A DNA stretch of 64,000 nucleotides from Artemia franciscana (lineage: Eukaryota > Arthropoda > Branchiopoda > Anostraca > Artemiidae): assembly GCF_032884065.1 (NCBI RefSeq), contig NC_088867.1, forward strand, positions 60,082,317-60,146,316. The letters are read 5' to 3'. Shown here piece by piece: positions 1-64,000 of the stretch. The notes under the pieces are model-generated. The model made no database searches and was not told where the DNA came from. It saw nothing but the letters and a program-made list of their open reading frames with translations. The translations under genes were made by a program, and so were the position numbers. Each line of letters starts with the position of its first letter. Position 1 is the first letter of the stretch.

Positions 1-1959
1 TATAGTGGAAAAACCGTAGTGAATCGCAAGTTCTTGGACACTAATACATAAACAAAAACGTTTGGGGGATAGGCCCAGAATCCGAGCCCCAACAATTAGC
101 CGAAACTCTTGTTTTTGGTTGGCTTCTACTATACTTATAAGTCATACTTGTAAATCTATACATAAATCTATACTTGTACGTCATTGGGCCCCAGTGCAGA
201 GAAAAAAAACAACAACAAAAAACATTACTTCGCCTGGAAATAGGACAAGAATAAGGACCAGTAAAGGATTTCACAAAAAATTATACCTTACAACCCTACA
301 TCCCAGGGTCAACGGGACAATAATATACAAAATGAGCGAGGCTCTCCAAATATAGACCCAAAAAGGGGTCAAAACTTTGTTTTAATCGGCTTGTAACTTA
401 TTTCTTCTAGTCCTTAGGTCTTCCGGGGATCGTTCCGGGACGAAGGAGGCTTTAAATTTTTGTGGTAGAGGGAAGGCACTAGAAGGCCCGAAAATGGGGG
501 AAAAGCCTCTGTTTATGATCGGCTTGGGACTTGCACCTACACGGCTTGGGGGATATTTTAGATTGATGGCAAGATTCCCCTTAAAGAGAGCTGAAAAATT
601 TCTATTTTGTCTTTGAGGCAGTTGGCACAAAGATCCTTGGACATACAACCAAAAAGTATCCGTTACGGTTAAGTTACGTTTTTTATTGTATGTATTTTAT
701 AAAAGTGCTTTATTTTATTTTGTGTGGCCCACTACAAGCCAAGCTTCTTGGGTGACTGAACCACTTTAGGTATGTAATAGTTTTTTTTAGTATTAATAAA
801 ATGGTTGAGTTAATATTTATGGTTAAGTAATAATTAATAAAATGGAAGCTATCTAGAAAAGTCAACTCAAACAAGGATTTTTGATTTGGGTTAGGTTCAA
901 TCAAGGTAATTTACATTAGTTCTGGTTTAAATTAGATAATTTAAAACAAAAATAATGCAACTTAGGATAATTTAACCGAACTTAAATCAAAATTCAATGT
1001 TTGAATCGTTGCTTCGTGTATGAACCTTTATATTGACTGCCTGCCTTTACTGTCTGACTTGGTTTACAGTTGACTTTGACTGCCCATTTGGGCAGTCAAG
1101 GCCCATTGGGGCAGTCAAGGCCTTTTACAGGCCCATTTGGGCTTTCCTGCAGTCGAAGGTAGTGTGTGATTTATAGTAATTTTGTTTAATAAATTATTTG
1201 TGAACTTAAAAAAAAAAACTTAAAAATATGAATGGATAATGTGGATTTCTGAGATAGTGGTTTATTACATATCTTGCACGTGTAAGACTTGTCTTCAAAA
1301 TGCATTCTCAAATGGGTATGTAAGTTAGAAACCCGAGAACATGTCTTAGCACATATCTTACCAGAAAAAAGTTTTTCTCCGTCGAGAACTGTAACGGAGT
1401 ACGGTTATGTTCGGATACGAATGGAGTTCAGTTACGAACTGTAAACATACAATGAAAAAGTTCGTCCAACAATGGGGCCCAAAAAAGACAAAGTCTTTCG
1501 GCTTAAAAAGTTACATCCATTAGTCCATGGGACGAGACGGCCTAAAGAATGAAATAAATTAGAACCGGACACAGAACCCATAAAATGAGCTTAAGAGGGT
1601 TTATGGGTAACATACGATAACGTCATTTTTATTTGTGGTAATTTTTCTTCCTTTTAATTTGAGCCGATGAGCCTTTTTAATATCAGTTCGTCTCAGGCTC
1701 CATTTCATTTGAAATTACGGACAGAAACAGGCTTAAACCGAACAGAAATCATAGGCTGCGAAATAGCGCTGCCTAAGTAAAGAAAGATATTGGCACAATG
1801 TATTATTTATTTATTTTTAGGAGTTTTTTTTTTAGACCAGGGCACTTCGTAAAGAAGTTGTCGTAGAAACTTCAAAAGGTGCTCATTGGATTGGAAATTG
1901 AAGGGGAATTAAGGAAATTATTCAAATTATTCAAATTGAATTATTCAAATTCAAAGGAA
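1..1959. other. AT-rich stretch without recognised gene
   Basis: No frame with family resemblance and no intron-exon pattern recognised on either strand. A short local repeat of gggcagtcaaggccc-like words occurs at 1081-1145. Confidence 0.5.
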
Positions 1960-3690
1960 ATTATGTCTTTGAGAATGGCAACCCCAAAAGCCCTCAGGGC
2001 AAGGGTTGTAAGTTATGCCCGGGGCGTTTAAAGTTTTTTTATGGAAAGGGGGGTTACATACACTTTAGAGGAGCCTCATTTGGTTGAAAATTGGAAGTTC
2101 TATTTCCCTTTTAAGTGTTGAAAGTGATGGAGGGCAACTAGTCCCCCCTTTAAACTACCCCTCTTTTCGTGAAACGCATCTAATTAAAATTATGAGATAT
2201 CTATTTTAAAACAAAATAGTCCAAAGAACATATAACAATGCCTCCAGGGTTGACAAAACCCCAAAGAGCCCTGGGAAAAGGGCTGTAAGTTACGCAATGG
2301 GGGCATACAAGGTTTTTATGGAATGGGTCGTCGTAGAAACTTCAGATGGGGCTCATTTAGTTTAAGATTGGAAGTTGTAGTGACATTTTTAAGAGTCGAA
2401 AGTGATGAGAGCAACCACTCCCCACGCCCATCATATACCCAAAACAAACATCCAAACAAAGTTTTGAGACATCTATTTTTTCAGCATTATTGAAAGGTTC
2501 AGTAATTTTACGTTTGGGGATGTCCCCCCCCCCGAGACCTCAGGGCAAGGGCTTTAAGGTAGGCAATTTTATCATTGTTTACATTTAGTATATATTATTG
2601 ACAAAAGGTATGCATGTTTGACTACTACTTTCCCTAAATACGAAAGGCATTAAGGTGAGTCTTTTAAAGAATGCTAAGGGAAGTGTTGAAATAAATCAAA
2701 GCATGTTATGTGTATGTGGGTTATCAAAAGGGCGTAACTCAGGAATGACTGAGTATATTAATTTAGAACTTTCAGGAAATGATAAGGGAGATGATCATTT
2801 GACCAAAAAGGCAATATGTGCACTCTACTACTATCACTACTATCACTAAAACTACTAATTCTGTAGCAGGTACTACTGAGGTTAAGGATATTGAAATAAA
2901 TATCTGAAGAAATATTGAGGGGAAAGTTAAACTAAAATAAAGCATATTATGCGCATACAGATTGCTGATACGGGTGTATCGGCAATATTTTGGATCGGCA
3001 TATCGTATCAAAAGGAAAATTCAGGGGTATCATGAGTGGGATATCCAGTTGACCAAAAAGCCAAGTTGTACATGCTACAGCCGCTATTAATACTGCTGAT
3101 GCTACTTTTACTACCACTACTAATACAACACTAGCACAGAAACTGCTTCTCCTATTACCACCAAAACTACAATGTGACACTAGTATTATTAAGACTAAGT
3201 CTATGAAGGAAAAATTTGAGAGAATATTGATGGCAAATTCGAATTAACAAAAGACGCTATGTACATTTAGATTGTCAACAGAGCGTATCTTAACAGTTGA
3301 TTTGTGTATTGAGTTGGAACATCCCGTGTTGAAGCGAATGTTAAAAAAAAGTGATATGTGCATACAGCTACTACAGCTACTACAAATATTACTACTACAC
3401 AAGTTATGGGTATTAAGATGAAGCTGGAATAATTAGCCAGATGTTGAACTAAATCAGAACGAACTCTGGTCATGGTGATTGTCAAAAGGTTAACATAGCA
3501 ATACCACAATAACAGATTACATTATTAAGTTAGACCTTTCAGGGTAAGTTGTGGCGGATTTTGAACTAGACAGAAGACACTGTGTGTATACTTTTAATGC
3601 TACTTCTACGGTTACTGTAAATAATGTCACTATGGGAGATAAGCTGAAACTTTTAGGGAACATTTAGGGGGAGTTTCAACTAAACAAAAA
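1960..3690 (+). repeat. Dispersed repeat family E (plus copy)
   Basis: Noncoding. It contains ccctcagggcaaggg-ttgtaagtta phrases, then act-trinucleotide-rich stretches (2820-2890, 3080-3130, 3360-3400), internally repeated every few hundred bases with aaatcaaagcat-gttatg-type words. An inverted, diverged copy lies at about 52030-53560. No long coding frame. Probably a decayed transposon of unknown class. Confidence 0.6.
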
Positions 3691-3693
3691 AAC

Positions 3694-3990
3694 TATATGC
3701 CTGCAGGTATTAAAAGGGGATGTAAACAATATTATAGGCAGCACTGCTCTGTTATAACTAGCAATATCATTGGTATCTTAAAGCAGCTAATTTGATTGGA
3801 AATTAAAAGTTCTGGGGCCCTTTTTAAGATTGGAGCATGGAACATGCTATATGCATGCAGGTATTAAAAGGGTATGTAAACAATGTCATAGGCAGCACTG
3901 CTCTGTCATAACTAGTAATATCATAGGTATCTCAAAGGAGCTAATTTGGTTGGAAATTAACAGTTGTAGGGCCCTTTTTAATAGTCAAAA
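3694..3990 (+). repeat. Tandem duplication, 154-base unit, two copies
   Basis: The segments starting at 3694 and 3848 (tatatgc[c/a]tgcaggtatta) align over about 150 bases with scattered substitutions. Confidence 0.88.
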
Positions 3991-4089
3991 GGGATTACAG
4001 GGTAATCATCTTTCCAATTCTTTTTCCCATAAACAGACTATGTCAGTATAAAACGAACAGAAATTAACTAAAAATAAGAATGTAAAGAA

Positions 4090-4310
4090 CTTCATTAAGC
4101 CAAAAATGGGCAAAATATAATCAAAGAATCTACCAATCGTAACACTACCATAAATCAGCATCAATAAATAAATGATACCCAAAACGAATAGAAATCACAA
4201 TAAATGACTACGTCACACTCAAAACGAGCAGAAATTAACCTGATTAGGGCTCAAAACCCCATGCATTCTCAAGGCCAGGTCATAACTTCCGCTTTACTGA
4301 AAAAATTTAA
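4090..4310 (+). repeat. Dispersed repeat related to 49800-50090
   Basis: Noncoding segment matching 49800-50090 in the order of its words (see that entry). Confidence 0.6.
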
Positions 4311-5465
4311 TGTTTTCACTTTTATAACTTAAATAAATTAAAGACTATTAAGATTTTCAGGAATAAATACGAGAATATGTATATTAGACTGACAATGCAA
4401 ATTCATTTGTAGTTCAAGGCCATATAAAGGCATTTATATGGATTTTTTTTCATATAATTTTTTGCATTATAGGCATTCATTTATTTATGAATTTTTGGCA
4501 TTACAGACATTTGGGTTGCGACTGTTGAAACACAAATGCCGTTGAATTAGAATAACAAGCCTTTTGAAGCACTAAAAGATATTGGCGTAACGAGCGAGGG
4601 ATTCCAGTTTTGAGAAGGCAGTTCTGTGTTGTTTTTTGTTTTTTTGTTTTTTTAAGGACCTTGTCTTAAGAAGTACAGTAAAGGCAATGTGAGAACACGG
4701 AACCATTGGGGTAGTAAGATTCCCCTGGGCTTAGATGATTTAAGCATTCTAGACAAAAATATTATGAAAATAAATGAATTTTTGGAGGTTCGAGAGGTCA
4801 GAATGCAAGAAAATCTTTGAAAATTAATCTTACGAAGAAAAAGTCACTAAGACTAGGAATAAGTGAACGTGAGGAGGTGATACTGGGTAACGAGAAGATC
4901 GATTAAGTGGACAGCTTCATTTACATATGAAGTATACACTATTAAGACACTATTAAGTTGTGACTGTGGATGCAGTGAAGATGTTAAAAGTAGAATAACC
5001 AAGGCCCATGGTGTTTCCTCAGAGTTGAAAAAAGTTTGGAAGAATAGGAAGACAAGTCTGCAAATCAAGATTAGAAAATTGGAAGCTAAAGCGATGACAG
5101 AGGCCAAGTATAGTTCTGAAGCGTAGGAATCATTTATTTTTTAATAGTAGTTTCTGATCGTTTATAGTTTGGATTATTATATGAATTCGTTTCAGCTAGG
5201 CCAAGCATACTTCTGAAGCGCAGGTTTAAGTTATTCTTTAATAGTAATTTCTGATCGTTTTGAGTTTGAATTATTATATGAAATTATTTCCGCTAATTTT
5301 AAGTTTAATATGGTTCTTTCAAAAACTTTTTTTGAAAGTTTTATTTTTTAATTAATCAGCAAGAAATAAGAGGCCTATATGGCTGAAAGCCCACATTATA
5401 TCTTGGTTAGGCCTGAGTATGAAAAGAAAAACGACCAGAAATTAAATTAGAAACAAGTTTTTGAA

Positions 5466-5762
5466 CTGAAAGTAAGGAGCAACATTAAAACTTAAAACGT
5501 AGAGAAATTACTCTGTGAATGAGTGGGTTGCCTATGCCTCACCCCCTCGCTCTTCACTCCAAAGTTTGACTTTCTGTTAAAATTCTTTAAGAACGACTGC
5601 TGCAACACAAATGCCGATGAATTGGAAGAAGAAGCCTTTTTCAAGCACTAAATAACTTTAGCGTAGCGAGCGAGGGATTGAGGAAGACACAGCACCCCTT
5701 ACATACGGAATAATCGATTTGCGCTTTGAGTTTAAATGTTGCTCTTTATTCTCAGTAATTTT
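5466..5762. mobile_element. MITE-like quasi-palindromic element, family B
   Basis: About 300 bases with imperfect long terminal inverted repeats. The left end reads aactgaaagtaaggagcaac then attaaaacttaaaacg; the right end is the inverse (gagtttaaatgttgctc...). Each arm contains a ctcgctctt / agcgagcgaggg box. It is noncoding and adjoins a family C repeat. Confidence 0.75.
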
Positions 5763-6235
5763 CATCGGCCGACTTTGGGGGGAAAAGGGTGTGAGAGGGG
5801 GGCTAGCTGCCTTCCATCTTTAGAACTCTTATTTCCGTTTCATTTCCGTTCGAATAGTCCCTCTTCCAATATTCCAAGACTATTGGTTCGATACGATCAC
5901 CTCTGGAAAAAAAAGCAAAGAAAAAAAAAACTCTTCTGGCCAAAAATACAAAATTCCACATTTTTGCAGATTGGAGCTTTAAAACTACAAAGGAGGGTTC
6001 TCTGATGCACTGAATATAATGGTATGAACTTCGTTAAGATTCCTTGACTTTTAGGAGCTGTTTCCCCCTTTCTATGAAAATCAGGAGCATTTTCTCAGGC
6101 TCTTAGCCTTTGATGGGTAACATAGCCTTTGGTGGAATCAGCATAATAAGCCAATTCTTTTGATGTATTTATTGATGTCAAAATTCTGTTTCTTGGAGTT
6201 TCGTTAACTAATGATTAACGCCGCTCCTTACAGTC
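5740..6235 (-). repeat. Family C repeat, minus copy
   Basis: Matches the reverse of the family C sequence seen on the plus strand at 7575-8290, for example ccaattcttttgatgtattt and the cgctccttacag end. Noncoding. Confidence 0.65.
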
Positions 6236-7420
6236 CCTTAACATGAGCTGTTTGATCACTAAAGTACAAACATGCACTTGAGTGACGGCACACCCTAACA
6301 TCATTATCCAACACCAATACAAAACCACAAAAATCAACAAACAAAATATAAACTAAATAAATGTTATAGATTATCCTTACCGTAAATACAGAGCCGATAT
6401 AGCATATTCCTAACAATGAAATGCATATCATTCTTGACCTGCTAAACAAAATACAACATTTTGCAACATCCAGAGGAATTTCTAACGATGAATCATTAGA
6501 AACGAGTTTTTCCAGCCCTCCCAGCATTATAATCTTCTTAGCATGCACATTCAATTTTGTGCGCAATTGTACAATAAGCGCATCGAAACACTTCCCAGTG
6601 CATCATCAAAAGGCGTTCAAGGAGCCGGAGCGTCAGCCGGACCTGGTTTCCAGTCCTGACAAGGTTGAGATAAATAATAATGAGAACTATTCTACTTTCG
6701 CCGTGTTGAAAAAAAAATTTATTTACTTTATTGGTATTATTTAATAAGCTATCGGAGACTAAAATATATTTTACAGATAATTTGAAAAGAAGATGAATTT
6801 CAGGAAGATGTTAAAAAACCACTTTATTTCCAAACGCCCTAAAAAGTAAAAAAAAATCCGGCCACCCAGAAAATGTTTGTTTTTAGAAATTAAAAATGAC
6901 AGTAAGGACAGTCATAACATAAGAAAGGCGCTATTTTTTTAGCAATGTCAATACAAATGAAAGTGAACGGTCGAAGTAGGACTGGGTTTAGGCAGTAAAA
7001 CTAAAGAACTTTTGTAGTACAGCTTTGCAGTTTCAAATTTTTTTTTATCAATTAATAACTTTTAATGATCTTCAAAAGCTGGCCTTCAAACCTCAGATTT
7101 ACTGATCTTCCGTCTTGTACAGTACTGTAAATCTTACAAATATTTTCAATCTAAGACTGATATGTATTTCTCGATCTCATAATGAAAAGTCTATCTGAAC
7201 TTAATATACACAAATATGATTGTATTTTATATTCTTAAGGAATGTATCTGTTTTGGTGACCCAGGAAACTGATATTTTTATGCATCGGTGTAAACAATCT
7301 AATATATACGGAAAATATGAATTAATAGCCAAAATAGCCAAATATAATTATAATTATATTTATTATAATTATATATATCAAATATAAATATAAAATTAGA
7401 AATATAAATGAATAGCTAAA
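6236..7420. other. No recognised feature
   Basis: AT-rich, no coding exon or structured repeat recognised, apart from an (A/T)-only segment at about 7335-7410. Confidence 0.5.
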
Positions 7421-7423
7421 ATA

Positions 7424-7462
7424 GCCAAGGGGTCGGTACATAATATGTACCGAGCCCTTGGC
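7424..7462. repeat. 39-base near-perfect palindrome
   Basis: Two 19-base arms, gccaaggggtcggtacata and its inverse, with one mismatched pair and a single central base. It lies just before a family C repeat. Confidence 0.92.
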
Positions 7463-7574
7463 TCTTCTGTTTTTTTTTATTTTTCGGGAGGGGGTGGGAT
7501 AACTATGGCACAGAGCTTCTCTGAATAATTTGACTGCAGTTCCAGACGTCAATGTATAACATGGGTTCAAGGGG

Positions 7575-8550
7575 GACCAATCAAACAGTTCGGGGTAACG
7601 AACTGTAGTAAGGAGCGACCTGGCTCAATAGTAACCGAAATTCTAAAAAAAAACGGAATTTTATAACACTAGTTACATCAAAAGAATTGAATTTTAATGC
7701 TGATTTTAAATATATCAGTTTCATTAAGTTTAGACTTACCCATCAAAAGTTACGAGCCAAAGTAAATTTGCCTTATTTTAGAAAATAGGGGGAAACACCC
7801 CTTAAAACTCATAGAATCTTATCGAACATCACACCATCATATTCAGCGTATCAGAGAACCATACAGTACAAGTTTCAAGCTGCTATCTACAAAAATGTGG
7901 AATTTTGAATTTTTTGCCAGAAGACAGATCACGGATGTGTGTTAATTTGTTTGTTGTTTGTTTTTTCCCCAGGGGTGATCGTATCGACCCAGTGGTCCTA
8001 GAATGTCATGAGAGGGCTCATTCTAACGAAAATTAAAAGTTCCAGTGCCCTTTTTAAGTGACCAAAAAACTGGAGGACACCTAGGCCTCCTCCCGCGCTC
8101 ATTTTTCCCCAAAGTCACCGGATCAAAATTCTGAGACAGCCATTTTATTCAGCATAGTCAGATAGTCAGCATAGTCAGATAGTTCAGCATAGAAAACTTT
8201 CCATGGGGCAAGAAAATTTCCGTGATGGGGGCGCAGAATTATTTAGCATTTTTTTTAAAAGAACAATGAAAAAATGAATATGATTTTTTTTTTCAACTAA
8301 AAGTAAGGAGCAGCATTAAAACTTAAAACGAGCAGAAATTATTACGCATATGAGAGGTTCCCCTCCTCCTAATACCCCGCTCTTTACGCTAAACTAACTT
8401 ATTAATTTCAACTATTTATTCTACGGCCTTTGTGATTCAGGGGTCATTCTTAGTGAACTGGGACTAAATTTAAGCTTTAGTGTAAAGAGCGAGGTATTGA
8501 CGAGGGGGTGAGCCCCCTCATATACGTAATAAAACATACGAATATAGAAG
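7575..8550 (+). repeat. Family C repeat followed by MITE-like family B element
   Basis: Family C begins aatcaaacagttcggggtaa and runs to about 8290, ending with the tcaaaattctgagacagcc and agcatag phrases. Family B follows at 8291-8550 (actaaaagtaaggagcagca, ctctttacgctaaa, agcgaggtattga, tatacgtaat). Both are noncoding. Confidence 0.75.
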
Positions 8551-8898
8551 TTTGTTACGTATATTTCTGCTAATAAACAACCAAGAGAGATAAAAATCTA
8601 CAAAAATAAAACTTCAAACGAAACGACGGCCAGTAGAATTGAAAGACTAAAACAACGCGGATATTTCGCCTGTATCTAAACAAGGCGTCTTCAGCACAAG
8701 ATAGAAAATTAAAAGAAAACTAATCTAAAAACAAATAAAAACCACCGCCAATAATAACAAATACAATTGTCGCTACTTATCCACGTAGGGAAAAGCAGCT
8801 ATTTGAGTTACTTCAATGAGAATCAAAGAGCAACTGAGAAAAAATTATGAAAATTGAAACTTAGTTAATTATTCTGTTGCGAAATAATCCTCTTTAAG

Positions 8899-9453
8899 CT
8901 AAAGTTGAAGCAACTCTTTTTTGTCTAGTGGGTAATCTTGTCCCCTGGTGATTGTGTAAAATTTCAATTCCCCATCGACTATTGGTTCATTTTTCAAAAG
9001 AATGTCATAAATTGGGTCAATATTTAAATTCCCTGTGTCTCTATTTATTGAAATATTAGCAAATATATGTTTTTTAATTTCTATAGCCTCCCTCGCCCAC
9101 TGAGAAAAACCTCTGTCATTAGAAATAGCTGTAGCCTCATCTAATTGTATAAAATGTTCGGGATAAAAGAATGTATGTTCAGCTAGAGTCGAAACAAAAG
9201 TTTCGGGAGGCTTTCTTAGTTGTAGGGTTTTTTCTATTGAGTTGCGATGCTTAATAAATCTTTCAGTAAATTATTGGTGAGTTCTACCAATATAAAACTT
9301 TCCACAGGAACAAGGAATTTTATACACCACACTAACTAAATCTCCCTGGGTTAAATCCTTCCCAGAATTAAGAAAACTACCTAATGGTCTCACTGATTGG
9401 AAACAAGTATCAATGTTATGTTTACCTAAAATTCTTTTAAGCATCTCCCCCAA
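8899..9453 (-). pseudogene. GIY-YIG endonuclease domain of the Penelope-like element
   Basis: The segment reads VYKIPCSCGKFYIGRTHQ, the GIY-YIG nuclease signature with the Cys pair (C-x-C) typical of Penelope endonucleases. A TAA codon follows directly; after it the same frame stays open as FTERFIKHRNSIEK and so on to a TAG at 8901-8899, including the downstream HRN part expected of the nuclease fold. The domain nicks target DNA to prime reverse transcription. The single internal stop makes it inactive unless read through. Confidence 0.88.
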
Positions 9454-9629
9454 AGTAGGTACATAAGGTAAAGAAATGAAACTTTTCGCTAAGTTTAATT
9501 CTGTGCACTGTGAAACCCCAATAACCCTATTGTTGTGTTTAACGCGTCTATTTTTTATTATTTCATCAACGAATTAAATCGGGTAGCTATTACAAAATAA
9601 AACATCCCTCAAATACAACAATTTACAAT

Positions 9630-10628
9630 CTAAAACTCCCGGGAACAAATTCTGAAAGCTCTATCCACCAGTGCAATCACAACCCCTCGTTTCACTGAAA
9701 TAGGGTGGCAAGAGTGAAAGTTCAAATACCTATCACTGTGAGTAAGCTTTCTATAAACTGAAAAAAGTAAATGGAACTCACTTTTAATCAATAAGATATC
9801 AAGAAAAGGTAGTTTATCACTTTCTTCAAACTCTACTGTAAATTTTACGTTTTTGTCAAAACTATTTAAATGTTTATGGGAAAGGTCTAAAGACTCTAAA
9901 CCGTGTTTCCTAATGCAGACCACATCATCCATGAATCTGCCCCAGAAACAAGGAGAGAGCCTAAAACTGTGTGTGGCGGAGGTTTCAATAGATTCCATGA
10001 AGAGATTTGCCAACAAAGGGGAGAGAGAGGCCCCCATAGCCAAACAAAACACCTGTTTATAAAATTCACCTCTAAAACCAAAATAAAGAGAATGTTCATT
10101 TGCAAGAATAACCAACTTCATAATGACTTCAATCTCCAAACTCGCCATGGTCACATCTTGTATCAAATCAAAGTACTTTGGTAATTTAATCCTTAATATA
10201 TCCTCGCACTTTTTCACGTTACAATTTGAATACATGGACAAAACATCAAAATTTCAGAGAATTGAATTCTCCTCCAGTGTGAAATTTTTTAACTTATTAG
10301 TAAGATCAGTGGAATTTTTTATATATGATTTTTGTGTTCCTAAGAGTGGACGAAATGCCACCGACAACCACTTTCCTAATTTTGCCGTTGGTGATGAAAA
10401 AGTTGATACAATGGGACGGAGGGGGACTCCTGTCTTATGAATTTTGGGTAGACCATAGATCTTTGGTGCGGAACAACCTCTTGGATAAAATTTATTATAA
10501 AATTGTGGGGTAATGTGTAAATTATTTTCCAGGGACTCCAATTCCTTTCTAATCGACTTTACATATTTATCCGTAGGATCGAAATCCGATTTCTTGTAAA
10601 AAATGGTATCCGAAATGATTGTATTCAT
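9630..10628 (-). pseudogene. Penelope-like reverse transcriptase domain (frameshifted)
   Basis: Two overlapping open segments carry the palm and fingers of a Penelope-type reverse transcriptase. The first (10628-10254) has APKIYGLPKIHKTGVPLRPI, the hallmark motif before the catalytic core. The second (10241-9630) has CLAMGASLSPLLANLFME and the catalytic RFMDDVV, the family's version of the YxDD box with both aspartates intact, followed by LPFLDILL. A frameshift near 10.24 kb separates the two. It once copied the element's RNA at a nicked target; in this copy the frame is broken. Confidence 0.92.
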
Positions 10629-11399
10629 TTTACGATCATAATCATCATGTGTCCATAATTACAACAGTATTGCCTTTATCTGCCCAAGTGATAGTAAGGG
10701 TCTTATCCTTTTTCAAATCAGAAAGTATTTTAATGTCATTTTTTGTTATATCATTATCAATTTTTTTCATGTTAAAAGTCTTAAGTTTCCTTACGATTTC
10801 AGCTCTAAGTTCTTGAGGAGCTTCGACTTTATCAATAGAAGCCATAATTCCTGACTCTACCTTGGAAATTATTTTTGAATAAGAAATTGGGGTTGGAAAA
10901 CAGAATTTAAAACCCTTCAAAAAACTGCCTCTTGTTGACTACTAAGAGTTTTAGACGACAAATTCTTAGTGGCAGGACCCAGACAAAAACGAGGATAAAA
11001 AGTATCCGAATTCTGTAACTTTTCAAACGAAAGTCTATTGAACTTGTCAACCAAACGAACCTTTGACAAATGGAAATCATGGTGAAAAGATCTAACGGCC
11101 ATTTCCTTAATCCTCAGAAAAATGTCAGAAAAGGTTATTCCTAAAAAAAATTTCGACAAAATTTAAGTCTTTGGACAACTTAAAACGTCTTGGTTTTTGC
11201 TCCGAAGTCATGCGATTTAAAGCCATGAGGCTTAATTTGTTTTTTTAATTTTGATTCATTTTCAGTACCAAAATGGGTATTGATTCTAAAAGATTTAGGA
11301 ATCACTGATACCTTCTTGCAATTTTTTAAGAAAAATTGCTGATTTAACAAATTTGCGTGTTATTTAACCAAAGAAAAATAATAATTGACAGAAGCGGCT

Positions 11400-11870
11400 A
11401 ATTGCTGCCCGTAATAATGCTAATAAAAACGTTCGTAAAAATTAGAAGCTCTAGTTGCCTTTTTAAATAACCAAAAAATTGGAGGGTAACTAGCCCTACT
11501 CCTCCGCTTTTTTTTCTCAAAATCGTCCTATCAAAACTATGAGAAAGCCGTTTAGCCAAAAAAAAAAAAAGCAAATTTCGTTTAAGTTATTCATGTGCGG
11601 AGAGCCAAAATGAAAACATGCATTAACTCAAAAACGTTCAAAAATTAAATAAAAAAAAACAAGTTTTTTTACTGAAAGTAACGAGCGATATTAAAACTTT
11701 AAACAAACAGAAATCACTCCGTACATGAAAGGGGCTGTTCCACCTTCAACACCCCTCTCTTTACGCTAAAGTTTTTTACTGTTTTAAAAAGTAGAGTTGA
11801 GACAAAGGGTCAAACATTAGCGTAAAGAGCGGGGCATTGAGGAGGGAACAGACCTTTTATACACAGATTA
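11400..11870 (+). repeat. Family C fragment followed by family B element
   Basis: At 11435-11660 the 3' part of family C (gctctagttgcctttttaaa, ggagggtaactagccc, aaactatgagaaagcc). At 11662-11870 family B (actgaaagtaacgagcga, ctctttacgctaaag, agcgtaaagagcggggcatt). Confidence 0.72.
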
Positions 11871-12402
11871 ATTTTTTTCTGAATTCTTTTCATAGGGGAG
11901 AGTGCAGCTGTGACAAAATTGCAAAAAAAAAGAAGATGAACAAATGGACAATCCAAGAAATTTAGAAGAACCTTGATATTCTAGGAGAGTGAGGCGGGTC
12001 AAGGGCACGAAGGCGAAACCCCACTCTATACGGAACTCATTCTGCCTATTAATAATTTCACCAAGATAAGAAACTGCAATCATTTGCTACATTGGTGAAT
12101 CCAATTAACAAATTGCAAAACCTGACTATTTTATATCGCATTACTTTTCTGTCATTAGCACATAAAAAGAGTTTTTTGATACTAACTACTTGACGCAACT
12201 AATTTGGCCTTGAGGCAAGCAAACAAGAACATGAGAATGCATTGGCGAATCTCTGGAGCGCTTAGCGACTGCGATTGATTATTTCAGCGTCGCGATGAAT
12301 GCTCTGTTACAAGAATCAAACAGGAAACGACTAGACTTTAGTTGAGATAAAAACACTGTGCATTGAAAAAGTTTTTTATTTATTTTCTTTTGATGAATTT
12401 AG

Positions 12403-12575
12403 AATGGAATGGCGATTAAGAATGGACCCAGGGGCGAATCAGCCTTGGGCAATTTCTTTTATAAATGAAGTGAAATCTCGACCAGTGCTCTATGTCAAGA
12501 AGGGAAGATCGAAAACCCCAGGCGAGGATACAAGAAAAGAATGGCAAGAAATCGGGGAGAAGTTTGGTCTTGAGC
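12403..12575 (+). CDS. MADF-BESS protein, coding exon 1: N-terminal half of MADF domain
   Basis: First recognisable coding exon of an Adf1-like MADF-BESS transcription factor. Seen: a pyrimidine-rich tract and acceptor (gaatttag) one base before an ATG at 12404, 57 codons, then donor C|gtgagt. The reading contains AISFINEVKSRPVLYVKKG, then EDTRKEWQEIGEKFGLE, the first two helices of a MADF (Myb/SANT-like) DNA-binding domain: a helix with F/L-I-x-x-V, then R-P-x-L-Y, then W-x-x-I. The split codon C|CA (Pro58) joins exon 2 with exactly the spacing seen in Adf1. The acceptor before the ATG suggests an upstream noncoding exon. An internal Met at residue 7 is an alternative start. The MADF call is firm; the gene's target sites and paralogue name are unknown. 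Confidence 0.9.
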
Positions 12576-12842
12576 GTGAGTAGCCTAGTTCTCTTACTTC
12601 GCATCAAATGAAAGGATGAGTAGGGTGATTTTTCTCAAAAAAAAAAATGGACAAAACCAAAGGTTATTAGTCTACATCTAGGCCCACTCAAAAGGAAACG
12701 CTATTAATTATATAATGCTTACTTATATTGGTAGAGGCAAAGAATTGGGGCTATTGAAAAGGAAAAATTTTCAGAAATCAATTCTTGCTTAGTAGTAGGC
12801 TATGTAGAGTATTTGTAGTAAACACATTTTGAATGAAGCTCT

Positions 12843-13047
12843 ACTATACTTTACCCCAACCCCTTAATGTGCAAATATATAGCCCAAATTATATGTTTCC
12901 CACGTGTTCTTCTGCTTCTTGATTTCGTCACAGTTGATTCAATTAACGGGTTGAAACAAGAGTGACGCACTGTAAAATGAATGGGAAATATATGATTTGG
13001 CTATATTCTTGCACATTAGGGGTTGTGGGGTAAAGTATAGTTTGGGG
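12843..13047. mobile_element. Foldback element, imperfect ~60-base arms
   Basis: The left arm (tactatactttaccccaacc, aatgtgcaa, tagcccaaattatatg, ttccca) is inverted at 12985-13047 (gggaaatatatgatttggct, cttgcacatta, ggtaaagtatag). About 205 bases in all, noncoding, in MADF-BESS intron 1. Confidence 0.82.
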
Positions 13048-13108
13048 GCAGGTTCAAAATGTGTTCACTACAATTATTATGTCTTTTATGGAGTAAGAAT
13101 TGTTTTCT

Positions 13109-13870
13109 TGACATTTTTTCTGGTAAAATTCTAGTTCAGCTACTTTTTTCTATCTTGGAAAGGGGCTAGGTTAGAGAAATGAAACTTTCAGGGTTGGGTC
13201 TACAGACTAAAGTATGGTACTCATCGGTAATAGAGTAAACACTTGGGAAGTGAAGTTCGATTAAGGCTAATGAAATAAAACAAAATATGATGAAAATATA
13301 ATAGTTTAGAAACAAATTTGGGCTATGTATTTAAAGATTAGGGAGGAGGTGGGGGGCGGGGTAAAGCATAGCATATATTATACTAACCAAACCAAAATAC
13401 CAACTAAATACTTAAGTAAGATATAGCTTCAATTTATTTTCCAACCAAACCAAAGCTAATTTTGTGGTATAAAGAAGCTTGACCAGTTTCTTGTGTCATG
13501 TTCGCATCATCCGTGATCGAAATTATATAGTATTTATTATATAATTGATAAGTACCCAAGTATGTCCCGGGAAGGCATTTAAAAGTAACTACCTCCACAC
13601 TTTCTCCCTCTGGAGGGCTCTGACCTTTGATGACTTTTAAAAATCTTTTAAAACTTAATACATGTGACACCTTGCAAAATAGATCTTCTGCTTAAATGAA
13701 GTACAACAAAACTGTTTTCAGCTTCACAACTTTGCTCAATCCCAATTTATGAGGTTTCAAAGATCCACAAATACGTTTCCTAAATTTAAAAAAAAATGAC
13801 ATGGCTTAAAATTCTACTCAAATAACGGGAATTGCATTTTCAGAACTAAAATCCCTTTCCAAGATAGTAA
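13109..13870 (+). repeat. Dispersed repeat shared with 58341-58735
   Basis: Both loci carry in order tggtaaaattct, tatcttggaaaggggtta-type words, gaaatgaaactttcaggg, ttctccctctggaggg, ccttgcaaaatagat and ttttcagcttcacaactttg. Noncoding, same orientation. Confidence 0.82.
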
Positions 13871-13879
13871 AACTTGCCA

Positions 13880-14109
13880 AACTAGAATTTTCGTAGATAA
13901 CTTCGAAGACCACACTGCCTTTCCATGACGAAAGTAAAACAGTTCAAAATAGGGATGAAACCTTTTTATTTACTGCTGATTTTACTGCTGATGATGAACA
14001 CTGTATATGTATTCGAAATATCCAGTTAAATAATTTTATATCTATTCACTGTCAATAAAAAGGTTTCATCCCTATTTTGAACTGTTTTACTTTCGAACTA
14101 GAATTTTCG
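13880..14109. mobile_element. Foldback MITE with perfect 42-base arms and 14-base flanking repeats
   Basis: The arms at 13929-13970 and 14054-14095 are perfect inverses over 42 bases (start cgaaagtaaaacagttcaaa). The same 14 bases, aactagaattttcg, occur at 13880-13893 and 14096-14109, so the insertion, including 35 bases left of the arm, is bracketed by a direct repeat. Confidence 0.93.
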
Positions 14110-14119
14110 CAGTAAAAAG

Positions 14120-14240
14120 TACTAAGACCTTTAGCACAAAGAACGAGGGCTTGAAGAGGGGGGTAGCCCCCATTCATGGAATACTTTCTGTTTGTTTTAA
14201 CTTTAATGTCGGTCCTTATTTTTAGGTGAAAAAACTTGTT
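14120..14240. mobile_element. Half of a family B MITE-like element
   Basis: Only the right half is present: tagcacaaagaacgagggct, tcatggaatactttctg, ttttaactttaatgtcggtc. The left arm is missing. Confidence 0.6.
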
Positions 14241-15329
14241 TTTTACAATTTAATTTCTTAACCTAAGTTTTATCCCGTGGAAGCCTTACCAGCAGGGAAG
14301 GAGTTAAATCATGAGCCTAAAAATACCTTTCAGGGCCCTGATTTAGATTCTAGATCATTTCCTGGCATTTTTGTTCACAAAAATGTCTAGTTCATGAGAA
14401 GGCGAGTGGTTGTGTCGAAGTGTAAGCAAGTCTTTTTGGGTCAGGTAGGAACGCCCGGTTTCTTTTGTGGAGGCTAAGATTTTTCGTAACCTTGAAAAAG
14501 CTTAAAATAGGCCTAGGTGAGCTTAGACTTTTTGACTTGACTTGCTTTATTAACTACTAATTATAAAAACTATACATACACACAACCGCCAGGGGAAGGC
14601 TCAGGCAGAATGCCAAGAAACTCTTGACATGTTAAGAATATTCGACTTTAAGCAGGTACTGGTGACAAGAATTTAGGTATTTTACCCCTATCCTAAATCG
14701 TAAAATTTTTGAAAGACGAGTCTAGAGCGTTTCAGGGCAACTTACAACCCAAAGATCCAATAAAACCCAGGAACGTATTTTTGGAATATGATTCAAAATT
14801 AGTTTACAATGAAATTGCACATCAGGGACTCATTATGGACAGTTGTTGAGTTACGAAATGAAACTTTAAGGAATGGGTCTAATACGAAAACTGGGAAGGT
14901 GTTTTCAAGGGAAGGCCCTGGCTGGGAAGGTGTTTTCAAGCTTGGAACAATTACGACGAGCGCCAGTTTCCATTTTACACCAGATCTCCAGACTCTTTGA
15001 TTAGCTTGTGAGCCCTTTTCTTACCATCCGGATAAGATGCTTCATTGGTCTTCCTTTTTGCCTGGTCTCGACTATATTTAATTAGGCGTGTTTTTATATA
15101 AATAAACTAACAAATTAAACCATTGTGCATAAACAGGAAGATAGAAATATCACCATTTTGAATTGCTAACAAGCAAACTCATTGTAACACTTGGCCACGA
15201 ACACTTGTATATAGGTGACGTATACCGGAGCTCCCCAAAAACGCGAAATTTCGAAAAAAACTGGTTCTAGTGGTGAAAATAGAAACAACGGACATATCAG
15301 AGAGACCATTTTGCTCTATGTACTTATTA
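14241..15329. other. No recognised feature
   Basis: Within MADF-BESS intron 1. A 63-codon open frame at 14809-15000 has no recognisable domain. Confidence 0.5.
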
Positions 15330-16840
15330 AATAAACAAGAGTTAAGAGCTCATATGGCACTTGCGACAAGGTCGGAAGAGCCAAGAGCTCATATAGTATG
15401 AGCTCTGGCAAAATTCTAAGAATCAATAGATTGCTTTAAAAGGAAAATCAGAAGCTTAGTGCCGGTCGGGATTTAAAATAAGAGCTCTGAGTCACGAGGT
15501 TCTTCTAAATATCAAAATTCATTAAGGTCCGATCACCCACTCGTAAGTTGAAAATACCTAAATTTTTCTAATTTTTCCTCTCCCTTCAGCCCCCCAGATG
15601 GTCGAATCGAGGAAAACGACTTTATCAAGTCAATCTGTGCAGCTCCCTGACACGCCTACCAATTTTCATCGTCCTAGCACGTCCAGAAGCACCAAGCTCG
15701 CCAAAGCACTGAACCCCACCCCCTAGCTCCCCCAAAGAGAGCGGATCCAGTCCTGTTACGTCTATCACGTATCTACGACATTTATAAGCGTTTTCCAAGA
15801 TTTCCGGTTTCCCCTCCAACAACTTCCTACAATGTCAACAGATCTGGTCAGGATTTGTTGACATTGACATTAAGAGCTCTGAGACATGTTCCTTCTAAAT
15901 ATCAAATTTCATTAAGATCTGGTCACCAATTCTTAAGTTAAAATACCTCAATTTTTCTAATTTTTCCAAATTAACAACCTCCAGCTCCCCTAAAGAGAAC
16001 AGATCCGTTCCAATTATTTCAATCACATATCTATAACTTGTGCTTATTCTTCCCATCAAGTTTCATCCCGATCTCTCCACTCTAAGCGTTTTCTAAGATT
16101 TCCGGTTTCCCCCTCCAGCTCCCCCCAATGTCACCAGATCTGGTCGGGATTTAAAATGAGAGTTTTGAAGCACAAGATCCTTCTAAAGATCAAATTTCAT
16201 TAAGATCTGATCACCCGTTCGAAAGTTACAAATACCTCATTTTTCTAATTATTAAGAATTACTCACACCCCCCCAACTCCACTAAAGAGAGTGGCTCCGG
16301 TCCGGTTATTTCCATCACATATCTTGGACTTGTGCTTATTCTTCCCACCAAGTTCCATCCTGATCTCTCCGCTTTAAGCGTTTTCCAAGATTTCCAGGTA
16401 CCTCCCCCAATGACACTGGATCCGGTCGGGATTTAAAATAAGATATCTGAGTTACGAGGTCCTTCTAAATATGGAATTTCATTAAGATCTGATCACTCGT
16501 TCGTAAGTTAAAAGAATTAACCTCATTTTCTCTAATTTTTTAGAATTAACCTTCCCCCCTCCCAGCTCCCCAAAGAGAGCGGATCCGTTCCGGTTATGTC
16601 AATCATGTATCTAGGACTTGTGATTATTTTTCACATCAAGTTTCATCCCGATCCCTCCACTCTAAGCGTTTTCCAAGTTTTTAGGTTTCCCCCCAACTCC
16701 CCGCAATGTAACCGGATCCGGTCGGGACTTAAAATAAGAGCTCTGAGACACGATATCCTTCCAAACATCAAATTTCATTAAGATCCGATCACCCGTTCGT
16801 AAATTAAAAATACCTCATTTTTTCTAATTTTTCTGATTTA
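15330..16840 (+). repeat. Tandem array F, ~300-base units with hairpin leader (copy 1)
   Basis: About five diverged units; the phrase cgggatttaaaataagagct or a close variant recurs near 15468, 15847, 16150, 16426 and 16722. Each unit also carries caccc-ttcgtaagtta, cccccaa(c/g)tccc, agagagcggatccg, aagtttcatcccgat and gcgttttccaagatttccgg. It is preceded by a leader with an inverted repeat, gccaagagctcata...tatgagctctggc (15380-15409). More GC-rich than its surroundings. Confidence 0.9.
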
Positions 16841-16869
16841 ACCGTATTATACGTATAACGTAAACGTAT

Positions 16870-17210
16870 AATGAATAAACATGTTATTTCAACTGAAAGT
16901 TAGGAGCAACATTAAAACTTAAAACGAACAGAAATTATTGCGTATGCTAGGTGGACTGCGACGTCTTCAACCCTCGTTCTTTACGCTAAGGTCTTAAAGC
17001 TCTTTAAAAATACTTCTCAATGAAAATCAAGGGCCCTTGTGTTTGAGAAGTCTTTCGTAAAGAATCAGGACAAAAAGTCAATATTAAGCGTAAAGAGCAG
17101 GGGTTGAGAACGTTGCAACCCCCCTAATATAAAGAATAATTTCTATTCGTTTTAAGTTTTAATATTGCTCCTTACTTACAGTTAAAAAAAACCTTTTTTC
17201 ACTTAATTTC
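16870..17210. mobile_element. MITE-like family B element
   Basis: The left end aactgaaagttaggagcaac and the inverse right end at about 17200 enclose ttctttacgctaaggtc and attaagcgtaaagagcagg, giving an almost self-complementary element. Confidence 0.8.
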
Positions 17211-17329
17211 TGACTTTTTCAAATCATGCCAGGAAATCCAATAGACCCTTCCCCCTCGTGTAGCACTTCGCCTGAAAACTTCCCCCGGAAAATTCTCCCG
17301 CGGGAAATACCCCCCTCCCCGCAGAAAAT

Positions 17330-18010
17330 TGCCATGAAAAATTTCTAGGTGTTTCCTAATAACAAATAATATATGCGAAAGTGTGAATATTTTGCAAATT
17401 GCGTAACTTACAGCCCTTTTACAGGGACTACGGAAAGCCATGTCATCACCAAAAGCACAGTTATTGGACTTATCGATTATGCTGAATCAAATGCCCATCT
17501 TAAAATTTTTATAAGATGTCTTTTGGGGAAAATGATTCCTTCCAATTCTTTTGAAAAGGGCACAAGAACTTCTGATTTCCGTACCAAATGAGTTATCACC
17601 TTATGTTTTAGGTTCTATTCAATCACCCCTGTGAAGAACAAAAACAAAAAAGAAAATAAACACGCATCCGTGACCATTTCTTCTGCCAAAAAATACGAAA
17701 TTTCACATTGTTACATATTGGAGTTAGAAACCTTTACAGTTCTATGATATGCTGAACCTGATTGTGCAATTTTCGTTAACATCTCTTGATTTTTAGGGCG
17801 TATTCCCTCCCCTTTTCGAATTTTAGGCAAATTTCCTCAGGCTCATAGCTTTTGATGGGTACCACTAAACTGAATGAATTATATATATTTGGAATCACCA
17901 TAAAAAACCAATTCTTTTGATGTATCTATTGTTATCAAAACTCCGGTTTTTAGAGTTTCGGCTACTATTGGACAGAATCGCTCCTTTTCGTTATCACGAA
18001 CTGTTTGAAA
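17330..18010 (-). repeat. Family C repeat, minus copy
   Basis: Reverse of the family C order: gcgtaacttacagcccttt, ggacttatcgattatgctga, tttcccctccccttttcg, ccaattcttttgatgtat, cgaactgtttga at the far end. Ends 240 bases before MADF-BESS exon 2. Confidence 0.75.
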
Positions 18011-18245
18011 TGGCATGAAATGTTTAATAAGAGTTATGATAAACTGAATGATGCAATATAATATAAGAATATCCTTTTTCATACTAAGCAGCGCACTTGT
18101 CAATTGCAAAAATCACCGTATTTTTAAGTCTGGTTGATGTGTGCGGTACGCCACAGACTAACAAAATTAGTTTAAAGTTGATGTTAAAATTGTTTTTGGT
18201 ATTGATGAATCTGCAATTGTTGATACTTATGTGGGTTTTTCTTAG

Positions 18246-18445
18246 CAATCGACTGCCAGAAGAAATGGAAGTGCTTCCGAGATGTGTACATCCGGGAGAG
18301 GAAGAAGGAAGTTGATAAAAGACGGTGGTACTGGTATCCGTTTCTAACTTTCTTGGAGCCTCATGTGATAACAAAAAAACCTGGCTTTGATTCTTTTCTT
18401 GATTATGAAGCGGTAAACGGCGAAGGTTCCAATCCAACACAGACG
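18246..18445 (+). CDS. MADF-BESS protein, coding exon 2: C-terminal half of MADF domain
   Basis: Second coding exon, 200 bases, acceptor tttttcttag and donor ACG|gtaagc (phase 0). It encodes residues 59-124. IDCQKKWKCFRDVYIRERKK is the third MADF helix (C-x-K-x-W-x-x-x-R-D-x-Y/F), followed by RRWYWYPFLTFLEPHV, the aromatic segment that closes MADF domains (W-x-Y/F-x-x-x-F-L). The remaining residues form a low-similarity linker. The join to exon 1 after FGLE gives continuous MADF homology without gap, which supports both splice sites. The exon lies 5.7 kb downstream of exon 1 across an intron filled with foldback elements and a ~300-bp tandem array. Confidence 0.93.
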
Positions 18446-18814
18446 GTAAGCGTTCATTTATTTAATTTTTTTTATGTTAATTTTAGACAAAATGAGGGTA
18501 TTCAACAGAGTCAGTTTCTCCACAACTTTGAAACTAATGACGGATCATGTCTACTGCCCTACTAATGCTGAAAGATATGGTGTTTTTTATTTTATTTATG
18601 AAGAAGATAATTCTGAACTTTTTCATTTTTGAATTTCCTGCTCTTATTTAACATTATAATCATATCTAGAATGTCCTGTTCAGCAGAATCTAAGTATTTG
18701 CAAAAATCACTAAACAGAAAAAGTGGCCCAGAAAAAGGGTGGTTCCATCTCGCGCGAGAGCTAGGAAATGGGTGTTCATAAAGAGTTTTTTTTTTTTTGT
18801 CAGAATGGGTGTCT

Positions 18815-19640
18815 ATTTAGACTTGCATGCGTAAACAAGTATCAACTTATCTGAAATAAGTTGCAGCTAAACATCCAATTCTAGAGTATATAACACTTTG
18901 TCTAGCCTAGGGTCTCGAAATTCTACTAATCAGGAAGCCTCTTTTGCATTATATTTGTCACATATGCTCAAGAGTAGCGATCACATCTTTGTTAGGCTGA
19001 ACCTAATTTCTTAGTGTCAAGACATGTGCATTTCTAAATAATCAATCAGTTCCTGTTCACATGTAAAATGCGGTGCTCGGTTGCAACAAATTTCAGCTCT
19101 AGAGTATATAACTCTGTATCTAGGGTTTCAATCAATCAGGAAAACTCTTATGTACTATATTTGACACATATGCTCAAGGGTATTAATCACATGCTTGTTT
19201 GGCTGAATTTAATTTCTTAGTGTCAAGACATGTGTCTGTCCAGACATAAATAATCAATCAGTTCCTGTTCACATATAAAATGCGGTGCTCGGTTGCAACA
19301 AATTTCAGCTTTAGAGTATATAACTCTATGTCTAGTATTTCGATTTCAATCAATCAGGGAAACTCTTTTGTACTATTTTTGACAAATATGCGCAAGAGTA
19401 GCGATCACATGTTTGTTAGGCTGAACCTAATTTCTTAGTGTCTTGACATGTGTCTATCAACACATAAACAACCAACCAGTTCCTGTTCACACGTAAAATG
19501 CGGCTGCAACAAGTTCCAGCTTTAGAGAATATAACTCTGCATCTAGGGTTTCAATTTCAATCTGTCAAGAAGCCTCTTTCACACTACTTTTATCGCACAA
19601 GTTAAGAGCATCGCTCACATGTATAATTGGCTTAACTCCC
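18815..19640 (+). repeat. Tandem repeat, ~215-base unit, about four copies
   Basis: The word ttagagtatataac (or a close form) recurs near 18882, 19100, 19312 and 19523; agttcctgttcaca recurs near 19046, 19260 and 19479. In MADF-BESS intron 2, noncoding. Confidence 0.88.
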
Positions 19641-19649
19641 ATGCTTAAG

Positions 19650-22548
19650 CAAGTTCTTGGCTGGACATACAGGTCTACGTATGGAAGTCTTGCTGGATGT
19701 ACATGTGAAGGTCGCTTAAATGTATGGATTATAAAGAGTATATGGAGAGACCTGGTGGAATATATACCTGGAAGACGATCTGAAGCCTATTCCTGCTAGC
19801 TATTCTTTTCCTTTTTATTGCGTTATATAATTTGCAAGTGACAGTCAAATCGAGCCAACCAGTGAATTATCTGAATATTCCTTCACTGAAGGCTTTTAAA
19901 ATCAAGAATTCCGTTAATTTCCGATCATCTCAAGCCAGTTTATCCTGTTTTGTTTCAAGGCTGGGAGATCGAGTCGAAACTCTCAGAAAAGGTTTTTTGG
20001 GATGAGTAGGGGGCTTTTAATTTTATTTTTCAGGGAAGAGGCGAAAATATTCTACCTGCCCTCACAAAAGCGAATATCCTGCGTTTTTTGGGGCTTTTTT
20101 AATGTCTGACACCCTAGAAATATGATTCCTAACATGGGGCCAAGGCCCCATTGGTGGGGAATGAGAATATTTTGGTCAATCATGGCAAGATGTGGACTCT
20201 TCGAATGAGTATTCTTTAGACTCTTAATTTCGAAAAAAAAAATCATATGAACAACGTCATACATCGTGTAAAAGGTGTTGTATTCAGACAACGATTTTCA
20301 TTAGCATAAAATATGCCTAGAGGATGACCAGAAAAAAAGATACCAAATTAATCGCCTTTTAAGCTTCCTTCAGTGAAATGCACGTAAAAGTTTGAGTAAA
20401 AAAATTTAAATATCATGAGGGGGCATCAGGATTTTAGAAATGCCTAGATGGGGTATGGCCCAAAATCGGTTGGGAACCACAGGCCTGGAGGCTCTCTGAC
20501 CATTTACGACATATAAAGTTTGAATTCTACAAACATGTTTGGAACCGCTAAAAATCAAAAGGAACCAAACTTTTATGTTTAAGAATTTCGAGGGTTTGAC
20601 ATCTTCATTGTTTGCGTGTAAAACGAGCTACGTTTTGATTCAATACAAAAAAAGCTAAGTCCTGGCTAAATTTAAAAATAAGCTGTGCACAGTCTTCTTC
20701 TATTGCCTAAGCAAAAGGATTCAGAATCCACACTGCGAGGTGTAAGGTACTCCCCTTATTGTTGTTTAAAATTATGACTAATAAAAACTATACTGAATGA
20801 GATAAGACGAGCTTGGGAGTTTTATTTTCCTTTTTTACACAGATTACTGAAACGTTGCCCGACAATATTTTCCAGAGGAATTTCAAAATTAAGATTCCAA
20901 CGTTGCCAGAGAATCCCATTCACTGAGCTCTCTTGCCGGTGCATTTTTTCTTAATTAGATTGGAAAACAAGATAACAGTTGGTTAATAGAAGAGTAAATA
21001 GCCTTAAGCGCTTCCCCTAAAGGTAAAAATAAAGTCAACACAAAACAATTTTTATTCTTGGCCACCCAAATAGCAGATAAGCAAACGCAGTGATTAAAAC
21101 AACGTGAAAAAAAAGTGTGCACGTGCTTTTCTTATATTCAATTCTTGCACAATAATGTAGGTCTTATTTTAGGCTTAAAGGTTTAGTTCCTTTGCTAAGG
21201 AATAACACATTTGTCTACATAAGCATAAGTGCGATATGAAACATTAAATTCATCAAACCTGCGCAAAGGAGGGGGTCTAAGGGGATACACATTCATTCTT
21301 TCTAGAAGACAAGTATTAAAAACATTCAAGAGTAAAAGCTTCCAAAAAAGTAAGAACTGTTTGTTTTTTATTTCACAATTATAGACTACATATTTTTTTA
21401 TGTGCTTGGCATGAAGAGGTGACTACCCTCTTTTACTTCGCTTCAAAGTCCACTTACCTTGTAATTGCTGTGCTTTGGCATGGTATGTTTGAATCAAAAA
21501 AATTTATGAACTAATAAAAGGGCACGATTTTATATATTTTTAGACATACCAAAGTGTATGGCCAACTTATAAGAGTGGAAATTGGCCTTAGTGCCGATCA
21601 AAAATTCATCAGCGCCATCTATCATTTGGCATTTTTTGACTGTGTTTTTCTCAAGCTTTTTAATTGTGTTTTTCTCTGAAACTGAGATAAGACACTTATT
21701 TCTACAGTAACTTTGCCAGTAGCATTAATTTTGCTTATTGTTACACTGGAAAAATACCTTGAAACGCTTAACATGAGATAGCGTTCATGTTACCCTTTGG
21801 GGCATGTAGTAGATAATTACAGTCAGATCAAAAGATATTTTACACAGAGAAAGTCAAGTGCTTCAAAAAAGAATTTAAACTCAAACATATATTTGATTCT
21901 GGAAGTGAAGCATGACGATAGGAAAGAAATGACCTCAGAATTTGTAAAGACTTCTGTGGGCAATGCTCCTGTACTGCACTCAAAAAGAAGGGGAAGGTGA
22001 GTTGTAAAAAAAAAATCCAGTGCAGTTGTTGAGTTGTCTATAAATAGCATTTTAGGAAAGGATTCTCCTGCCAATCTTTCTCTACTCAAAGCATGTGATT
22101 CCTGTCCTTAGTACAATAGTCATGAAATAGGCTTTAAACGGTAAAAAAATAACTAAATGTTCCTCTAGTAATGAATAGCAATTTTGATACCACTCGACGT
22201 TCAAATTTAATGACCATGATTAGGTTCACATTCTAAAAGAGAAACATAGTGTCATAGAGATGTTAGTTATTCGGAAACGTCATAGCTTAGCGTAGAAAGG
22301 GAGATTATAAACTGAATTTTGTTTGAAGATTAGATCTCCAAACTTTTGTAAGAGTACGTCTCCAATAATTTTCAGATTTTAAACAATTTAAAAGAGAAAA
22401 ATGGTGTCTGATAGTTTTTAGTTATTCGGAAGCTTCATAACATAACAGAGAAAAGGATTTTGAAAACAAAAATTACTACCTTTTCCACTGTAAGAAATAA
22501 TTCTTGGGACAGTTTTGGAGCCATCTTAATCCATTTATCTTCTTTCAG
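19650..22548. other. Rest of MADF-BESS intron 2, little recognised
   Basis: No tandem repeats recognised. A Cys-rich reading occurs at about 21930-22035 (see findings), and an open frame at 21797-22000 ends near a strong donor-like AAG|gtgagt at about 21997, but in a phase that does not fit the flanking exons. Confidence 0.45.
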
Positions 22549-23307
22549 GGCCGCATTTCAGTAAAAGAAGAAGTGTCTGAACATGAAGAAGATGAAGAAA
22601 AGTCGAGCTCAACACGTTTTATGCATGAGATTGGCTCTTACTTAGAGCTAGTACAAACCGAAGAAGCGTCCAACGGCACCAGACATCAACATAAGGAAGA
22701 AGAAGAAGAGCCACGGTCAAAACGGTTCAAGCATTTCAATGGCTCTCCAATAGAGTCGGGGCAGGATGAAAGAATACCTAGAGACGGTTTGTCTTTAATT
22801 AGAGAGGAGGATGCAGACGAAGCTTTTTGTCGATCTGTGGCAGCGGATTTGAAACAATTAAATTGTAGAGATAAGGCCTTGGCAAAATATAAAATACAAG
22901 AAGTTTTATATAAAGTGACATCTGGGGTCTACGAAGAACAGGTCACCAATAAAGGGACATCTGGGACTCATGAGGAGCAGGCCACCAATGAAGTGACATC
23001 TAGGAGCTACGAAAAGCAGGCCGCCAATAAAAAGACATCTGGGACTCATGAGGATCAGGCCACAAATAAAGTAACATCTGGGAGCTACGAAAAGCAGGCC
23101 ACCAATAAAGAGACGTCTGGGACTTATGAAGAGCAGCCCACCAATGAAGTGACATCTGGGAGCTACGAAAAGCAGGCCACCAATGAAGAAACATCTAATA
23201 TTTATGAAGAGCAGGCCACAAAGGAAGTGACACCTAGAAGCTACCAAAAGCAGTCCACGAATCAAGTGATATCTCGGATCTACAAAGACCAGAGCACCAA
23301 GGACTAG
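22549..23307 (+). CDS. MADF-BESS protein, last exon: acidic linker, BESS motif and ten 13-residue repeats
   Basis: Terminal coding exon: acceptor tcttctttcag, phase 0, stop TAG at 23305-23307, residues 125-376. It opens with an acidic Glu-rich segment and basic patches (PRSKRFKH) that could act as a nuclear signal. At about residues 212-246 comes the BESS motif: DADEAFCRSVAADLKQL, then a basic segment and KYKIQEVLYKV, the helical protein-interaction motif that follows MADF in this arthropod family. Directly after it, residues 247-376 are ten consecutive 13-residue repeats running to the stop. Most MADF-BESS proteins end soon after BESS, so this tail is an unusual extension. No clear polyadenylation signal was recognised just downstream. 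The tail's function is unknown. Confidence 0.92.
   Translation, partial: GRISVKEEVSEHEEDEEKSSSTRFMHEIGSYLELVQTEEASNGTRHQHKEEEEEPRSKRFKHFNGSPIESGQDERIPRDGLSLIREEDADEAFCRSVAADLKQLNCRDKALAKYKIQEVLYKVTSGVYEEQVTNKGTSGTHEEQATNEVTSRSYEKQAANKKTSGTHEDQATNKVTSGSYEKQATNKETSGTYEEQPTNEVTSGSYEKQATNEETSNIYEEQATKEVTPRSYQKQSTNQVISRIYKDQSTKD
22915..23304 (+). repeat. In-frame coding minisatellite: ten 39-base (13-residue) repeats
   Basis: Ten units of exactly 39 bases, with no frameshift, ending at the stop codon. The unit has the form [V/E/K]-T-S-G-x-Y/H-E-x-Q-x-T-N-x. Units largely alternate between two types, VTSGSYEKQATNK-like and ETSGTYEEQATNE-like, so the array probably grew by 78-base (26-residue) steps. 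Conserved positions are Thr2-Ser3, Tyr/His6, Gln9 and Thr11-Asn12. The last two units are the most diverged. The repeat is hydrophilic, without Cys, Pro-rich or transmembrane character. Confidence 0.93.
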
Positions 23308-25773
<2,466 letters not shown>

Positions 25774-25859
25774 CCTGTTAAACCGTTTAGGCTGGAAGGA
25801 ATGTCCGTTAACCTTATATAGCTTGCGCCATCTTCTTGCTCCTCTCCTATAAATGCTCT
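25774..25859 (-). CDS. aPKC: aPKC coding exon 5: pseudosubstrate and start of C1 zinc finger
   Basis: Fifth and last visible coding exon of atypical PKC, 86 bases, residues 112-139. It starts after a T-rich tract and tgcag, completes Lys111, and reads [19 protein letters not shown], the autoinhibitory pseudosubstrate with Ala where a substrate would carry Ser/Thr, followed by the first zinc-binding His of C1. It ends SFQPKRFNR with donor AGG|gtaagg, phase 0. The next exon should begin with the RA.C..C part of C1 and continue into DRIWGLGRQG, but I found no such sequence on the minus strand between 25773 and base 1. The gene is therefore partial in this window; the remaining C1 and the whole kinase domain are presumably to the left. 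Confidence 0.96.
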
Positions 25860-26779
25860 CTGCAAAAAAAAAGACACATGTAGAGCATACTTTTGAAATG
25901 AGATTAGAATCGGAAATCGTGATATGAATTATTAACAAATAAGAAAATATGTTTCCACACTTCCGGACTTTGGTCAACTGACTACTTGGCACCACGGTTT
26001 TTCTTAGGTGGAGAATTCGTAAAAAAGCGTCTTAAAAAATGGTGTAGTTGAAGTGAACTGGTTATTTTCACCAGATAGTGTATGAGCTGGCAAGAAGACA
26101 AATATTAATTATTGATTGCTTTTAGTTGACTCTAAACAATGACGGTACAGACAAATTGGCTCACAATAGCAACTACAAGGTACTTTTTCAAGACAACACG
26201 GTACAGGGAATAGTGTCCCAACAGATTAAAGGTACAATACACAGCTTAAAACCATAATAGTTACGTACAAGTGCGGAAGAATCACCATTTGAAGCTAATT
26301 CAGGCTGGTAGGTATCATTTTCATTCATCTTGACGGTAAAATTTTATAGCGAAAATAAATTTTCGAAAGATCGAAAACTAGCCTGAAACCCCATGAAAAT
26401 TGTGTCGAAAAGCATAAGGTATTCAGACGCTCGTTTAACTGCTTTAATTAACATGGCTTTCAGTAGAGCTTATTTAAATTAATTGCAATGACTTATAGAC
26501 TAAGCGGTATTATCGAGCTCTATAGAGGATTTTTTGAAAAAAAAAAAACTTACACCCCCACAGAACCTTAAAACTAATAAACAATTGCAGGTTATTGAGC
26601 TGTCAAGTACATTAAGAAAATGATAAATTAAGTACATTAATTATGTACAATGTATATTAAGTACAATGTACATTAAGTACATTGCAAATACATTAAAAAT
26701 GATAACTGTAACACGCTGCAACAAGCGCTAAAGGTCACAAATTTAATATTTGTAATTCCTTATTGAACGCAAAAAATAC

Positions 26780-27660
26780 AAAAGAAAATGCAATCAAACA
26801 GTTCCTGGTAACAAACTGTAAGCAGAGAACAACTCGGCCCCCAAAAAAGCCAAAGGATCTTAATGAAAATTACATGATCAGATTCATCATATCAGCGAAC
26901 ACTTAATGAGTAGATTTCAAGCTCCTATCTACAAAAAGTGGGATTCAGTTTAAAAAAAAATTAGAAGAAAGATCATGGATGCGTATGTGTGTGTGTTTTT
27001 TTATGGACAAATCAATCGTAATAAACCAAAAGGACCGTAACCAACCAAAGGTCCTAGAAGACTGAGAGAGGGCAACTAGCCCCCCATGCCTCCCCTTCCC
27101 CAAAGACACCCAATCGAATTTTGAGACAGCCATTTGATTTAGCATAGTTGAGAAGTCCAATAACTGTGTCTTTGGCGACGAAGTCACACTCCGTAGCTCC
27201 GTAGTCCATGAGGAAAGGGCTATAAGTTACGCAATTTGCACATTATTCACGTATAGTATTTGTTACAGATAAATATATGTAAATTTTAATGAGGGGAATT
27301 ATCTGCGGGGGAGTATATGATTTGAAAAACGATCAAAATTTTAATAAAAAATATTTTTTTTTTCAACGAAAGTAAGGTGCAACATTAAAAATTAAAACGA
27401 CAGAAATTATTCCATAAATAAGGAGAGCTGCCCCTTCCTTAACCCTCACTCTCCACGCAAAATTCCGAATTTTTACCACCGTTCTTTAAGAAAGACTGAT
27501 CACACATAAGGGCCGTTAAATTTGAATGAGAAGCATATTTATAGAACTTTGACTTAGGGTAAAGAGCGAGGGTTGAGGAAGGGGGAACCCCCTCGTTTAC
27601 GGAATAATTTCTGTTCGTTTTAGGTTTGAACGCTGGTCCTTACTTTCAGTTGATTTTTTT
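26780..27660 (+). repeat. Family C repeat followed by family B element
   Basis: Family C at 26784-27290 (caatcaaacagttcctggta, ttttgagacagccatttga, gggctataagttacgcaa). Family B at 27362-27660 (aacgaaagtaaggtgcaaca, aaagagcgagggttgagg, ggtccttactttcagttg). In aPKC intron 4. Confidence 0.78.
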
Positions 27661-28340
27661 TAAGCACAATTGAACGCGGGGTAAGTAATTACCATTCCTA
27701 ATTGACTACTGATCAAATATTAAAATCAGGGGTTATTTCATGTTTAAAAATAGCAATAAGTTTAAACAGCTACATTCCATAACTATTTGATGGAGAAAAG
27801 ACTGTCAGTTCGCTTTTTAAAATTCGGTTGCCCGCCTCTCAATCGGGCGGGCCCTATTAGGCTTAGCTCACTTGTTCGCCTCTGAGACCAAGCGAATTCA
27901 GTCACCCGTATTGCATACAAGCCCAGTGGGCATTGCCCTTCAAGAGCCAACCCTAAAATCTTTGTCATCCCCCTTGCAATTCCAGTGGGCTTCCTCAATA
28001 TGCTAAGCTCATATAATGTCAAGTTGCCCAATGTTAGTTGCCCAATTGCTTACAAGTCTTGTGGAAATGATCAGTCATAATTCTCAGAAAACATTTTATT
28101 TGGGATCTCCTATTGCCTTGAAATGACTCATAGAACTCATAGACTATTTGTCAGGCCTTTTAACTTTTAGTTACTATCAAGTTAAATGGCTTAGTGGCCA
28201 GTTACGCCCTTTTCAATGGATTCCGGTGCAATTTTATTTATGACAATGTACTGTGGTTGGATCAATTGGAAACCAGGAGTCGGGATCAGAACCAGTTATA
28301 AAAGGTTTCACGATAAAAAAAAAAGATACGAGAGAAGTCT

Positions 28341-29610
28341 GCGAAAAACTTATTAGAAGTTTATAGAAGAAGATTTATAGAGGTTTACAGAATTTATTTT
28401 TAAAAAAGAATAAAAGTTTGTAAAATTTATAGATGTTTATAGAAGAAGATTTGTCGAGCTTTATAGAATTTATTTTTTAAAAAGAATACAAGTTTATAAA
28501 ATTTCGAGAAGTTTATAGAAGAAGATTTGTAGAGGTTTATAGAATTTACTTTTAAAAAAAGAACAGAAGTTTATAAAAATTAACGAAGTTTATAGAAGAA
28601 GATTTAAAGAGGTTTATAGAACTTAGTTTAAAAAAGAACCGAAGCCTACCAAAAATTTACGAAAGTTTATAGAAGAGGATTTATAGAGGTTTATAGAATT
28701 CATTTTAAAAAAGAACAGAAACCAAAAATTTATAGAAAGTTTACAGAAGAAAATTTGTTGAGGTTTATAGAATTTGTTTTTAACAAAGAATAGAAGCCTA
28801 ACAAAAATTTACAGAAGTTTATACAAAAAGATTTATGGGGGTTTATAGAATTTATTTTAAAAAAGAATATAAGTTACTAAAATTTATAGAATTCTATAGA
28901 AGAAGATTTATAGAGGTTTATAGAATTTATTTTTAAAAAAGAATAGAATTTTATAGACGAAGATTTATAGAGCTTTATAGAATTTTTTTTTTTTTAAAGA
29001 ATAAAAGCCAACCAAAAATTTACAAGGTTTATAAATAAAGGTTTATAGAGGTTTACAGAATTTATTTTAAAAAGAGAATAAAAGTTTATACAATTTATAG
29101 AATTTTATAGAAGAAGATTTTTAAAGGTTTACAGAATTTATTTTTGAAAAAGAATAGAAGTTTATAGAAGAAGATTTATAGAAGTATATAGAATTTATTT
29201 TTAAAAAAGAATAGAAGTTTATAAAATTTATGGAATTTTATAGAAGACGATTTGTAGAGGTTTATAGAATTTATTTTTTTTAAACAACAGATGTTTATAG
29301 AAGAAGATTTATCGAGGTTTATAGAATTTGCTTTAAAAACAGAATAGAAGCCTACCGAAAATTTAAAAAAGTTCATAGATAAAGGTTTATAGAGGTTTAC
29401 AGGATTTATTTTAAAAAGAGAATAGAAGTCTATAAAATTTATAGAAGTTTATAGAGTTTTATAGAATTTATTTTTAAAAAAGAATAGAAGTTTATAAAAT
29501 TTATAGAAGTTTATAGAAGAAGATTTATAGAGGCTTATAGAACTTATTTTTAAAAAAGAATAGAAGTTTATAAAATTTATAGAAGTTTATAGAATTTATA
29601 GAAGAAGCAA
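28341..29610. repeat. AT-rich minisatellite, ~76-base unit, about 16 copies
   Basis: The unit is built on gaagatttatagaggtttat, agaatttatttttaaaaaag and aatagaagtttataaaattt, with many deletions and substitutions. In aPKC intron 4. Confidence 0.92.
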
Positions 29611-31322
29611 TAGACTACGCAGAGTTATAGTCTTAACGTAGGCAGTGCATAGTAGACTCGATCCCTGCATAGAATACATTATGTGTTGCGTGTAGATGTT
29701 GCGTTATGGAAAAGCCAACAAAGTCGAAGTTATTTTGCTGGATTAACAATTGATAAATCTCAATAATAAAGTAATAAACTGTTCCTAGAAATCCTTCCAC
29801 GCTTTATCAGAGCCTGAATCCTCGTCTCTATTCCACATTTTTAATTTTTGAATAGCTTGCCTACTATGATTATAGTGGTTTCAGATGATGATTATGGTGA
29901 GCGTTAGTAAAGTTTGAAAAAACTCGTTTAATTGTCAAAGACATACTTGACGTAACTTAACCACTTAGTATGTCAAATTAGGTACGTAGTGTGAATGCGA
30001 CTTAACAATTATGGTCTTATGGCCTTTTGATTAGTATTATTTATTGGTCATTTTACAAACTAGCACCTATGTTTGATTTACTTTAAATTAAACACAAAAC
30101 GAGGCGAAGGTTCAACAAATTTCCAAAAACTGGTCAGCTTAAATTTATATCCAAGCAAACAGACCACCAAAATACCCACTGAGTGGGACTCCAAGTTGCA
30201 TGACGGTAGTAAGTGTTTTACATAACAAGGACCAGTTGGGAGGTCCCCAAGTGTGTGACCTGGGGTATGAGGCACCAGAGGAACGGAGAAAAGAAGCGTC
30301 AATTTAGAAACGTCATAACAAACTTTATTTTTCTTGCAAAGTAAGTTGTTTTACTTTAAAAAAAAATTGGCACTTTACATAACAATTTGATCACATAGTC
30401 CAAAAAAGAAACTTGCACTTCCAATTTGTATAGATACCGTAAGCAGTGGCACCAATGGGGCAGAGACGGTAAAACACAAAGCATGTCCGAGACATATACA
30501 GGAGGGCGACCTCAAGGCTCTCCCCCCCCCCATAAATTTTCCCGAATCCTGGGCACTTCTTATTCAAATCATCGAATGAAACTTAAGAGATTAAGTTCCA
30601 TAATTAATAAGGCATCATTAATAAGATTCCAAGATTCCATAATTAACAAGATTCCATAATTAATAAGGCATAATTAATTGAGGCTTTTGCCAATACTGCG
30701 AAAGCTGTTTAAAATAAATAAATGAATATATTATAAAATAAATAAATGAATGAGTTTTTAACAGAAAATAATTTTGAAAAGAAACCCAGACATGACAAGG
30801 TGAAGCACCGGCGGTGAAGTACCGATGAATAAAGGGTCCACCTCACTAACAGTATGATCTTAATTGATTGACTACATTGATTTATTGATTGATCTATTGA
30901 TCTTAATTGATTGACTACACTGACTACAGATACACCATACTCTTCAATCATTCGCGAAAATAATTATGAAGAAACGTATACCAGGTCATTCTTTTCTTTT
31001 TGTTCCTTTTTTTGGGCCATCTCATAAAACTATTAAGACAAGACTGAAAATTTAAAAGTAATAAGAAATGTTTTGAAAGTGAAACTAAAAGCCAGAAATA
31101 AAATATTGGTTCAAAATCGAGTCTCGGGAATTGTACTGCACAAGATGAAGCTTTTTATTTAAAAAATTCTCGATAGTAATTCCAGAAACGCACATCAAGA
31201 AACAATAAGAAAATTCAAGTGAAAACAAGTTAAAAGTAATAAAAAACAATAAAGAAATAAAAACAGATAAGTTAAGAATAAGCAACAATTAAACAAGATT
31301 GAAAATTCAAATAAATACTCAC
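29611..31322. other. aPKC intron 4, no further feature
   Basis: Short local repeats only: aagattccataattaataag words at 30600-30670 and a gattgatt-rich piece at 30860-30925. Confidence 0.5.
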
Positions 31323-31373
31323 TATCTTCTCCCTGACAGAGCTGGCCCGGTGCAAGCGGAATATTGGGGAATA
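31323..31373 (-). CDS. aPKC: aPKC coding exon 4: linker between PB1 and pseudosubstrate (51-base microexon)
   Basis: Fourth coding exon of atypical PKC, only 51 bases. Seen: acceptor attctag, then TA completing Val94, then 16 codons reading FPNIPLAPGQLCQGED, then one base and a strong donor gtgagt. Animal aPKCs have the same linker pattern here (F-P-x-V/I-P-x-x-P-G-x-x-C-x-G-E-D) between the PB1 domain and the pseudosubstrate. The last base combines with AG of exon 5 to give Lys111, as in vertebrate aPKC. The length is a multiple of three and both ends share a phase, so the exon could be skipped in frame. It is too short to show up by ORF length; it was found by reading the minus strand between exons 3 and 5 for this pattern. 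Confidence 0.95.
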
Positions 31374-34300
31374 CTAGAATAGAAAAAATATATAAAGATA
31401 AAATAAAAGATTGAAAGAAAAACCTGTTAAATACTAGCGAAACTAAGAGTGTAGTATTAATGCTGTTTATACGAAATACACAAATGATTAAAAGCTTAAA
31501 ATAGGTTAAATTCCGATTCTAAAAAGCAACTTTTTATTTTAGCTTTCTAGGGTAAAACAAACCAAAATGAAATTTCAAGGCCACGAAAGCATATTTTTTA
31601 TGAAGTTATCAATTGTCTCCTGTACTTACACACAAGGCCTTTGAAGAGATTAAGCAGCTAATGCTTGTAAGTTTTGCAATAGAAGGAATCCTATCATTTT
31701 GGTCTACTTAAAAAAATTGCTGTTAAAAAAAATTGTGTTCATTTGCTGGTTTATATTTTCATACAAGCAAAACAAACAGTTGAAAGTTAACTTATACTCT
31801 CTATTTTTGAGTCAAAATTTCAACGGGTTTTAACAATCATTAGGTTATAAAAAGGCGGGGCTATTTTTCACTCAAAAATGAGAAGTAATTTTATTGGCTT
31901 ACGCAAATTCACCATAGATGTAAACGAATGAAAATAAAGCACACTTTTCTAACAGAGAAATTATAGAAAGGTAATTTCTCTGTTTCTGAGACCATAGTGG
32001 CTAAGTATGGCAAAAAGAAAAAAAGGGCAGTGAAGAAAAAACGAGAATAATCACAGGCAATCAGAGAAAGAAGAAGAGTTTCCCATGTTTCCGTCGAGGC
32101 CACGACTCAACCCTCTTAAGGGCAAAATTAGGGAAAAGCTCTGTAGTTTTTTTTTCATTAGCTGTCTATTTTTTTAGAGGCTGTGACTACCCTTTTTTCA
32201 TTGGTATAACTTTTTTGTTTAGCTATCTAATTTATTCATTCTTTAAGATATCATTACCTCCAAAGCAAAAGCACTTATCTTACATTTTTAGAATTTTAGA
32301 GATCAAAATAAGATCTTTAAAATTAATTGCAAAAATAATTATTCCCTCAGGATTTAAACAGGAACAACATGGTAAAATTACACTGAAATATGTTGTGACT
32401 TAAAATTTGGTTAATAATACATAAATTATGTGAGGGGATTTTTAAGATAGAGGTGGCAAAACAATTTCAACCCTGTTACGGCTCATCTCCCCTATCTTCT
32501 ATGGAAGAATGTGGCTTTGCTGTGGCTTTTCGGATATAGATCCAAAGCCACTACTCGCAAGCTGGCTAGCAAAGCTGGTTTAGCTTCCAATCTGGTATTC
32601 GCGACCAGCAGAAAACTGCCAGATCACGAGAAGACGAGAACTGGAAAGCAAATCCAAGCTGCTGGTGGAAAGTGTTACTGGCTACTTTGTTACTTGTCTA
32701 CAAGGGCCACAACCAGGCTTTGTTCGGGGGGAGGGGTAAAAAATCCCATTGACTGCAATAGATTAGTGATTATCAAGGTTACTGCGTGCAAAAATTTGTT
32801 TACCTGTATTTTTGTTACTTTTGTACGAGTCAGGCAAAATATCGAAGGGAGAGGGGTTCAAACCAGGTAACCTCCCCCTTTGGATACGACCATGCTTGGC
32901 TAGCGTGCCAGATTCAAACTATTACACCGGGACTTTAAAATAGTCTGCAAATTCCCCTGTTTTCGTAAAAAAAAAATTACTTGTAATTTTGTAAACTACT
33001 TATGTTACAATATGAATAGTATTTTCGAAACCTTAACTGAGTTTTCCCGAATCGTAACTAAGACTACTGACAGTTCCTTGTGGCAATTACTCATGTCAAT
33101 TTATTGAAGTTAGTTGATTAAGACAATGTAATCATGGTCAATTTCCCAACACTTACTTTTTCAGTGGATATTCGCATAAATTTGCACTAGAAGGTAAATT
33201 AAAACTTTTCTCGGAATATTTCTGATGAGCTTTTTGTGCTTCAGTCAAAAGTAGCATGTGATCAACTTTCAGATACTTTTTTCCAGTCAATATTTGCAGA
33301 AATTTTCACTAGACACCAAGGGCGTCGGCAGGAAATTTTCCAGGGGGGAGGGGGGCAGACGCCAAAATAGCAGTGGTAGTTGGGTCATAGGGAACAAATT
33401 TAAAGATATTTTTCGGTAGGAATAAGTTTATTTTTAAATAGTCTTAGGAAAAAAACTCTCGAATAAAAAGAGCAATTAAATCCCTTGCAAATAAAACAAA
33501 ATACAGTAAATTTTAAACGATAAGGGTTCCTAGCAAAGGGATTAGTTTATTTGATCTTGATCAATTATGTATTTAATTATTATGCATTTAATCTTAAAAG
33601 AAAATCAAATTTTAACCAAGATTACAGAAATATTTATTGCTTCCGTAGATTATAACAGACGTAGACTTGTCTTTATGTAATTTCCCACACCTCAGAATAG
33701 TTTACAGAACGAGTAGAGATACTCAAAAATCATACTGCCTGCATAGATACCACGTTTTGATTTTGTGATGACCATACAAAATGTATCTCGTAACAGGACA
33801 ATTCTCTCCCTGAACTTAAAGCCCTTATATATTCAGACATTAAAAAAAAAAGAATAGCGGAAATTTTTTTAACTTATTATTCAGCTGTCAAATGGACCAT
33901 CTTTCTTTTTATTGCCTTATTCAATTATATTGGATGAACAAGTTCAAAAAAAAATTTTCACAAGAAAATCTTATCAAATAGTGTGTGATAAAAAAAAAGT
34001 GGAAGTAAAAAGTGACTTGGACCAATATGAACCAAAACTAAAAATGGAATTCTCATGAAAATTGCTACACTGGCAGTATTGGCCTTTTGTGCTGATTCTA
34101 AATATATGAAATTCTTTCAGTTTGTTGTTACCCACCCAAAACAAAAATCTGAGAAAATTTGCCTAATTTTGCCTGACTGAAACTATGACTGACTGAGAGC
34201 TCATTTAAACGTAAATTTAAAGCTATTTTTCTGCCATTTTAGGGCACAAAACTACGAATTTACCCCGAAGAGGACGAATTAGCAATCAATTTAAAATTCT

Positions 34301-35171
34301 GAGGAGATAATTGATTTAAAAGTATCAATAACTATATTTTAGGCTTACCAGTTGCAAAAGAAGTAATGCCACACGGTGGCAGTACTGGATTCAAACAAGT
34401 TGATCCGCTTTATTTGTAATGAAAATTAGGCTACGTTAGGTGATTGAAATTGCGTATCAGCTATAATGAGAGGGGGTGAGTAATTGTTTAGTTAAGGGTA
34501 GGGTAGATCCCTATAAAAGTACATTTTAATGCACAAACTGCTTACTCTTCATGAGGTTTCAGATAAATGCTGAAAGAGGTAGGGGGAAAAATGTTTCTCT
34601 GTACAACTAAAATGTTACATTCCCATATCTACCAGCACAGAGGTGAAAAAGGCAAGGCAGGTCATCACCACCCCCCGAAAGAAAACTTCCTTGGGGTGGC
34701 AAATACTGCGCGGAACTTAATATTCAGTAATTTTAAATGGTAACTTTTTTACTTTTATATTAAATACTTTAATGTATTTCAATAAATACGTATAATGTAT
34801 TTATCGACAAAAAATCCTATTGTAGAGGCTGTGATGGCTTCACTTATGTAGAAGATCAAAAGTCTCACAAAATTCCAATCCATACACAGAATAATACTCC
34901 TTTTCATCCAGCCGAAATTCTTTAGTAGTAATATTAACAACAACTTTTTATCAATATTACTATTCATCACCAATTTGTTTATGTATATTCAAATTTTATG
35001 TAAAATTGAAATTGCAAATTTAGACGTAGAACGGTATTAATCCATGTACAATTATTGATTTACACATTTTAAAAGCAATTAACCAGGGATTTAAGGGACT
35101 GGTACCTCAAATTATATCTTGGTTAGGCCTGGGTATGATAAGAAAAACAATCCGAAACTAAATAATAAAAG
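31374..35171. other. aPKC intron 3, left part, nothing firm
   Basis: AT-rich. A weak tRNA-like piece may lie on the minus strand at 32850-32935 (box B-like ggtttgaacccc). A 119-codon open frame at 32511-32870 has no recognisable domain. Confidence 0.4.
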
Positions 35172-36125
35172 AGTGTTTGAACTGAAAGCAAGGGACATAT
35201 TTGAAACCTATTTGAACAAATTACACTTTATATGAAGGGGACTGTTTCCTCCTTAGCTCCTTACTCTTTACTGTGAAGTTTGACTTTTTTCCAAATTTTT
35301 TAAGAAATTTGCAATTGAAAAAAAGATTTTTCAGAGCACTAAAAAACTTTTGTTTAATGAGTAAGGTGTTGAGAAGGGGGCAGTCCCCCTTACATACAGA
35401 GTAACTTATGTTTGGTTTGAGTTTCAAACTTGCTCCTTACTTTGTTTGAAAAATCTTTTCCATTCGTCTAATTACATTTCATGGAACTGCAAAGTTTTAT
35501 GGATACAATACTTTTGGTAACGCAGAAAAAACGATCAATATTTCAATTACCTCTGTTTGGATTTTGATGAGTAATCAAACAGTTCGAGGTAACGAACTGT
35601 AAGTAAGGAGCGACCCGGCTCAATAGCTACGAGCCTGAGAAAATTTGTCTGATTTTTAAAAAAGGGGGAAAGACCCCCTTGAAGTCATAGGATTTTAGTG
35701 AAAATCACACCATCAGATTCAGCGTATCAAAGAATCCGGCTGCAGAGGTATCAAGCTCTTATCTGCCAAAATGTAGAATTTTGTAATTTTTGCAATAAGA
35801 AAGATCATGGATGCGCGTTTATTTGTTGTTGTTGTTTCTTGTCTTTTTTCTCCAGGGGTGATCGTATCAACCCAGTGGGCCTTGAACGTTGGAGAGGGCT
35901 CATTCTAACTGAAATGAAAAGTTCTAGTGCCCTTTTCAAGTGACCAAAATTTGAGGAAACTAGGCCCCCTCCCACGCCACGTTTTCAGAAAATCATCCGA
36001 TCAAAATTGTGAGATAGTATTTTTGTTCAGCATAGTTGAAAGGCCCAGTAACTTTGTCTTTGCAGATAAAATGACCCCCTCGCTTAGAGACAAACATTTT
36101 TCTAAAAGCAACGGGAAAAGTATGT
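35172..36125 (+). repeat. Family B element followed by family C repeat
   Basis: Family B at 35172-35452 (aactgaaagcaaggga, ttactctttactgtgaag, cttgctccttacttt). Family C at 35571-36125 (taatcaaacagttcgaggta, ctcaatagctacgagcc, gatcatggatgcgcg). In aPKC intron 3. Confidence 0.78.
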
Positions 36126-39100
36126 AAATTAAAACAAAAGTATATAAAAAAGAAAAAAGTAAATAATTACAAAAAATACACAAAACAATAGCCTACTAAT
36201 AAAAACTAATATATAAACTCCCAGCATTCAGCTTCGTTGAGCAATGCCGAAGGGTTGGACGGATATTTTTTAGCAATATCGACAGTCTTGAACTTGGTTA
36301 TCAAACACCAAAATATTTAATGCCTTTAGACTCAGTGTTTGTAAAAAGTAGCGCATTATCAAAGTAGTTTGTTCAAAGTAAAACATTAAAACTAAGATTA
36401 AGGAAATCAAATGAAAATTTTAATTTAATATTTTTAATTTAATTTTGGAATACCAAAAACCAGCATATTTGACACCTTGATACTTTTAACTGTAAAAAAT
36501 TAAATCTTTTTCAAAGTGACAACTAGATAAATACGATCACTCCTCAAAAAAATGATAATAAAACACAAAAACGTTACCGTTTAGGGGGAAAATACAGAAA
36601 TTCCCAGCATTCTGTTCAGGAGAAACATTTCTTTTTTTTAGTAGCTTCATATATCAGCTCATGGGTACTCTTATAATGCAAGCAAAAGTTGACGGCATAT
36701 TTTTTACCGAAATTGTCCATTATTTCTATAACTACCGAAATTTCTATAATTACATCAACTTTCTTGTGTACTAATAACTGCGCTAATTACAAATAAATTA
36801 TTAGGATCACCATAAAAAGCTGATTCTTTGATTGAATGTTACCGATAGTTAGACTTTTATACTTTCGGTTATTGCCTAGGATTCATTACTATGAAGAATC
36901 TGATTTTGTTTTCTTTGTTACTCCAACCAAATTATATAGAAAAAATGTTTGTGGAAAACTGGAAAGGGGTCAGTCAGTCAAAAATTAGAACTAATACTTC
37001 CTTACTAAGGGTCAAAATCTACTGGCAGGCAGCCAATAATGAGGCAACACACATTTTTTCTAGAGTTTTTCTCTGTTCTACTCTCTTTCCTTTGGTTTCC
37101 TTATAATTACTTTGTAGACCCAAATTTCAGGGGGAGGGTGGCCCCCTGCCGGCGCCCATGCTAGACACTAGACTATCAAATCAAAATTTCCTCGAAAGAT
37201 TTGTGGTGACCTTTTTGTGCTATGGTACTATTTTAAGGAAACGTACAAATTAGTCGCAATTGGGATAAGCAGTTATATCGTGGATTTTTGTCGTCGATGA
37301 CGATAAATAAAAAAAAATCCGGGATCTGAAATTTCGAAAACTGAAAAAATGAGGTTGCATTTCTGTCATGCCTAAATTTCTCTTTTTTAAACCTAAACAA
37401 TTGTTTTTAATGTCTCCCCTTTAAGGGAGGGGGGAATTTTTTGCATCCCGCCCTTCCCACGGGGAAAGGAAGACAAACTGAAACAGTGTTCCTCTACATA
37501 AGATTAATTATATTAATTACCTCGGTTGCAACCATCATGTGTACAAGTCTGCTTCTAATTTACGCCGGTTACGACTGTCATCAGAGCATGTAGCTAGGGT
37601 TTTCAGCACCCTTTGTCAACTTTGGTTTTTAACCCCCACCCCTCCCATCATCACTACCACACTGTAAGTAACCAAAAGTGTAAAAGAAAACTCAGCTTGA
37701 CACACCCTCAGAGGCTGCGCCCGGAGACAGTCGTTATCTTGCACCCACCCATCCCCCACCACCGCACCTAGTTCCGCTAGGTGGGGCCAATACATTGTTG
37801 CCAAAAATGTGTTCGACACAAAAGTAAGTATAAGTAGCTTATATGGATCATTGGATCTTCTGGATCTCTTGGATCCTTTGCCCACAAGCATCTTCTCTTA
37901 GCTAATGAATGAGATACGACTTGTCTTTCTCGTTTTTCTTCTCTCTTTTATCTTCTAGGTTTTTCCTTTTCTCTTTATTTGTTCTTAAGTATCGTACTGA
38001 TGTTCCGTACTTCAGTTTTTCGCTGTCTCCCCATAAAAATATATGTGAAGAAGGAGGGTAATCCTGACAATAAAAACATAGGCCATGTTGTGGGCCTCAA
38101 TGTAACTATCCGATCAATAAATAACTATTTTAATGACTACACTGGTATATTATTGCAGGGGCAAATAAAACTTATTCATCCTTTATGAAATTCATGGGGG
38201 TATGGAAATAATAATTCTTCAAAACGATTCCTTGATCTTGAAGCAGAGAATCAGAGCCATACCCGATGGACAGTGTCCAAGCCAAGACCGACTGTAATCA
38301 CTAATTCCTAAATACATAACATAGTTCCCCAATTTTCATATAATATATGCGTTTTGACAACTGATTACCCCATCCCCCCCCCCCGCAGTAAAAATTCATG
38401 TGCACAAGCCAGCTGCAAATCTAATTTGGTACAGAATATTAACTTCTAAAGGCAACACTTTGCAGCAAGGGTGTATCCAGGATTTTTGGTCCGGGGTGGG
38501 GGGGTAACAAAATGTTGTAAAAATGCATCAAAATTTGTTCATATACAGTTTTGTTACGATTTTTACGATACAGGTAAATATTTGGGGGGGAGCATTAAAA
38601 TTACATTTTTTAGGGAACGCGGTGAAAGTCCCTCACTCCCATACAAGTGCCTTTGAGATTGTTCCAGAAACAAGTATTAATGCAAGAGTTTAACAAAACA
38701 ACTTTTGGCCATTGAACATTGTATTTAAGCCAATTTGATTAGTTCCATATAAAAATGAATTTCAATAGATTTTCCCACTTTTACCTTGCTCTTGCGTCCT
38801 TTTTGTTTTCTTAATTTGTACTCCATTTTGCTTTTCTCTAAGAAAAGGTTTGAGCCTCTTCTTTGAACTTTTCTATTACATCTTTAACACTGATTCATCA
38901 CTTATGATTATTAATTATATATCTGACTACAAATTTACCGAAAAAGAAACCAATCAGCTTCATTAATTTCCGCTTGCTGAATTCTCAATTCACTCCAAAA
39001 GAAAAATCACAATTCCATGAAATTAACCAGAGTAAAAATGACAAAAGTGGCCATAAAAAAAGGGGGAAACAGTCAAATACAACAGGTTTAAATATTAGTT

Positions 39101-40944
39101 TATTTTTTGTACGTTTTATCGACTTGTCTTCTCCAGTCATACCTATCAAAGCTTTAGTCAGACCATTTCTTGTGTGTTTGACTTGTTCTACATATTTTTC
39201 CATATTAACAAAAGGACTATATGCATTAAAATCTTTAAAAAATGAATAAGTATTATTGTACTTTTTTTCAAATTTTTAAAATCCTATATTTGTTTTTCCT
39301 AAACATTTTACAAGTTAAAACAAATCAATACTGACACAACAGAGTTAGAACAATATTATAACTTTAGCAAAGGAAGAGCAGAGTTCGATGTATTAGCCTA
39401 ATATATGAGGAGGTTAAATTTTGTCAACCAAGTAACAAAAACATAAACAAACTTCAGACAAAAATAATAAAAAAAATTAAGAAACAAGCCGCAAAAAGAA
39501 AAAAAAAGAAAGAGTAGAGAAAAAATTGCTCTAGCCCTCCCAGCACCATAATAGTTGAATTCACAAAATAGCTAATGTTAATTCACAAAAAAAAATTCAC
39601 AATATTGATTCACAATTAAATTCACAAAATAATGATAAATTCTATTATCTATATATTTTCTATAAATTCTATAAATATCTCCTATAAATTCTATAAATAT
39701 CTTATCTTAAAATATCTTAAATATATAAAATTAAATATCTTAATCTTTATATATTATATATACTTTATATTTATATATATACTTTATAAATAATCTATCT
39801 TTTAAATAAAAATAAAATTAAATATCTAAAATTAAAATAAAATTAAATTAAATATCTTAAATATATATATTCTATAAATATCTTCTATAAATTCTAATGA
39901 TAAATTCAAAATAATTTCACTAAAATTAATTCACAAAATAGCTAGATCCATCAACCTTAAGAAGGATCCATGCCTTAAAGGATAACTCTATCTCATTCAC
40001 TATGTACTTTTTTGAATTGATTTTTTGAATATATCTTTTTTAGAATTGATTGCGATTTTTGAATATATCTTTTTAAGAATTGATTGCGATGTCTTGTAGA
40101 GCTTTGATAAAAGATCCCAATAAACGAGAGGAAACTAAAAGCAGACATGTAATTTTCCCAGAGACCTTAGAAAAATCATTTAACTTCTCCCGTCTTGTGT
40201 CAGGGACAGAGATATTAGGTTTTAATTAAACTCGCATTTTCAGAAAGTGTAAATTTTGATTTTTCAATTAAACGAAGCAGAATTTTCTTTTTAAATTTCA
40301 GGAAAGAGCAGTCTTTAATATTGTTCTAGCAGGCGTACTAGGACAACACTTAAAATCAGGTCAAAGAAAACATCAGTTGGTTAATTTGACAGATTTTGGA
40401 GTTCCCTGTGTCGCTACCCACTTTAATGGAAAACCTTGTCAACACAAGGATTTTAATGACTCTTCAATCTAATTATATAATCAGACCACAACTCTTCAGA
40501 AGCTTTCAATGATAGCTAGTCCCCTGGGAGAATTCGCTAACAGACTGTTTGTCTTTGAGACGGCCAGCCGACGATGAGGCAAGCAAAATGATTTAAAAGA
40601 CATCGAATCCACGTAAGTCTCCATTTCCCGACAACAGATAATCATCAAAACATATGTTTTAAATATCTTTGACTTGAAAATTATTTCAGTTATATTAGAT
40701 AAATATTAAACTTATTTGCAAAATCAGTGAAAATTGAGATAATTTTGATTTGTGTAGAGGAAGATGAAAGGTCTTGGAACAAACATGGGCAGAAGAAACA
40801 GGGGCCGGCAATATCCTTATCTTGAAAATACTTTGTTAAAAAATTAATGACACAACCCACCATTACTGTTTGTAAATCTTTGTATTGTTTGAAATTAAAT
40901 ATGTCGAAAAGTACAAAAATAAAAAAAAAACTTGGTGAACGAAC
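36126..40944. other. aPKC intron 3, right part, no gene recognised
   Basis: AT-rich. Short-word low complexity (tctataaatatct) at 39640-39900. No exon pattern seen. Confidence 0.5.
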
Positions 40945-41034
40945 CATGTATAGTAATTTCAGAGTCCTTATTGAGCTCATACAATCTAATAGCCTCAGCA
41001 AGCTCTTCCTGACTCGATATTGTGCAAGGATCAC
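40945..41034 (-). CDS. aPKC: aPKC coding exon 3: C-terminal part of PB1 domain (OPCA motif)
   Basis: Third coding exon of atypical PKC, exactly 90 bases, residues 65-93. It reads GDPCTISSQ (Gly shared with exon 2), then [17 protein letters not shown] and TIH, the very conserved end of the aPKC PB1 domain. The acceptor is cttttag, preceded 24 bases further upstream by a 64-base T run in gene orientation. The donor is CATG|GTTCGT, a weak site, but it gives the right phase for exon 4 (G|TA, Val94). Exons 3 and 4 begin and end in the same phase, so skipping this exon would keep the reading frame and delete 30 residues. The first ~26 bases and the acceptor are copied about eleven more times immediately upstream (41230-43197), which is highly unusual for a conserved exon. 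Confidence 0.95.
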
Positions 41035-41063
41035 CTAAAAGCATAGGATTTGTTATAAAGAGC

Positions 41064-41130
<67 letters not shown>

Positions 41131-41455
41131 AACAACATCAAACTGGCCAAAGACATAGATTACAACGTTTAAAAAGCCGCAGCTCCGCAGTTGATAAATC
41201 TCTGCGTTTATATTCTGCGTTATTATCCTGACTCGATATTGTGCAAGGATCACCTAAAAGCATAGGATTTGTTATGAAGAGCGTAAAAAAAAAAAAAAAA
41301 AAAAAAAAAATCAAACTGGCCAAAGACATAGATTACAACGTTTAAAAAGCCGCAGCTCCGCAGTTGATAAATCTCTGCGTTTATATTCTGCGTTATTATC
41401 CTGACTCGATATTGTGCAAGGATCACCTAAAAGCATAGGATTTGTTATGAAGAGC

Positions 41456-41490
<35 letters not shown>

Positions 41491-41636
41491 ATCAAACTGT
41501 CCAAAGACATAGATTACAACGTTTAAAAAGCCGCAGCTCCGCAGTTGATAAATCTCTGCGTTTATATTCTGCGTTATTATCCTGACTCGATATTGTGCAA
41601 GGATCACCTAAAAGCATAGGATTTGTAATGAAGAGC

Positions 41637-41669
<33 letters not shown>

Positions 41670-42169
41670 ATCAAACTGGCCAAAGACATAGATTACAACG
41701 TTTAAAAAGCCGCAGCTCCGCAGTTGATAAATCTCTGCGTTTATATTCTGCGTTATTATCCTGACTCGATATTGTGCAAGGATCACCTAAAAGCATAGGA
41801 TTTGTTATGAAGAGCGTAAAAAAAAAAAAAAAAAAAAAAACCATCAAACTGGCCAAAGACATAGATTACAACGTTTAAAAAGCCGCAGCTCCGCAGTTGA
41901 TAAATCTCTGCGTTTATATTCTGCGTTATTATCCTGACTCGATATTGTGCAAGGATCACCTAAAAGCATAGGATTTGTTATGAAGAACGTAAAAAAAAAC
42001 AAAAAAAAAAAAAAAAAAAAAACATCAAACTGGCCGAAGACATAGATTACAACGTTTAAAAAGCCGCAGCTCCGCAGTTGATAAATCTCTGCGTTTATAT
42101 TCTGCGTTATTATCCTGACTCGATATTGTGCAAGGATCAACTAAAAGCATAGGATTTGTTATGAAGAGC

Positions 42170-42209
<40 letters not shown>

Positions 42210-42534
42210 ATCAAACTGGCCAAAGACATAGATTACAACGTTTAAAAAGCCGCAGCTCCGCAGTTGATAAATCTCTGCGTTTATATTCTGCGTTATTATC
42301 CTGACTCGATATTGTGCAAGGATCACCTAAAAGCATAGGATTTGTTATGAAGAGCGTAAAAAAAACAAAAACAAAAAAAAAAAAAAACATCAAACTGGCC
42401 AAAGACATAGATTACAACGTTTAAAAAGCCGCAGTTCCGCAGTTGATAAATCTCTGCGTTTATATTCTGCGTTATTATCCTGACTCGATATTGTGCAAGG
42501 ATCACCTAAAAGCATAGGATTTGTTATGAAGAGC

Positions 42535-42573
<39 letters not shown>

Positions 42574-43197
42574 ATCAAACTGGCCAAAGACATAGATTAC
42601 AACGTTTAAAAAGCCGCAGCTCCGCAGTTGATAAATCTCTGCGTTTATATTCTGCGTTATTATCCTGACTCGATATTGTGCAAGGACCACCTAAAAGCAT
42701 AGGATTTGTTATGAAGAGCGTAAAAAAAACAAAAAAACAAAAAAACAAAAAAAACATCAAACTGGCCAAAGACATAGATTACAACGTTTAAAAAGCCGCA
42801 GCTCCGCAGTTGATAAATCTCTGCGTTTATATTCTGCGTTATTATCCTGACTCGATATTGTGCAAGGATCACCTAAAAGCATAGGATTTGTTATGAAGAG
42901 CGTAAAAAAAAAAAAAAAAAAAAAAAACATCAAACTGGCCAAAGACATAGATTACAACGTTTAAAAAGCCGCAGCTCCGCAGTTGATAAATCTCTGCGTT
43001 TATATTCTGCGTTATTATCCTGACTCGATATTGTGCAAGGATCACCTAAAAGCATAGGATTTGTTATGAAGAGCGTAAAAAAAAACAAAAAAAAAAAAAA
43101 AAAAAAACATCAAACTGGCCAAAGACATAGATTACAACGTTTAAAAAGCCGCAGCTCCGCAGTTGATAAATCTCTGCGTTTATATTCTGCGTTATTA
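41007..43197 (-). repeat. 12-copy tandem array of the aPKC exon 3 acceptor region
   Basis: About 12 tandem units of 173-186 bases (219 for the one next to the exon). On the plus strand the word gactcgatattgtgcaagga starts at 41011, 41230, 41403, 41584, 41763, 41936, 42117, 42303, 42482, 42667, 42849 and 43022. In gene (minus) orientation each unit contains an intronic stretch of about 90 bases, a T run of variable length (64 in the unit at the exon, about 20-35 in the others, sometimes interrupted by G), then acgctcttcataacaaatcc, a cttttag acceptor and the first ~26 bases of exon 3. After that, the copies turn into intron sequence (gataataacgcag). Unit 1 is the true exon start. Outside the T run, copies differ by only a few substitutions, so the expansion is recent or homogenised. 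Confidence 0.95.
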
Positions 43198-43924
43198 GTC
43201 GCAGTCTTGAAAAAAAAACAATTCTTTCAAATTTTTGAAAAAAAATGGAAATTTACCGGCCAGGAAATTTAGCATGCAATTCCAAATGGAAGAATTAATA
43301 ATTTAATTGAGGAAAAAAATATGTTTCGAACAAAAAAAAACGGTCTACTTCTCAGACTAGGAATGTTGAAGATTATCTTAGCAAAACATCTGAAAATATG
43401 AAGATAAGCATGACTGAATATATGTAGAGCCTAGTTTATCCAGCTAATGAGCATCAATGAGGGAATTGAGTAGGTGCCTATGCACTTATATTTTTCTTTT
43501 GCAAAGAAATAACATGTTATTCAGGTATCAGGTCAATGGTTGAGTAAAAAGATCCATATTTCTTTTACTAACTAAAACATCTTTTTTTCAAAAGAAAGTA
43601 AAGAAAGATACTCAAAACTAAAATGAACCATTAATGAATAACTAGAACCCAAAAGGAATGGAAAATAAGATCAATAATCAAGTTTAACTTAAGGATTAGA
43701 GATCTATGGATGGACAGATGAAGCCTAAAACGAACAGAAATTAGAACAAATGATCAAGCCATAACTTAAACGATCATAAATTACAAAGCATAAGAGAGGC
43801 GCTACCCCCCCCCCCCCATAAACCCTCACAAGGCTAAAACGTCATATGTGCTTGGCTGCAAACAAATATAGTGTAAACAGTTTTTATCTCTTAGAGAAAT
43901 TCCGTACGAATTGTTTTTGGTCCT

Positions 43925-44278
43925 CGGCTGACTTACCGTATTTCAAACAGTAGGCTGTACGAAAAGTGTGGTTCTATCCCGCATTCTAGGGCTATAATCA
44001 GATAAAGGTTGAGATGGCTAGGACATGTTTTGCGGATGAATGATAATAGATTGCTGAAGATTGCCCTTTTCAGCCAGCCTTGTAGGGCTAAACGGAAAGA
44101 AGATCGTCTGCAGTTGGGGTGGAAAGATGTCGTAAAGAACGATTTAAGGGAAATGGGAACTTCCTGGGAGGGTGTAAAGAGGGAAACTTTGGATAGATTA
44201 GGATAAAGGAGGAGCGTGCGTAGATGTATTGGCCTCGGGCGGCTTCGTGCTGCGGTGAGTTGTTAGTAGTAGTAGTAT
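43925..44278 (+). mobile_element. 3' tail of a non-LTR retroposon, (tag)n tail
   Basis: The reading RLRWLGHVLRMNDNRL, KRKEDRLQLGWKDVVKNDLR and EMGTSWEGVKRETLDRLG is the C-terminal tail found at the end of many non-LTR reverse transcriptase proteins (R-W-x-G-H-V-x-R-M). It is followed by a short 3' UTR ending in a tag-trinucleotide tail near 44278. Upstream homology begins near 43925 (RLYEKCG), with a stop in between. No catalytic part remains. Confidence 0.8.
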
Positions 44279-44280
44279 TA

Positions 44281-45117
44281 TTACGATATTGAAAAATATA
44301 GAATCGTTCGAACTTCCAGGAATTATTTCTTTTATATATTACCTTTCTTTCTTTTATACTAAAACTTTTATACTTTTTATACTACTTATTTATATACTTT
44401 TTATACTACTTCTTTTATAATTTCTTTCTTTTATATATTACCACATTTAAATAACTAATCTAGTCTGATGTGCAGTAAATTAACAATTTATGTTGTTTTA
44501 AGTTTCATCCTAATTTCTGTCCCTATTACGTTTTACTTATTCATTCAAAGTAACTTCAGTTCATTTTAAACTGATATATCATATGACTTTATTTCTGCTT
44601 ATTTTGGGTTTCAATGTAGCTCTCTTAGTTTTCTTTGAACAACCTTTTTTGGGGGAAAATAATTTTTCAAATCAATTTTCATAAATAACTTCCGATTTTT
44701 CAGCTGATCCTATTGAATTCTCAGCTTTTCGGTTAAAAATATAAGGCTAGATTGGGATATAAGTAGATTAATTTAATCCAAAAATGGTATCAAACTCCCA
44801 CCAAAAGGGTAGGGTAGAAAATGCCCCCTCAAATACATGCAGGGGAATATGCCTAGGATTGAGTAATTAAAAAACTGCTTTGTTCGGCCTTGTACATCCA
44901 TTTGGTGCAATCTTGCTCAGAGGTTATCCTTTCACAGCTATCTATCAGATTTCTTTGTTAAAAACAACCTACAGATAAAAAAAAATAACATCAACTGGTT
45001 TTGATATATTTAATTACTAACATATATATTAATACTAATAGCATAAGAATACATAATATTTATAGAACATAATATTTATGAATAATATGTTAAAAATATT
45101 AATATATTCTACTTAAC
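44281..45117. other. aPKC intron 2 remainder, no feature
   Basis: AT-rich with tttatact-word repeats at 44330-44430. Confidence 0.45.
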
Positions 45118-45239
45118 CTTCTTCATCAATCCATTTCATAGTAAACAACTGATCTTGACTAAAATGACAAATATCACGCAGTTCATCTTTTAGCCTTTGA
45201 AGATCTACTTTAGGATCAATATAAGTTACTAAGATTTCC
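45118..45239 (-). CDS. aPKC: aPKC coding exon 2: core of PB1 domain
   Basis: Second coding exon of atypical PKC, 122 bases, bounded by acceptor tttctag and donor G|gttaag. It completes the split Gly at residue 23 and encodes residues 24-63. The stretch EILVTYIDP is followed by a helix-rich part (RLKDELRDICHFSQDQLF) and the diagnostic TMKWIDEE. In aPKCs this last motif begins the acidic OPCA motif, which binds the basic cluster of partner PB1 domains such as Par6 and p62. The ends are in phase with exon 1 (GG|G) and with exon 3 (G|GT, Gly64). The neighbouring intron toward exon 3 contains the tandem array at 41.0-43.2 kb; the intron toward exon 1 holds a retroposon and a large inverted repeat. 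Identification rests on recognised family motifs and phase agreement, and I regard it as firm. Confidence 0.95.
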
Positions 45240-45284
45240 CTAGAAAGAAAAATTCACCAATTAAAGCTTTCAGAAAGAAACAAC

Positions 45285-46775
45285 AAGAGCTAAGAGCTCA
45301 TATGGCACTTGTGACGAGGTCGGAAGAGCCAAGAGCTCATATGGCATGAGCTCTAGCAAAATTCTAAGAATCAATAGATTGATTTAAAAGGAAAATCAGA
45401 GGGTTAAATGCCGGTCAGGATTTAAAATAAGAGCTCTGAGACACACAAAGTCCTTTTAAATATCAAAATTCATTAAGATCCGATCACCCACTCGTAAGTT
45501 AAAAATACCTCATATTTTCTAATTTTTCCTTTCCTTTCCCCCCCCCCCCCCATATGGTCGAATCAGGGAAAACAACATTATCAAGTTAATTTGTTCAGGT
45601 CCCAACACGCCTACCAATTATTATCGTCTTAGCACATCCAGAAGCACCAAACTCGCCAAAGCACTGGAGCCCTCCCCCCCCTCAACTCCCCCAAATAGAG
45701 CGGATCCAGTCCGGTTACGTCAATCACATATCTACGACATTTGCTTATTCTACCCACCAAGTTTCATCCCGATCACTCCACTCTAAGCGTTTCCCAAGAT
45801 TTCTGGTTTCCCCCTTCAACTTCCCCCAATGTCATCAGATCTGGTCAGGATTTAAAATAAGAGCTTTGAGACATGAGTTCCTTCTAAATATCAAATTTCA
45901 TTGGGATCTGGTAATCCGTTCTTAAATTAAAAATACCTCAATTTTTCTAATATTTCCGAATTAACACCCCCCCCCCCAACTCTCCAAAAGAGAGTGGATC
46001 TGTTCCAATTATGTCAATCACGTACCTAGAACTTGTGCTTATCCTTCCCATCAAGTTTCATCCCAATCTCTCCACTCTAAGTGTTTTCCAAGATTTATGT
46101 TTTCCCCCTCCGACCCCCTATGTCCCCAGATCCAATTCGAAATGAAAATGGAGCATCTGAGACATAAGATCTTTCTGTATATCAAGTTTCATTAAGATCC
46201 GATCACCCATTCGTAAGATAAAGAAGCCTCAATTTTGACGTTTTCCAAGATTTCCAGTTTCCCCCTTCAATTCCCCCCAATGTCAACCACATTTATGGAT
46301 TTGTGTTTATTTTTTCCACCGAGTTCCATTTCAATCCTTTCACTCTCAGCCTTTTCCAAGATTTCCCCCCCCCCAACTCCCCCCAATGACACTGGATCCG
46401 GTCAGGATTTAAAATAAGAGATCTAAGTTACGATGTCCTTCTAAATATGAAATTTCACTAAGATCCGATTACTCCTTCATAAGTTAAAAATACCTCATTT
46501 TTTCTATTTTTTCAGAATCAACCCTACCCCCCCTACTCCCCCAAAGAGAGCGGATCCGTTCCGGTTATGTCAATCACGTATCTAGGACTTGTGCTTAGTT
46601 TTTCCACCAAGTTTCATCCCGATCCCTCCGATTTAAGCATTTTCCAAGATTTTAGGTTTTCCCCTCCAACTTCCCCCAATGTCATCGGATCCAGTCGGGA
46701 TTTAAAATAAGAGCTCTGAGACACGATATCCTTCTAAATATCAAATTTCATTAAGATCCGATCACTTGGCTAATA
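45285..46775 (+). repeat. Tandem array F, ~300-base units with hairpin leader (copy 2)
   Basis: Same leader (agagctcatatggcacttgt, ggtcggaagagccaagagct, atgagctct) and the same unit order as 15330-16840, with unit starts near 45418, 45848, 46137, 46408 and 46695. Same orientation. In aPKC intron 1. Confidence 0.92.
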
Positions 46776-47237
46776 CCAAGTGCCATAAAAATCTTAATAT
46801 CAATCAAGCAGCAAAAAAAGATGCCATATTGGGTTCTAACAACACATTAGCCACTTAGTACATCAGTCCGAAGTTTTTTTTGGGGGGTAGGGGTCAATAC
46901 AGGAAAGTATTTTCAGGTTTCATTTCTTCTGAGAGGGAGGCTTGGATTAATTTTTGACAGAGAGAGGACACTCTGTCCCTTCCCATTGTGTGCATGTGGG
47001 TGCATAATTCTTTTGTGGATCAAGTTATTGTTTTTTTCTCTGCTAATTTATACTGTTCTGTATCTGCACTACTTCCTATCCGAATCATTTGCTTTCTCGT
47101 AGAGAACTTTTTAGATGTTTGGGCTTTAAATAAAGCACCTTGAAAGGATGAGATGTTCAATTTATCTTGTATTATTTCCAACTGTACACACAACTTTCAA
47201 AATCATAGCCCTTCAGTTATTTATTATTTCCTTCCTT

Positions 47238-47310
47238 GCGACAGTAGGGATTGAACCCGAGCATTCTCAGTCGAACGGCACAGTCGTATCCACTATGCTG
47301 TCACAAGGTA
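47238..47310 (-). repeat. tRNA-like SINE head
   Basis: Minus strand: ends ccttgtgacag and ctgtcgcaagg pair over 10 of 11 bases, like an acceptor stem. In between are an A-box-like agcatagtggatacg and a clear B box, gggttcaatccc. The T arm is imperfect, so this is a tRNA-derived repeat rather than a working tRNA. Confidence 0.6.
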
Positions 47311-47694
47311 TAGCCCTTCAATGTTATTGAAAGTATTAATATTTGAAAGTTGTTGTGCTAGCTTCAAGCACACTGGTATTGCAGTGAATTATTAATATCA
47401 GCATTTTTGATGATAAATAAGGGTAAATGTATATATCAGGGCAAAAATCATATAGAAACAAAGAAAATGATGTTACATTCTCAATTTAACGCCCTTTCCA
47501 ATATCATAGCCACTGTTGCTGTCTTAACCTTGCTTAATGAAGCAATATATGTGATATAGAATAGTCCTAGGCTATGTAAAAAAAATTTGCTGATTTTGAC
47601 TCTTTTGTTTTAATTGGCTTTGTGAACTAATGGTAACAAAAGAAATAGTATAATGGTAACAAAAGATAATGGTAAGCCCACAAAAGATAATGGT

Positions 47695-47975
47695 AAATGC
47701 ACAAGCTCCAATTCCATCCCAGTCTATTCATAACTTCCCTCTTTAAACCCCCCAAAGAAATCCCACTTTTCTTCAAACTGTTTCTTACAACGTCTTCCCA
47801 CCCCATTTAGGCATGAACTGCTTTTCATTTAGCCGAAGATGGATGGCTGAGAAGGAATTACCTTCAGCATCACTCTTAAAAGACAATTCTGAAAACTATT
47901 TTAGGCTAAAGCAATCCCAGAAGCACATTTCTTCACTTTGTCCCCACTTCCTCCTTGATGAATGAATATACAACC
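47695..47975 (-). repeat. Left arm of a 281-bp inverted repeat (contains a retroposon tail fragment)
   Basis: Nearly identical to the reverse complement of 48774-49054, with only about five mismatches by eye. In minus orientation its distal part resembles the retroposon tail (wording of ...ggaagttatgaatagactgg). Confidence 0.92.
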
Positions 47976-47984
47976 TAACACAAA

Positions 47985-48070
47985 TCACTATCAAACAAAT
48001 AAATGAAGCTAAAGAGTAAAGAGCAAAATATAAAAAAGTAAAGAGCTTAATTATCCCAAGAAATAAATAA
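47985..48070 (+). repeat. Direct repeat shared with 49876-49960
   Basis: The words aatcactatcaaacaaataa and agagtaaagagcaaaatata occur in the same order at 49876-49960. It sits in the loop of the 281-bp inverted repeat. Confidence 0.85.
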
Positions 48071-48773
48071 ATGGTAAAGAGAAATAATGGTAACAAAAGA
48101 TAATGGTAAGCCCACAAAACCAGCAAACTTTTGCATATAGCCTAGGGCTATATCAGGCCCTGCTATATTTAGCAGGGATGAAATTGTAACAGTAGTGATT
48201 ATTATTTAGGAAATAACACAATTGAAAATTCCGTGGTATATTTTCTTTTTTTCTATTTAAGTTCTTCCCTATGGACCTACTATACCTTCACTTAAATAAT
48301 TAGGCTAGTTAGGGTAATGTAAACCAACAAAATCAGCAAAACTTTTCTATATAGCCTAAGGCCATATGGAGATGTGAAACACAATTGAAACGTTAATAAT
48401 GATTATATTTGGAAGACTATTGAATGACAAGTTGGACAATATTTTTATTTTTCAGCTAGCATATTAATTGAATATTGGCAAATTTAATGAAATTAATTAA
48501 AGTGTTCCTCTAAATAAAAGGTGTAAAATTTGGTTGTTATTCCCCTTTTCATTAAGAGGAGAGTAAAGACTAAGGCCAGAGGCACATTTGGAGGAAGCTG
48601 TAAGATATTCCAGAGAAAACTGATTGCTTCACTGACCCTGCCCACTCTAATTGTTCAATAATGAACATTTGTAATACCCAATAGATGGCTGTAGTGCCTG
48701 ATGATAAGATGCATATGAGTCAGGCATTAAAACTATTCACTATTGAAAAAATGTACTGGGAATATACATAGTG

Positions 48774-49054
48774 GGTTGTATATTCATTCATCAAGGAGGA
48801 AGTGGGGACAAAGTGAAGAAATGTGCTTCCGGGATTGTTTTAGCCTAAAATAGTTTTCAGAATTGTCTTTTAAGAGTGATGCTGAAGGTAATTCCTTCTC
48901 AGCCATCCATCTTCGGCTAAATGAAAAGCAGTTCATCCCTAAATGGGGTGGGAAGACGTTGTAAGAAACAGTTTCAAGAAAAGTGGGATTTCTTTGGGGG
49001 GTTTAAAGAGGGAAGTTATGAATAGACTGGGATGGAATTGGAGCTTGTGCATTT
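48774..49054 (+). repeat. Right arm of the 281-bp inverted repeat
   Basis: Partner of 47695-47975 across about 800 bases. The plus strand continues beyond the arm (to about 49107) with the 3' part of the retroposon tail family, ending in gttgttactagtagt. The left arm therefore looks like a later inverted copy of this segment. Confidence 0.92.
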
Positions 49055-49799
49055 GCGCTGGTCTCTGGCGGCTTGGTGCTTCAATGAGTTGTTACTAGTA
49101 GTTTTCGGAATTTTTCTAGGGCTTCTCCAACATACTACTGATCTTAATCTTTACTGAACAGAGTAAAACAGTAAATTACCTATTCTTTACTTACAGGAAT
49201 GGCTCCAGAGCCTCACTGATCCCAAACAAAGAATTTTCAAGTACCAACCTCAACATCTCCCCTCTTCAAAGAGAACTGATCTTTGGCAATCTTTATTTTA
49301 TGAAGGTTTAACATAGGAAAGTAAATATCAGCCAACTGCTCAAATGAGACACAAGAAACTTTTTTTAAGCATCATACCTTTGCTTGATCCCGATTTACAA
49401 TAACTTAAAGATTTGTAGATCTACATCTTAAATTTAAAAAAGATCTGGCATTGCCTAAAATTATAGTAACATAACAGAAATTCTTTTTCAAAACCTATAT
49501 TCAATAAAAAAGAGACTAAAGACCCAGGGTAAAATGTCTGTTTTTTCTTGTTTTTTGTTAAAATTAAGATAGGTACAGATTGGTCATTTTTGCCATCTCC
49601 TCAACCATGGAAATAAGGAAAGGAGGGGATATTAGCTTGATAACAACTTCCAAGACACATTTCAGGTTGTGGATTCATTCCCAAAACTCAGCGACTATCC
49701 ATGATAGCAAGAACCCACACAAGCAGAACATCACTGCTCTTTCTCTCTTTCTAGGTTATTAATTTAACAATTTTTTTCCACAAAACAAGTTTTTCAAAG

Positions 49800-50090
49800 A
49801 AAAGTAAAGAGCTCCATTAGGCCAAGAATGAGCAAAAATAAAGTCAAATAATATTCCAAGCGTAAAACTACCACAAATCACTATCAAACAAATAAATGAA
49901 GCTAAAGAGTAAAGAGCAAAATATAAAAAAGTAAAGAGCTCAATTATCCCAAGAAATAAATGAAACTCAAAACGAACAGAAATTACAATAAATAGCCAAA
50001 TCAAATCCAAAATGGGCAAAAATTAACATGAGTAGGGATGATAACCCCATACCTTCTCAAGACCAGAACACAATTTGTGCTTTATTGAAA
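49800..50090 (+). repeat. Dispersed repeat, related to 4090-4310
   Basis: Shares phrases with 4090-4310 in the same order: a gc-poor start with ccaa(a)aatg(a/g)gcaaaa, actacca(t/c)aaatca, aaacgaacagaaatta, ataaccccat..cttctcaag and gctttattga. Diverged, noncoding, no terminal repeats seen. Confidence 0.65.
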
Positions 50091-50254
50091 AATAAAACAA
50101 ACAAATGACCATGGATTGTCAGTTTAAGTGACATATACTGATATTTATTCCCTAAAGTTTTGACAATTTTTATTTATGAAAGTAAGACAAGTAACAACAT
50201 TTCAAATGTATTTTGTTTTCAGCTAAAATATAAATCAGCAAGAATGTGGCCCTA

Positions 50255-51896
50255 CATAAAGGTGATGACCCTTTATTCTTTTTTTGAGAAATTTGATTAC
50301 ATTTCTAAACTTCAGTTCAGATTTAGAAAAGAGCACTGCACAGATCATCCTATGGCTATTATTGTCCAACATGAGTGATTGTCTTGACTGTGGCGAAACG
50401 CCTGCAACTATATTTTTAGACATACAGAAAGCTTTTGATTCCATTTCTCATCAAATTCTTTTGTATAAGCTTTCGAATGCTGGTATTCGTGGTAATTGCC
50501 TTAGGTTACTTGAATTGTATCTTCATGGGAGGCAGCAGATACTTATATATAATGATGTTAGATCTGACTCTTTACAGCAGTCAGATAAGGTTGGTGTTCC
50601 CCAGGGATCCATATTAGGACCTCTGCTTTTCCTAGTTTACATTAATGATTTGTGTTCAGCTACTGGAGTTTCTTCTATAGACACTCAGTTTGCTGAGGAC
50701 ACTGCAGTAACCGTTTCTGGTAAATCTCGTGAAGAGCTAGTGGTCAATTTAACATCCACATACAATAGATTGTCTACTTGGCTCTCTGATAATAGACTAC
50801 TTCTGAACAGAAAGAAGACGAAGTTTATTGTTTACAGCAGAACGGGTCACAAGTTTCCAGATATAAAATCAGTTTCCCTTTCTGCGAATGAACCTGAGTC
50901 CGTTATTGAAAGGGTTGTATTGATAAGATATTTGGGAGTTGTATTTGATGAGAATTTGTCATGGAAAGAGCAAATTAATCAGGTTAGAGCAAAGTCTGCC
51001 CATGCAGCTGGTATAATGTGCAGACTGAAAAACCTTCTTCCATATTGCGCTCTTAAATCCCTTTACATTTCCCTTGTGCAATCCCATTTTGATTATGCAT
51101 CTATTATTTTTTTGAACACTTTTAAAAGTAATGTTACCCCTTTACAGATTATCAAAATAAAGCAGTTCGTATCCTTAAATCTTTTCTGCCATCGCCATCA
51201 AACTTCCCCTTAAAATCCACAACAGAGACCCTTTTTTCACTTCATAATATTCTTCCTGTTCAGCAAAGTATCCAATTTTTAAGTGTTATGTTTAAGATTA
51301 AGCTTGAACAAGAAAAGCTCCCCAGATATTTTGCATCGATGGGTCTTATTTCTTCTCCTTCATCTTCACAAGTTGAAACCCATGGTAAATATAATCTGCG
51401 GACTCCTAAGGTAGTTACAGAGAGGTCGCGTTTTTGCCTGAGGTATTTGATTCCTCTACATTGGGAAAGATTGAAAAATGAGATTGATTTGAATGTGAGC
51501 ATAGATGCTATAAGACGGAAGTTGAAAAGAGTGCTGATTGAAAGTTATAAATCTAAATAATATGATTTTTTTTTTCTTTTAAGGATGTTTATTATTTTTT
51601 TAAGTATTGGGTTGGTCTCTGGGGTTCACCCATGAGGCCTCCAGATGTCTTATGACTCACTTGGTTTTAAATTGTAAATTTAATTGTGTCTCAGGATGGT
51701 GCGCGGAGGATGGAAGTGGTATCATATTTATTTCTGCCAAGATTGGTTAAAAGAAGTATTTATTTTTTATTTTTGTGCATATTTAGTGTTTCTTAAAGGT
51801 AGCTCAATTGCATTCGAGCTATACTCTCAGCCTTGAGTTACCTAATATTTTGTATATATTGGTTATAATAAAAGAACCTTGAACCTTGACAACCTG
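50255..51896 (+). mobile_element. 5'-truncated CR1/Jockey-like non-LTR retroposon
   Basis: Reverse transcriptase of a non-LTR retrotransposon. It begins abruptly inside the domain (TLYSFFEKF, then LQFRFRKEHCTDH), shifts frame near 50.37 kb, and continues as FLDIQKAFDSISHQILLYKL, VPQGSILGPLLFLVYINDL, FAEDTAV (catalytic box) and WLSDNRLLLNRKKTKFIVYS. A second frameshift near 51.15 kb leads to the C-terminal part ending at 51560 (...IESYKSK). A 3' UTR follows, ending in aataaaagaaccttgaacct with a short repeat tail near 51896. No endonuclease domain is present, so the copy is 5'-truncated. Glu replaces the first catalytic Asp. It lies inside the first visible aPKC intron, opposite in direction to aPKC. 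Confidence 0.9.
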
Positions 51897-52029
51897 CATA
51901 CACTTACACTCTTTTTATTTATTCAAATTGTAAGAGCAGAAGTAGTAATAGTAGTATCCCAAAAGTTTCAACTTTATACCCCTAGATATTCTTGGTATAT
52001 TTCTGAGGTTTATTATTGGCAACCATAAA

Positions 52030-53560
52030 CAAAATGCCTTTTGATTTGTTTTAAAGTAACAATGGGTCAATTGCATAATTGTGGGGGTTTGACATGCCTA
52101 ATATCCCTACAGAAATAGTTGCTGGACTGTTCTACTATGCTGAACAAAATGGCTGTCTCAAAATTTTGACAGGATGTGTTTGGAAAATGAACAGCCTTGA
52201 GAGAAGGGCTGCTTGCCCTCCAATATCTTGTTAGTTCTTTTCCTTTCATTGAAACTCTGAAAGGTTCCCTAAGAATTTCATCTTAATGCCTTTAGCATCA
52301 TCAGTTACATTGACAGTAGTGGTAATATTAAAAGTATAAATATAATGTCTTCTGGCAAATTCAAAATCCCCTGCAACTTACCCTTAAAGGTCTAAATTAA
52401 TAATATAAGTTGTTCTTCAGATATTGCTTTGTCACCTTTTTGAAAGTCCACATGCTCATAATTTGTTTTGATATAGTTCAACATCCACCTATATATTCCT
52501 TGAAAGCTTCACCTTATTACCCTTAGCTTGTGTAGTAGCAATAATTGTAGCAGCATCAGTAGCAATATGTACCAATCATCTTTGGTTCCTTTAACAACCC
52601 CTTCAACACACACTGAAAGTTTCAGCTTAATAAATACCATCAACCATTCCTGAAGCATTTCTGATGTGTCTGCTTGACAACCAGTGTGGGTATAGTGTGT
52701 TTTGATTTAGTTCTATACAGTTTCTATATATTGCAAAATTTTGGCTTTAATATCCTTAGTTCTAATATCAATAGTAGCAGTAGTAGTAGCTATAGCATTA
52801 ATTGTAGTAAGTTTTGGTGGCAGTTCTGGTAATAAAAGTAGTAATAATAGTAACAGTAGTAGTAGTATGAGTAGAAGCAGTAGCACTGGGATGCAAATAT
52901 TTTCTGTTGGTTAGTTGGTAATTATCTATATATAGCATTACTGAAATTTTATATGGCGGCACTTTCTATATAAACCTTATATAACCCCAGGGCATAGCCT
53001 ACAATCCTTGTCCTGAGGGCTGTGTGGGGGGGGGGTTCATGCTCAAAGACATAGTTTCTGGACCTTTCAATTATATTGAACAATATGGCTATCTCAAAAT
53101 TATGATTGGATGTGTTTGTGGAAATGGTGGGCATGGGAGGGGGATTAGTTGCCCTCTAATCACTTTTGACTATTCAAAAGGGCACTAGCCCTTTCAATTT
53201 CCAATCAAATGGGCTCTTTTTGAAGTTTCTACAACAAGAAATGGCCATCTCAAAATTTCTACCAGATGCATTCCCAGAAAATAGGAGGCATGGGAGGATC
53301 CCTCTGAATCTCAAAAAGGGCACAAAAACTTCTGATAAGTAATCTAATAAGCCCCCTCTGAAGTTTATATGATCACCCTTTCCATATAGGCTATACATTA
53401 TATGACCCCAGGGCACAATTTACAATCCTTGCCCTGAGGGCTGTAGGGGGGTTTTCATCCTCAAATACATTGTTTCCAGACCTTTCAACTACAAAAAGAT
53501 ACTGCCTTATTCAATTTCCTATTGAATGAGCCCTTTTCAAAGTTTCTATCCCTTGATATG
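52030..53560 (-). repeat. Dispersed repeat family E (minus copy)
   Basis: Inverted and diverged relative to 1960-3690: taagacctttaagggtaagtt, attttgaatttgccagaaga and the ccctgagggctg phrases. The tag-rich part at 52770-52890 corresponds to the act-rich parts of the plus copy. Confidence 0.6.
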
Positions 53561-54375
53561 AAGTGCCCTGTTCTAAAACTTAAAAAAAATAACAATAATA
53601 AATAATACATTGTACCCACATCACTCTTTATTTAGGAAGAGCTATTGTGCTGCTTGTGATTTAGTGCTAGAACTACACAGGTTCAAGTTTTTGCATACTT
53701 GCAAATTTGTAGCAGTTAACTGCATCCACAGGAAACATGTCAATAAAACGAAAATAGGGTAAACTTGGAGCTTTTTCAGCTATTTTGCAGGGTAGAACTG
53801 CATAATGTCTCACTTCATATTTTTTTTCCAAATATGCTAATTGATTTTTTTGCAATTTTTATTGCAAGTCCTCAAAGGGACCCTTGAGGTTAAACCTTGT
53901 TTGTTATTAATGGTTAGCATAAATTCTGAAAACTACCTTAAAACAACCATAAAGACTTACTTAATTCATTTCTAAGAATGTGTTGCTATACTTTATGACC
54001 CCCTCCTTGATGGCTGAATATACAGTCTACTCTATATTTTCAAACCATTTTTTTTTCAAGACCAACTCTTTTCTTTTCTATTAGTTTATATTGAATCAGT
54101 CAGCAGAAAGAAAAGAGACACGCTATTTTAAAAAATAGATTGAATATTTAAAGTGGGCTGTATAGGCCTACTTATCCATCAGGAGGAAAGGGCATCATGT
54201 ATGGAGGGAGGGAGCACCTTTCTCTAATGTTTTGGTAAAATGGAGCTAGATAAACCTTGGCACAAAGCACCACAAATTTACTGGTTTGAACTTTTGTTCA
54301 TTAAATAGGCAATTATTAAAATAGGAATTTTGACATTACCCAAGCAGGGCAAGAAAACAACAGAAATTTTCTTAC
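53561..54375. other. aPKC intron 1, right end, no feature
   Basis: No exon or structured repeat recognised. Confidence 0.45.
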
Positions 54376-54444
54376 CCATTGAACGCCAATTTTAGTTTAA
54401 CTTCACCAGACTCACTGACATCAAATTCAACAGCTGGAGGCATC
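54376..54444 (-). CDS. aPKC: aPKC coding exon 1: start codon and first strand of PB1 domain
   Basis: First coding exon of atypical protein kinase C, the polarity kinase that works with Par6 and Par3. Seen: a 3' splice acceptor (ttttag) one base before an ATG at 54443-54441, 22 codons, then the donor gtaaga after a split Gly codon (GG|G). The reading MPPAVEFDVSESG is followed by a basic strand (EVKLKLAFNG) that matches beta-1 of the aPKC PB1 domain, whose lysine belongs to the type I/II interaction surface. The short N-terminal leader is like that of animal aPKCs. The acceptor directly before the ATG suggests that at least one noncoding 5' exon lies further right; I could not identify it. The phase fits the next exon at 45118-45239 exactly. 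The start codon is the likeliest one, not proven. Confidence 0.88.
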
Positions 54445-55254
54445 CTAAAAGGTGCCAGAAGAAGCCTTTTTTGTATAAAAAAAATAAATAAGGTGGAATT
54501 TTTATTTTTGTTTTGACAGGAATAAGTTGTTAAGGCTAAATTAGATGGCACTGTATAGGCGGGCTGTCTGATTTTTAGATAGCTCTGTAAGTCCACCAAG
54601 TTTATTTTCATGGGAGTAAAATTCCAGAAATTTTCTAAGGAGAGGGGTAGAAAGTAGTTTATAAAAGTGATTTTTCCGTAGAACGTTGCAGTTTTTCAAA
54701 TATTATGCTAATTTAATGTGTATGCACCCTTCTGGGTGGTAAAATCCTAGGGGTGTGGCAGTGGCAGTTCTAGGCCTGGCCAAGCGGGGTAGCTGCCCCC
54801 CCCCGTTTATCTGAATTAATTATTTTTATTTAATACTTTTAAACTCCCATGGAATACGTTTCCCCCTAGATTACGAGGCATAAAACAGCGACTGGGATAT
54901 GACAGTGTTGGAAAAGCCCTATGAGCATGTGCAGTGAAATAAATTATTAGAACTATTGAACTACCAAATGTGTTTTTACAAGAGTACTTTAAGCACATTC
55001 ACAAGAACTTTTTGGGGTGTTTGATTGTTTAAGGGTGCTTAACAATTAAAATACTTTTCGTCACAACTTCTCTAAAGAATTCCATAAATAGAACTTTTGG
55101 TGTCTTAAAAACAGAGTTTTAGGAATACATAGTGAAAATTATAAATTTAGCGAAGATGAAATATTAACAGAGGGATGGAGAGAGGATTTCTATCGGCAGG
55201 AATTTCTGGGGGTATTATCCTTAACAGGAGCTCTAGGGGAGTACACTGAGCACC

Positions 55255-55480
55255 AATGAAGGAAAAATTGAGATGACTTGGATACGTCCTACGGATGACA
55301 GATTGCCAAAGATTGTATTGTTTTTGGCCACCCATCTTGGGCCGAAAGAAAAACAGATCGTCCCGAATGGGTTAGATTTTACTGAGAAGGGTAAGGAGTG
55401 GAGCTTTCAACAATTGGTCTGGAGGTGGAGCGCGTACAACTTTGTTGGTCTGCTATAGTGAGTGACTAGTAGTAGCAGCA
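55255..55480 (+). mobile_element. Degenerate copy of the same retroposon tail
   Basis: Contains a degenerate version of the R-W-x-G-H tail (TWIRPTDDRLPKIVLFLATHLG) and ends in tagtagtagcagcag-like repeats. It matches the fragment at 43.9-44.3 kb by protein pattern and 3' tail, but lacks several conserved residues. Confidence 0.6.
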
Positions 55481-55727
55481 GTATATCCCTATAATAAACT
55501 TTTATTTAAAGAAAAATCCATTGCTTATCTTTTTTTTTACATATAGTGCGTCTTTGATGGCAAATATTAGTCACAAATGTATCCAGTGTAACTAAAAATA
55601 AGGTTACACTTGAATTTTAACATATTACCAATGTTGATGGAGACGATAAAATGATGTGGCATCATACTCTAATATCGGAACCGGTGGAACCGCTGAAAAT
55701 TACCAGCTTTAGTAATATCCATTTTAT

Positions 55728-55900
55728 GGCCTTTTAGCCAGCAAGTGTAATGAGACTAGGGGCCAGCCATCCTTTGTTTTCCAATACCCTTCTTGTTTAC
55801 CTTCCCCGGATGTCTTCGGGTATCCATTTAGAGCTGGGTGGACTCTGGCTGAGCCTAAAGAGTCATGACGCTGACCCTTGTTCCAAACCAAACTCCTCTT
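55728..55900 (-). mobile_element. SINE body, minus copy
   Basis: The minus strand reads cccagctctaaatgg, ggggaaggtaaacaagaagg and aaaggatggctggcccc, matching 62150-62300 in order. The tRNA-derived head is missing. Confidence 0.72.
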
Positions 55901-56337
55901 GTAGAAAATAATGAGCATAATGGTTCTGAAATGAAATATGGTCTGGTTGATATGCAAAATAGCCATTGTTGAGTATTTGGGGAGTCTGAGTCTCCCAAAC
56001 CTTCCGGCCTATGTATATTTGTGTTGACACCCCCTCTACCTCCCCACGGGTAGTTGGTGAGAGTGCTTACATGAAGTTGGAATCACTAGAAAAATTGGCC
56101 TGGGCTATTTAAGTTATGATTCTCTGAAATCGCTGAAAAATCACATGAAAGTAAAAAAAAATCTCACACTAAATCAAACAAGGCTGCATACTTTCCCTAA
56201 TCCTTTTGATGATCCTAAAAAGCTTTTTAAACACCATCTCCTCACCAAAATTTTTTTGTAACCCCCCTCTCGGAATTGTGTGTATTCCGTATAGCCTAAG
56301 GCACATTTAACAGAAATGTAAGTCTAAACATACTATT

Positions 56338-56425
56338 ATGAAAACGAACAGAAATTACTTCGTATATGAAAGGGGCTGCTTCCTCATCATCGCCCTGCTC
56401 TTTACCCTTCTAAATAACATTTTTT
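56338..56425. mobile_element. Half of a family B MITE-like element
   Basis: Reads aaaacgaacagaaattactt, cgtatatgaaaggggctgct and ctgctctttaccctt, the left arm only. Confidence 0.65.
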
Positions 56426-57352
56426 AATCATAGCCATTGTGTTTATGCCACTTAAAACTATTTTTTAAAGAGCAACGTATGAATGAATTAAGAAGAGTTT
56501 CCGTATTTATGACAGGTTATTCTAAATTGAAATTTTGGCTCTAAGATTTTTTTTTCTTTCATGCAATATTTTGGCACGTTACTTTTAAGGTCTGTTGAAA
56601 ATAAAAATAAAAGTTTGTGGGAGTTTGTCACCTCTCTCATTAATCCGCACTAGTGTGCTAAGTTTCCAGACTGTCGTCACTTAGCCTGTTGTCCAGATCA
56701 CTGTAATGTGGGCGATCCCGAACGTCAAACATGTTAACACGTAACGGCCTAACCATCTCAATTGAAATCTGATTTTCCTCTAGAGATTTCTCACTTTTAA
56801 AAAAAAAATGAAGGTTTGATAGTGTTCAACAACTATAAGGAGCATTAAAAATAACTATTTAACTGAATAAAAGTGGACCACTGGTTGATTCAGTATTAAA
56901 TTTGAAGCCGCCACAAGAAGAATGTGCTCGATTGCTCTTCCTAGTCAAAGTAGTGAGGCACAAATCAAGCGTTAAAGAACAAAATGTCAAGATGGTCTGT
57001 CGATTCTGCACTGCTAGAAACACAGACTATCGTCTGTTAATATAACTGCTGATGCTTTAAAATTGAACAACAATCGTCATCTCTGTCAAACATAAAATAT
57101 GTCAGCATTGTACTATTTTGTGCTGTGGGTATAAATATGAATCAGACACTCCAGTCTCATGGTGACATGTTTTATGAAACAAACAGATCTTAGTAATTCT
57201 ATTCATAACGAAATTTTACGAATATCCAAATTTGCATACCGTTAATGTGAGTCAATCAGATTTTCTGACTTTTTTTCAATTACCTTAAATCGCAGGTCCA
57301 GCAAGATAAGGTGGTGTAGCCTCGTGTGGAACACCTCGATGGTGTGGCATGA

Positions 57353-57905
57353 CTATGGTTGGGCATTCCAGGTCAGCCTACATTCTGTATTGGCCCAGTC
57401 CTGATCAACTCCTATCTTGAACACATCTATGGTTTGGGACTGGATGATGGCTTCGATAAGGTTGTTCCAGTGAGGGACGGCGCGTACTGAGAAGAAGTGC
57501 CGGCACTTTCGTCGATGGCAACAGAAGACTTGCAGCTTCTTTGTGCGACCTCTTGTCATACTTGTGAGGGATGAGGATAAAACTTGGCTTGAAAGATCGT
57601 TTACTAGCAGTTTAGAGTGGGGAGTTTGAGGGACACAAGGCGTTCCTCATACGGCTTGTCTCGCAAAGTTGGTATGATGTTCTTTGCTCGCCTTCGGACG
57701 CTCTTGAGTGTTTTAACGTCCATTTTGTAATGGAGAGGCACTAGGGTCATTCCAAGTTCCAGGTGTGGACTTACAATAGCCTTGTACAACTTCTTGACTA
57801 CACAAGGCTTCTTGGTGGTAAACGTTCTTTTTATAAGCCATAGGGCTCAGTTTGCTTTGGCAACCTGAGCTCGTGTGTGGCGGTGGAACCTGAGTTCGTC
57901 ATCGA
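57353..57905 (-). pseudogene. Fragment of a non-LTR retroposon reverse transcriptase (C-terminal part)
   Basis: Minus-strand remnant of the C-terminal region of a CR1/Jockey-like reverse transcriptase. Seen in order: LRFHRHTRAQVAKAN, a stop, ALWLIKRTF, KLYKAIVSPHLELG, LKSVRRRAKNIIPTLRD, YEERLVSLKLPTL, then in another frame RHFFSVRAVPHWNNLIEAII and the terminal F...D..W. These match the post-catalytic segment of such elements (typically LYKSLVRPHLEYG, SVQRRATK.I, YEERL..L.LPTL). The catalytic box is missing. Frameshifts and stops make it a dead fragment. It is a different family from the copy at 50.3 kb. Confidence 0.85.
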
Positions 57906-57994
57906 CAATATGATGGATTTTTCAAGCCAATTGGCTGGAAAATTGCATCTGATTGGCTCGGATCCGGTATCCGCAAAATTTGGTAAATTTCGCT

Positions 57995-58163
57995 ATGAGT
58001 GCGACAAAAATCCATGTTGAAAACCCAAAATGTTTGAAATGTGAAAGCGTGATTTCAGGGATCGTAGAAGAAAAAGACTGCAGTCGATTTGCAGCTTTGA
58101 TGCAAAACGAAAATAATAAGAGAAGGATGTCTATAGCCATCTTCATAAGCAATAGGATTCAGA
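57995..58163 (+). CDS. Candidate first coding exon of an unknown gene (Cys-x2-Cys)
   Basis: Open frame with ATG at 57995, 56 codons, then a donor-like A|gtatgt. The reading begins MSATKIHVENPKCLKCES and later has KDCSRFAALMQNENNKRR, then MSIAIFISNRIQ. Composition is protein-like, and a C-x-x-C pair could begin a zinc-binding domain such as ZAD, but the matching second Cys pair would have to be in a later exon that I did not find. If not spliced, the frame ends at 58171. It is close to a retroposon fragment but not part of it. Function unknown; weak support. Confidence 0.3.
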
Positions 58164-58340
58164 GTATGTAATTTTTTTTAATTAAATTGTTTTAACAGGG
58201 GTAGGCCAGGCTCTATTTCTTTAATGTCTTTAAAGCAAAGTTTGGGCATAGAGTCCTTGAAAGCATAGAGTCCTTGAAACAGATCTCAAGCTCCTAATAG
58301 TCACTTTTCACAAAGGTTAACAACAACTTAATTTTTGTTG

Positions 58341-58735
58341 GTAAAATTCTGCTTTAGCTACTTTGGCTATCTTGGAAAGGGGTTAGGGTAAAATTCTAGT
58401 TGATTAACTTTTGGCTATCTTGGAAAGGGGTTCAGTTAGGAAAATGAAACTTTCAGGGACAGGTTTCCATGCTAGAGTATGTCATGGGAAGGTATTTTGT
58501 AGTACCTACCTCAAATCCTTCTCCCTCTAGAGGTCCTTACCTTTGATAACCTTTAAAAATCTGTGTGTTATAAAAGTGAAACCTTGCAAAATAGATAATA
58601 AAGCACAACAAAATTGTTTTCAGCTTCACAACTTTGCTCAATCCTATTTACATTTAATCATAGGCTAGTACATTTCCTAAATTTTGAAAAAAAAGCCCAT
58701 TGATGTATGGGAGTTGTATTTTTCAGAACTAAAGC
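58341..58735 (+). repeat. Dispersed repeat shared with 13109-13870
   Basis: Second copy of that repeat. Here the piece gctatcttggaaaggggtt is duplicated at 58368 and 58412. Confidence 0.82.
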
Positions 58736-60394
58736 CTAAGAAAAAGAAACTGATAACTGAAGAATAAGGTAAAATGTTGTTTTGTCAAAATTTCAATAGG
58801 TAATAGACCTGTCAAGTAGGTAAATTTCAGGACCTTCTAGAACGCGCCACCCCAACAGTTTTTTTAGTTTTTTAGCTTTTTTATTTTTTTTATTAGTTTT
58901 TAGTTTTTTTTTGTAGTTTTTGCCTTTTTTTAGTTTTTTCAGTTTTGACGTCACCTGATCCAGTTTTTTCAGGTGACGTCACCTGATCCATCCACAGATC
59001 CACAGACAACTTATTTTTATATATATAGATGCAGTGGTAGCTGCAACCTAGTAAACAACAATCCTCTGGCCATAGTAACCAAAATAAAAAAACTGATTCA
59101 AGAAAAGTCATTGCTAAAAAATACTGAACTGAAAGAAATCCAGGAGTGGTAACTGTTATTTACTTTCAGTATTATATAAAAAAATCAGTATAAAAGTATT
59201 ATACAATTTTCCTTTCAGTATTAAAAAAAAATGATTAAAACCTCTGAAAATGGCCTCAGATTGAAAAGTACATCACCATAATAGCCATGTTTAAAACCCT
59301 TTATTATAGGTTCATAGGCTCCTCTCCAAAACCAGAAACTAACAGCATCATTAAATCTCCATTTTTGTCATCCCCGTGCCCTTAGGTAGTATTAGACTGC
59401 CCTACTTATGCAATGCCTCATGGCATATTGCTCTGGGTCTACACTACAAAGTGTAAGGTTTTGAGTTCAAGTCTTGTACTTGAACTTTTTTTCAAATGGT
59501 GTTATAGCAAGTAAGACATGGGCAGGTTACTTTCTTCAGCAGTAAAGTACTCTCCCATCATCAATCAAAATGAAACTATGAAAGAAGAATGTTGTTTCAA
59601 GTTATGAAAGTTATCTCAAAAACCAGGGAGAGCTGGAAAAAAGAGAAGAAGAATGATGGAAGCTTACAGAACAAAAAAGAAAATACCCAGTGAACGTTTT
59701 TCCAGCAAGCAAACAATAGATGCTCTTAAAGGTGATCACAATAAAAAAAAAAGCTGCTGGACATAAGGAGCAAACTACTGACAAAATGTTTGAAAAATCT
59801 AGAAATTGGCTGAAAATGGGGATTGAGCAAAAAGATATGATTGAAATTCAGCCTACACAAACCTTTTGGGACAGTTCTCTTGCACACCAAACATAAAAGG
59901 GAATCAGTAACTCTTGAAAGTACTCTGGTGCTTATATACAGAAATAAAGGCAGTTGGTGGTAACCGCATTTTTGAAGGTCTAGAGAAAGCAAAGCCATTA
60001 GAACACCAAAAAAAAAAAACAAAAAAACAAGTGATTTTGAAATGCCATAGTGTTGTGATGGTTTTCTAGTTATTTATCAAAATAGTTATTTGTTTATTTT
60101 TCAAATGTTTGTACCTTTGTTGTTGAAAACCAAGAAAAAAAAAGAAACCTAAGAAGATCCATATAAAAAGTCAAGAGGTTAGATCCTCTTGATATTTTCC
60201 ATGTCTTTCCAAAAGATGATGACACCCTGCATTGATGACTGTCTAGGTTTCAGATTTATGAAGTAAGGTAGTGAGATATCAGATTGAATACTGAGTGCAT
60301 CATTTTGTATTGTCCCTTTTTCTAGCAAAAAAGTCCCTATATTCGACTCCTTGAACCTGTGGCAGCTCTGCCATGTGACAGACTGTATAAAAAT
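58736..60394. other. No recognised gene; local simple sequence
   Basis: Tttttagttt-type low complexity at 58860-58945 and a repeated gacgtcacctgatcca at 58947 and 58976. Confidence 0.45.
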
Positions 60395-60618
60395 AGGGCT
60401 ATAATGAGAGAAATGATGAGTTGGCTAGGACACATTCCGCAAATGGAGGATGACAGATTGCCAAAGATTGTCCTTATCAGCAAATCATTTTGTGCCAAAC
60501 AAAAAGCAGGTTTTCCCTGACTGGGGTGGGAGGAAGCTCTAAGGATGGATATAAGGGAAATTGGAACTTCCTGGAAAGGTGTAAAGATGGAGGCTTTGAA
60601 TAGACTGGTATAGAGAAG
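60395..60618 (+). mobile_element. Degenerate copy of the same retroposon tail
   Basis: Reads MSWLGHIPQMEDDRLPKIVL and later IREIGTSWKGVKMEALNRLV, the same tail as at 43.9-44.3 kb, with at least one stop between them. It is 3'-cut, without a clear trinucleotide tail. Confidence 0.7.
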
Positions 60619-62057
60619 CATACAGGGCTGGATTTAAAGCTTTGATGCTTCTAGGCCCAAGTGTTTTGCTGCTCCATTTTTGCAAGATTCTCTGGGAAAT
60701 CCCTGAAAACTCAAGGATAGTGGAAGCACTGACCAGAATGGAACTTATGGGTCAAAAGTAATGAAAGAGCAAGATGATACTAAACTATTAGCTACCATTT
60801 TTGGGGGATACCCCTCCCCCAATGAAAATCCTGGACACAGCCCTGACCCCAACATATTTCAAAGTTTAGTTACTGGTTTATTTTCAGCATACAGTCAGCA
60901 ATATTGTTGCTTTGGTCTTGTGTGTTTTGCACCCCACTTTGCTCTCAGACTGCCTATGAGAGAATTAGTACTTGCAGTTTGCCAAAAAATGAGGGTTATA
61001 AGCTGATAAAAAATGGCCATTTTTGGAAATTTCTCTCACCAGGTGATGTTCTGATTAGGGTGTAAAAAATAAGTTTATGGTAAATTATTTGTTTGATTGG
61101 ATATTAGATATTTTATACACATATGCTATTATGGAGAAAAGGTAATTTGGCTCCTTGAACGAAAAAGGTTGCCAATCACTGTACTATGGGTATGCACCTG
61201 CACACCCAGTTAGGGTCTATGCAGGAACTTCACGTATGGGAGAAGGGGAGATGCCCCCCCCCCAATGTTTTGGACATTCGGTAAAAGAAATGAGTCGGTA
61301 GAATCGTTGTGCGAAACGCCTCGATTTTTCTGGCGTTGCCAAAAATTTTTGTTTGGTTAAATAAAGACCACGAAAATACTGACATGTCATCTACACATAA
61401 ATCTTTAACTTGGCTGGTAAACGCGGCAGTTCTAGCAACTTCTGACGTGATTTTAAGACGGTGCCACAATTTTTCATTTAGTCAAATAAGAAACATGAAA
61501 ATAGTTACATAACATATGCCGAAATCTTAATCACGGTCGGTAAATGTGGTGATTTTACTGACTTATGCCGTGGTTTTACGTACCGTGTTCAAAACAGGCA
61601 TTATGCTAATTATCGATGAAAATCAGTCGGTAAAAATGACAAGCCAGTCGGTAAAATCCCGTACTCTCCCAAAACATTTTGGCTAGTAACGATCCTGGGT
61701 CTATGGAAGGTATTTTGAGGCCTCTACCTTTACCCCGCTTTTATAGCCCATACCTTTGCCCTTCTTTTCAAGAGCACATCGAAATGAATAATTGGAAATC
61801 AGAGGTACTCTTGACAATTCCTATCTCAATTTCACCCCAGATTTAAAGTGTTCTTATGGGTTTATATCCAAGAAAAATTGGTTTATAATCTGTTAGCAAT
61901 ATTGCTGCTTTATTATTGCATATATCACACTCCTTTGTGCTATTGAACTGCTTAAGGGAGAATTTGTAACTGTAGTGTGTCGAAAATGAGAGAAGTTAAC
62001 CCAAGGACGAAGTTTGAGGAATAGGCTTCAACTGCCAGGCGTAGTAGTCCCACATGT
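60619..62057. other. No recognised feature
   Basis: No exon pattern recognised on either strand. Confidence 0.4.
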
Positions 62058-62385
62058 GCAGACATTTATTCACCAGTGCGCTGGATTCAGGATCCTTTGT
62101 CTGAGAGGACGCTGGTTCAAATCCCAGTGTACCGAATTGTTCAGTCTGGGATGGGGGTCAGTGGCGTGACTCTGTAAGCTTAAGTCGACCCAGCTCTAAA
62201 TGGGCATCTGGAGGAATCTGGGGAAAGTAAACAGGAAGGGTGTGCGAAAGCACAGGATGGTTGGCCCCCAACTCCTCATTGCACTTCCTGGCCGAAGGGC
62301 CAAGAAACGGAGATCAGCACCGCCGGTAGGGACTGTAAAGTCTAATGTCTTATCCTTTACCTTTTTACCTTTAATCAAACATTAT
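62058..62385 (+). mobile_element. tRNA-derived SINE
   Basis: Head at about 62070-62135 with an A-box-like caccagtgcgctgg and B box ggttcaaatccc. The body, with gacccagctctaaatgggca, ggggaaagtaaacaggaagg and ggatggttggcccc, is shared with the minus copy at 55728-55900. The end is a pyrimidine-rich cttatcctttacctttt. Confidence 0.75.
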
Positions 62386-63546
62386 TGATTGCTAACTATT
62401 TGATGCCAGTTGAAAATGCATGGAATTGTGTATAACACTTGGGGGTTTGTTTTACAAATGGTTATGAGCTGTTGGATAGAGATGTAAATCTCTGTGAATT
62501 TTTTCACCAATTCTTGGTCTGTTTGGAACAAAAAAGAATTATCATTAATTATTGGCTCAGTTAGGTATATAATATTTCATAATTTTCAATTGAATTTTAT
62601 AGTTACAAAGTGAACAACAGGTTCTTGTGGAAAATATCGTGTAACCAAATTGCCTCTCTTCGTTCGATTTGTTTAAAAAGCTTACTTGGCCCTTTTGACC
62701 AAAAAGGTTGCCAACCACTGTACTAAAGAGATGGATCCACTCACCAAATTACGTTCTCTATACGATTTTTTTAAGCCCCTCTTGTTACCCTGGTTTTTCT
62801 TGTGGGGGGGGGGGGGTAAAATATTACTTGAAAACTTGATCTATATCTATTTTAATATTGGAATAAAAAAACAATGTTTAACTTATATGTGGCAGTCGAT
62901 CTTTTAAGCTTGGTAAGTAAAAATTATATTGCCATCATTTAAGTCTGGCTGCAAGTTCAAGGTACATAAAGGATATTGAAATGAGGAGGGTGTAGATAAT
63001 GTTGATCACCCTCTTCTTGTTTAAGACATTTTTTCTTGCTTAACAGATTGTTATTTGAACTACTCAAATTGAGCTGCGTCACCTCTCATGTGTATAGTGT
63101 GTTAACCATTGGTGGTTTAGAGCATACATCTCTTGGACCTTACTGTGGGTGAAGGTCTATAATTGAAAACACATTCCCATGCTCCAATATGGGTGAATTT
63201 CAAGGATAGCAGCTTCTTTATATTTTGTTAAGTTATTATTTTAGGCGAATGACATTTTTAGAACTGAACTTATAGCCAAGGGAATGGTGTATGTATTACG
63301 TGTAAAAAATGGAACTTATGAACGACAAAGGTGTAACCAGAGAAGCAGGGACGAATCTACAGCATTTTTATTTGGGGGGCAGGAGGGATCCATAACCGGT
63401 TGGTCAAGGGGCATAGGTTATATAATAATTTTTCTCCAAATTATTGGGGGGGGGGCAACCGTCCCCTCCAAACGACGCCCTTTTAGAGAAGGGTTATCAT
63501 GCTGTCCTCCTTAGGTACACACAGGTTCAATTCTCAGGCAGAAGTG
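62386..63546. other. No recognised feature
   Basis: AT-rich with G runs at 62801 and 63445. No exon recognised. Confidence 0.4.
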
Positions 63547-63845
63547 TTAGAATAGAGGATTTTATTTTCTCTGAGAGGGGGTTAAAACATAAAAGAGCCA
63601 TGTTCCTAGACTGTATTTTTTTAGAGGGCTTTTTTAACCAACCTCCTTTCCTCTGAGTCATCAAAACTAAAAAAAATCAAAACAAAACACTCTTAGAATA
63701 GAGGATTTTTTCTCTGAAAAGGATTAAAACATAAAAAAGCTACCGTATGTTCCTAGAGTGCTGTCTTTGTTAGGGGGCTCTTATTAATTTTTTAACCCAC
63801 CTTCTTTCCTCTCAGTAATCAAAACTATAAAAAACCAAAACAAGA
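63547..63845 (+). repeat. Tandem duplication, 146-base unit, two copies
   Basis: The word ttagaatagaggatttt starts at 63547 and 63693. Both copies continue with aaaacataaaa, gttcctaga, cttcctctcagt-like words and atcaaaactaaaaaa. Confidence 0.88.
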
Positions 63846-64000
63846 CTAAGTGTAACTTGAAACATCATCTATACGTTATTTATTAATTAGCAGGCAAGCT
63901 GGATACACCTCAAGTCACTATGTACTAACAAAAACATTTCCATAAAGCTTACGCTTTGTGCACTATAGAATTTTCTCTCTCCACAGGAAGCCCCCTTATG

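Follow-up and report, generated by a model that had tools for sequence, protein, structure and literature searches.

The boundary between intron 2 and exon 3 of a gene in the brine shrimp Artemia franciscana raises the question of how a message is spliced when twelve near-identical acceptors stand in a row and only the last leads into the rest of an exon. We analyzed this locus within a window, the whole 64,000-nucleotide stretch under study, which lies at 60.08–60.15 Mb of a 60.87-Mb scaffold and has a GC content of 35.0%, in an assembly of 1,270,528,402 bases and 6,468 contigs. A first-pass annotation of these letters had described twelve tandem copies of a splice acceptor and exon start, had assigned the gene to atypical protein kinase C (aPKC), and had offered two alternatives, namely that the array modulates aPKC splicing or that it is tolerated.

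The identity of the gene was addressed by joining exons 2 to 5 (Table 1; a slash in the sequences marks a boundary). The joined exons gave an open frame of 116 residues that aligned without gaps to chain positions 35–150 of PKC iota (9ejk_B; E 4.1e-52), and a Pfam search on them called PB1 as the only domain (E 9e-13), with exon 2 matching the PB1 domain of PKC iota. We take exon 5 to be the start of the C1 domain. Exact motif words detected no kinase exons in the window. The gene is thus aPKC/PKC iota, as had been proposed, and its exon 3 has the length and symmetric phase given for it in the first-pass annotation. The gap-free alignment indicates 41034 to be the real acceptor and offers no place for decoy sequence within the conserved protein; it speaks for regular splicing of exon 3 at the level of the predicted protein and does not address the fraction of correct messages. 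Judged by titles and the beginnings of abstracts, the literature search yielded no paper on aPKC in Artemia.

Downstream of exon 5, on the opposite strand and probably inside the aPKC gene, we observed an open frame of 268 aa (22501–23307, plus strand). It encodes a BESS motif (E 9.5e-8) and, after it, about ten tandem repeats of 13 aa in frame (TSGxYEEQATNK-like); this repeat stretch had one match in the genome.

Table 1. Coordinates in the window of aPKC exons 2–5 and of the twelve array units. The first exon base is the position directly 3′ of CTTTTAG.
Feature	Position	Strand	Length	First exon base	Remarks
aPKC exon 2	45118–45239	−			PB1; ends DEEG with exon 3; donor AAG/GTTAAG; start inferred from frame and CTAG
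aPKC exon 3	40945–41034	−	90 nt		phase 1 at both ends; donor ATG/GTTCGT
aPKC exon 4	31323–31373	−	51 nt		donor ATA/GTGAGT
aPKC exon 5	25774–25859	−	86 nt as cut		donor taken as AGG/GTAAGG
Unit 1, decoy	43018–43197	−	180 bp	43045	
Unit 2, decoy	42845–43017	−	173 bp	42872	
Unit 3, decoy	42663–42844	−	182 bp	42690	GTGGTC variant
Unit 4, decoy	42478–42662	−	185 bp	42505	
Unit 5, decoy	42299–42477	−	179 bp	42326	
Unit 6, decoy	42113–42298	−	186 bp	42140	AG then TTGATC
Unit 7, decoy	41932–42112	−	181 bp	41959	
Unit 8, decoy	41759–41931	−	173 bp	41786	
Unit 9, decoy	41580–41758	−	179 bp	41607	
Unit 10, decoy	41399–41579	−	181 bp	41426	
Unit 11, decoy	41226–41398	−	173 bp	41253	
Unit 12, real acceptor	41007–41225	−	219 bp	41034	71-base T tract

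Cutting the region into units confirmed the twelve tandem copies, which occupy 41007–43197 on the minus strand and lie across the intron 2/exon 3 boundary. TRF likewise reported one array of 11.7 copies at 41105–43197 (score 3785; 94% matches, a figure that mostly mirrors tract length), and a chance origin of the repeat pattern is out of the question. Each unit starts with TAATAACGC and continues through ~90 bases of intron sequence, a T tract, ACGCTCTTCATAACAAATCCTATGCTTTTAG (the decoy consensus between the tract and the exon-derived part) and the first bases of exon 3; all twelve open with TAATAACGCAGAATATAAACGC and close with CGAGTCAGGA. The repeat of the exon start had been recognized correctly, and its length, put earlier at about 26 bases, is 28 bases in every unit, with one change there in two units. 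The eleven decoy units, each with the acceptor CTTTTAG as anticipated, measure 173–186 bp and carry T tracts of 25–38 bases, counted as cut with a leading G or GG included. Only unit 12 continues into the remainder of exon 3, with its donor.

The decoys resemble the real site closely. The AG and the first exon base are identical to it in 10 of 11 decoys, and all eleven differ from it in tract length and in one upstream base: 23 bases upstream of the exon, unit 12 has T and every decoy has C (CTTCATAAC against CTTTATAAC, with a further change there in unit 9). The stretch around this base could hold a branch point. Ranking the acceptors by T share did not separate them, the last 60 bases being 60–68% T in all twelve. 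As for higher-order structure, tract lengths at lag 3 were not significantly alike (p 0.14); TRF also scored a three-unit period of 533.

We then considered the age of the array. Outside the tract, the units (12 × 148 bases) differ by nine changes, each private to one unit (~0.5% per unit), and one of the nine is the T/C difference just described; the gap-free columns additionally include five variable tract columns, two of them with changes common to two units. These nine single-unit changes indicate that the array is young. Other arrays in the window with a period of at least 60 showed 74–94% matches, many near 80% and one 67%, so that the aPKC array is comparatively young among them. Young arrays also occurred in a 200-kb sample, with 95% matches in L018 and L036 and 97% in L019, which has two copies.

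The array starts at GCGAC/TAATAACG and ends at GTCAGGA/AGAGC, and the join between units reads GTCAGGA/TAATAACG, with no bases common to both sides. Searched against the 1.27-Gb genome, the intronic 90 bases of the unit gave 12 matches, a lower bound as very common words were skipped, and all 12 lie inside the array. A dispersed satellite, which the first-pass annotation had named as one of two observations that would undo its reading, was thus looked for genome-wide and rejected, as was a transposable element. Exon 3 with its 3′ flank matched itself alone, and the 5′ flank gave one full match (itself) and five short stretches (57–73 bases, 79–82%); a second full copy of either was therefore rejected. 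With a single complete occurrence of the 5′ flank, the assembly includes no second haplotype. An Rfam structured RNA (no matches in the window at gathering scores) and a tRNA gene (searched in bacterial mode) were rejected as well.

Other repeats lie around the gene. Two arrays of a C-rich ~290 bp unit, at 15785–16832 and at 45674–46762, the latter just upstream of aPKC exon 2, are 78–85% alike over at least 400 bp, and a further two-copy piece (L030:250-851) lies elsewhere on this scaffold, at a distance of ~20 Mb; this unit is a dispersed tandem family, as judged from these sequence matches. Between aPKC exons 4 and 5, at 28345–29604, lies a complex AT-rich array whose nested periods range from 62 to 344 bp. 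Open-frame pieces reading RWLGHVLRM and a repeated MGWEDVVRNS..., at 44006–44206 (plus strand) and 47627–49100 (both strands), resemble retrotransposon tails.

What would follow from use of a decoy was read from the decoy frames and donors. As predicted earlier, all eleven decoys run into a stop before the T tract: from the Gly/Val codon, each gives 38 codons, consisting of one plus eight native and 29 foreign positions, up to a TGA. The GDPCTISSQ start ascribed to every unit holds for most of them, with two exceptions: unit 6 has T for the first exon G and thus Val for Gly, and unit 3 has Gly for Asp. Unit 6 is also the sole decoy without AG/GT, a motif present in 10 of 11 decoys and in 11 of 12 acceptors overall at a spacing of 173–219 nt; such AGGT sites at unit-length spacing are one mark of a dual-specific array. 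Among exons 2–5, only the acceptor of exon 3 is followed by GT. Because the first bases of such a decoy are GT, re-splicing from it would leave no scar, a point that the first-pass annotation did not make.

Donor strength was estimated as pairing with the 5′ end of U1 using ViennaRNA duplex energies in kcal/mol. The decoy AG/GTGATC scored −6.6 in place and −6.7 when joined to exon 2 as AAG/GTGATC, exceeding the donors of exons 2 (−5.1), 3 (−3.1) and 4 (−5.2) and falling short of that of exon 5 (−9.4); the variant decoys scored −5.9 (unit 3) and −0.9 (unit 6). A human donor matrix gave the same order (2.39 for the regenerated site, −0.28 for exon 2 and −0.82 for exon 3) and placed the unit 3 variant (−0.18) about level with exon 2. 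In unit 2, the one decoy scored throughout, AG/GT itself was the strongest GT, and the other donors were weak: GTCAGG at +21 reached −4.0, GTAATC at +90 and GTTTGA at +110 reached −1.4 each, and the rest lay above 0. The donor of exon 3 is weaker than the GTGATC at the start of the same exon, weaker than GTCAGG of unit 2, and equaled or exceeded by 21% of the GTs on the strand. Exon 3 may be susceptible to skipping irrespective of the array. Ratchet points typically carry a GTAAGT donor, with G at +5, directly after the acceptor, and GTGATC has no G at this position. Strong use is disfavored by the missing +5 G and by the fact that exon 3 itself begins with GTGATC, a donor whose use would skip the exon.

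The first-pass annotation knew of no described case of this form, which proved wrong. In amphioxus, minisatellite-like tandem duplications of intron–exon boundaries, called "mirages," have been reported in Adh3 and the globins BflGb6 and BflGb9 (PMC3087553) and in troponin C and PGBD5 (PMC3902484). The BflGb6 unit of 150–160 bp comprises the 3′ end of an intron and the 5′ part of exon 2 and occurs in 6 and 3 copies in two haplotypes with 81–100% pairwise identity, many mirage units contain AG/GT, RT-PCR suggests regular splicing (PMC3087553), and the boundary unit is excluded from homogenization (PMC3087553; PMC3902484). The aPKC array shares the two defining features, with a unit spanning the exon–intron boundary in all 12 cases and an authentic exon left intact at one end, where unit 12 runs into the full exon 3, and its layout is nearly identical to that of BflGb6. 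It differs in its crustacean host, its 12 units, its ~0.5% divergence per unit and the 25–71-base T tract in each unit. Within the openly licensed literature, queries not directed at arthropods returned no report of an arthropod mirage.

We regard it as likely that the aPKC array is a young boundary minisatellite of this kind that is tolerated and removed with intron 2. It would have started with a single blunt tandem duplication, consistent with the lack of shared bases at the join, and would have grown by slippage or unequal crossing-over. A duplicated "intron end plus exon start" would always keep its final copy whole, allowing the gene to survive. The spliceosome would mostly define exon 3 by its own donor and body and pair it with the nearest acceptor, that of unit 12, so that splicing likely picks the last acceptor and the other units leave with the intron. 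Were a decoy used now and then, the message would stop early and be destined for decay, or a second splicing step from the decoy AG/GT would mend it; whether decoys are used or silent is predicted here from their sequences. This reading is supported by the gap-free alignment, the near-identity of the units with their private changes, the restriction of the array to one locus, the traceable ends of the duplication and the amphioxus precedent, and it is consistent with the weak donors of unit 2 and with the lack of visible constraint on the decoy exon bases; the AG/GT start of the copied exon may be the reason that such an array can be carried. Three points weigh on the other side. With a donor weaker than those of exon 2 and of the decoys, a donor-defined exon 3 is not obvious from strength alone; the GTGATC heading exon 3 could favor its skipping; and the longest T tract or the unique upstream base of the real acceptor could be selected.

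The readings are not mutually exclusive, and the probabilities that we attach to them may total more or less than one; the closest rival merges into tolerance, which allows it as a minor path. It holds that the decoys are truly used, as zero-length ratchet or dual-specific sites, and that the final message is normal: exon 2 would join a decoy AG, regenerating AAG/GTGATC, which would be spliced to a decoy further along and, in the end, to exon 3, so that 10 of the 11 inter-acceptor stretches (GT...AG) behave as small tandem introns. The AG/GT at ten decoys and at the real site, its rank as the strongest GT of unit 2, its restriction to exon 3 among the acceptors compared, and the strength of the regenerated donor all fit such a path. 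Human UBC offers a working parallel, a tandem array of evenly spaced dual-specific AGGT sites, each usable in principle as a 5′ or 3′ site (PMC10809524); as here, any two sites enclose a whole number of units, whereas UBC units are coding and their splicing alters the protein, aPKC units are intronic and such splicing would be silent, and dual use is putative in the aPKC case. Drosophila ratchet points, in which a donor follows the acceptor at once as it also does in RS-exons, are in use (PMC8605326); they are well conserved and lie mostly in long introns, whereas the aPKC intron is 4.1 kb, its array is young and the +5 G is absent. Competition with a later donor is one deciding factor in recursive splicing, and donor strength alone is not fully explanatory (PMC8605326). 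Against stepwise removal, exon 3 would be expected to be skipped through the same regenerated donor, disrupting the PB1 domain; moreover, unit 6 has no GT, and the GTGGTC of unit 3 is weaker. We consider general use of the decoys unlikely. Its strictest version, in which ten decoy dual-specific sites and the real one guarantee that every path ends in the normal aPKC message, is likewise unlikely; there, a used decoy would recreate a donor, GTGATC in nine of ten, that outpairs that of exon 2 with U1. A related process is intron gain by tandem duplication of a segment with an AG/GY proto-splice site (PMC2891723; PMC4974935): in both cases a duplicated AG/GT segment creates a potential intron as long as the duplication itself, although in intron gain a coding piece yields a new intron and here the copy lies at the edge of an existing one. 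Tandem repeats are also reported to alter human gene structure (PMC2812944).

If the decoys were regulatory, the eleven T tracts and acceptors would compete with the real site or gather U2AF- or PTB-like proteins, lowering or tuning aPKC through aborted, decaying messages. Retention of an AG and a T tract in all eleven decoys, and the stop that each reaches after 38 codons, would suit this idea, which nonetheless appears very unlikely. At ~0.5% divergence, retention of the AG in every decoy is expected anyway, and amphioxus mirages are reported with splicing undisturbed (PMC3087553; PMC3902484). We also saw no constraint on the exon bases of the decoys: two of eight changes fell in the 308 exon-derived bases and six in the ~1,320 others (Fisher p 0.65), in a comparison of 11 decoys with counts by eye (1,331 entered for ~1,320), few changes and little power. 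Both exon-part changes alter codons (Asp to Gly and Gly to Val). Modulation of aPKC splicing, the first of the two alternatives in the first-pass annotation, is thus not supported, and tolerance is the better supported of the two. Long homopolymers are hard to sequence, and this counts for another view, that the array is an assembly or sequencing artifact and that the true allele contains a single copy or only a few; one amphioxus mirage was misassembled in a draft (PMC3087553). Most units, however, have private changes or their own tract lengths and interruptions, unlike a simple assembler duplication, the window contains no N, and the flank is not duplicated on another contig, making an artifact highly improbable; unit number may well differ in other animals. 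Finally, a decoy acceptor paired with the GTAATC 90 nt downstream could create up to eleven extra in-frame exons of 30 codons, recognizable in cDNA by DNNAEYKRRDLSTAELRLFKRC. In unit 2, this stretch measures exactly 90 nt, has an open frame and preserves phase, as does exon 3, and the other units have the same letters apart from single changes. Such cassettes are extremely unlikely, as GTAATC is a poor donor, equaled or bettered by half of the 3124 GTs on that strand of the window, and the agreement in length with exon 3 is most likely a coincidence.

How unusual an array over an acceptor would be was estimated from 20 stretches of 10 kb, a small sample from one scaffold that includes 200 N. 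TRF detected one array that combined a period of at least 60 with no fewer than 8 copies and matches of 90% or higher, that of L018 (88 bp × 8.4), which scales to ~6,350 such arrays genome-wide (95% Poisson 161–35,400). Artemia franciscana has 26,923 genes of 5.65 exons each (PMC11492255), and by our arithmetic ~1.8% of such arrays (unit ~178 bp) are expected to cover an acceptor by chance. The chance expectation, for this small one-scaffold sample and before selection, is roughly 3 to 600 arrays covering an acceptor, so that the occurrence of one is not improbable.

Together, these results suggest that the array by itself is probably a tolerated accident; it is most likely without selected function, and a function is unlikely. 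Its presence extends the mirage pattern reported from amphioxus to the brine shrimp. Duplicated acceptors have been made to compete in cis in laboratory constructs, and the aPKC array is a natural counterpart: its decoys possess near-identical acceptors and first exon bases without the exon body and donor, so that RNA reads would reveal what those elements add. The array is also a sharp test of whether AG/GT acceptors render such arrays harmless. If every path through the decoys did end in the normal message, boundary minisatellites would survive mainly at exons starting with GT, a rule of survivorship.
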